A stretch of DNA of 32,870 nucleotides, taken from positions 1 through 32,870 of IMG/VR virus record IMGVR_UViG_3300007512_000127; one strand, 5' to 3'. The position numbers and the translations under genes were made by a program. The notes under the pieces are model-generated. The model saw only the letters and a program-made list of their open reading frames with translations. It made no database searches and had not been told where the DNA came from. Source of the stretch: a virus. The stretch's first letter is position 1; each line of letters starts with the position of its first letter. Shown here piece after piece: positions 1 through 32,870 of this stretch.

Positions 1-855
1 CCAGTCTGTAGTTAAGACGGGAGTTCCGGAGAACCAAGCCTCTATCATAGACCATCCACAGGGCTCCATATACAACGTGGGCATTAGTAATCCCTTGGCT
101 TTTTTTAGCAAGTGTTTTCTTTCCTCGTGGCTGACGGTATGGATATATTCGGCATAAGGGTTGTCTTTGGGCAGCGTTGTTTTTAGGGTTTGAGGCCCAA
201 CAAATTTTATGGGTTGTCGTAAAGCGCGAGATAGTTGATCTGCTATATGTACGCCTTTAGCATCCACAATGCGCCCTAAAAACAGCCAGTAATCTTCTTT
301 TGTTTCGCTAAATTCAAAATCCTCGGGAGTAAATCCCGGGGGGATCACATGGTCGCTGGGAGATGGATGATTCTGTTGTGCGCCTCCTAGCATTTTATGG
401 AGGTGAGCGTAAGACTCAAATACTCTAAAATGAGCAAAAAAAGAATCATAACCTATGCTCGGCTCGACAACGACCATACTATCTTGTAGTTTTTCACATG
501 CGCTTTTATGCCCGATACCCCAAAAAGCCAACACGAGATCGTTTTTGTTGTGACGGCGCTTTAATGCTTCGCGAGCGGCATTTGTATTAAATTCTTCATG
601 TAGTTTATTTTCTATTTTTTGAGGTAAAAAATCTTGCCACTTTTGCCCTTTGAAGTGATCATCATATGTGAGGTGGGAAATAACGCTAATGTGTTCGGTG
701 CATGGCACCTTAGAGTCTGGATGGCCATAGTGATAAACAGTGTGCCCTCTTTTGAACATTTCGGCACAAAACTTGTAAACTTTTTGGGTAAATGCGCAAA
801 TGGTGATTTCCGTGCAAGTAGGGTGTATCGGAATTGACAAGACATGAAATATCAT
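1..855 (-). CDS. GT-B glycosyltransferase (GT4-like), 3' end outside window
   Basis: Read on the minus strand, an uninterrupted frame of 285 codons starts at ATG 855 and is still open at base 1, so the C-terminus is missing. The N-terminal part resembles a GT-B acceptor domain. The second half carries hallmarks of the nucleotide-sugar-binding domain: FLGRIVDAKG followed by EPCGWSMIEAW, the E-x7-E signature (about E264/E272) of retaining GT4-type enzymes. Such enzymes move a sugar from a nucleotide sugar to an acceptor. In phages the acceptor can be modified DNA bases, virion proteins or host surface glycans, and this sequence does not decide which. The gene is divergent from the PhoH-like gene, so it probably belongs to a different transcription unit. 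The enzyme class is well supported; the substrate is unknown. Confidence 0.85.
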   Translation of the reverse strand, partial: MIFHVLSIPIHPTCTEITICAFTQKVYKFCAEMFKRGHTVYHYGHPDSKVPCTEHISVISHLTYDDHFKGQKWQDFLPQKIENKLHEEFNTNAAREALKRRHNKNDLVLAFWGIGHKSACEKLQDSMVVVEPSIGYDSFFAHFRVFESYAHLHKMLGGAQQNHPSPSDHVIPPGFTPEDFEFSETKEDYWLFLGRIVDAKGVHIADQLSRALRQPIKFVGPQTLKTTLPKDNPYAEYIHTVSHEERKHLLKKAKGLLMPTLYMEPCGWSMIEAWFSGTPVLTTDW

Positions 856-863
856 TTCTTTTT

Positions 864-891
864 ATAATAAGGGGGACAAATCATTAGTCAA
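864..891 (-). promoter_or_regulatory. sigma70-like promoter candidate for the glycosyltransferase
   Basis: On the minus strand TTGACT (891-886) is followed, after 16 bases, by TATTAT (869-864). Each differs from the sigma70 consensus hexamer at one position. The predicted start would lie only a few bases before ATG 855. The -35 element abuts the AAGTGTA box that faces the other way. AT-rich DNA produces such matches by chance, so this is tentative. Confidence 0.35.
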
Positions 892-900
892 GTGTAATTA
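890..900 (+). promoter_or_regulatory. AAGTGTA box upstream of the PhoH-like gene
   Basis: The box reads AAGTGTAATTA, with its GTGTA core 20 bases before ATG 912. It is one of seven similar boxes placed just upstream of start codons in this window. No Shine-Dalgarno sequence is visible between box and start. I interpret it as a phage-specific promoter element; an RNA-level signal is the alternative. Confidence 0.5.
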
Positions 901-911
901 TATATGAACAT

Positions 912-1646
912 ATGGCGACTAGGCGTAAGAAACCTAAGGTGACGGAAAAAATTTTGCCGATAACAGAAAGCAAGTATAAACTAAACTTTAAGCATTTTGA
1001 TTTAACAGATAAACAAAAATTTTTTTTGCAAAAAGCGTTTGACGAAAAAACGAAAATCATGTTCATAGCAGGTCCCGCGGGATGCTCTAAGACGTTTATG
1101 TCCGTATATTCAGCGCTGAGGCTTTTTAATGATGATAATGATTTGGATATTTTTTACGTTAGAACTATTGTGGAAAGCGCAGACAGGGGGTTGGGGCACT
1201 TGCCCGGAGATGTGGAGGAAAAATTTCATCCGTTCATGATGCCATTGACCGATAAGATGCAAGAGATTTTAGCCAGCGATCAAATCAAAATGCTTACAGA
1301 AGAAAAAATTATTTCAGCAGCCCCTGTTAATTATTTAAGAGGAGCTAATTGGTCTAACAAATTGATTATCGCTGATGAATCTCAAAACTTTACGCTAAAA
1401 GAATTGGTAACACTAGTAACACGAATTGGAAAAAAGACCAAAATGTTCATCTGTGGCGACCCTCTGCAGTCAGACATTAATGGGAAAACAGGTTTTCGCA
1501 CCATGTGGCAGGCCTTTAATGATAAGGAGAGCTCAGACGAGGGCATTCATTGTTTTGAGTTTACTAAGGATGACATTATGAGAAGCGAGATTTTAAAATT
1601 TATAGTAAATAAAATTGAAAACATCCCAAAAATTAAAAATATATAA
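912..1646 (+). CDS. phoH: PhoH-like P-loop ATPase
   Basis: This 244-residue protein is a PhoH-family nucleotide-binding ATPase. Walker A is GPAGCSKT at residues 54-61, with Cys-Ser in place of the common Thr-Gly before Lys-Thr. Walker B is LIIADESQN at 151-159. A third conserved motif, CGDPLQSD, is at 181-188. The length matches stand-alone phage PhoH proteins, which lack the KH or PIN domains of some bacterial relatives. PhoH-like genes are very common in marine phages, but their role there is unsettled; RNA-related and phosphate-stress functions have been proposed. It heads the plus-strand run, is preceded by an AAGTGTA box rather than a Shine-Dalgarno, and lies two bases from the next gene. 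Confidence 0.92.
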   Translation: MATRRKKPKVTEKILPITESKYKLNFKHFDLTDKQKFFLQKAFDEKTKIMFIAGPAGCSKTFMSVYSALRLFNDDNDLDIFYVRTIVESADRGLGHLPGDVEEKFHPFMMPLTDKMQEILASDQIKMLTEEKIISAAPVNYLRGANWSNKLIIADESQNFTLKELVTLVTRIGKKTKMFICGDPLQSDINGKTGFRTMWQAFNDKESSDEGIHCFEFTKDDIMRSEILKFIVNKIENIPKIKNI

Positions 1647-1648
1647 AA

Positions 1649-2017
1649 ATGGCTAGTATATTTTGTCCCGAATGTGGAGCTAAAGCAGCTTATACTTTAA
1701 ATAAACCGAAGTTTTGTCAAACTTGCGGGGAAAAATTTGAGGTAGGGTCTGCTATAGCCTCTCAGGCTCATGAGGAAGAAAAATGTGAAGACGTACCAGT
1801 GCTCGAAAAATTAGATTATTCTATAGAGATGGAACGCGGAAAGGTTACTCTTGGAAACTTGTTTGATAATCCCATGGAGCCAAGTGCGGTTGATCGCGCC
1901 CCTACTTCAATTAAGGGCCACCAAACAAAAACAAGAGAAGAATTCCTTTCTCAATCTGTTGCAGAGTGTGCGCCACGGCAGCTGCCAGCAATAACTGAGG
2001 ATGGATCAACAAAGTGA
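1649..2017 (+). CDS. small zinc-ribbon protein
   Basis: This is a 122-residue protein. Its N-terminus carries two CxxC knuckles, CPEC at residues 6-9 and CQTC at 23-26, giving a short C2-C2 zinc ribbon. The rest is acidic and probably flexible, without a recognisable enzyme motif. Such ribbons usually mediate nucleic-acid or protein contacts. The gene follows the PhoH-like gene after two bases and overlaps the sigma-like gene by 17 bases. The three are therefore probably co-transcribed, and a link to transcription is possible but inferred from position only. The ATG at 1649 is the natural start because it places the first cysteine pair at the extreme N-terminus. Confidence 0.7.
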   Translation: MASIFCPECGAKAAYTLNKPKFCQTCGEKFEVGSAIASQAHEEEKCEDVPVLEKLDYSIEMERGKVTLGNLFDNPMEPSAVDRAPTSIKGHQTKTREEFLSQSVAECAPRQLPAITEDGSTK

Positions 2018-2714
2018 AAAGTACGAAGATAAGGCCGATGTAATAGATAACGAGATACGCAAAAGATACTACAAGTGGCATTTACACGCTATTGCGTGGT
2101 TTGATTTTGATGATGTAGCTCAGATTATTCGTGCTCATATTTTTAAAAAATGGGATCAGTGGGACCAAGGGCGACCGCTTGAACCTTGGGTGAATAAAGT
2201 TATTTCGAATCAATTGAAAAATATTTTGCGCAACAACTATTCTAATTTTGCTAGGCCTTGTCTTAACTGTGAGCATAACCAATCTAGAGAACAGGCAGAT
2301 GGTCAGTTAGCGGCCCTTTGTGCCTTCACTCCTAGTGGGCTTCAGTGCAATGAGTGCGATCTTTTTGCTAAATGGGAGAAGACAAAGAAAAATGCTTACG
2401 ATGTAAAGATGCCCCTATCTTTAGAGTTTCACGCTTATACACAAAACACAAACCCCTCTGATCACTTTGACATCAGTAGGGCTACCTCAACCCTTCATTC
2501 TAAAATGATGCAAGTTTTAACTCCTCGTCATTTCTTTGTATATAAAATGTTGTTCGTGGACGGCATCAGCGAGGAAGAGGTGGCACGTATTTTAGGATAC
2601 AAGAGCAACGAGAAGGGGAGAAAAGCAGGCTACAAACAAATTAAGAATTTAAAAAATCAGTACAAAAATATGGCCAAAAAAATCATAAGCAAAGAGGATA
2701 TTTTCTATGAGTAG
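2001..2714 (+). CDS. phage sigma-factor-like protein with zinc-ribbon insert
   Basis: This 237-residue protein looks like a small sigma70-family factor. Residues about 20-82 resemble region 2: an aromatic segment, then FDFDDVAQIIRAHIFKKW, then PWVNKVISNQLKNILRN. Residues about 172-230 resemble a region 4 helix-turn-helix (LTPRHFFVYKML, then DGISEEEVARILGY and a basic helix). Between them, at 87-119, lie CLNC, a further Cys at 107, and CNEC, which look like a zinc-binding insertion. Small sigma-like factors in phages (T4 gp55 is the classic case) direct late transcription. Here a candidate target exists in the AAGTGTA boxes upstream of structural genes. The assignment rests on motif pattern only. 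A non-sigma HTH regulator or packaging protein is the main alternative. Confidence 0.62.
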   Translation: MDQQSEKYEDKADVIDNEIRKRYYKWHLHAIAWFDFDDVAQIIRAHIFKKWDQWDQGRPLEPWVNKVISNQLKNILRNNYSNFARPCLNCEHNQSREQADGQLAALCAFTPSGLQCNECDLFAKWEKTKKNAYDVKMPLSLEFHAYTQNTNPSDHFDISRATSTLHSKMMQVLTPRHFFVYKMLFVDGISEEEVARILGYKSNEKGRKAGYKQIKNLKNQYKNMAKKIISKEDIFYE

Positions 2715-3777
2715 TTATACCCTAACAAAACAAGAAAAAGAAAGGGGCGTCGAGCTTTTCAAAGAGCTCGATGGCGATTTGAACGAAGCTGCAAAAAAAT
2801 TATTTGACGATCCTAATGAAAAAGGAAGTACGGTACGCGGCAGGGCGCTGCGAAAGTTTTGGGTAGAAAAAGGTTTTGAATACCGCACCAAGGTAAAGAA
2901 GAAAAGCAGTAAGTATTTTTTACAAGACACAGAGAAGGATTTTGTTCATCGCCATTATTGTGCTGAAATGACCAAACGGGAGGTGGCTCAACTTTTGTGG
3001 ACGGAGGAAACTAATCACCGGGGTTTTTATGAAAGCGCTAAATTTATAGCTTTATCAGATTTCATCAACAAAGAGTTTCCTAACCTAACTAACCTGCGAG
3101 ATGAAATAACTGGGGATCGTTATGCACCTCCCAAAATTATGTCCACTGTTATAAAAAAGGTCAACAAGGTGGTTTTTAGGGAATTTGATATCGAGAAGAT
3201 GAACGTAGCAGATAAAAAATGTCTCGAAAAATTATTAACATATCTCTCTGCTCCTAGATTTATACAGGTAATTAATGCTTATCCTACGAAACAAAATCGA
3301 GAACTTTTAGAATCAGAATTCATAAGGTCTACGTGGGACAAACCCGATTTAACTTCAGATGAATTAAATTTATATATAAATGTATGCATGGATTATATTA
3401 ACCTCAAAGAAATTGAGCAACAAAAACAAAAACTAAACCTAATGTTTGATGACGCTGAGGGACAAAATGATTTAACGATGCGCTTAACAGAGATGTTAAA
3501 AACTAAATCTGAAGAATATAACCAATGTACGAATCGCATTGACAAAATGATTGCTAAGCTGAACGGAGAGAGGTCTAAAAGAATTGCTAATCAGCAACAA
3601 CGCAATGCTTCGGTATTAGCCTTGGTACATCTTTTTCAAGAAGAAGAGGAGCGCCGACTAATGATCAAAATGGCAGATATGCAAAAACAATCTGTGGAAG
3701 AAGAGGCGGACAAGATAGAGAAAATGAATGATTGGAAAGCTCGAGTTCTGGGCATCAGCAGACAGGAGATTATATAA
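2707..3777 (+). CDS. coiled-coil protein in small-terminase position
   Basis: I do not recognise this 356-residue protein by a diagnostic motif. The first ~70 residues are charged and helical (LTKQEKERGVELFKELDGD..) and could form a helix-turn-helix. The middle is helical. Residues about 230-335 are Lys/Glu/Gln-rich and strongly coiled-coil in character (EIEQQKQKLNLMF, EEEERRLMIKMADMQKQ). It lies two genes upstream of the large terminase, overlaps the sigma-like gene by 8 bases, and has a good Shine-Dalgarno (AGAGGA about 9 bases before ATG 2707). A DNA-binding oligomer recognising the phage genome for packaging (small terminase) would suit this position, but that is inference. A different DNA-associated role is possible. 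Confidence 0.4.
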   Translation: MSSYTLTKQEKERGVELFKELDGDLNEAAKKLFDDPNEKGSTVRGRALRKFWVEKGFEYRTKVKKKSSKYFLQDTEKDFVHRHYCAEMTKREVAQLLWTEETNHRGFYESAKFIALSDFINKEFPNLTNLRDEITGDRYAPPKIMSTVIKKVNKVVFREFDIEKMNVADKKCLEKLLTYLSAPRFIQVINAYPTKQNRELLESEFIRSTWDKPDLTSDELNLYINVCMDYINLKEIEQQKQKLNLMFDDAEGQNDLTMRLTEMLKTKSEEYNQCTNRIDKMIAKLNGERSKRIANQQQRNASVLALVHLFQEEEERRLMIKMADMQKQSVEEEADKIEKMNDWKARVLGISRQEII

Positions 3778-4736
3778 TGGAAAGGGTCTGCAAAAAAATA
3801 TTTTGCTGTGCCGAGTGTAAAAAAGAGTTTGAGGGTAGATCTTCTTTACACAAACACCTTAAGCAGCACGGATTATCAATGGCTGAATATTATACCCTTC
3901 ATTATCCCCGCTATAATAAACTAACAGGAGAACCGTTGTCTTTTAAAAACATTGAGCATTACTTTGAAAGAGACTTCTCCACAAAGCAACAATTAAGAAA
4001 GTGGTGCAACGAGGCCCCTCCAAAAGAAGTGGGCGACTACATACTGAGCATTATGAGCAAAAGACAATGCAAAAAGCAAAGGGAGTATGCGCCATTTCAC
4101 TTAGAAGTTGAAAGTTGTTTCTTGCCAGACATAGACACTTACAGAAAAATATTTGGCAGCTATAATGAGGCGGTTAAAAAAATTGGCTTGCACCCCCTCT
4201 ATTCAGAGAAGTTGCCAAAGCGTTTTTTTACTTTTGAGTTGCCTAAAAATCTAAGCATTGCTATTGATACGAGGGAGCAGTCGCCTCTTAGTTTTTCTTT
4301 TCAGACTCATCCGCATAAGTTAGATGTGGGTGACTATACTCTTTTTGGTGATTATTATTCTTATACTTATGTAGACCGTAAGTCAGGCACTGATCTACAT
4401 GCTACTTTGAGCAACCAGAATTACGAACGATTTCGAAGAGAGTTACAGCGGGTAAAGGAATTGGATTCTTATCTGTTCGTGGTTATCGAGTCAACTCCGC
4501 AAAAAATGATTAAGGCTAGTCGAGCATTTAAACGTGCAGCAAATATCGATTTTATTTTAAAAAGGGTTAGGGATTTAAGCTATGAGTTTTGTGGGCATTG
4601 TCAGTTCTTGTTTACCGGGAACCGAAAAACATCAGAAGAAATTATTCCAAGGCTGCTTTATAAAGGCAAAGAGTTATGGAATACTGATATGCAATATTTT
4701 TTAGATCATGAGTTGGATAGAAGGAACACAGAATAG
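3777..4736 (+). CDS. C2H2 zinc finger + ERCC4-type nuclease
   Basis: With start ATG 3777 (TAATG overlap with the previous stop, and AGGAG about 8 bases upstream) the protein has 319 residues. A C2H2 finger lies at C11, C14, H27 and H31. Residues about 120-140 carry a YRKIFGSYNEAVKKIGL module like those accompanying phage homing and other DNA-binding nucleases. Residues 160-245 match an ERCC4/XPF-type nuclease core: IAIDTREQSPL (D164), LDVGDYTLF (D186), VDRKSGTDL (D200-R201-K202), YERFRRELQR and LFVVIE. The usual ERK triad appears here as DRK. ERCC4 enzymes cut branched or flapped DNA. Immediately before the terminase it may resolve replication or recombination intermediates so that concatemers can be packaged. 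The nuclease class is confident; the substrate is inferred. Confidence 0.8.
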   Translation: MERVCKKIFCCAECKKEFEGRSSLHKHLKQHGLSMAEYYTLHYPRYNKLTGEPLSFKNIEHYFERDFSTKQQLRKWCNEAPPKEVGDYILSIMSKRQCKKQREYAPFHLEVESCFLPDIDTYRKIFGSYNEAVKKIGLHPLYSEKLPKRFFTFELPKNLSIAIDTREQSPLSFSFQTHPHKLDVGDYTLFGDYYSYTYVDRKSGTDLHATLSNQNYERFRRELQRVKELDSYLFVVIESTPQKMIKASRAFKRAANIDFILKRVRDLSYEFCGHCQFLFTGNRKTSEEIIPRLLYKGKELWNTDMQYFLDHELDRRNTE

Positions 4737-6573
4737 ACCTGCTCAGGTATGCCGCTCAAATAAAGAACTAAGCGAAATCGAAGGTTTTTTAGAAGAGAGG
4801 GAAGCAAAGCTTGCGCTTTACGAGTTCTTAAGAAATAATATAACTTTCACGGCAGAGCTTATGATGGGGATTAAGCTTTTTCCTTTCCAGCATATGGCGG
4901 TAAAGAGTATGTTTGAAACAGATTATTTTCTAGGAGTATGGTCTCGAGGAATGTCCAAATCTTTTACAACAGGTATTTATGCTGCCTTAGATGCCATATT
5001 AAACCAAGGGGTAGAAATTGGCATACTTTCCAAATCCTTTAGGCAGGCAAAAATGATATTTAAAAAAATTGAAGATATTTCTATGCACCCAGATGCGGGC
5101 TTGTTTAAGCAATGTATTACTAAAACATCTAAGAGTAACGATGAGTGGCTGATGGAGATTGGGATGAGTCGTATCCGAGCATTGCCGCTGGGAGATGGCG
5201 AAAAGTTGCGTGGGTTTAGATTTCATCGCATTATTATTGATGAGTTTCTACTAATGCCTGAAAGAATTTATAATGAAGTCATTGTTCCTTTTTTATCTGT
5301 AGTTACAAACCCTACGCAGCGTGACGACCTACATAAACTAGAAACCCAGCTGATAGAAGAAGGACAAATGGAAGAAACGGAAAGGCATGTTTGGCCCAAT
5401 AACAAGCTCATAGCCCTGTCGTCAGCCTCTTATAAATTTGAATATCTTTATAAGCTGTATCAACAGTTTGAGTTTAATATTACTAGAGAGGAACAGAAAG
5501 ACAAAGCATCTAGATGTATTATGCATTTTTCTTATGACTGTGCCCCGGAGCAGCTATATGATCAAAACCTTATTAACCAAGCCAAAACTACCATGAGTGC
5601 TTCTCAGTTCGAGAGAGAGTTTGGAGCGGTTTTTACTGATGATAGTGCGGGGTATTTTAAGACAAGCAAAATGGCTTTGTGTACGGTGCCGGATGGTGAA
5701 TCCCCATCCGTCGAGGTTCAAGGAGACGCAGACGCAGATTACATTTTAGCTTTTGATCCCTCGTGGTCGCAAACCGAGAGTTCTGATGATTTTGCCATTC
5801 AAATTCTTAAGTTAAACGAGCAGGAGCAAAAGGCGACGCTGGTGCACGGCTATGCTTTGGCGGGTACTTCTTTAAAGCACCATATCCGCTATTTTCTTTA
5901 TTGCCTAGAAAACTTTAATATCATTGCTGTGTGTGGGGATTATAATGGAGGGGTACAGTTTTTACAGGCATGCAATGAAAGCGAATTATTTAAACAAAAG
6001 AAAATAAAATTGCAGCAGATTGAGGTGCCTTTTGATAAGCCTGAAGAATACCAAGCTAATTTGCGTTCTTTTAAAAACGAATATAATAAGAATGATTACA
6101 AGCATGTAATACTGCGAAAACCAACAAGTAGCTGGATACGTCAGGCCAACGAGTTACTTCAGGCTAATTTTGATCATCGCCGAATCATGTTTGCTAGCCA
6201 AGCTATCGACGATCAGTACGTGTCTCAAAAAAATAAGAATATCCCTATCGAAGAGATTACCTTTTTACGCACCAAAGATGCGGAAAGGCAAAGCTCTGGA
6301 GCAAAGCAAATTGATTTTATTGAGCATCAGGCAGATATGATGAATTTGACAAAAAACGAATGCGCTCTCATTCAGATTACTACAACAGCCCAAGGCACCC
6401 AGACTTTTGATCTGCCTTCTAATCTTCGGCGGCAAACTGGGCCCGATAAAGCAAGAAAAGACTCTTATTCTGCTTTAGTGCTTGCCAACTGGATGACAAA
6501 AATCTATTTTGACTCGAAAAAACAGCCTAAATCCAATATAATAGAAACGTTCGAACCAATGTTCGTAAACTAA
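4708..6573 (+). CDS. terL: terminase large subunit
   Basis: This 621-residue protein is the packaging motor. The ATPase half shows a Walker A-like WSRGMSKSF at 78-86, a variant without the usual GKT/GKS, and Walker B IIIDEF at 175-180. The C-terminal nuclease half shows acidic positions in FDPSWSQ (D350), VCGDYNGG (D411) and IEHQADMM (D543). This fits the RNase H-like fold that cuts concatemeric DNA. The terminase docks on the portal, which is encoded next. The ATG at 4708 overlaps the nuclease gene by 29 bases and has no obvious Shine-Dalgarno, so translational coupling is likely. The next in-frame ATGs near 4861 would remove about 50 poorly conserved-looking residues, so the exact start is not certain. 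Confidence 0.93.
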   Translation: MSWIEGTQNRPAQVCRSNKELSEIEGFLEEREAKLALYEFLRNNITFTAELMMGIKLFPFQHMAVKSMFETDYFLGVWSRGMSKSFTTGIYAALDAILNQGVEIGILSKSFRQAKMIFKKIEDISMHPDAGLFKQCITKTSKSNDEWLMEIGMSRIRALPLGDGEKLRGFRFHRIIIDEFLLMPERIYNEVIVPFLSVVTNPTQRDDLHKLETQLIEEGQMEETERHVWPNNKLIALSSASYKFEYLYKLYQQFEFNITREEQKDKASRCIMHFSYDCAPEQLYDQNLINQAKTTMSASQFEREFGAVFTDDSAGYFKTSKMALCTVPDGESPSVEVQGDADADYILAFDPSWSQTESSDDFAIQILKLNEQEQKATLVHGYALAGTSLKHHIRYFLYCLENFNIIAVCGDYNGGVQFLQACNESELFKQKKIKLQQIEVPFDKPEEYQANLRSFKNEYNKNDYKHVILRKPTSSWIRQANELLQANFDHRRIMFASQAIDDQYVSQKNKNIPIEEITFLRTKDAERQSSGAKQIDFIEHQADMMNLTKNECALIQITTTAQGTQTFDLPSNLRRQTGPDKARKDSYSALVLANWMTKIYFDSKKQPKSNIIETFEPMFVN

Positions 6574-6578
6574 CTTTA

Positions 6579-6600
6579 TGACTTTTCAAAGTCACTTTTA
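6579..6600 (+). terminator. weak hairpin with T-rich tail after terL
   Basis: TGACTT (6579-6584) and AAGTCA (6589-6594) form a 6-bp stem around TTCA, followed by CTTTTA and further AT-rich sequence. It starts 6 bases after the terminase stop and precedes the GTGTA box at 6610. The stem is short and AT-rich, so termination would be partial at best. Confidence 0.35.
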
Positions 6601-6607
6601 ATTTAAT

Positions 6608-6619
6608 CAGTGTAAAATT
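6608..6619 (+). promoter_or_regulatory. AGTGTA box upstream of the portal gene
   Basis: CAGTGTAAAATT places GTGTA (6610-6614) 14 bases before ATG 6624, with no Shine-Dalgarno between. If it acts as a -10-type element, transcription would start at or next to the start codon, giving a leaderless portal mRNA. Confidence 0.5.
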
Positions 6620-6623
6620 TAAC

Positions 6624-8645
6624 ATGGCAAGAAGAAAATATACAAAGCGTTCAGACTATTGGAAAAAATTTGAGAAGAATTTCCAGTATCCTAACAATCC
6701 TTATGAAAGCTTGGCGGGGCAATCAGACAATTTTGAACCCAAGCTTGTTGGGGATTCGTTTTATGATTATACTGCCGAAGCTTATAGTAGAGGAGGGGGA
6801 ACCGGAGGAACGACGGACAATAGGCGCAACAGCATCGCTATTCAGCCAAAACTTTATGGGTATAACAATATACGAGGGGGACTACTACCTTTTCAGTATG
6901 CGTTAGACGGGGTTAATGTTCGCGAAGCCATAGAACTGTGTCAAAAAGCTTATTGCAACGTGGCCATTTTTCGAAACTCTATTGATATGATGGCTGATTT
7001 TGCCAATTCTGCTCTTTATCTAGAAGGAGGCACAGAGAAGTCAAGGCGCTTTATTAACTCATGGTTTAAGAGAATTGGGATTTGGGGCCTTAAGGATCAA
7101 TTTTTTAGAGAATATTATCGTAGTGGAAATATTTTTCTTTTTACTGTGGATGGGAAATTTAAGGCAGATGAGTTTGCGAAGATTAGAAATTTGGGCCTTG
7201 TAGCTCAAACAAATAAAATTCCTATTAAATATATTTTGCTTAATCCTTTTGATGTTGTAGCTCAGCGTACCACCGCGTTTCAAGTTAGATTTTTTTCCAA
7301 GCTTTTGAGTGAGTATGAAATCGAAAGGCTAAAGGATCCTAAAAACGAAGAGGACAAGGAATTATTTGATGCTTTGCCACCTAAAGTCAAGAAGCGCATC
7401 CGTGAAAACTCATGGACGCCAAGCGGAGTAACGGTTCCTTTGGATCCAGCAAAACTAAGATATGCTTTTTATAAGAAGCAGGATTACGAGCCTTTTGCGG
7501 TGCCTTTTGGTTTTGCGGTTTTAGATGATATAAACTTCAAATTGGAAATGAAAAAAATCGACCAAGCTATTTGTAGGACGGTCGAAAATGTGGTTTTAAT
7601 GATTACCATGGGTGCTACTCCCGATAAGGGAGGTATTAATCCTCGCAATATGACAGCCATGCAAAATCTATTTACCAATCAGAGTGTGGGTCGTGTACTG
7701 GTGAGTGATTATACCACCAAAGCCGATTTTATTATTCCTGATTTACAAAAAGTTATTGGTCCTTCTAAATATGATGTTGTTAATCAAGATATTAAGGAAG
7801 GGCTTCAAAATGTAATTTTAGCAGAGGAAAAGTTCGCCAACGCGACCATCAAGGCTCAACTCTTTCTTCAGAGATTGCGAGAGTCGCGAGAAGCGTTTTT
7901 AAATGAGTTTTTGCAGCCTGAAATTGATCAAATATGCAAGAATCTTGGATTTAGAGGTTCTCCTCGTGCGCGTTTTCAGGATATCGACATGAAGGACGAG
8001 AACCAAGTTCAGCGCGTGATTACTCGTATGATGGAGCTTGGTATTTTACCTCCAGAGGAAGGCATGAAGGTTATTGATACAGGCGTATTTCCTTCTGAAA
8101 GAGAATTGGAAAAAGCGCAGGAGAAGTTTTTGGATGATAGAAAAAAGGGGTGGTATAATCCTTTGGTAGGAGGGGTGCCTGTTTTCGAAGAATCCGAAGA
8201 GATGGAGCTAGAAGAGATTAAGCATCCGGACAGCATTAAAATGTTGGATAAGCAAAACAAGAAGACCCCACAGTCGCCGGGAAGGCCGCTTGGCTCCAAA
8301 ACTCAGAACCATAAGGCTACTTACGCTGTGAACGCAATAAAAGAAGTTATTGATGCGACCAACAAGTTTTATAGCGAAGTGACAACAGAAGCTAAAAAGG
8401 TTTTTAAGAAAAAGCGTTTGAATGCTAACCAAAAACAAGTTTTAGAAAAGGTTTGTGAAGTAGTTGTTTCTTCGTGTGATCAGCCTGACTGGAGAAAAAC
8501 AGCAATTAGCTGCCTTAAAGATAATAAAAACCTACTAGGGTTAAAGACTTTAGAGTCTGTGATGAATATTAGCGTAGAGCATGCTTTAGACGAGTACTCT
8601 TCGGCAATTTTATATCATAGTACAAAAAATTCACCAAAAGATTAA
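6624..8645 (+). CDS. portal protein
   Basis: At 673 residues, this is the dodecameric portal through which DNA enters and leaves the capsid. Evidence is its position between terminase and protease and a portal-like layout. An N-terminal helical region around residues 95-165 reads VREAIELCQKAYCNVAIF then FFREYYRSGNIFLF. A central domain follows. A long helical stretch around residues 390-430 is rich in charged and amide residues (DIKEGLQNVILAEEKFANA). The C-terminal ~130 residues form a Lys-rich extension opened by PQSPGRPLGSKT, an AT-hook-like Arg/Pro/Lys segment, then a helical domain; this makes it longer than a minimal portal. No Shine-Dalgarno is visible and a GTGTA box sits 14 bases upstream. 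Confidence 0.88.
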   Translation: MARRKYTKRSDYWKKFEKNFQYPNNPYESLAGQSDNFEPKLVGDSFYDYTAEAYSRGGGTGGTTDNRRNSIAIQPKLYGYNNIRGGLLPFQYALDGVNVREAIELCQKAYCNVAIFRNSIDMMADFANSALYLEGGTEKSRRFINSWFKRIGIWGLKDQFFREYYRSGNIFLFTVDGKFKADEFAKIRNLGLVAQTNKIPIKYILLNPFDVVAQRTTAFQVRFFSKLLSEYEIERLKDPKNEEDKELFDALPPKVKKRIRENSWTPSGVTVPLDPAKLRYAFYKKQDYEPFAVPFGFAVLDDINFKLEMKKIDQAICRTVENVVLMITMGATPDKGGINPRNMTAMQNLFTNQSVGRVLVSDYTTKADFIIPDLQKVIGPSKYDVVNQDIKEGLQNVILAEEKFANATIKAQLFLQRLRESREAFLNEFLQPEIDQICKNLGFRGSPRARFQDIDMKDENQVQRVITRMMELGILPPEEGMKVIDTGVFPSERELEKAQEKFLDDRKKGWYNPLVGGVPVFEESEEMELEEIKHPDSIKMLDKQNKKTPQSPGRPLGSKTQNHKATYAVNAIKEVIDATNKFYSEVTTEAKKVFKKKRLNANQKQVLEKVCEVVVSSCDQPDWRKTAISCLKDNKNLLGLKTLESVMNISVEHALDEYSSAILYHSTKNSPKD

Positions 8646-8647
8646 AA

Positions 8648-8658
8648 AAGTGTAACAT
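8648..8658 (+). promoter_or_regulatory. AAGTGTA box upstream of the protease/scaffold gene
   Basis: AAGTGTAACAT sits just after the portal stop codon. GTGTA (8650-8654) lies 16 bases before ATG 8666, and there is no Shine-Dalgarno. It belongs to the same box family as those at 890, 6608, 12170, 12639, 18536 and on the minus strand at 16748. Confidence 0.5.
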
Positions 8659-8665
8659 AAGTAGT

Positions 8666-10264
8666 ATGAGTGTGCCTTATAAGTTCAAAACACAATTTGA
8701 TTTTGAAGTTTTTGCTACTGACGACTTAGAGAATGAATTAAATATTAGCGTTGCTTCGTTGGATAATCTGAAGCCCTTAATACCCAAGGGTATTGATTTA
8801 GATCGTAATATTGATTTAGTGGGAGCGGCTTTTAACGCAGCTATTGTAAATCGTTTTAACAGGAATGGGGACGGAATCAGTTCTACCACAGCTAAAGACC
8901 TTATTGATTATTTTGTTCATAAACCCACTAACATAGAGCATAAAAAGGAAAAAGTTGTGGGTCACATTGTGAATGCCGCTTTTACAGACATGGAGAATGA
9001 AAAAATTCTAAACACGGCCAAACTAGAGAAGAAGGAAGATCCTTTTTACATATCGCTTGCTGCTGTGATTTATAAAACTGTAAATCCGGAGTTTGCAGAG
9101 CTTTTGTTGAAAGCGAGTGATCCAGAAGATTTTGATTATAATAAAATTTCCGCAAGCTGGGAGCTGGGTTTTAATGAGTACAATATTGCAGTAGGTTCCC
9201 AAAATCTCAGTGAAGCCGAGGTTATTAGTGACCCTCAGCAGATCAAAGAATTCGAAAAATACCTTAAAGCAAACGACGGAAACGGAGCATTGGAAGATGG
9301 AACCCCTGTGTATCGTTTAGTGGCTGGAGAGGTTTTTCCTTTGGGAATCGGTTTTACAACAAAGCCAGCTGCGGATGTAAAAGGGGTTACTACCCATGAA
9401 AATGCTGATCTTAAGTTGGAGGCGGAGGATGACGCTCCTGCTGCGATAGTAGATCAGGAGGGCATGCCAACCTTAGAACAAATTCAAAAAAATATTTTAA
9501 AAATTTCCCAAAACGAGGAATTTAATGTAAAAAATCATAACAGTTTTAAAACTATGGACACTAAAGAATTAACTGCAGAGTTCGAAAAGATGCTCGATTC
9601 TAAGTTAGGCAAAAAGTCCGAGTTTTCGCAAGAGTCTGTCGCCAGCATGGCAACCGTTATCATGGACAAAATTCGTGAGAAGGATGCTGAGTGGAAGCTA
9701 CAGAAAGAAGCTGCCGAAACAGAGAAGGCAGATGCGATTACCCGGGCTGAAGAGGCCAAAGCTAATATCGAGGATTTTAAAAAGCAACTCGAAGAGGCTC
9801 AAGAGAAGATTTCTTCCCTTGAGGGCACTATCGCCACTGCGAAAGCAGAGGAGTTGTTCAATAGCAGAATGGAAAACATCGATTCCCAGTACGACTTGGA
9901 AGACAGCGATCGCGCTGTTCTAGCCAAGGAAGTGGCTGCGCTTGAGTCTTCTGAAGCTGCTTTTGAAACATATCAACAGAAGCTTGAGGTTATACTTAAG
10001 CATAAAGGTAAAGCTTATAAAGAAGAGCAGGAAGCTGCTTTTCAATCAAAAGTAGAGGAAGAGCTTCAAAAGCGTTTGGCTACTATTGATGAATCCAAAG
10101 CTTCTACCACAGAAGAGGCCACAGTCGAAGATCTCGTCGAAAATGTCGAGGTTTCGGAGGAGCCTGCAATTGTGAATAATAACGAAGCCTCTTCGCAGGA
10201 AGAGTCTCTTCGTGACAAGTTCATGAAGGCTTTTAATCCTGACACAGTTTCAGTAACATACTAA
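8666..10264 (+). CDS. prohead maturation protease fused to scaffold
   Basis: This 532-residue protein has two parts. Residues 1-~250 look like a phage prohead serine protease: a candidate catalytic His in NIEHKKEKVVGHI (H92) and a candidate Ser in KISASWELGF (S162 or S164), the usual His-then-Ser spacing. From about residue 300 on it is charged and helical, with a strong coiled coil (about 335-385, KEAAETEKADAITRAEEAK) and an acidic linker ending in a basic-amphipathic tail (LRDKFMKAFNPDTVSVTY). That resembles a scaffolding domain with a capsid-binding tail. Such fusions release or destroy the scaffold by self-cleavage during maturation. An internal in-frame ATG at 9554 (M297) could yield scaffold alone, as with lambda C/Nu3. 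Placement between portal and capsid genes is classical. Confidence 0.78.
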   Translation: MSVPYKFKTQFDFEVFATDDLENELNISVASLDNLKPLIPKGIDLDRNIDLVGAAFNAAIVNRFNRNGDGISSTTAKDLIDYFVHKPTNIEHKKEKVVGHIVNAAFTDMENEKILNTAKLEKKEDPFYISLAAVIYKTVNPEFAELLLKASDPEDFDYNKISASWELGFNEYNIAVGSQNLSEAEVISDPQQIKEFEKYLKANDGNGALEDGTPVYRLVAGEVFPLGIGFTTKPAADVKGVTTHENADLKLEAEDDAPAAIVDQEGMPTLEQIQKNILKISQNEEFNVKNHNSFKTMDTKELTAEFEKMLDSKLGKKSEFSQESVASMATVIMDKIREKDAEWKLQKEAAETEKADAITRAEEAKANIEDFKKQLEEAQEKISSLEGTIATAKAEELFNSRMENIDSQYDLEDSDRAVLAKEVAALESSEAAFETYQQKLEVILKHKGKAYKEEQEAAFQSKVEEELQKRLATIDESKASTTEEATVEDLVENVEVSEEPAIVNNNEASSQEESLRDKFMKAFNPDTVSVTY

Positions 10265-10270
10265 AATATT

Positions 10271-10930
10271 ATGGCATTAAGACTATATCCATTCAGGCAA
10301 TACAGTGATCACGACGTGGTCAATTTGTTTGCCAATCAGATAGTTGATGATAATCCATCAACTAATGGTGACGGTAGTGCTGGTGTGCTTGTGAAGGTGC
10401 TGAGCGGTAACCTGAAGAAAGACGTGGTTGAATTCGCATCTTCTTCGAGTTATCTTGGTAAAACGGACTATCCATTCTTGGGTGCCGACAAATACCCTCA
10501 AGTTCCCCTCCGGTGCATCGCTGCAACAACCGGTGTACCTATTATTGGCGTCACTCTTAATCAGACGATTAAGGACGACGAGAACGGTGAAAAACTCATC
10601 TATAACCCGATCAAAGCAGACGAGCTCCAAGCTGTACTGAGTGGTCAGGCTGTTCCGATCGCATCACGCGGCGTATTTACCTTTAGTGCGGATGCATGGA
10701 GTGCATTGGTGCCGGGTTATGTTGCTTGTGTGAGTGCTACGGCAGGTAAAATGGCAGGTGTTGATCCGGAGCTTCTCTCCGCTCATACGCCAGTTGGCCA
10801 TGTGCTAGCCACAGGTAACAGAACGTCACAAAACGGGCAATCTGATGAGTTTGCTGGTACGGGCACGCAAGCTTACGCAATGGTCATGATCGATGCGTCC
10901 GCTTCATGGGCTAACACAAACTCTAACTAA
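10271..10930 (+). CDS. putative capsid decoration/stabilisation protein
   Basis: A 219-residue protein, beta-rich in appearance, with many Ser, Gly, Ala and Val residues and no catalytic motif or membrane segment. It lies between the protease/scaffold and the major capsid gene, six bases after the former. This is the lambda gpD-like position for a head decoration protein. Segments such as GAGVLVKVLSG-like repeats of Gly and Val, and VFTFSADAWSALVPGYVACVS, suit a compact beta-barrel. Its codon use is GC-richer than the packaging genes and resembles that of the adjacent capsid gene, consistent with high expression. The role is inferred from position and composition. Confidence 0.5.
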   Translation: MALRLYPFRQYSDHDVVNLFANQIVDDNPSTNGDGSAGVLVKVLSGNLKKDVVEFASSSSYLGKTDYPFLGADKYPQVPLRCIAATTGVPIIGVTLNQTIKDDENGEKLIYNPIKADELQAVLSGQAVPIASRGVFTFSADAWSALVPGYVACVSATAGKMAGVDPELLSAHTPVGHVLATGNRTSQNGQSDEFAGTGTQAYAMVMIDASASWANTNSN

Positions 10931-10943
10931 GGATTATAATATA

Positions 10944-12101
10944 ATGAAAATTACATTAAAAAGAACCCCAGAACAACTCGAGCTTATTAAGGCTATGGCC
11001 TCTAAGAATCGAGACACTGCTTACAGTGCACAGGTTGCCTTAGCCGAGTTTATTGGCCCCGTTGTTTCGGAAGTTATTAATAACGCTCCGACAATCAGCA
11101 ATCTATTCACTCCTCTTCAGTATAACGCTGACGACAACCCTTCTCTCCCGTTGGATTTGTATTACAACATCTTTGATGAGGATTATATTCAGGTTTGGAG
11201 TCAGTCAGTCGCCGGTGGTCTTCCGACCAACATGGTGCAACCTACTGCTTCGGAGCTTAAGTTCACAACCTACACCTTGGATAGTGCGGTTGCTTTCGAT
11301 AGGAAGTATGCCTCTCGTTCGCGGTTGGATGTGATTGGTAAAACCTTCACTCGTGTAGCACAGGAAGTGTTGCTGAAACAGGAGAGGACTTCCTCGAACC
11401 TGTTGATGACAGCTCTTGCTGAAGCTAAGAACGGTAATAGCCAAGAGGTCGGAAACAATATGAACGTTTTCCGTACAAATGCTGCAAATCAGCTTGTCTT
11501 GGATGATGTTAATAAGCTTATCACCAAAGCAAAACGCGTTAACGCTTCTTGGTCGGGTGGTACTCCTACGGGGGCTCGACATGGAATTACTGATCTTATC
11601 GTTTCTCCGGAAGTGGTAGAACAGATTCGTGCCATTGCTTATCAGCCGATGAACACGCGGGCTGCTCTAGGGCAGGCTGCTGCTGCAGAAAACTCGAATG
11701 GTATTCCGGCAACGGACGCGGTGCGCAACGAGGTCTGGAAATCCAGTGGTATTACCGAGTTCTTTGGTATTAATATCCAAGAGGTTCTTGAGCTTGGTGT
11801 TGGTAAGAGGTACAATGATGTGTTTGGCACGGTTTCTTCCGGTCAGACTTATTTTAATCATAACAGCACTTCTGCCACAACCGCCTTTGCTGCGGCAAGC
11901 GAGGAAATCCTAGTTGGTTTGGATCGTAGTCGTGATGCGCTGGTGCGCGCCATTGCTGTGGATTCGGACACTGGCTCGGAGTTCAACTTGGTGGCGGACG
12001 ATCAGTTCTCCATTAGGCAGCAACGAATCGGTTACTATGGTGCCCTCGAAGAGGGTCGTATGGTTCTCGACAACCGGGCTTTGGTTGGCTTGATTATGTA
12101 A
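10944..12101 (+). CDS. major capsid protein
   Basis: At 385 residues from ATG 10944, preceded by AAGGA about 10 bases upstream, this is the expected size and place for an HK97-fold major capsid protein. It begins with a charged helical segment (TPEQLELIKAMASKN) that could be an N-arm. Further on it has LDSAVAFDRKYASRSRLDVIG and a long helix with AQEVLLKQERTSSNLLMTAL (a spine-helix candidate). Its C-terminal part contains FSIRQQRIGYYGALEEGRM, a stretch typical of phage capsid proteins. An upstream in-frame TTG at 10893 would lie inside the preceding gene and is not needed. Codon use is visibly GC-richer than in the terminase and portal genes. A strong terminator follows, consistent with ending a highly transcribed unit. 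Confidence 0.85.
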   Translation: MKITLKRTPEQLELIKAMASKNRDTAYSAQVALAEFIGPVVSEVINNAPTISNLFTPLQYNADDNPSLPLDLYYNIFDEDYIQVWSQSVAGGLPTNMVQPTASELKFTTYTLDSAVAFDRKYASRSRLDVIGKTFTRVAQEVLLKQERTSSNLLMTALAEAKNGNSQEVGNNMNVFRTNAANQLVLDDVNKLITKAKRVNASWSGGTPTGARHGITDLIVSPEVVEQIRAIAYQPMNTRAALGQAAAAENSNGIPATDAVRNEVWKSSGITEFFGINIQEVLELGVGKRYNDVFGTVSSGQTYFNHNSTSATTAFAAASEEILVGLDRSRDALVRAIAVDSDTGSEFNLVADDQFSIRQQRIGYYGALEEGRMVLDNRALVGLIM

Positions 12102-12128
12102 TAATCGGGTTTTTCCGAACAAATTCAG

Positions 12129-12160
12129 CTCCACCCCGTTTTGGGGTGGAGTTTTTTTTT
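12129..12160 (+). terminator. rho-independent terminator after the capsid gene
   Basis: A perfect 9-bp GC-rich stem, CTCCACCCC (12129-12137) with GGGGTGGAG (12143-12151), closes a 5-base GTTTT loop and is followed by nine T residues (12152-12160). It lies 27 bases after the capsid stop. A GTGTA box begins 12 bases beyond the T-run. Confidence 0.93.
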
Positions 12161-12169
12161 GAAAAAATC

Positions 12170-12180
12170 CTGTGTATACT
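12170..12180 (+). promoter_or_regulatory. GTGTA box between terminator and SAP gene
   Basis: CTGTGTATACT follows the capsid terminator directly. GTGTA (12172-12176) is 19 bases before ATG 12191, with no Shine-Dalgarno. Because the terminator should stop upstream transcription, a new promoter is needed here. This makes it the best positional argument that the box is a promoter. Confidence 0.58.
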
Positions 12181-12190
12181 ATTATTGTAT

Positions 12191-12640
12191 ATGGCAACAA
12201 AGAAAAAAAGCACTAAGAAAAGAGCTTCCAAGAAAGCTGCGCCAGCTAAAAAGGCCAAGGCATCCACTAAGAAGTCTCGCGCCAAGCTCAGCGATCTGAA
12301 ATATTCAAGCGGAAAAATGGACGACGAGACCCTCTCTAAAATCGAAGAATTAGAGGAGGTTTTGGGGGTACATGAGGTAAACCATTTTGGAACCAACGAT
12401 CCCAATATTTTTGAGAATCAGCTCAAAGAAATGACTCTTGCCGACCTTCAGAATCTTTGTGGCAAGGTCAGACTGTTTGCTAGCGGCAATACTAGAGAAC
12501 TAAAAGAAAAGCTGCGCAAGGAGTTTAGGCGTGTGTGCAGAGGGCAGAGAACCATTAGTATGCGCCACGGAGCTTCTATTTGTGATCCTAAGCATCCTGA
12601 CCACGAAAAGGCCAAAAAGATTCTAGGTCAAGGGTTTTAA
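12191..12640 (+). CDS. lysine-rich protein with SAP-type DNA-binding domain
   Basis: The natural start is ATG 12191, giving 149 residues. An upstream GTG (12146) lies inside the terminator stem and would add a spurious leader. Residues 1-~38 are a Lys/Ala/Ser-rich tail like histone H1 tails (KKKSTKKRASKKAAPAKKAK). Residues about 83-115 read MTLADLQNLCGKVRL, then GNTRELKEKLRKEF, the helix-extended loop-helix of a SAP domain, followed by a basic segment. SAP domains bind DNA, and both parts suggest DNA binding. Between capsid and head-tail genes it could bind genomic DNA in the head or act during packaging, but that role is inferred. It has its own GTGTA box. Confidence 0.72.
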   Translation: MATKKKSTKKRASKKAAPAKKAKASTKKSRAKLSDLKYSSGKMDDETLSKIEELEEVLGVHEVNHFGTNDPNIFENQLKEMTLADLQNLCGKVRLFASGNTRELKEKLRKEFRRVCRGQRTISMRHGASICDPKHPDHEKAKKILGQGF

Positions 12641-12649
12641 GTGTAAATT
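12639..12649 (+). promoter_or_regulatory. AAGTGTA box upstream of the adaptor gene
   Basis: AAGTGTAAATT overlaps the end of the SAP gene stop. GTGTA (12641-12645) lies 17 bases before ATG 12658, and no Shine-Dalgarno is seen. Confidence 0.5.
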
Positions 12650-12657
12650 ACTTTACC

Positions 12658-13203
12658 ATGGCTTGGAATTCAGACAAAAAGCAAACACCTTATTTTGTTA
12701 GCACGGTTGCTACAGGTATCTATCGGGATGAGTTTGATAGTGATACGGGATATCAGTCTATCTCTCAGATTTCTGGGTGGTTGGAGAATAACGTAGGACT
12801 GCTTAATACTCAGCTATATACGTCTTTTTCAGGATCTGGAACTACTGATGGCGACACAGCCCTTCAGGGAACAGGGGCCTTTAGATACGAAGAAGCCGAT
12901 ATTTTCAAACAGCTCTATTTGGTAGAGTACTATAAAAAGAAAACACGCTCTGTTTTAAAGGGTATAGATAGTGCCGTAGACTTTATTACTTTGCGGGACG
13001 GGGACTCCACCATTACGCGTACCAATAAGAATGAGATAGCCAAGACCTACAGAGGCCTCACTAATGACGCTCAGACGCGCCTAGACGCCCTTACAGCTAA
13101 ATATAACATATATGGTGCGGTACCTGTGCAAGTGGCAGGAGCGGACGCTCCCCCCCTCTCTGGGGAAGTTAATTACCCTCTGTATAACGCCTTTGGGGGA
13201 TAA
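12658..13203 (+). CDS. putative head-tail adaptor (connector) protein
   Basis: This 181-residue protein has no enzyme motif. The middle is helical (ADIFKQLYLVEYYKKKTRSVL), followed by TNKNEIAKTYRGLTNDAQTRLDAL. That fits small helical connectors which bind beneath the portal, such as HK97 gp6-type adaptors. The N-terminus (MAWNSDKKQTPYFVSTVATG) and the Pro-rich C-terminus (residues about 160-181) look extended. It is the last plus-strand gene before the minus-strand neck island, separated by a bidirectional terminator. The functional call rests on position and helix pattern, so it is moderate at best. Confidence 0.45.
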   Translation: MAWNSDKKQTPYFVSTVATGIYRDEFDSDTGYQSISQISGWLENNVGLLNTQLYTSFSGSGTTDGDTALQGTGAFRYEEADIFKQLYLVEYYKKKTRSVLKGIDSAVDFITLRDGDSTITRTNKNEIAKTYRGLTNDAQTRLDALTAKYNIYGAVPVQVAGADAPPLSGEVNYPLYNAFGG

Positions 13204-13224
13204 TCCTTATTCTTCTATATTAAA

Positions 13225-13260
13225 ATAAAAAAGCTGCCAAGTTTCCTTGGCAGCTTTTGA
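13225..13260. terminator. bidirectional terminator between convergent genes
   Basis: AAGCTGCCAAG (13231-13241) pairs perfectly with CTTGGCAGCTT (13246-13256) around TTTC. T residues follow on the plus strand (to 13258). An A-rich stretch before the stem (13221-13232) supplies the T-run on the minus strand. It lies between stop codons of genes converging from both sides, so it can serve both. Confidence 0.9.
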
Positions 13261-13279
13261 TTAGTTATAGGTATTTATC

Positions 13280-14734
13280 TTAACCTAACCATTTAGGAGT
13301 ACCCTTGTAAGTAAGGTCGTTATCCTTTTCTGCACCCATAGGCCAATAAGGCAAGGTCCGAAAACGAGGATAAGAACCCTCCATGAACAAGCCGTTATTT
13401 TGGTCGTTTGCCCCACCAATCTGCGTGGTGAAGGTCATGTCGACGGATTCATTGTCTCCAATAGCGTTGGTAAACGTTTCGCTGTCTAAGCGAGCATTTT
13501 TCACTTTATATATAAGTTTGTCCGCTCCCGCAGTAGTGCAGGAAGAGTCTCTCATTGTTAAGGTGAATTCATGTGTTTGCCTGTTACAGAGTTCTTCGAA
13601 TAAGTTCTTATTCTGAAGCTCAGAAACCACAGCAGAAACCGTGCAGCTGATATCAACCGGAAGATCAACTACTCGAGCGTAACCAAAAGTACTTCCAAGC
13701 CGCTGTAGGATTGTACGACTCAATGGGACGTTAATGGTGAAGCTTTGAATATGGGCCGCTCCATCGCCAGCCATATCAGCTAAACCGTAATATGATCCTG
13801 AGGCGCTCATTGATAAGGTCAGATCTCCCGGACGAAGAGCTGCAATATCAGAACTACCAGTAGTATTAAAGGATGTTCCATTAGTGTTCTGGTCGCTCCA
13901 AGTACCGGCGTTGCCTATTCCGGTTTGGAAGACATAACGGTTGCTTCCGCTATTTCCTTCGAGGGTTACCCCGGGAACGCCTTCATCTAAATATATCCCT
14001 CCAGTTGAGAGGGGGGCGCCGGAAAGATGGTCGTCCACTTTGATATTAAAAGCTTCGACAGTAACAGAAGCTGTAGGAATAGATCCTACTGCAGCTTCAA
14101 CTGTATAGTCGCTCACAAAGCCATTACCAATAGCAACCACATCGTTTTTGGTATAAGCGGTTCCAGTTGCAGCCAACGCTGTTGTACCTTGTACGTCCTT
14201 GCCGTCCGGAACAACCGTAATGAAGAAGTTGTTTCCTTGGGGATCGTTGAGGACGCCAGAAAGAGCTGAATAGCCAGATATGCAGCCATCCCCTGTCCAG
14301 AAAGCTTGATCTTCATTTGCTCTGCCGTACGCTTCGTCGGTCGAAGTGGGAACATTAAAGCCCATTTTTCTCTCGTTGCCGCCGTCAGTTAGATAATAAT
14401 TAAAATCCAGTCCAACAGTCGGGGATTCCATAACGATAGAATCCAAACGAGCCAATTGACCGAATTCGTTAATGTCTTGCCTGTTAATCGTAAAATTAAA
14501 GTTGGCGGATTGTATTCTCTCCATGGGTTCAAGCAGAGCACGGTTCTTACACGAGAACCGAGTGTCCTCCTTACGCGCAGGAACACCTGTCCACATCACG
14601 CTGTAAGTATCGTCACGTGATATGCCCGGGCCCGTTGATTCGTTGTTGCCTGTTTGAATATGGAAGCCAGTAGAGCTAGGAGCTATAAAAAGCGCCTGAC
14701 TTTGATAAATAATTCTGTTTCTTGAGGTAGCCAT
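13280..14734 (-). CDS. tail-tube-like protein (copy A of three)
   Basis: This 484-residue protein appears built from two related beta domains, about residues 76-240 and 329-445. Internal signatures are NFNFTINRQDINEFG with GLDFNYYLTDG, GFVSDYTVEAAVGSIP (205-220), and FTINVPLSRTIL followed by LPVDISCTVSAVV. The same signatures recur in the plus-strand proteins starting at 25664 and 28373. Gene order (head closure, completion protein, structural protein, then this) points to a major tail-tube protein, with the other two copies as distal tail rings. It is the last gene of the minus-strand island and ends at the bidirectional terminator. The upstream region has CTGTAACTATT, a weak relative of the GTGTA box. 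Structural role fairly confident, exact ring position inferred. Confidence 0.62.
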   Translation of the reverse strand: MATSRNRIIYQSQALFIAPSSTGFHIQTGNNESTGPGISRDDTYSVMWTGVPARKEDTRFSCKNRALLEPMERIQSANFNFTINRQDINEFGQLARLDSIVMESPTVGLDFNYYLTDGGNERKMGFNVPTSTDEAYGRANEDQAFWTGDGCISGYSALSGVLNDPQGNNFFITVVPDGKDVQGTTALAATGTAYTKNDVVAIGNGFVSDYTVEAAVGSIPTASVTVEAFNIKVDDHLSGAPLSTGGIYLDEGVPGVTLEGNSGSNRYVFQTGIGNAGTWSDQNTNGTSFNTTGSSDIAALRPGDLTLSMSASGSYYGLADMAGDGAAHIQSFTINVPLSRTILQRLGSTFGYARVVDLPVDISCTVSAVVSELQNKNLFEELCNRQTHEFTLTMRDSSCTTAGADKLIYKVKNARLDSETFTNAIGDNESVDMTFTTQIGGANDQNNGLFMEGSYPRFRTLPYWPMGAEKDNDLTYKGTPKWLG

Positions 14735-14790
14735 AGTATTTTAAAGTTTTATTAAAAATAGTTACAGCCAAAATGGGGGTTTGAGAACTT

Positions 14791-15675
14791 TTATTGTCTT
14801 GGAAAACGGTATTTGTTGATTTCAAAGTCGATGAAACCTACATATAGTGGTACAGGTATGAATTTATCCATTTTATCTGAAATCTTAGAAACCGTAGTGT
14901 TTTGCACAAAGAAAGTGTCTGTTGAATTGTTGTTTGCAACATTCTTATAATCATATCCCGTAGGATAGGTGGATTTGATATTGCCGTATTCATCGAGGGG
15001 GGATCCGGTATAGGGGATTCCTCTAAACACCTCTTTAGAGGCGTCTGCAAAAACAGAAAGAATGCCGTCTAATTGATAAGTATTTTCCGCAAAAGCTACA
15101 GCGGTAATGTTGGAGATAGTGTTGTCTTCTCCTCCAAGGGCAAAGGGTTCGTTTGTGCTTGTAGTTGTAGAAAGAAAAACTGCAGGCGTTACCTCGTCGT
15201 ATGGAGCTACATTCGTTAATTCTCGTGTGTAACGGGCATTGAGCTTATATTTGCCTTCCATTATGAGACTTTCTTCGTTTTGGTTGGAAACATAAGTATT
15301 AAAGTTTTTTACGCTATATCCTCCGCTAATATTGGCAGTAGTGGCTACAGAACTATCAAATAGAACGCGCCCGTTGTCGTAATCAAGTAGAAGGCCGCTC
15401 GTCCCTGTTGTGTTGCCAGCTGGGTTGGTAAAGGTAACAGGGCCAGTGGGGCCATCGCCGCTAATAGAGGGGATAGTGGCATTTTGAATGCTCTTATCAT
15501 AAACCCATTGTTTGTAAGGGGAGCCAAATACTGTTTTGTTTTGAATTCGTTCGTCTGAATAGTTATAAAAGTCGGTGCCTTGGAAATTTTTGTAGGCAGA
15601 GCCTTTATCGAGCAGGAAATGGTCGAACCATAAGTAGAAGCTTGTTAAGAGTTTATGTTGATAGAGTGGTTTCAT
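14791..15675 (-). CDS. virion structural protein of the neck/tail-terminator region
   Basis: I do not recognise a family for this 294-residue protein. It starts with a helical, aromatic segment (KLLTSFYLWFDHFLLDKGSAY). It continues with Gly/Thr/Asn-rich sequence typical of beta-structured virion proteins (LLLDYDNGRVLFDSS, NISGGYSVKNFNTYVSN) and ends FIDFEINKYRFPRQ. It overlaps the upstream neck gene by ATGA and precedes the tube-like gene. This is where siphoviruses usually encode the tail terminator, although it is longer than most of those. No catalytic residues or membrane segments are seen. A structural role is likely; the specific role is not established. Confidence 0.45.
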   Translation of the reverse strand: MKPLYQHKLLTSFYLWFDHFLLDKGSAYKNFQGTDFYNYSDERIQNKTVFGSPYKQWVYDKSIQNATIPSISGDGPTGPVTFTNPAGNTTGTSGLLLDYDNGRVLFDSSVATTANISGGYSVKNFNTYVSNQNEESLIMEGKYKLNARYTRELTNVAPYDEVTPAVFLSTTTSTNEPFALGGEDNTISNITAVAFAENTYQLDGILSVFADASKEVFRGIPYTGSPLDEYGNIKSTYPTGYDYKNVANNNSTDTFFVQNTTVSKISDKMDKFIPVPLYVGFIDFEINKYRFPRQ

Positions 15676-16277
15676 GTGATGGTTTCTTTTTCGATTTTTC
15701 TGATCTCTTTATAATAATTGTTAAGCAAAGAACTTAAATAAGATGTATTGCTAAACTTGCCTGCGCGAAGCCTTCCTTTTACTTGGACAGCTCCTCCTGA
15801 GCGGGAGCGAGCAGAATCTTGGTATAGATATCTACCTAAACCTGAGATGCCCGTTTCGATGCCTTTTGCCCAACTGCGACCTGTCGCCCATGGCATCGGA
15901 GTAACCTTAAAGAGTTCGGAGGCAGTAGGAACTGTAATGTTAATAGTGGTGCGACTCTTAGTGTGGTGGTATCTTATTTCATATTTTTCTAACAATGTAC
16001 GTACAATAGCTAAGGGCTTTTCTCCGCTACTAAACCCTATATAGGTAAAAAGGTTGCCTATTCCTCCAAGGGTGCCGCTTAAATTACCAGCACTAGCTCC
16101 TCCTTCTATTTCTGCGGTCACAGGGTGTTTTTCAAAACTTTTTAATAGATTTTGTTGAGCTGATTTTACTTTTTTTTCGATAGCCTGTTTAATCCCTCTG
16201 GTATAAGACGCTTCGCGAGGCACAGCATTCTGTATCTCTTTGAGCGTTTTACGGGTAACGGATTTTGCGATAGGCAT
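15672..16277 (-). CDS. putative tail-completion/neck protein (HK97 gp10-like position)
   Basis: At 201 residues it begins with a basic helical segment (SVTRKTLKEIQNAVPREAS, then AIEKKVKSAQQNLLKSFEKHP). A Gly-rich turn region follows (GGASAGNLSGTLGGIGNLFTYIGF), then a beta-rich part with TINITVPTASEL and PWATGRSWAKGIETGISG, and a basic helical C-terminus. Helix-then-beta with N-terminal lysines is reminiscent of HK97 gp10-type tail-completion proteins. The location between the head-closure candidate and the tube agrees. ATGA overlap with the next gene suggests coupled translation. The family call is tentative. Confidence 0.42.
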   Translation of the reverse strand: MPIAKSVTRKTLKEIQNAVPREASYTRGIKQAIEKKVKSAQQNLLKSFEKHPVTAEIEGGASAGNLSGTLGGIGNLFTYIGFSSGEKPLAIVRTLLEKYEIRYHHTKSRTTINITVPTASELFKVTPMPWATGRSWAKGIETGISGLGRYLYQDSARSRSGGAVQVKGRLRAGKFSNTSYLSSLLNNYYKEIRKIEKETIT

Positions 16278-16278
16278 A

Positions 16279-16731
16279 TTAACTAACTGATTTAAGGTAG
16301 ATGGTGTAAAATTTCACTCCAAAAACTCCGTGCGCACGAAAGTCGCTATCGATTGCAAATTTTTGACTATCAAATTCTATTCGTTTAGCTTCTGACACCG
16401 TAGCATAATCAGCAGCTTTGAATATCATTCTTACCTCTCCTTCAGGCAAAAAGATTTTAAGCTGGGAATTGGACTGGCTGTTTGCGAAATAATCTTCAGT
16501 ATAATTTTTTCCATATAGCAATCTGGCGGACACAGTCGAAGATTGAGGTGTATAAGTTATAGGTGTGGTTGCGCCTGCGTTGCCATAAATAGTATTATAA
16601 GACTGACTGGGAGAAGATACCGTAACTATCGCGTCTTTGTAAACTGTGACGTCTCGTGCGAAGGTATCGTGCAGATCGTCCATTGCGTTATTACAGGTTG
16701 TTTTTTCTGCATCTGTTAAAAGGCTTGCCAT
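16279..16731 (-). CDS. putative head-closure/head-tail joining protein
   Basis: This is the first gene of the minus-strand island. ATG 16731 gives 150 residues. A GTG at 16746 is in frame but coincides with the GTGTA box, so ATG is preferred. The protein has an N-terminal helix (LLTDAEKTTCNNAMDDLHDTFARDVTVYKD) and then beta strands ending FDSQKFAIDSDFRAHGVFGVK and YTIYLKSV. This pattern of compact strands with a final 'drive/recast to standard coordinate' strand pair is like head-tail joining proteins (SPP1 gp16 type). The overall gene order of the island supports a neck role. Sequence evidence for the family itself is weak. Confidence 0.42.
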   Translation of the reverse strand: MASLLTDAEKTTCNNAMDDLHDTFARDVTVYKDAIVTVSSPSQSYNTIYGNAGATTPITYTPQSSTVSARLLYGKNYTEDYFANSQSNSQLKIFLPEGEVRMIFKAADYATVSEAKRIEFDSQKFAIDSDFRAHGVFGVKFYTIYLKSVS

Positions 16732-16737
16732 ACTATT

Positions 16738-16748
16738 TATATACACTT
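16738..16748 (-). promoter_or_regulatory. AAGTGTA box upstream of the minus-strand island
   Basis: On the minus strand AAGTGTATATA has GTGTA at 16746-16742, 15 bases before ATG 16731. It is preceded by a long A/T-rich run and there is no Shine-Dalgarno. Having the same box on the opposite strand, at the head of the opposite operon, supports a directional transcription signal. Confidence 0.55.
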
Positions 16749-16798
16749 TTTAATTTTTTTTTAGAAAAAACTTATTTTAAAAGCATTATTTATAAGAT

Positions 16799-17545
16799 AT
16801 GAAGTCTATTTATAGTTTTACCGTCAATACTACCGAAGAAGTAGAGGAAAAGACAAAAGAAAAGCGAAAAAATGAAGAAACAGGGGCTGAGGAAGAAATT
16901 GAGGTTTCTAAAAAAATAGAAAAAGAAATTCCTCACGAAATTTTCATAAAACAGCCTAGTCGAAGGCAGCTAGAGGAAGCGGACATGGAGTATTCTATTG
17001 AAATCAGCCGTTGTATCAAAAAAGGAATTCTAACAAAGGCTATGCTTGCTAAAAAATATTCTGATACAGGGGGAATTTTAACGGAAAAAGACGCCAATCG
17101 TCTGGTTGATCTTTATAGCCAGTTAGCAGATCTAGAGATGGAAATGGCCAAAAGCGGGACCCATCCCACTGACGATACAAAAAAAGCTAAAGGTCTGGGA
17201 GGTAAGTTGGCTATGACGAGGAGAGAAATTGTTGATTTGGAATCTGCCTACCAAAGCCTTTTTAACCATACAGCAGACATTAAAGCTCAAAACAGGGTGA
17301 TTTTATGGTATATGGTTACGTTGGCGCATATCCAAAAAGAAGGGGTTGAGAAACCGGTGCCGCTTTTTGATGGTAAAGAATTTGAAGATCGCATTGATTC
17401 TTATTATGATCAAGACGAAAAAGAGGACAAACTTTTTAGGGCATTTTCTTCTAAGCTGGCAGCTATTATAAGTTATTGGTATTTTAGCGAAAAACCAACT
17501 CAAAAAGAATTTGATGATATAATTGATGACCTCGCATCCAACTAA
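16799..17545 (+). CDS. putative tail-assembly chaperone, first of a pair
   Basis: This 248-residue, highly charged and helical protein has no enzyme motif. It begins with strand-like MKSIYSFTVNTTEEVEEK and a Glu/Lys-rich loop, then IPHEIFIKQPSRRQLEEAD followed by long helices. It resembles the next protein in outline: an 'IF.VK..S...' strand, then an acidic helix, then 'T..D' and a long helix. The pair directly precedes the tape measure, where lambda-type siphoviruses encode the G and GT tail-assembly chaperones. The upstream region is very AT-rich, with no GTGTA box and no clear Shine-Dalgarno, and is divergent from the neck island. Function is inferred from position, overlap and composition. 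Confidence 0.45.
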   Translation: MKSIYSFTVNTTEEVEEKTKEKRKNEETGAEEEIEVSKKIEKEIPHEIFIKQPSRRQLEEADMEYSIEISRCIKKGILTKAMLAKKYSDTGGILTEKDANRLVDLYSQLADLEMEMAKSGTHPTDDTKKAKGLGGKLAMTRREIVDLESAYQSLFNHTADIKAQNRVILWYMVTLAHIQKEGVEKPVPLFDGKEFEDRIDSYYDQDEKEDKLFRAFSSKLAAIISYWYFSEKPTQKEFDDIIDDLASN

Positions 17546-18515
17546 AGTTAACTTTAGGTATTTATTTAAGGATATTGTTAATGGTTTTTCTGAAGTAGAG
17601 TTTAAAGGGCGCATTTTTTACGTTAAACATCTTTCCTCTTTAGATCAGGTAGACCTAGAAGAGCTAGAGGAGAGTTTTTACGCGGAAGCCAAGAAGAGGG
17701 GGCTTCCTACCGAAGAGGAAATCTTAGCGCGACTTCGAGAAGAGGAAATGTGGACAGACGCTGATGATGCGGAAATCTCAAAAACAGAAGCGTATATAGC
17801 GAGCCTACAACAAACTCGAAAACAGCTTTATCTTAAAACACAAATAGAAGATAATGCTAAGGAGGCTGAAAAAGCAAAACAGAACCTAGGCGAATTGTTA
17901 TTAGTTAAAACTAATTTAATAGGCCAAAGCTGCGAAACGCACTCTAAAAGACGTACGAGTGACCATTATATCCTCAAGTCTTTTTATGAAGACAAGGAGC
18001 TGCAAGTGCCTCATTTTTCAGAAGAACGGGTTGATGAACTAGGGAAGGATGAATTATTGGAAATAGTGATTAAATATAATGATAAAATTTTATGTTTAAG
18101 TGACGAAAACATCCAGCGTATTGTCTTGCAAGATTTTTATAGCGCTTATTTTCCTTTTTCAGATAATGTGATGAATTTTTATAATAAGCCGCTATTTAAT
18201 CTTTCACTTAATCAAGTTAAGCTTATTGTTTTCACTAGGATGTTTAAGAATATATTTGAAGGCTACCCCAAGATGCCAGATGATATTAAAAAGGATCCTA
18301 TGAAAATTATTGATTATGTAAATGCTCAAGATAAAGCTAAAGATGTGGTAGATAATTTAGACAAAGACGGTGCTTCTACTGTAATGGGAGCCACAAAGGA
18401 AGATTATGAGTATTTAGGTTATAAGGAAAATCCACAAGGTCGCTCATTGAGCGATATGCTAAAAGCAAAAGGAGGTCGTATGGATATGAAAGATTTGATG
18501 GAAACCATGACATAG
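17526..18515 (+). CDS. putative tail-assembly chaperone, second of a pair
   Basis: From ATG 17526 the protein has 329 residues (a TTG directly before it, at 17523, is in frame). It overlaps the previous gene by 20 bases. It opens with FRYLFKDIVNGFSEVEFKG, then IFYVKHLSSLDQVDLEELEE and an acidic helical region (about 45-120). A helical middle follows, and the C-terminus is charged (GRSLSDMLKAKGGRMDMKDLME). The frame is closed by a TAA immediately upstream (17520-17522), so any ribosomal frameshift into it from the previous gene would have to occur within 17523-17545. I see no slippery heptamer there, so re-initiation is the simpler reading. The family is not recognised; the role follows from its place before the tape measure. 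Confidence 0.45.
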   Translation: MTSHPTKVNFRYLFKDIVNGFSEVEFKGRIFYVKHLSSLDQVDLEELEESFYAEAKKRGLPTEEEILARLREEEMWTDADDAEISKTEAYIASLQQTRKQLYLKTQIEDNAKEAEKAKQNLGELLLVKTNLIGQSCETHSKRRTSDHYILKSFYEDKELQVPHFSEERVDELGKDELLEIVIKYNDKILCLSDENIQRIVLQDFYSAYFPFSDNVMNFYNKPLFNLSLNQVKLIVFTRMFKNIFEGYPKMPDDIKKDPMKIIDYVNAQDKAKDVVDNLDKDGASTVMGATKEDYEYLGYKENPQGRSLSDMLKAKGGRMDMKDLMETMT

Positions 18516-18535
18516 GCCGCACAAATATTTGAAAA

Positions 18536-18546
18536 AAGTGTATATT
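18536..18546 (+). promoter_or_regulatory. AAGTGTA box upstream of the tape-measure gene
   Basis: AAGTGTATATT lies in the short gap before the tape measure. GTGTA (18538-18542) is 26 bases before ATG 18564, the widest spacing of the set. It follows a poly-A run (GAAAAAAG), as several of the other boxes do. There is no Shine-Dalgarno. Confidence 0.48.
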
Positions 18547-18563
18547 TTATTAAATAGCGCACT

Positions 18564-21500
18564 ATGATCAAACTCGACGCCGTAATCAATGACAAAAAAC
18601 TTTTGGCTTCTATTCAAAAGGGAGTGGATGTATTTAATCGCTCGACGGCTGGTAAAAGCAAATTAAATTTAAAAATCAACGAAAAAGGGTTTCGTCAACC
18701 CTTGGGGCGTATCACCGGGGATTTGGACAAATTTGAATCTGCCCTTGCGGCATCCAATGCTCGTGTTATTGCGTTTGGAGCTTCTACCGCAGTCATAGGA
18801 GGAGTGACGAGAGCCTTCAAAGAACTTGCAGCGACCACCGTTAACGTACAAAAACAATTTGCTGATATAAATCGTATCCTTAATGTTAGTAATAAGGAAT
18901 TTGATACGTTTTCAAATAGTTTGTTTAACATTGGCAAGAAGACCGCAACGACTTTTGATGATGCGGCGAAGGCAGCTCTAGAGTTTGCTCGTCAAGGCCT
19001 AGGGATGAATGAGACCTTGAAACGCACCTCTGATGCATTGACTTTGGTCCGTTTGACAGGAGTGAATGCAGATAAGGCGGTAAGCGCCCTGACAGCTACG
19101 GTTAATGCTTTTCAGCAAAGCTCCTTAACTACCACGCAAGCTCTCAACAAGTTTGTTGCTGTAGAAACAAAGTTCGCTGTTTCCGCTAAAGATTTGATGG
19201 AGGGTTTGGGGCGTGTTGGTTCTGCTGCGGTAGATGCAAAGGTAGACTTCGATGAGCTGAATGCCATGATCGCTGCTGTTCAGCAACAAACCGGACGAGG
19301 TGGGGCTGTTATAGGTAATGCTCTTAAAACTATTTTTACGAGGCTGCAACGAAGGGACACCTTAACTGCATTAGAGCAGTTTAATGTGGAAGTACAGGAT
19401 ATGCAGGGCAATATTTTGCCAGCTATGACTATTTTGCAAAACTTTTCGAAGGCATACAAAACCTTGACTGACGCAAACAAGGCTTATCTTCGAGAACAAG
19501 TAGCGGGTGTTTTTCAGGCTAACATTTTGTCCGCTATAGTTAAAGATATTAATAGCGACTTTCAGGTATATAACAGGGCGCTAACAACTTCTACCGAGGC
19601 TACTAATGAGGCCGCTAATGCCAACGCCCGCTTAAACCAAACAATAAGCGCTCTATTGTCACAAACAGGAACCGACCTAATTCGATTACAAGAAAATATT
19701 GGCAAGATTACTTTTGAGCCTATAGCTCGTGCCATTCTAGGGCCTTTTAGGGATATTGTTGCGAATATTAATTCTCTTCTTGATGGCGAGGGTATGGGAA
19801 GCGACTTTGCCAACGGTCTTCTCAAAGGTATTAGAAATATTATAGCGGGGCCCGGGCTTGTTGCGGCTATAGCTGTAATTGGTAAAATTTTTATTACTAC
19901 TGCTGGTTATATCACAAAAGCAATACCTACCCTTGTCGGTATTACTACTGAAAAACAAAAACAAGCAAACTTACAAGCCACGATAGACGCCCTGCTTAGA
20001 AGCGATGAGAATTTATCGAAATTAATTGCCCAACACGAAGGGAACGCTGCGAAACAAGCCGGGATACTAGCAGGTCACGCAAGGGCGCAAGAAAAAGCAT
20101 TCAAAGCATCCGCTACCTCCACAAGCCTAATTGCTACTAATTTGCGGATGGCAGGCATGACCACCAATAAGGCAGGTTCTATTGTTCCTACTGGTCGCAG
20201 AGGTGCACGTGGATATGTGCCCGGTTTTGCGGGAGAGGCGGCAGATATTCGTCGAGGAGTGGGAGGAGTTAGTTCGGGGGCGCGTCCGGTGCATATTCCT
20301 AATTTTGCGTTTGGAGGGGGGCAGCGGGGTAGTATGGTAGCCAATACTGGAGAGTATATGGTTCCTAATTTTAGGGGTGGTGGTTCTGCTATTTTTAATC
20401 CAGCTATGGTGCGCGCTAATGGAGGTTTGCCTCAAGGGGCAAAAAGAATTACGGCTGCGCAGGGGTATGTACCTAATTTTGCGGCGCCTGCCGCTTATAC
20501 AGCGGGCATGCAAATAATTAGCGCAGGAAAAAGTGGCGGTAGTTTGGCAGGATGGAATACCCATAGAGATGCTTTGGTTGCTTCAGGTCACCATTCATAT
20601 GCAAAAAAACTCCAAGCGGCTAGGGATAAAATCCAAGCTAAAAGAGGGGCCGCTCAAACCAAAGCCAAAACTAAAGATCTCTACTCCATACCTGCTTCAG
20701 AGATAGGAATCGGAGCTCTAACAGGGTACCAATCAGGGGCAGATACCCAAAGTCCGCGTTCTTCGTTTTCGGTACTATTAGCATCTAAAGATACTGGGAA
20801 AGTGGCTGACCCTACTTTGTTGAAGTTCATGAAAGCTCATCAACACAAATCTTTACAAATTAGCAAGCTGCCTGTTGCCGGGATCAATAAATCCAACCAA
20901 GGGCAAACTGAAGCAGAGTTAGAACAGCACTTTTCTTCTACTTTGAATGATTTTATGTTACCTGCCCTTAATGACTATAGTGCAAGTATATTTAAGTCAG
21001 TATTAGGGGACGATGGCAAAAGTTTTATTAAGGAACTTAAAAACAATAAGCAGCGCGTTTTTTCCACTTCCACCGAAGGGGGTATTTTTGAGAGCGCCAT
21101 ATCTTTAGCAAGCCGAAACGCCAAAGCTTTTGGTGGAAGCGATTCGGCTCGTTTTGATTTTGAAGAAGCTGGTCATATGTCCGGTACTTTGCGGGATACT
21201 TTTTTTGCCACTTGGCCGTGGATAACTCGTGCAGACGCAAAGCGCTCTGACAAGTCGGAAAATATCCGCAGCCTCCTTGGAAAGTCTTTAGGAACCCCAG
21301 AGACAGCAAAGTCGATTAAAAACTTTATGGCCGGAGATATTTCGGCGTGGCAAAAACAACGTCGTTCTCGGGCACGGACAGCACGGGCAGCAGGCGGTTA
21401 TATCCCTAACTTTGCAGGGGGTTTAGGAGCTGCGCTACAGCGAGAAAAAGCAGCAGGCGTTCCTTCTTCTGCAATTAGAGTCAACAGTTCTCCTCGCTTC

Positions 21501-24500
21501 CAATCTCCAGTAAACCCTGCGGGTTTAGCTGTTACAAATACTATTGATGAGCCGAGAGGGTTACGAGATGTTCCTAATTTTGCAGACACTGATATTGTGG
21601 CAAGATCCGGAGGGCAGGCTGCATTGTTGGGGATGCCGGGATTAGACAAAAGAGGAAAATGGGCTGCTTCTTTTAATAAAGTGCTCGCTGGAGCTGCTGA
21701 CGATTGGGCGAACAACCGAACAACCACAACAGAATTTACTGATAGACTTAAAAGTTTAAGCAATCAATATGGTGTCACCGGAGACGCACAAAAGACAGTT
21801 ATTAAAAACACCAAAGCTCTCGGAAAACAATTAAGACCCGGAGGTGGTATGGCGGGTATGATGGCTATGATGATGGTGCCTATGGCGGGAGGTATGATTG
21901 AACAAGGAGTAGGGGGTCGCACAGGTTCAGCAATCAGTGGCGGCCTAACAGGGGGCGTAACAGGGGGATGGTTAGGTGGTATGGCAGGGGCGGCAGCAGG
22001 TGCCAAGTTGGGTGGAGCTATGGGTGCGTCGGGAGGCCCAGTTGGAATTGGAGTAGGCATTACCGTGGGAACATTGGCGGGAGTCATGACCTCATTGGAG
22101 GCTACTGCTGCGAGTGCGCAATCGTTGAGTGGTGAGCTACAAACTCTAACTGGACAAATTCAGTCCAATGGAAAAGCTGCTATGGAGTATATTCAGGCGC
22201 AAAAAGATTTGACTGCTGCGGCTACTGAAGATGAGTTGACAGCTGCGTCTAACAGGGCTGCGATTGCCCTTGAGGGTATCAGCGATACAGATTTAGCTGA
22301 ACAGTTCGCTGCAGCTGGGAAGAATGTTGATGAGTTAACCAATAGTTTAGAGCGGTGGAGCGGTCGGCAGGCCATAACAGCAAAAATGAAAGGAGCTCAA
22401 GCGGGACTTTTGGGTGTTGCGGAGCAAGGTTTTGAGGATGATGTAGAGAGGCTGCTGGCAATTCCGAAGGAGAAGGACAGGGAAGCGGCAATAAACAGAA
22501 AGATGAAGGGAGCCACGAGGGGTTTAATGAAGCTTTTTATGGATCCAGCGCTTTTTGGCCGTACTGGAAAGGATGCTGTAGGCGCGGAACCTGAGGATGT
22601 GCGCAAGTTTTTTAAGAATCTTTTTAAGGAGGGAGGAGATACAACTGGCTGGAGCGTATGGGGTAGGTTAAACGAATCGGAGCTCAGGGATCACCTTGAA
22701 AAATCTTTTGGTGATAAGGGTATGAGTGGTGAGATGATAGCCCAGATGGCCGCTGTTCTTGAGGCTATTGATCCGGGGTTTTGGGAATATCAAGCTCAGG
22801 ATGCATTGATAAAATTCGTCAGAGGAGGGGAATTAGCTGACTTTTATGGCGACATGTTTGGTGCCGCTCGTGATGTCGTGGAGAAGAATAGAGGGAACAT
22901 TGTTACCGCAGCTAACTATACCCGTGATTTTGAAAAATTATTAGAGAGCATCAATGACTCCGTCCTCCTTTACACTCAGGACTTAGCAATCATAGCGCGG
23001 GAAACGGCTATACGTGACGCTACCCTTACTGCGCGCAAAGGATTCCTTGGGTTTCGAGGAGGTCGATCTAATTTAGCAGAAGCAAGGGGAGTAAGCGCTG
23101 CCAATTTTGCTGGCAGGCGACAAGCACTCGATCGTAATATATTTAACGAAAACCGAGGATCGATAACCGCTAATCTGAAAAAAGTTTTTAAGACTCCCGA
23201 AGGGTTACGAGGTGGTTTTCAGGATGTGTTTTTTGGGCCGGGAGGTTTTACACAAGGAGGTGCCGCCGGAGGCATCAATAAACTTAAGTCAATGCTTGAG
23301 AGCGGAGAGGTGCTTGAGTTGGCACCGGATGCCGTGGAAGGTATGGCCACTTTGGTTACCACACTCGAAGCAGCCTATGCTAAAGGACTTGAGGCTATTG
23401 AAAAAGACGAAAAGGTTCAAGAAATAAAATTCAGAGCTGAAGAGCTGCGGGCTCGTGTTACTGAGGAACAGTTTCGTTTGGCTCTTCTTGAGGAAAAAAA
23501 TATCAACGCGGAAAAGATGAGTATGGAGAAAGCTCGCGGAGATTTTCAGCTTTTTAAAATGCGTCAGAAGAGGTCCGTTGAGTCGCCCGAGGCAATGTTT
23601 GGCCTTACTCCAATGGAACAAACTCTCAAAAGACAAGCGGCTGATACTAATATTTTTAACCGACAAAGAGGCCTTGACCAAAAACAACGGTTGAGCGATG
23701 CGCGACAAAAATTTATTGAAACAAAAACTCAGGTTGCTTTAGATACTACAACAGGCAAATTAGTGGATGTGAACTTGCGTTTGGAAGGGGCTATTAATGC
23801 CCTTAATGCCACACTAAATGGAACCCCAACGCTACCTCCAACGGGGGTAAGTGGTCCTAGCGCACATAAAAAACCTACTTTTGGTAAGTCTATCGCTAAA
23901 GAAGACGTTGAAGTTACTCTTGGTCCATTAGGTGACGATCCTTCTATATTTGACGTACTTGGTAGTTGGGCGAAGGGTAACATAGAAGCCGTAAAACAAC
24001 AAGTGCAACGAAAATCTCAAAAAGAAGCTTATATAAAAGATAAAATCAGCGCGATTAAGAAAAGTAACGCGCTCGGTGCGAATAATCCGGAGATGCTTGA
24101 GCGAGCTAGAGGCCATTTTGGTCGAGAATTTGAAGCGGCGAACCCTGTGCTCACTGCTGATAAAGCAGTAAAAGAGACCCCTGTGCTCACTATTGATAAA
24201 GTAGTAAAAGAGACAGAACAGCGGTTGAAAGAAACTTCCGTTGCCTCCGCAGCTGCAGCTCCTTCCCATCTGATGGATACCACGGGATACCACCCTCTTT
24301 TGTCGGCACAAGTGGGAGCGGGATTCAATGTTGAAAACTACAAGTTAACCAGCGACGAGCTTAAGTTTATTAATCAGCAGACACAGGAGATCAATCAAGC
24401 TGTCATGGCGGGAAATGAAGAGGGAGCAATAGCCTTGGCCCGTGCAAGACAAAGCGCGGCCGCGGTATTTGATTTAGGTAACCAAACTGATAAAGCGGCA

Positions 24501-25664
24501 GATAGCACCAAAGAACTAGCAGATAACTGGGAACGCGTTGACGCAGCCGCGTCAACAAAGTTTACAGCAGGGCTCAGAAAGGGATTCGATGATGTTGCAC
24601 AGCAATCTCATTTTATCTATAGGGAACTAGGAGAAAAGCTTCCTGTACAATTTAGGGATAACATGGTAGGGGCGATCGGAGCAGCGATGGATAAAACCTC
24701 TAGTTTAGGGGACGCTCTTGATGGGGTCGCATTAGCATTTTTAAGTACCATGCGTCAGGCTTTTCTGCAGAGCGCGGTAAGCAACATGATGAATGTGGGT
24801 AAGACTTTGTGGACTGGTAGTCAGAGGGGCGGTTTCATTACAGCACAAAACGGCAGATTTGTAGGAGGAAATAGCACAGGAGACAGACATCCCGCTCTAT
24901 TGGAAAGCGGCGAATATGTTTTGAATCGTAATGCTGTTGGAGCTTTAGGTGGGCCTGAGGCTTTGAATTCAATTAATTTTGGTATGGCTCCTCGTTTCCA
25001 AAAAGGTGGAGGGCACTTAATGAGCCTTTCAGAGAAAATCCCAAGTTCTCGCTTTAGTGGCCTCTTCTTGCAGCGAGGAAATCCGGAGTATGCTGAGTAT
25101 GCTGACGCTGCATCCGCAAAACAGCAGGCGGCGATGGCAAAACACCAAAAGAAAGAACAAAAGAAGGCTATGATTCTGAGTACGATAATATCTGGGGTAA
25201 TGGCTGCAGGAGCCGGATGGGCTGGCAGCAAATGGGGCAATAAGCCACCAGCTGGAACTACGCAAGGATTTAATCAGTATGGTCAATGGTCAAGTCTAGC
25301 GCCAAACCCGCAGCGTGGAGGTTATATTGGTCGTCAAGCTGGTGGATCAATCGGAGGTAGTGTCGCTCGTCGTTATGGGCTGTTCCAAGGAGGCGGTACC
25401 GTACCTGTTTCTTCAGGGGCCCCTTCTTTGGGCGGATCTACTAATACCAATAATATTAGTATAAATATTGGCTTAGGAGGCGACAATAATTCGCCGGGCA
25501 GTGGGGCTAGCCAAAGCGCCACCGGAAATACGGGGGCGCCATCACAAGCCACCACATCTGACGCAAAGGCCCTCAGCGAGAAGATAAAAAGCCAAGTCTT
25601 AAAAATCATAACAGAAGAGCAGCGAGTAGGCGGTTCGTTGAGTCCCGGGGGCAGGAGACCATAA
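18564..25664 (+). CDS. tape measure protein with embedded nuclease-like module
   Basis: This 2366-residue protein sets tail length and is expelled with the DNA. At about 1.5 angstroms per residue, the usual rule of thumb, it implies a tail near 350 nm. Residues ~1-420 match a TP901/PhageMin-type core (RVIAFGAS, TTFDDAAKAALEFARQGLG, RGGAVIGNALKTIFTRL). A hydrophobic stretch lies at ~425-460. Six PNFA-type motifs start at residues 550, 577, 597, 634, 945 and 1002. Between the fourth and fifth is a ~300-residue insert with E843, D865 and D891-A-K893 in a PD-(D/E)XK-like arrangement. A Gly/Met/Ala-rich hydrophobic region (~1093-1178) follows. Then come long helical parts, a 12-residue tandem repeat (1861-1884), the typical C-terminal LLESGEYVLNRNAV signature, and a last hydrophobic segment. 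It overlaps the next gene by one base. Confidence 0.93.
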   Translation: MIKLDAVINDKKLLASIQKGVDVFNRSTAGKSKLNLKINEKGFRQPLGRITGDLDKFESALAASNARVIAFGASTAVIGGVTRAFKELAATTVNVQKQFADINRILNVSNKEFDTFSNSLFNIGKKTATTFDDAAKAALEFARQGLGMNETLKRTSDALTLVRLTGVNADKAVSALTATVNAFQQSSLTTTQALNKFVAVETKFAVSAKDLMEGLGRVGSAAVDAKVDFDELNAMIAAVQQQTGRGGAVIGNALKTIFTRLQRRDTLTALEQFNVEVQDMQGNILPAMTILQNFSKAYKTLTDANKAYLREQVAGVFQANILSAIVKDINSDFQVYNRALTTSTEATNEAANANARLNQTISALLSQTGTDLIRLQENIGKITFEPIARAILGPFRDIVANINSLLDGEGMGSDFANGLLKGIRNIIAGPGLVAAIAVIGKIFITTAGYITKAIPTLVGITTEKQKQANLQATIDALLRSDENLSKLIAQHEGNAAKQAGILAGHARAQEKAFKASATSTSLIATNLRMAGMTTNKAGSIVPTGRRGARGYVPGFAGEAADIRRGVGGVSSGARPVHIPNFAFGGGQRGSMVANTGEYMVPNFRGGGSAIFNPAMVRANGGLPQGAKRITAAQGYVPNFAAPAAYTAGMQIISAGKSGGSLAGWNTHRDALVASGHHSYAKKLQAARDKIQAKRGAAQTKAKTKDLYSIPASEIGIGALTGYQSGADTQSPRSSFSVLLASKDTGKVADPTLLKFMKAHQHKSLQISKLPVAGINKSNQGQTEAELEQHFSSTLNDFMLPALNDYSASIFKSVLGDDGKSFIKELKNNKQRVFSTSTEGGIFESAISLASRNAKAFGGSDSARFDFEEAGHMSGTLRDTFFATWPWITRADAKRSDKSENIRSLLGKSLGTPETAKSIKNFMAGDISAWQKQRRSRARTARAAGGYIPNFAGGLGAALQREKAAGVPSSAIRVNSSPRFQSPVNPAGLAVTNTIDEPRGLRDVPNFADTDIVARSGGQAALLGMPGLDKRGKWAASFNKVLAGAADDWANNRTTTTEFTDRLKSLSNQYGVTGDAQKTVIKNTKALGKQLRPGGGMAGMMAMMMVPMAGGMIEQGVGGRTGSAISGGLTGGVTGGWLGGMAGAAAGAKLGGAMGASGGPVGIGVGITVGTLAGVMTSLEATAASAQSLSGELQTLTGQIQSNGKAAMEYIQAQKDLTAAATEDELTAASNRAAIALEGISDTDLAEQFAAAGKNVDELTNSLERWSGRQAITAKMKGAQAGLLGVAEQGFEDDVERLLAIPKEKDREAAINRKMKGATRGLMKLFMDPALFGRTGKDAVGAEPEDVRKFFKNLFKEGGDTTGWSVWGRLNESELRDHLEKSFGDKGMSGEMIAQMAAVLEAIDPGFWEYQAQDALIKFVRGGELADFYGDMFGAARDVVEKNRGNIVTAANYTRDFEKLLESINDSVLLYTQDLAIIARETAIRDATLTARKGFLGFRGGRSNLAEARGVSAANFAGRRQALDRNIFNENRGSITANLKKVFKTPEGLRGGFQDVFFGPGGFTQGGAAGGINKLKSMLESGEVLELAPDAVEGMATLVTTLEAAYAKGLEAIEKDEKVQEIKFRAEELRARVTEEQFRLALLEEKNINAEKMSMEKARGDFQLFKMRQKRSVESPEAMFGLTPMEQTLKRQAADTNIFNRQRGLDQKQRLSDARQKFIETKTQVALDTTTGKLVDVNLRLEGAINALNATLNGTPTLPPTGVSGPSAHKKPTFGKSIAKEDVEVTLGPLGDDPSIFDVLGSWAKGNIEAVKQQVQRKSQKEAYIKDKISAIKKSNALGANNPEMLERARGHFGREFEAANPVLTADKAVKETPVLTIDKVVKETEQRLKETSVASAAAAPSHLMDTTGYHPLLSAQVGAGFNVENYKLTSDELKFINQQTQEINQAVMAGNEEGAIALARARQSAAAVFDLGNQTDKAADSTKELADNWERVDAAASTKFTAGLRKGFDDVAQQSHFIYRELGEKLPVQFRDNMVGAIGAAMDKTSSLGDALDGVALAFLSTMRQAFLQSAVSNMMNVGKTLWTGSQRGGFITAQNGRFVGGNSTGDRHPALLESGEYVLNRNAVGALGGPEALNSINFGMAPRFQKGGGHLMSLSEKIPSSRFSGLFLQRGNPEYAEYADAASAKQQAAMAKHQKKEQKKAMILSTIISGVMAAGAGWAGSKWGNKPPAGTTQGFNQYGQWSSLAPNPQRGGYIGRQAGGSIGGSVARRYGLFQGGGTVPVSSGAPSLGGSTNTNNISINIGLGGDNNSPGSGASQSATGNTGAPSQATTSDAKALSEKIKSQVLKIITEEQRVGGSLSPGGRRP
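20211..21584 (+). repeat. dispersed GY(I/V)PNFA-type peptide repeats within the tape measure
   Basis: Copies encoded from 20211 (GYVPGFA), 20292 (HIPNFA), 20352 (EYMVPNF), 20463 (GYVPNFA), 21396 (GYIPNFA) and 21567 (DVPNFA) share a core Pro-Asn-Phe-Ala, except Gly for Asn in the first and Arg for Ala in the third. DNA identity between copies is modest, so they are conserved as peptides rather than recent duplications. Copies four and five bracket the nuclease-like insert. Confidence 0.75.
24144..24215 (+). repeat. 36-bp direct tandem duplication in the tape measure
   Basis: Unit 1 (24144-24179) and unit 2 (24180-24215) encode PVLTADKAVKET and PVLTIDKVVKET. They differ at only a few bases and keep the frame, which indicates a recent tandem duplication that adds 12 residues to the tape measure. 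Confidence 0.85.
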
Positions 25665-26671
25665 TGGCTAAAAACGCAGTACCAAGTTACGAATCTCAGT
25701 TTTTCCTTCGTAGTGATCCTAAGGACGCGTCTCCTGCGATATATGGAGTATCTGGTATACGTGACTGGGAGGCGAGCTATAGTGTGCCCGAAGCTTCAAT
25801 TAATGCATTGGGGGTTGGTTTTGTTCGCAATGTTTATGATGGCCCATTACAGGGGCGACTTTCTTTAACGCGAGATCTTATTTTAAACGACGATCCTGTT
25901 TTAACTTATACTGGAGAAGATTCTTTTTCTGGCACATTAATTTATGACACCTATATAGGCAATGGAGATGAAAAAGTTTTTGGCTTTAATTCTGGTTATT
26001 TGACTAGCTACTCTGTAAGTTGTGGAGTTGGGGGTGTTCCTACGGTAGATTCGTCTTTTGTAACCTTTGGCAGATTTGGTAGCGGTATTCGTCACGGGGA
26101 TTTAGATTATTCCGGCAACTCTCCTTTAGCTGGGTCTATGGGCACTCGGGTGCGCCCTGTTCCCAATCAAGGTTCTATATGGTGTGGTTTTGGACAATCT
26201 GGTACAAACCGGGTGACGCAAGTAAGCCAAAATTATGAAATTAACAGAGAGCCTATTTATGATCTTAGCCAAAAAACAGCTTCAGATTTAACAGGTGGCG
26301 CAGGCTTTGTGCCAGCAGAAGTTATTACTAATTATCCTATAGAAGTTACAACAAATATGACGGTTGAAGTAGACGATTACGAAACTGCCAATATTATGGA
26401 TACTATACGTAGTGGTCATTATGAAAATATTAGCTTGACAATGTATCAAAGTTCGCTTTCTGTTGAGCATCTTTCAGGTCCAAACGAAGTAGGGGGCACT
26501 ACCAGCCTAGAGGATGATAGCTCAGAAGCCTTGGAAGATAATGGGTACAAGACAGTATATAGATTTAATAGCGTAACGGGACAACTTGTGTCTCAAAGTG
26601 TAAAAACATCAATAGATGGAACATTAAGTGTAGACTTAGAATTTAAGGATTATTTAAACAGGAACTTCTAA
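25664..26671 (+). CDS. tube-like distal tail protein (copy B of three)
   Basis: This 335-residue protein starts at ATG 25664, one base inside the tape-measure stop, with AGGAG about 6 bases upstream. It has the same two-domain outline as the minus-strand tube-like protein. Domain one holds EASYSVPEASINALG, RNVYDGPLQGRLSLTRDLI and GYLTSYSVSCGVGGVP (111-126). Domain two starts near 185 with NYEINREPIYDL and continues YPIEVTTNMTVEVDD. Immediately after the tape measure, siphoviruses encode the distal tail protein whose fold derives from the tube, which fits. No enzyme motif. Two AAGTGTA matches lie inside its last 80 bases, ahead of the fibre gene. Paralogy is visible; the exact ring is inferred. 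Confidence 0.58.
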   Translation: MAKNAVPSYESQFFLRSDPKDASPAIYGVSGIRDWEASYSVPEASINALGVGFVRNVYDGPLQGRLSLTRDLILNDDPVLTYTGEDSFSGTLIYDTYIGNGDEKVFGFNSGYLTSYSVSCGVGGVPTVDSSFVTFGRFGSGIRHGDLDYSGNSPLAGSMGTRVRPVPNQGSIWCGFGQSGTNRVTQVSQNYEINREPIYDLSQKTASDLTGGAGFVPAEVITNYPIEVTTNMTVEVDDYETANIMDTIRSGHYENISLTMYQSSLSVEHLSGPNEVGGTTSLEDDSSEALEDNGYKTVYRFNSVTGQLVSQSVKTSIDGTLSVDLEFKDYLNRNF

Positions 26672-26672
26672 A

Positions 26673-28373
26673 ATGGGAAAAATAAATGAATATTCAGCTA
26701 TGGGCGCTGCTCCTGCGAGCAACGATCTACTTTTTATAGGCGATACAGACGGAACTCCGCCTTATGAGATCAAGAGCATTACTATCGCCAATTTAAATAA
26801 GACTGATACTATTAAGGCAGCTACATCTGCAGGAATAACTATTACGGATGATGGAGGAACTTATGGGATAGAGGTTCATGATGGCGGCAATGTGGGAATA
26901 GGCGCAGGGTACGCTACGACCCCTACCAGCTATTTGGATGTACGAGGGGCGTCTGATGCTAGCTTAACATTAGCTCAATTTTTAAATCCTTCGGCAACCA
27001 CAGATGGACGCATTACACAAATTTTAGTGGGAACTGACAGAGCTGATTATAAAGCCTTATCTTTGCGCTATACTTATGATACTACTAACAATGATGGGTT
27101 AATTACATTGAGGCATTATGAAGATGCTACCGAGGGAATTCACCTTAAAGGAGATGGAAATGTAGGAATAGGAGAAACAGCACCCACAAGTAAGTTGCAC
27201 ATAGGGGACGGCTCGGCTACACCCTCGTTAAGGGTCCAAGGTTCTTCTTATAGTGTTTATTTGAATAGTGGGGGGGCGAACGGTCCCGGATTAGCTGGAG
27301 GGAGCCATAATATTCATATTCAATATGGGTATGGAGGGGTGAGTACAAGGAACCTTTATTGTTTTTATAGCACTTCTGCTCCGGTTACCCCTTTTATGAT
27401 TCAGTCGTCGGACGGTAACGTGGGAATCGGCACAAACGCTCCTTCGGGGACATTGCAAATTGATACTGCTGTTGATAATGCTTTGTATATCCATTCTAGA
27501 GATGCGGCTAAAAACGCGCGCATCAAACTAGCGGTTACTACAAGTGATCCCGGCTATATAGAAGACGCTCCATCTTATATAGCTATTTCTGGAAGTGGCA
27601 CCCCTGCTGCTAATAATTGTTTACAAATTAGTAAAGGGGGAACCACGAGCGGGGGGCGTATTAGTATTGGCGGTACATTGGGCACCTTCAACTACGCTAT
27701 AACAACTTCATCAACCCCAGCTACCCAAGCGTACTTTTCTAATGGAAATGGCAACAAGGCTCATATCTATATAACCAACACGACAAGTAGTGTTACCGCA
27801 GGTGCGGTGGTATTTGGGTGTGAGACCCAGACAAACAAGGCTCGCTGGATGTGTGGACAGTTTTGGACTGCAAGCCCTAGCCATAATTACTTTGGTATGA
27901 AGTTTTTGGGTGGGAGCAGCAAAACGACAGAAACCGCAGCTTTTAACGGAGGAACGGTTGAAGATACTACTGTTTATATATCTCAAACTGGAGGCATGAC
28001 TTCTGAAAACACAAGTGTGGCGTTTGGTCATATTCAAACAGATAGCACTTCGAGTACAACCGTATTAACCAGCACTTATAATATAGAAAGTCCTGTAACT
28101 TTAAATGCTAGTGGAGTGGCTACAATAACATTTAATAAGACCTTAACGTCGGCAAGCTATACTGTTATAGCAACTGGTTGGGATGGAACGAGGCCGTTGG
28201 TAGGCTATGCTAGCACTAAAAATGATACTGGGGTCGCTATTACATTTTATCGTTTAGATACGGGTGCGGTTATTGATTTGACAGCCTCTTCTGCTATTCA
28301 TTTAGATTTTGTGGTATATGGGGGCATAAGCTCAGGTGTTAGTGGGACGCAAACGCGACTAGAAAAAGCTTAA
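26673..28373 (+). CDS. tail fibre protein with GNVGIG repeats
   Basis: This 566-residue fibre has AGGA about 9 bases before its ATG. The N-terminus (KINEYSAMGAAPASNDLLFI) resembles fibre attachment regions. Three GNVGIG motifs follow at residues 72-77, 162-167 and 248-253. Each is followed by a short loop with Pro-Thr or Pro-Ser and a strand (SYLDVRG, SKLHIG, GTLQID), typical of repeated shaft units in trimeric fibres and spikes. The rest is Gly/Ser/Thr-rich. The last ~140 residues (from about TSSTTVLTSTYNIESPVTL) look like a globular beta tip that could bind the receptor. It separates two tube-like paralogues. No chaperone-type or peptidase motif was found at the C-terminus. Structural role confident; receptor unknown. 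Confidence 0.8.
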   Translation: MGKINEYSAMGAAPASNDLLFIGDTDGTPPYEIKSITIANLNKTDTIKAATSAGITITDDGGTYGIEVHDGGNVGIGAGYATTPTSYLDVRGASDASLTLAQFLNPSATTDGRITQILVGTDRADYKALSLRYTYDTTNNDGLITLRHYEDATEGIHLKGDGNVGIGETAPTSKLHIGDGSATPSLRVQGSSYSVYLNSGGANGPGLAGGSHNIHIQYGYGGVSTRNLYCFYSTSAPVTPFMIQSSDGNVGIGTNAPSGTLQIDTAVDNALYIHSRDAAKNARIKLAVTTSDPGYIEDAPSYIAISGSGTPAANNCLQISKGGTTSGGRISIGGTLGTFNYAITTSSTPATQAYFSNGNGNKAHIYITNTTSSVTAGAVVFGCETQTNKARWMCGQFWTASPSHNYFGMKFLGGSSKTTETAAFNGGTVEDTTVYISQTGGMTSENTSVAFGHIQTDSTSSTTVLTSTYNIESPVTLNASGVATITFNKTLTSASYTVIATGWDGTRPLVGYASTKNDTGVAITFYRLDTGAVIDLTASSAIHLDFVVYGGISSGVSGTQTRLEKA

Positions 28374-29188
28374 TGGCTAAGTTCATAAAATATGAGAAAG
28401 CATTACTTGAGATCGAAAGCCACAGTATTTTGGCTGAAAGTGCGGAGCTTGGTGTAGAGGCATCGCTTACCCCTATAGAACATATTACTGGGAGCGTTCT
28501 TCGTTATGTGGCGGACGCTCCGTTAAGAGGTACTCTTTCTTTTAGTCATTATTTAACCGGGGCCCTTCATGAATTCCTTAATCCTCTAACAAACGTAGAA
28601 AGGACAGGTGAGCCTTTACGGGGTAATTTAGGAGGAATTGAGTTTGCTAGTGGATATATCAAAAGCCTTGAGTTTTCAGTATCTCCTATGGCTCCTATCC
28701 TAGTGCGTTCTTCGATGGATATTTATGGAGAGCTTAGCGTATTGGATGCGCAAGGACGTAGTGATGAAGCGGTGCGGGGGGTGCAAGATGATCCACGCGC
28801 TATCAGTCATGGAGCTCAAACTTATTTGGCTGGAAATGATTTTGGTATAAATAATAAATTAGGATTTTCTTATTCTGTTACGTGTGAACGAAACCCAATG
28901 ACAGTTATAGGTAGCGGTTTGCCTAGTCGAGTTACAAAAGAAAACGTACAAATTAATATGACAGTACGGGGAGAAGATTTGGGAACTGTATTGACCACTA
29001 CCGGATATGCGGCAGTTGCAGATGCTTATGTTTACGGTGTTTATGCTGAGGCTGGCTCTGTTGCAATGGGTCGTTTTGGGTGTACCGGGCAAGTTCATTC
29101 ACAAAATATTCAGGCGTCAGAAGGAACGAGTGTGGCAGGAGAGATTTCATTATCTCAAGATTATTTAACTGGAAAACAAGTTGTATGA
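28373..29188 (+). CDS. tube-like distal tail protein (copy C of three)
   Basis: At 271 residues this is the shortest of three related proteins. It shares VEASLTPIEHITGS, RYVADAPLRGTLSFSHYLTG and GYIKSLEFSVSPMAPI (94-109) with copies A and B. Its second half has NKLGFSYSVTCERNPM and NVQINMTVRGED, matching their second domain. The start overlaps the fibre stop as TAATG. The last codons overlap the next gene by four bases (ATGA). It probably forms another ring or hub near the tail tip, next to the gpM-like protein that follows. There is no catalytic motif. The relationship to the other copies is visible by eye; orthology to a named phage protein is not established. Confidence 0.55.
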   Translation: MAKFIKYEKALLEIESHSILAESAELGVEASLTPIEHITGSVLRYVADAPLRGTLSFSHYLTGALHEFLNPLTNVERTGEPLRGNLGGIEFASGYIKSLEFSVSPMAPILVRSSMDIYGELSVLDAQGRSDEAVRGVQDDPRAISHGAQTYLAGNDFGINNKLGFSYSVTCERNPMTVIGSGLPSRVTKENVQINMTVRGEDLGTVLTTTGYAAVADAYVYGVYAEAGSVAMGRFGCTGQVHSQNIQASEGTSVAGEISLSQDYLTGKQVV

Positions 29189-32100
29189 TAATTAATTCTG
29201 GAGTAACTAATATAGCGCGAGTATTGCCCTTCGAGGTAGGCAACAGCTACAAAAAGTATGATATTGTCTATTATAGCGGTTATACAGATCCGAGCCCCAC
29301 CCCCCCTACGCTTCACCCGTGTTTGCAATCTGAATCCGGCCATTGTTATTATACAGGAAATAGCGCCACAACCTCAACAATTACTAACAGGCCTTATGGA
29401 GCGGACACCGAATGGACTACAGGTTTTTTTGCAGATGTGTCTTATGGGGCTACTGTTGATTATGAAGCCCTTAATTATACAACAGAGTTCGGTGATGGCT
29501 ATTATAATGTTTTGAATAAAAGTGAAAACGCGGTGCGAGCCAGCTTTTCAACAACTTTCAACAAAAGAACTGATCAAGAAACTAAGGCTATTGTTCATAT
29601 ACTAGAGGATTCTTTTAATCACGGAAATAGGCCGAGCGGAGGTTACAGCGGTATTCCGTGGACACCTTTTGCGCCCTATAACCAAAGCGGGGAATTTTTT
29701 GTAGAAAGCTTCACGCAGAGCTATGAGTCTCCGGACGTTAATAATATCTCTACTACGTTCTTTAGAGAAACGGCGTCTACTACCGACTGGAAGACTTTAT
29801 ATATTCCGTTTAATAGTACGCGCATGGATTATGAGAATGGTCAAGCTTATTTCCAGCATGATGCGACGTTTTTGCGAAAGTTGCCGGGCCAAGCAGAATT
29901 AACGCCAGCTCAAACAGGGTGGTATTATTTTACAGGAGAAAAGCATGATGACTACACCCCGCAAACTGGGATATTAGGAACAAAGTATAATTCCCCAACA
30001 GGCCAGTATCCGTTGTGGACAAAAGATAATTTTTATTTTGATTTAAATCAAAACATTAGCATACCTCAGAACCCTCGTTTTACCAAACAGGACTTAGACA
30101 ATGGTTTCACGATGAGGTTTAACGAGGGGATTAACAAAAATTTGCTTACTTTTCCGGTTGACTTAAAAGGGCGAACAGATAAAGAGGCTCATGCAATAAT
30201 CCATTTCCTTGAGCATCATGCGGGCGCGCGACTTTTTCAATTCACGCCCCCAGCTCCTTACGATTTTACAAATAAGGTATTCTTAGCTTCGAGCTGGAGC
30301 CATACAATAAACTTTAAAGACAATAATGATATCACGGTCCATATGCGTGAGTTTCCTATTGATTATTTAAACCTATCTACTGAGTTTAGATCTTTGGTAA
30401 CAGTAGTTAATCGACCTTTAAAAAACCTGTCGTCTTATTGGAGTTGGCCAACCGAAGGGCAGGCCAGTGGTCCCGTTAGTGTCGATCGTTACGCGGGATC
30501 TAAGTCGACCATAGAAAGAATCGAAAATTCAGAATTTGTTTCTAATACAGGAATGAAGGTTTTTGCTATAACAGGGCAAAGTATTAGAACGGGGTTCTAT
30601 TTAACAAATAGCGGGAACATTGCCCTCAATACCTATATAGGCTATGATAGCCCTTATCAGGTTTTTGATTTTCCTTCAGGACACTCACACAACCCTGTGG
30701 TTACTTCGCCCGGAAGCTCTAGCTTTATCCCTTTTTATTTTAAGGGGTTTAATGATAATATAGAAGCTCCGGAGGTTACCACCGGTCCGGAGAGTACCGG
30801 GGTATATAGCGCAACATTGACATTAAATAACAAGTCAAATTTTGATAATACTTTTGATCCGAGCGGTTCAATTACTGTTGGGATTACGGGGTATATTACA
30901 GGGTTTGATGAGGCTGCAGGACTGCCAAATGACTGTGCTTATCCCTACAGAGGGAATGACGGACAAACCCCCAATCATCCAGCTCGCTTTTTGGTTCAAA
31001 CGGGCTACTATGACACTTCAGGAGTACCTATTAACATATTGGGGTGGAAGCATCCTGCGACAGGTCACGATTTGAATCGTTATTCTATTCAATATACTCA
31101 AGATAATAGTTGGGTTGAGGTTTCAGGTATTCCTTTGACAGACGATACTTCTATACGAAATATTGAGGGGATTGCCGGTACTGGCTTTGAGATTAATCGT
31201 AAATATATTCAGTCCTTTGGGCCTGACATTTTGAATACAGCGGGGTACGTTGCGACGAATTTATATACTGGTGTTTTGGTTCCTTCTAGTCTGGCCGATG
31301 AACTTCCTGAAGGGCTAAAAAATCTTCCAGATCCGCAAAATACAGGCATACACCAAGATTCTTTTTTCTTACATAAAGGGCTTTCTCATGGGGGAGATTA
31401 TTATTACAGAATGAGATCAGAGTACGTGCAATCTAATAATAGTTCGACCTCTGATATTGTGGGTTCAATGTATGTATATGCGAGTGGAGCCTCAGACTTT
31501 TCAGCGGATGTTTCTCATCAGGTTTCGACTGGATTAAGTGATAGCTCGACTCAGTTTACTGACGCCAGAACGGTCATAACTACCATAGAGAAGCCCTCTT
31601 TTGATGTGTATCTAGAGAAAGGGTCTTCGAATATCAATTTGAGCGGAGAATTTATAAAAACCTTGGTTGACAGAGGTTTGGTTAAGCAAAAAGATGGGCT
31701 TGATTTAGTTATTAATTCTAATCCTACCATTCAAAATTATCTTGATATAGCAAATACCGGAGCATATGCTGATTATTTTACAGGGGTAAAATTTATTTTG
31801 CAGCCTAACTTTTCAGTGGGAGGGGAAGGGGGAGCTATAGGCAGCAATTCTTTCTATCAAACTACAACACCACCGGAAAACATAGACGCAGCTATGATAA
31901 CCCCCGCAGTTCGAACAGGTTTTCAGCTTTTAACTGGAGTTGTGAACCCGGCAGATGCAGGCGCAGGAGCTGACCCCAATTTACAAAAACCAATAGCTGA
32001 AACTCCTTCTGTCCTTGTTTTGCAAAACAATTCTGCTATTGTGGGGCAAGGCGGCATTGGGGGGGATGGGGGTTTAACCATAGTCAAGCAAACCGTTGAA

Positions 32101-32870
32101 AATAAAGAGAAATTCAAAAGTGACAACAAAAATAAGGACAAGGCTTCTGAGTATACCTTAGATTTAGACTTTGGAACAACGAGGGATTCTACTGCAGGAG
32201 GAGATGGAGGGGATGCCGTTTATGTTTCGCATGAAGATATAGACAAGTTTTCTATCCGTAAAGACTATAATGCAAAAATCTTTGGAGGAGGGGGAGGAGG
32301 AGGGGGAGGAGATCGTTACTTGGCGGAAAAATTGTTTGCTCTGAAGTCTCAAGCCCCTGCAGATAACGGGGGCAATAATCTTTATATGGCAAGTTCTACC
32401 TTTGGTAGCGAATTCAGCCAATGGACACAGTCAAAAAACCTCAGCATCAGCGACGAAGGAAATATTGTGGTTACTATAGGTTCAGAATATAAAGATACTT
32501 CCACTATAGAGGAAAATGATTTCATTCCGACAACCGAAAATGGGGAAGTGGTTTTTCATGCTGATAATTTTCTAGGTGAACATAGGGGTGGTGCGGGTGG
32601 AGGCGGAGCAAGCTTTAAGCCCGTGAGAGGGGGGAGGCAACTAATGACAGTTAGCGAGCAGGATTATATTCCTGATACCTCTTATGGAAGGTATGGAAAA
32701 GCAGGGAAGGGGAATTTGCGGGGACGAGAAGGTACTTCTAGGAAGGATGGATCTAACAGCAATAAGAACACATTTGGGGGTGGGGGAGGAGATTATGGTC
32801 AAAGGGGAGGTATGGGTTATACTTTTAATAAAGCAACCACCGGTATCCCTTTTATACTAGAGGATGATGG
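29185..32870 (+). CDS. large tail-tip protein: duplicated gpM-like domain, Ig-like part, polyglycine C-region (partial)
   Basis: An uninterrupted frame from ATG 29185 (ATGA overlap with the previous stop) runs to the window end, at least 1228 codons, so the C-terminus is missing. Two copies of a lambda gpM-like minor-tail domain appear: about 95-200 (FGDGYYNVLNKSENAV, KRTDQETKAIVHILEDSF) and about 305-392 (RFNEGINKNLLTFPVDLKG, RTDKEAHAIIHFLEHHAG, then WSHTINF and REFPI). Residues about 465-545 look like an Ig-type beta sandwich (IRTGFYLTNSGNIALNTYIG). From ~930 on, Gly-rich blocks recur (GQGGIGGDGG, nine Gly at 1034-1042, GGAGGGGASF, GGGGGDYGQRGG). This recalls polyglycine-sandwich adhesins of T4-like phages (gp38 type). 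It probably joins the tail tip to a host-binding region. Domain assignments are by pattern. Confidence 0.78.
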   Translation, partial: MIINSGVTNIARVLPFEVGNSYKKYDIVYYSGYTDPSPTPPTLHPCLQSESGHCYYTGNSATTSTITNRPYGADTEWTTGFFADVSYGATVDYEALNYTTEFGDGYYNVLNKSENAVRASFSTTFNKRTDQETKAIVHILEDSFNHGNRPSGGYSGIPWTPFAPYNQSGEFFVESFTQSYESPDVNNISTTFFRETASTTDWKTLYIPFNSTRMDYENGQAYFQHDATFLRKLPGQAELTPAQTGWYYFTGEKHDDYTPQTGILGTKYNSPTGQYPLWTKDNFYFDLNQNISIPQNPRFTKQDLDNGFTMRFNEGINKNLLTFPVDLKGRTDKEAHAIIHFLEHHAGARLFQFTPPAPYDFTNKVFLASSWSHTINFKDNNDITVHMREFPIDYLNLSTEFRSLVTVVNRPLKNLSSYWSWPTEGQASGPVSVDRYAGSKSTIERIENSEFVSNTGMKVFAITGQSIRTGFYLTNSGNIALNTYIGYDSPYQVFDFPSGHSHNPVVTSPGSSSFIPFYFKGFNDNIEAPEVTTGPESTGVYSATLTLNNKSNFDNTFDPSGSITVGITGYITGFDEAAGLPNDCAYPYRGNDGQTPNHPARFLVQTGYYDTSGVPINILGWKHPATGHDLNRYSIQYTQDNSWVEVSGIPLTDDTSIRNIEGIAGTGFEINRKYIQSFGPDILNTAGYVATNLYTGVLVPSSLADELPEGLKNLPDPQNTGIHQDSFFLHKGLSHGGDYYYRMRSEYVQSNNSSTSDIVGSMYVYASGASDFSADVSHQVSTGLSDSSTQFTDARTVITTIEKPSFDVYLEKGSSNINLSGEFIKTLVDRGLVKQKDGLDLVINSNPTIQNYLDIANTGAYADYFTGVKFILQPNFSVGGEGGAIGSNSFYQTTTPPENIDAAMITPAVRTGFQLLTGVVNPADAGAGADPNLQKPIAETPSVLVLQNNSAIVGQGGIGGDGGLTIVKQTVENKEKFKSDNKNKDKASEYTLDLDFGTTRDSTAGGDGGDAVYVSHEDIDKFSIRKDYNAKIFGGGGGGGGGDRYLAEKLFALKSQAPADNGGNNLYMASSTFGSEFSQWTQSKNLSISDEGNIVVTIGSEYKDTSTIEENDFIPTTENGEVVFHADNFLGEHRGGAGGGGASFKPVRGGRQLMTVSEQDYIPDTSYGRYGKAGKGNLRGREGTSRKDGSNSNKNTFGGGGGDYGQRGGMGYTFNKATTGIPFILEDD

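What the first reader, a model, noticed from the sequence alone, without database searches (positions are those of the whole stretch)
20484..21395. Nuclease-like module embedded in the tape measure protein
Residues ~641-944 of the tape measure do not look like tape-measure helices. They contain GGIFESAI (E843), ARFDFEE (D865) and ADAKRS (D891, K893), a plausible E...D...(D/E)xK order for the PD-(D/E)XK nuclease fold. PNFA motifs bracket the insert. Tape measures leave the tail during infection, so an enzyme here could be delivered to the cell envelope or cytoplasm at DNA entry. There it could attack host DNA, plasmids or rival phages. A nuclease carried this way would be a new kind of phage cargo.
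Basis: partly seen in the sequence, partly recalled or inferred. Interest (0 to 1): 0.85.

Follow-up and report, generated by a model that had tools for sequence, protein, structure and literature searches.

The report
Swappable nuclease-like cassette in tape measure
The ruler protein inside the tail of this uncultured phage carries, between two copies of a short motif, an exchangeable enzyme-like module whose nuclease-type active-site residues are kept in every intact relative examined, which suggests that these phages inject interchangeable enzymes ahead of their DNA.

Summary
Residues 641-944 of a 2366-aa tape measure protein (TMP) form a distinct module between GYVPNFA and GYIPNFA. In 134 non-redundant relatives from uncultured phages, E843 is acidic in 134 (131 E), D865 is D in 134, D891 is D or E in 134 and K893 is K in 134. 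A further basic or polar position (K907) is K in 113 and Q in 18. This is a PD-(D/E)XK-type active-site signature.

The larger finding is that the module is one of many cassettes. About 200 TMPs of this family carry repeated G[YF][IV]PNFA motifs (1018 observed, about 22 expected). Against its closest relatives, the window's DNA similarity stops within 4 bp of the insert's first base (20484) and resumes at 21396. TMPs over 90% identical before the motif can carry cassettes only 25-40% identical. Other cassettes match Pfam PolyA polymerase, staphylococcal nuclease and GNAT acetyltransferase.

Best reading: tape measures that carry polymorphic, toxin-like enzyme cargo, here a nuclease, into the host cell at infection. 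Not shown: catalysis, delivery, target and fold. AlphaFold2 is confident (pLDDT 88, pTM 0.80), but the D865 region is weak and Foldseek matches nothing. I found no report of this in the open-access literature.

The parts
18564..25664 (+). Tape measure protein, 2366 aa, carrier of the cassette
   Evidence: PhageMin_Tail 2.9e-26; TIGR01760 3.2e-30; phrog_4211 5e-39
18690..20060 (+). Conserved N-terminal tape-measure domain (about residues 43-499), shared by PNFA-type TMPs
   Evidence: profile found in 150 of 202 PNFA ORFs, many of them fragments; 93% identical to L122
20292..20309 (+). PNF motif 1 (HIPNFA, P579)
20358..20375 (+). PNF motif 2 (MVPNFR, P601)
20463..20483 (+). Left boundary motif GYVPNFA (residues 634-640); DNA similarity to relatives ends here (20482 with L122, 20480 with L123)
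20484..21395 (+). Exchangeable cassette, residues 641-944 (the reported feature)
20484..20675 (+). N-terminal linker part of the cassette (residues 641-704), about 20-30% identical to close relatives; predicted helices
20676..21338 (+). Nuclease-like core (residues 705-925), modelled with pLDDT 88.4 and pTM 0.80
21090..21092 (+). E843 codon (GGIFE), in a predicted helix
   Evidence: 131 E and 3 D of 134; helix 131-146 of the model
21156..21158 (+). D865 codon (FDF); model confidence here is only moderate and no strand is predicted
   Evidence: 134 of 134 D
21234..21242 (+). D891-A-K893 codons, on a predicted strand
   Evidence: 91 D/43 E and 134 of 134 K; strand 185-191 of the model
21282..21284 (+). 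K907 codon, further conserved basic/polar position in the following helix
   Evidence: 113 K, 18 Q, 3 gaps of 134
21396..21416 (+). Right boundary motif GYIPNFA (residues 945-951); DNA similarity resumes at 21396 with both L122 and L123
21567..21584 (+). PNF motif 5 (DVPNFA, P1004)

Best explanation
The insert is an enzyme cassette with a PD-(D/E)XK-type nuclease active site (E843, D865, D891-x-K893). It is built into a tape measure protein whose G[YF][IV]PNFA motifs mark the borders of exchangeable domains. Proposed action: the TMP fills the tail tube, leaves the tail ahead of or together with the genome, and reaches the inner membrane or cytoplasm, where the cassette cuts nucleic acid. The targets would be host DNA, resident plasmids or prophages, or nucleic acid of a defence system, in the way of polymorphic toxins or polyvalent injected proteins. 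Shown here by sequence: the cassette, its borders, its exchange, the invariant catalytic-type residues, and other enzyme families in equivalent slots. Inferred: folding in or after the tail, delivery, catalysis, target, and protection of the phage's own DNA.
For: 1) All four predicted residues are kept in 134 of 134 non-redundant domains, and in the 87 from loci not selected for the domain, with D/E exchange chiefly where PD-(D/E)XK enzymes allow it. 2) AF2 with 68 sequences (pLDDT 88.4, pTM 0.80) puts E843 in a helix and D-x-K on a strand followed by a helix. 3) The domain sits after the N-terminal TMP domain in 100 of 137 sufficiently long TMPs, and 118 of 129 copies are bracketed by PN[FYL] motifs. 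4) DNA similarity to two relatives breaks at 20482/20480 and resumes at 21396/21396, the motif edges. Amino-acid identity falls from 97% to about 22% across GYVPNFA and returns to 88% at GYIPNFA. 5) In 30 TMP pairs median identity is 92% before, 53% within and 83% after the cassette, with some pairs at 95-97% before and 28-29% within. 6) Other PNFA-bracketed cassettes match PolyA_pol (9.5e-15), SNase (1.9e-9) and GNAT (7.4e-5). 7) TMPs do reach the inner-membrane entry machinery in phage lambda (PMC13190303), and muralytic domains inside TMPs are known (PMC6116005).
Against: Foldseek finds no PD-(D/E)XK relative, or any relative, for the confident model. Profile and consensus searches are silent. 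The D865 stretch is only moderately confident (pLDDT 65-76) and no strand is predicted there. A 220-residue folded domain may not fit in a tail tube, so it may have to travel unfolded. No member has been cultured or tested: no cultured phage matched at tblastn sensitivity. No self-protection or immunity gene was identified.
Confidence: 0.6

Rival explanations
1. The domain is a nuclease, but works for the phage's own particle or genome: it processes or trims the incoming DNA end, checks packaging, or blocks superinfecting genomes at the entry site.
For: Same active-site evidence. The cassette lies in the N-terminal 40% of the TMP, a part that may lie near the genome end (general knowledge of TMP orientation, not tested here).
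Against: A housekeeping role predicts a stable domain, whereas the cassette turns over faster than its flanks and unrelated enzymes such as GNAT and PolyA_pol occupy equivalent slots.
Confidence: 0.14
2. The module is a variable recognition domain: its turnover reflects escape from host defences that bind TMPs (such as SNIPE) or a switch of inner-membrane entry partner, and the conserved residues serve structure or metal binding only.
For: SNIPE binds TMPs and escape mutants map to them; a variable TMP region in phi-R68.2 goes with a different susceptibility and ManYZ use (PMC13190303). Cassettes are highly variable.
Against: An invariant E/D/(D/E)xK set inside an otherwise diverse domain (median column entropy 3.2 bits against 0-0.9 for the four) is what catalysis produces; other cassettes match enzyme families.
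Confidence: 0.1
3. It is a metal-dependent enzyme of another kind with a new fold (for example another phosphodiester or phosphate chemistry), not a DNase.
For: Confident AF2 model without any Foldseek match; no profile match to nucleases.
Against: The order, D/E exchange and K/Q position are those of PD-(D/E)XK enzymes (knowledge of that superfamily).
Confidence: 0.1
4. A selfish (homing-type) nuclease that drives its own exchange between TMP genes.
For: Sharp DNA borders and cassette exchange; phage nuclease genes often lie at boundaries of exchange (title of PMC10448857).
Against: It is an in-frame part of a structural protein, no intein-like splicing signature was noticed by eye (not searched systematically), no decayed copy is seen in 134, and non-nuclease cassettes share the slots.
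Confidence: 0.05

Closest known systems
Polyvalent and MuF-type injected phage proteins (Iyer et al. 2017, PMC5512222)
   Same: Large virion-linked multidomain proteins carrying enzyme domains (nucleases, ADP-ribosyltransferases, GNATs) proposed to act in the host at infection
   Different: The virion carriers discussed there are head-linked (MuF, portal, T4 Alt); that paper contains no mention of the word tape. Here the carrier is the tape measure, with short PNFA border motifs.
Tape measures with peptidoglycan-hydrolase domains (T5 pb2, mycobacteriophage TM4, S. aureus phiIPLA35; cited in PMC6116005)
   Same: Enzyme domain built into a TMP
   Different: Those breach the cell wall; the present domain has a nuclease-type active site and is exchangeable.
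Bacterial polymorphic toxins, including PoNe PD-(D/E)XK DNase effectors (PMC3482391, PMC6688995)
   Same: Conserved delivery backbone, variable enzyme cassette after a conserved border
   Different: Phage TMP carrier, internal rather than C-terminal cassette, no adjacent immunity gene identified.
PD-(D/E)XK nuclease superfamily
   Same: Order and allowed substitutions of E, D, (D/E)xK and a following K/Q
   Different: No detectable profile or fold match; a long D-to-(D/E)xK spacing (26 residues here) that holds a short predicted helix.
SPbeta, Lactococcus and Enterococcus phage TMPs
   Same: Related N-terminal TMP domain at 24-34% identity
   Different: No match to the nuclease-like cassette.

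Membership tests
PD-(D/E)XK nuclease superfamily | Ordered active-site residues E, D, (D/E)xK | tested here: met
   134 of 134 non-redundant domains keep an acidic residue at 843, D865, D/E891 and K893; 87 unselected domains likewise
PD-(D/E)XK nuclease superfamily | alpha-beta-beta-beta-alpha-beta core with D and (D/E)xK on adjacent strands | tested here: inconclusive
   AF2 pLDDT 88.4: helix with E, strand with DxK, then helix, but the D region is at pLDDT 65-76 with no strand; no Foldseek match; exploratory coupling analysis on about 105 effective sequences suggests contact of the FDF and ADAK stretches but is distorted by invariant columns
PD-(D/E)XK nuclease superfamily | Detectable profile similarity to a known member | tested here: not met
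   Pfam, PHROGs, NCBIfam and PDB sequence searches
PD-(D/E)XK nuclease superfamily | Metal-dependent nucleic-acid cleavage | not testable with these tools
   needs a purified domain
Phage tape measure protein (carrier) | Tape-measure N-terminal domain and length | tested here: met
   2366 aa
Polymorphic toxin / polyvalent cargo | Conserved backbone with sharply bounded, exchangeable effector domains | tested here: met
Polymorphic toxin / polyvalent cargo | Diverse enzyme families in the variable slot | tested here: met
   PolyA_pol, SNase and GNAT by Pfam; ART-like, HAD-like, kinase-like and P-loop only by eye
Polymorphic toxin / polyvalent cargo | Adjacent immunity gene | not tested
   the downstream gene 25664-26671 has no PHROG match; no immunity search was made
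Polymorphic toxin / polyvalent cargo | Delivery into the target cell | not testable with these tools
   precedent for TMP reaching the inner-membrane machinery in lambda (PMC13190303)

The most novel reading that the evidence does not exclude
A large uncultured group of tailed phages uses its tape measure protein as a polymorphic-toxin-like launcher: PNFA motifs delimit interchangeable enzyme cassettes (nucleases of several families, acetyltransferases, nucleotidyltransferases and probably others) that are injected with the genome to disable the host cell, its defences or resident rivals.
Probability: 0.5. Interest if true: 0.92.

Novelty: new variant of a known kind. Interest (0 to 1): 0.82.

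Why it matters
Injected phage effectors are known from the head. If the tape measure, the first thing through the membrane, is also a cassette-carrying effector platform, then many unannotated segments of very long TMPs become a catalogue of early-acting enzymes. The PNFA motif gives a sequence handle to find them. It would also link TMP variability to the conflict between phages and defences that act at the point of DNA entry, and it offers a testable answer to what folded-looking inserts do inside a protein long regarded as a ruler.

Tried and rejected
Single-sequence AF2 of residues 641-944 was uninformative (pLDDT 42). The Foldseek searches of the good model gave nothing usable. Weak PDB and Pfam hits (histone fold protein, nucleolin, ribosomal eS1, EutA and single-member hits) are taken as chance: one member at best and no catalytic correspondence. 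Profile-profile comparison with other cassette families gave no relationship, and with no known PD-(D/E)XK profile at hand it does not decide fold membership. Genome-collection scans gave no relative with one subfamily and with another only one contig in a Flavobacteriaceae MAG, so the host is unknown. Literature searches for the motif, for TMP nucleases and for TMP effector domains found no prior report; only open-access papers could be searched. I rejected the idea of a lone, one-off insertion: it is one of a family of cassettes.

Full report
What was checked. The window is one IMG/VR virus contig. ORF 18564-25664 encodes a 2366-aa tape measure protein. The reported residues and coordinates are correct. 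Five PNF motifs are present, at P579, P601, P637, P948 and P1004; the insert lies between GYVPNFA (634-640) and GYIPNFA (945-951). Alone, the insert matches nothing of use in Pfam, PHROGs, NCBIfam or PDB sequences and nothing in 50,697 cultured-phage records by tblastn.

Relatives. A scan of viral contigs for GYIPNFA codons and GYVPNFA codons, and protein-based scans, brought in about 330 loci. Most PNFA-rich long ORFs are tape measures of one family: 150 of 202 carry the N-terminal domain, and many of the rest are fragments. Across 198 non-redundant ORFs the motif occurs 1018 times against 21.6 expected in shuffles, consensus A-[AS]-x-G-[YF]-[IV]-P-N-F-A.

The active site. An iterated profile of the insert's core finds 246 copies. 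After removal of relatives above 80% identity, 134 domains remain. All 134 have E or D at position 843 (131 E), D at 865, D or E at 891 (91/43) and K at 893; position 907 is K in 113 and Q in 18. Three of these columns and G839 are the four least variable of 139; the median column has 3.2 bits of entropy. Some loci were fetched with seeds that include GxFE, so I repeated the count on 87 domains from loci fetched only by the PNFA pattern or the window itself: same result. The only two exceptions among all 125 copies from those loci are truncated rows.

The fold. AF2 with 68 aligned relatives is confident for residues 705-925 (pLDDT 88.4, pTM 0.80). E843 lies in helix 131-146 of the model, D891-x-K893 on strand 185-191, and K907 in the next helix. 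The stretch with D865 has pLDDT 65-76 and no strand. Foldseek against PDB and BFVD returns nothing significant. The active-site signature is therefore met while the fold criterion is undecided, and I call it PD-(D/E)XK-like rather than a proven member.

The cassette. Between the window and L122, amino-acid identity is 93-97% up to and through GYVPNFA, 22% in the next 60 residues, 39-57% over the core, and 88% from GYIPNFA on. At DNA level the blastn alignments with L122 and L123 end at 20482 and 20480 and restart at 21396 in both. L123 and L124 carry an additional cassette next to the nuclease, again with a PNF- or PSF-type motif at its end. In 30 TMP pairs with 87-97% N-domain identity, the medians are 92% before, 53% within and 83% in the 60 residues after the cassette. 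In 16 of 30 the cassette is at least 10 points below both flanks. L138/L164 and L098/L322 are 95-97% identical before the cassette and 28-29% within it; in L116/L134 the cassette (99%) is more alike than the N-domain (91%). A few of the 30 pairs repeat the same contigs, so they are not all independent. Exchange at the motif borders explains this better than uniform divergence.

Other cargo. PNFA-bracketed segments without this domain form about 95 groups. Pfam recognises PolyA_pol (9.5e-15), SNase (1.9e-9) and GNAT (7.4e-5, two members). By eye there are ADP-ribosyltransferase-like, kinase-like, HAD-like, P-loop, HExxH-like and further D...ExK-like segments; those are leads only. A second, unrelated nuclease family in the same kind of slot supports nuclease cargo as a theme.

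How it most likely works. Tape measures leave the tail at infection, and the lambda TMP is found with the inner-membrane entry proteins (PMC13190303). TMPs with cell-wall-cutting domains are established (PMC6116005). I infer that the cassette is carried in by the TMP and cuts nucleic acid in the cell, with rapid cassette exchange driven by conflict with hosts, defences or competing elements. Open problems: whether a 220-residue domain travels folded in the tube, how the phage spares its own DNA, and whether PNFA is a cleavage site, a tube-binding site or only a linker. Open-access literature searches gave no earlier report, and the polyvalent-protein paper never mentions tape measures.

Verdict. 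Observation confirmed; nuclease-type active site strongly supported; injected-cargo role plausible and unproven; novelty lies chiefly in the exchangeable cassette system of the tape measure.

Noticed in passing
L082:8754-9344 (-): A PNFA-bracketed staphylococcal-nuclease homologue (Pfam SNase 1.9e-9) in a tape measure: a second, unrelated nuclease family in the same kind of slot.
   Followed up: partly
L211:7575-8987 (+): PNFA-bracketed segment reading GGAPRDHLLG...KDWDVEVFG; the PolyA polymerase / tRNA nucleotidyltransferase head domain that Pfam finds in one cassette (9.5e-15) is most likely this one.
   Followed up: partly
L238:1997-2458 (-); L040:2240-2656 (-): GNAT acetyltransferase-like cassettes in tape measures (by eye; Pfam Acetyltransf_1 in two cassettes, best 7.4e-5).
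   Followed up: partly
L083:672-1334 (-); L162:7915-8550 (-); L204:6200-6865 (+); L133:10194-10715 (+): Cassettes that look by eye like ADP-ribosyltransferases (LYRG...STS...); Pfam silent for the one checked alone (L083).
   Followed up: no
L026:8210-8698 (-) and 22 relatives: The commonest cassette without the nuclease-like domain: a P-loop-like domain (GPAGTGKTTFAAAGG); a longer relative (L111) matches Pfam AAA_30 only weakly.
   Followed up: no
L196:5038-5667 (+) and 16 relatives: A second D...ExK-like cassette family (SAIDLV...AEVKGG), weak DUF2130 match (0.028); possibly another PD-(D/E)XK family.
   Followed up: no
window 23870-24275: A second stretch of the tape measure where DNA similarity to both L122 and L123 is lost.
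   Followed up: no
window 17523-17545: Two ORFs just upstream of the tape measure (16799-17545 and 17523-18515) overlap in different frames, reminiscent of a frameshifted tail assembly chaperone pair; no clear slippery site was seen by eye.
   Followed up: partly
window 13280-16746 (-): Four ORFs on the opposite strand inside the structural gene block; the largest, 484 aa, has no PHROG match.
   Followed up: no
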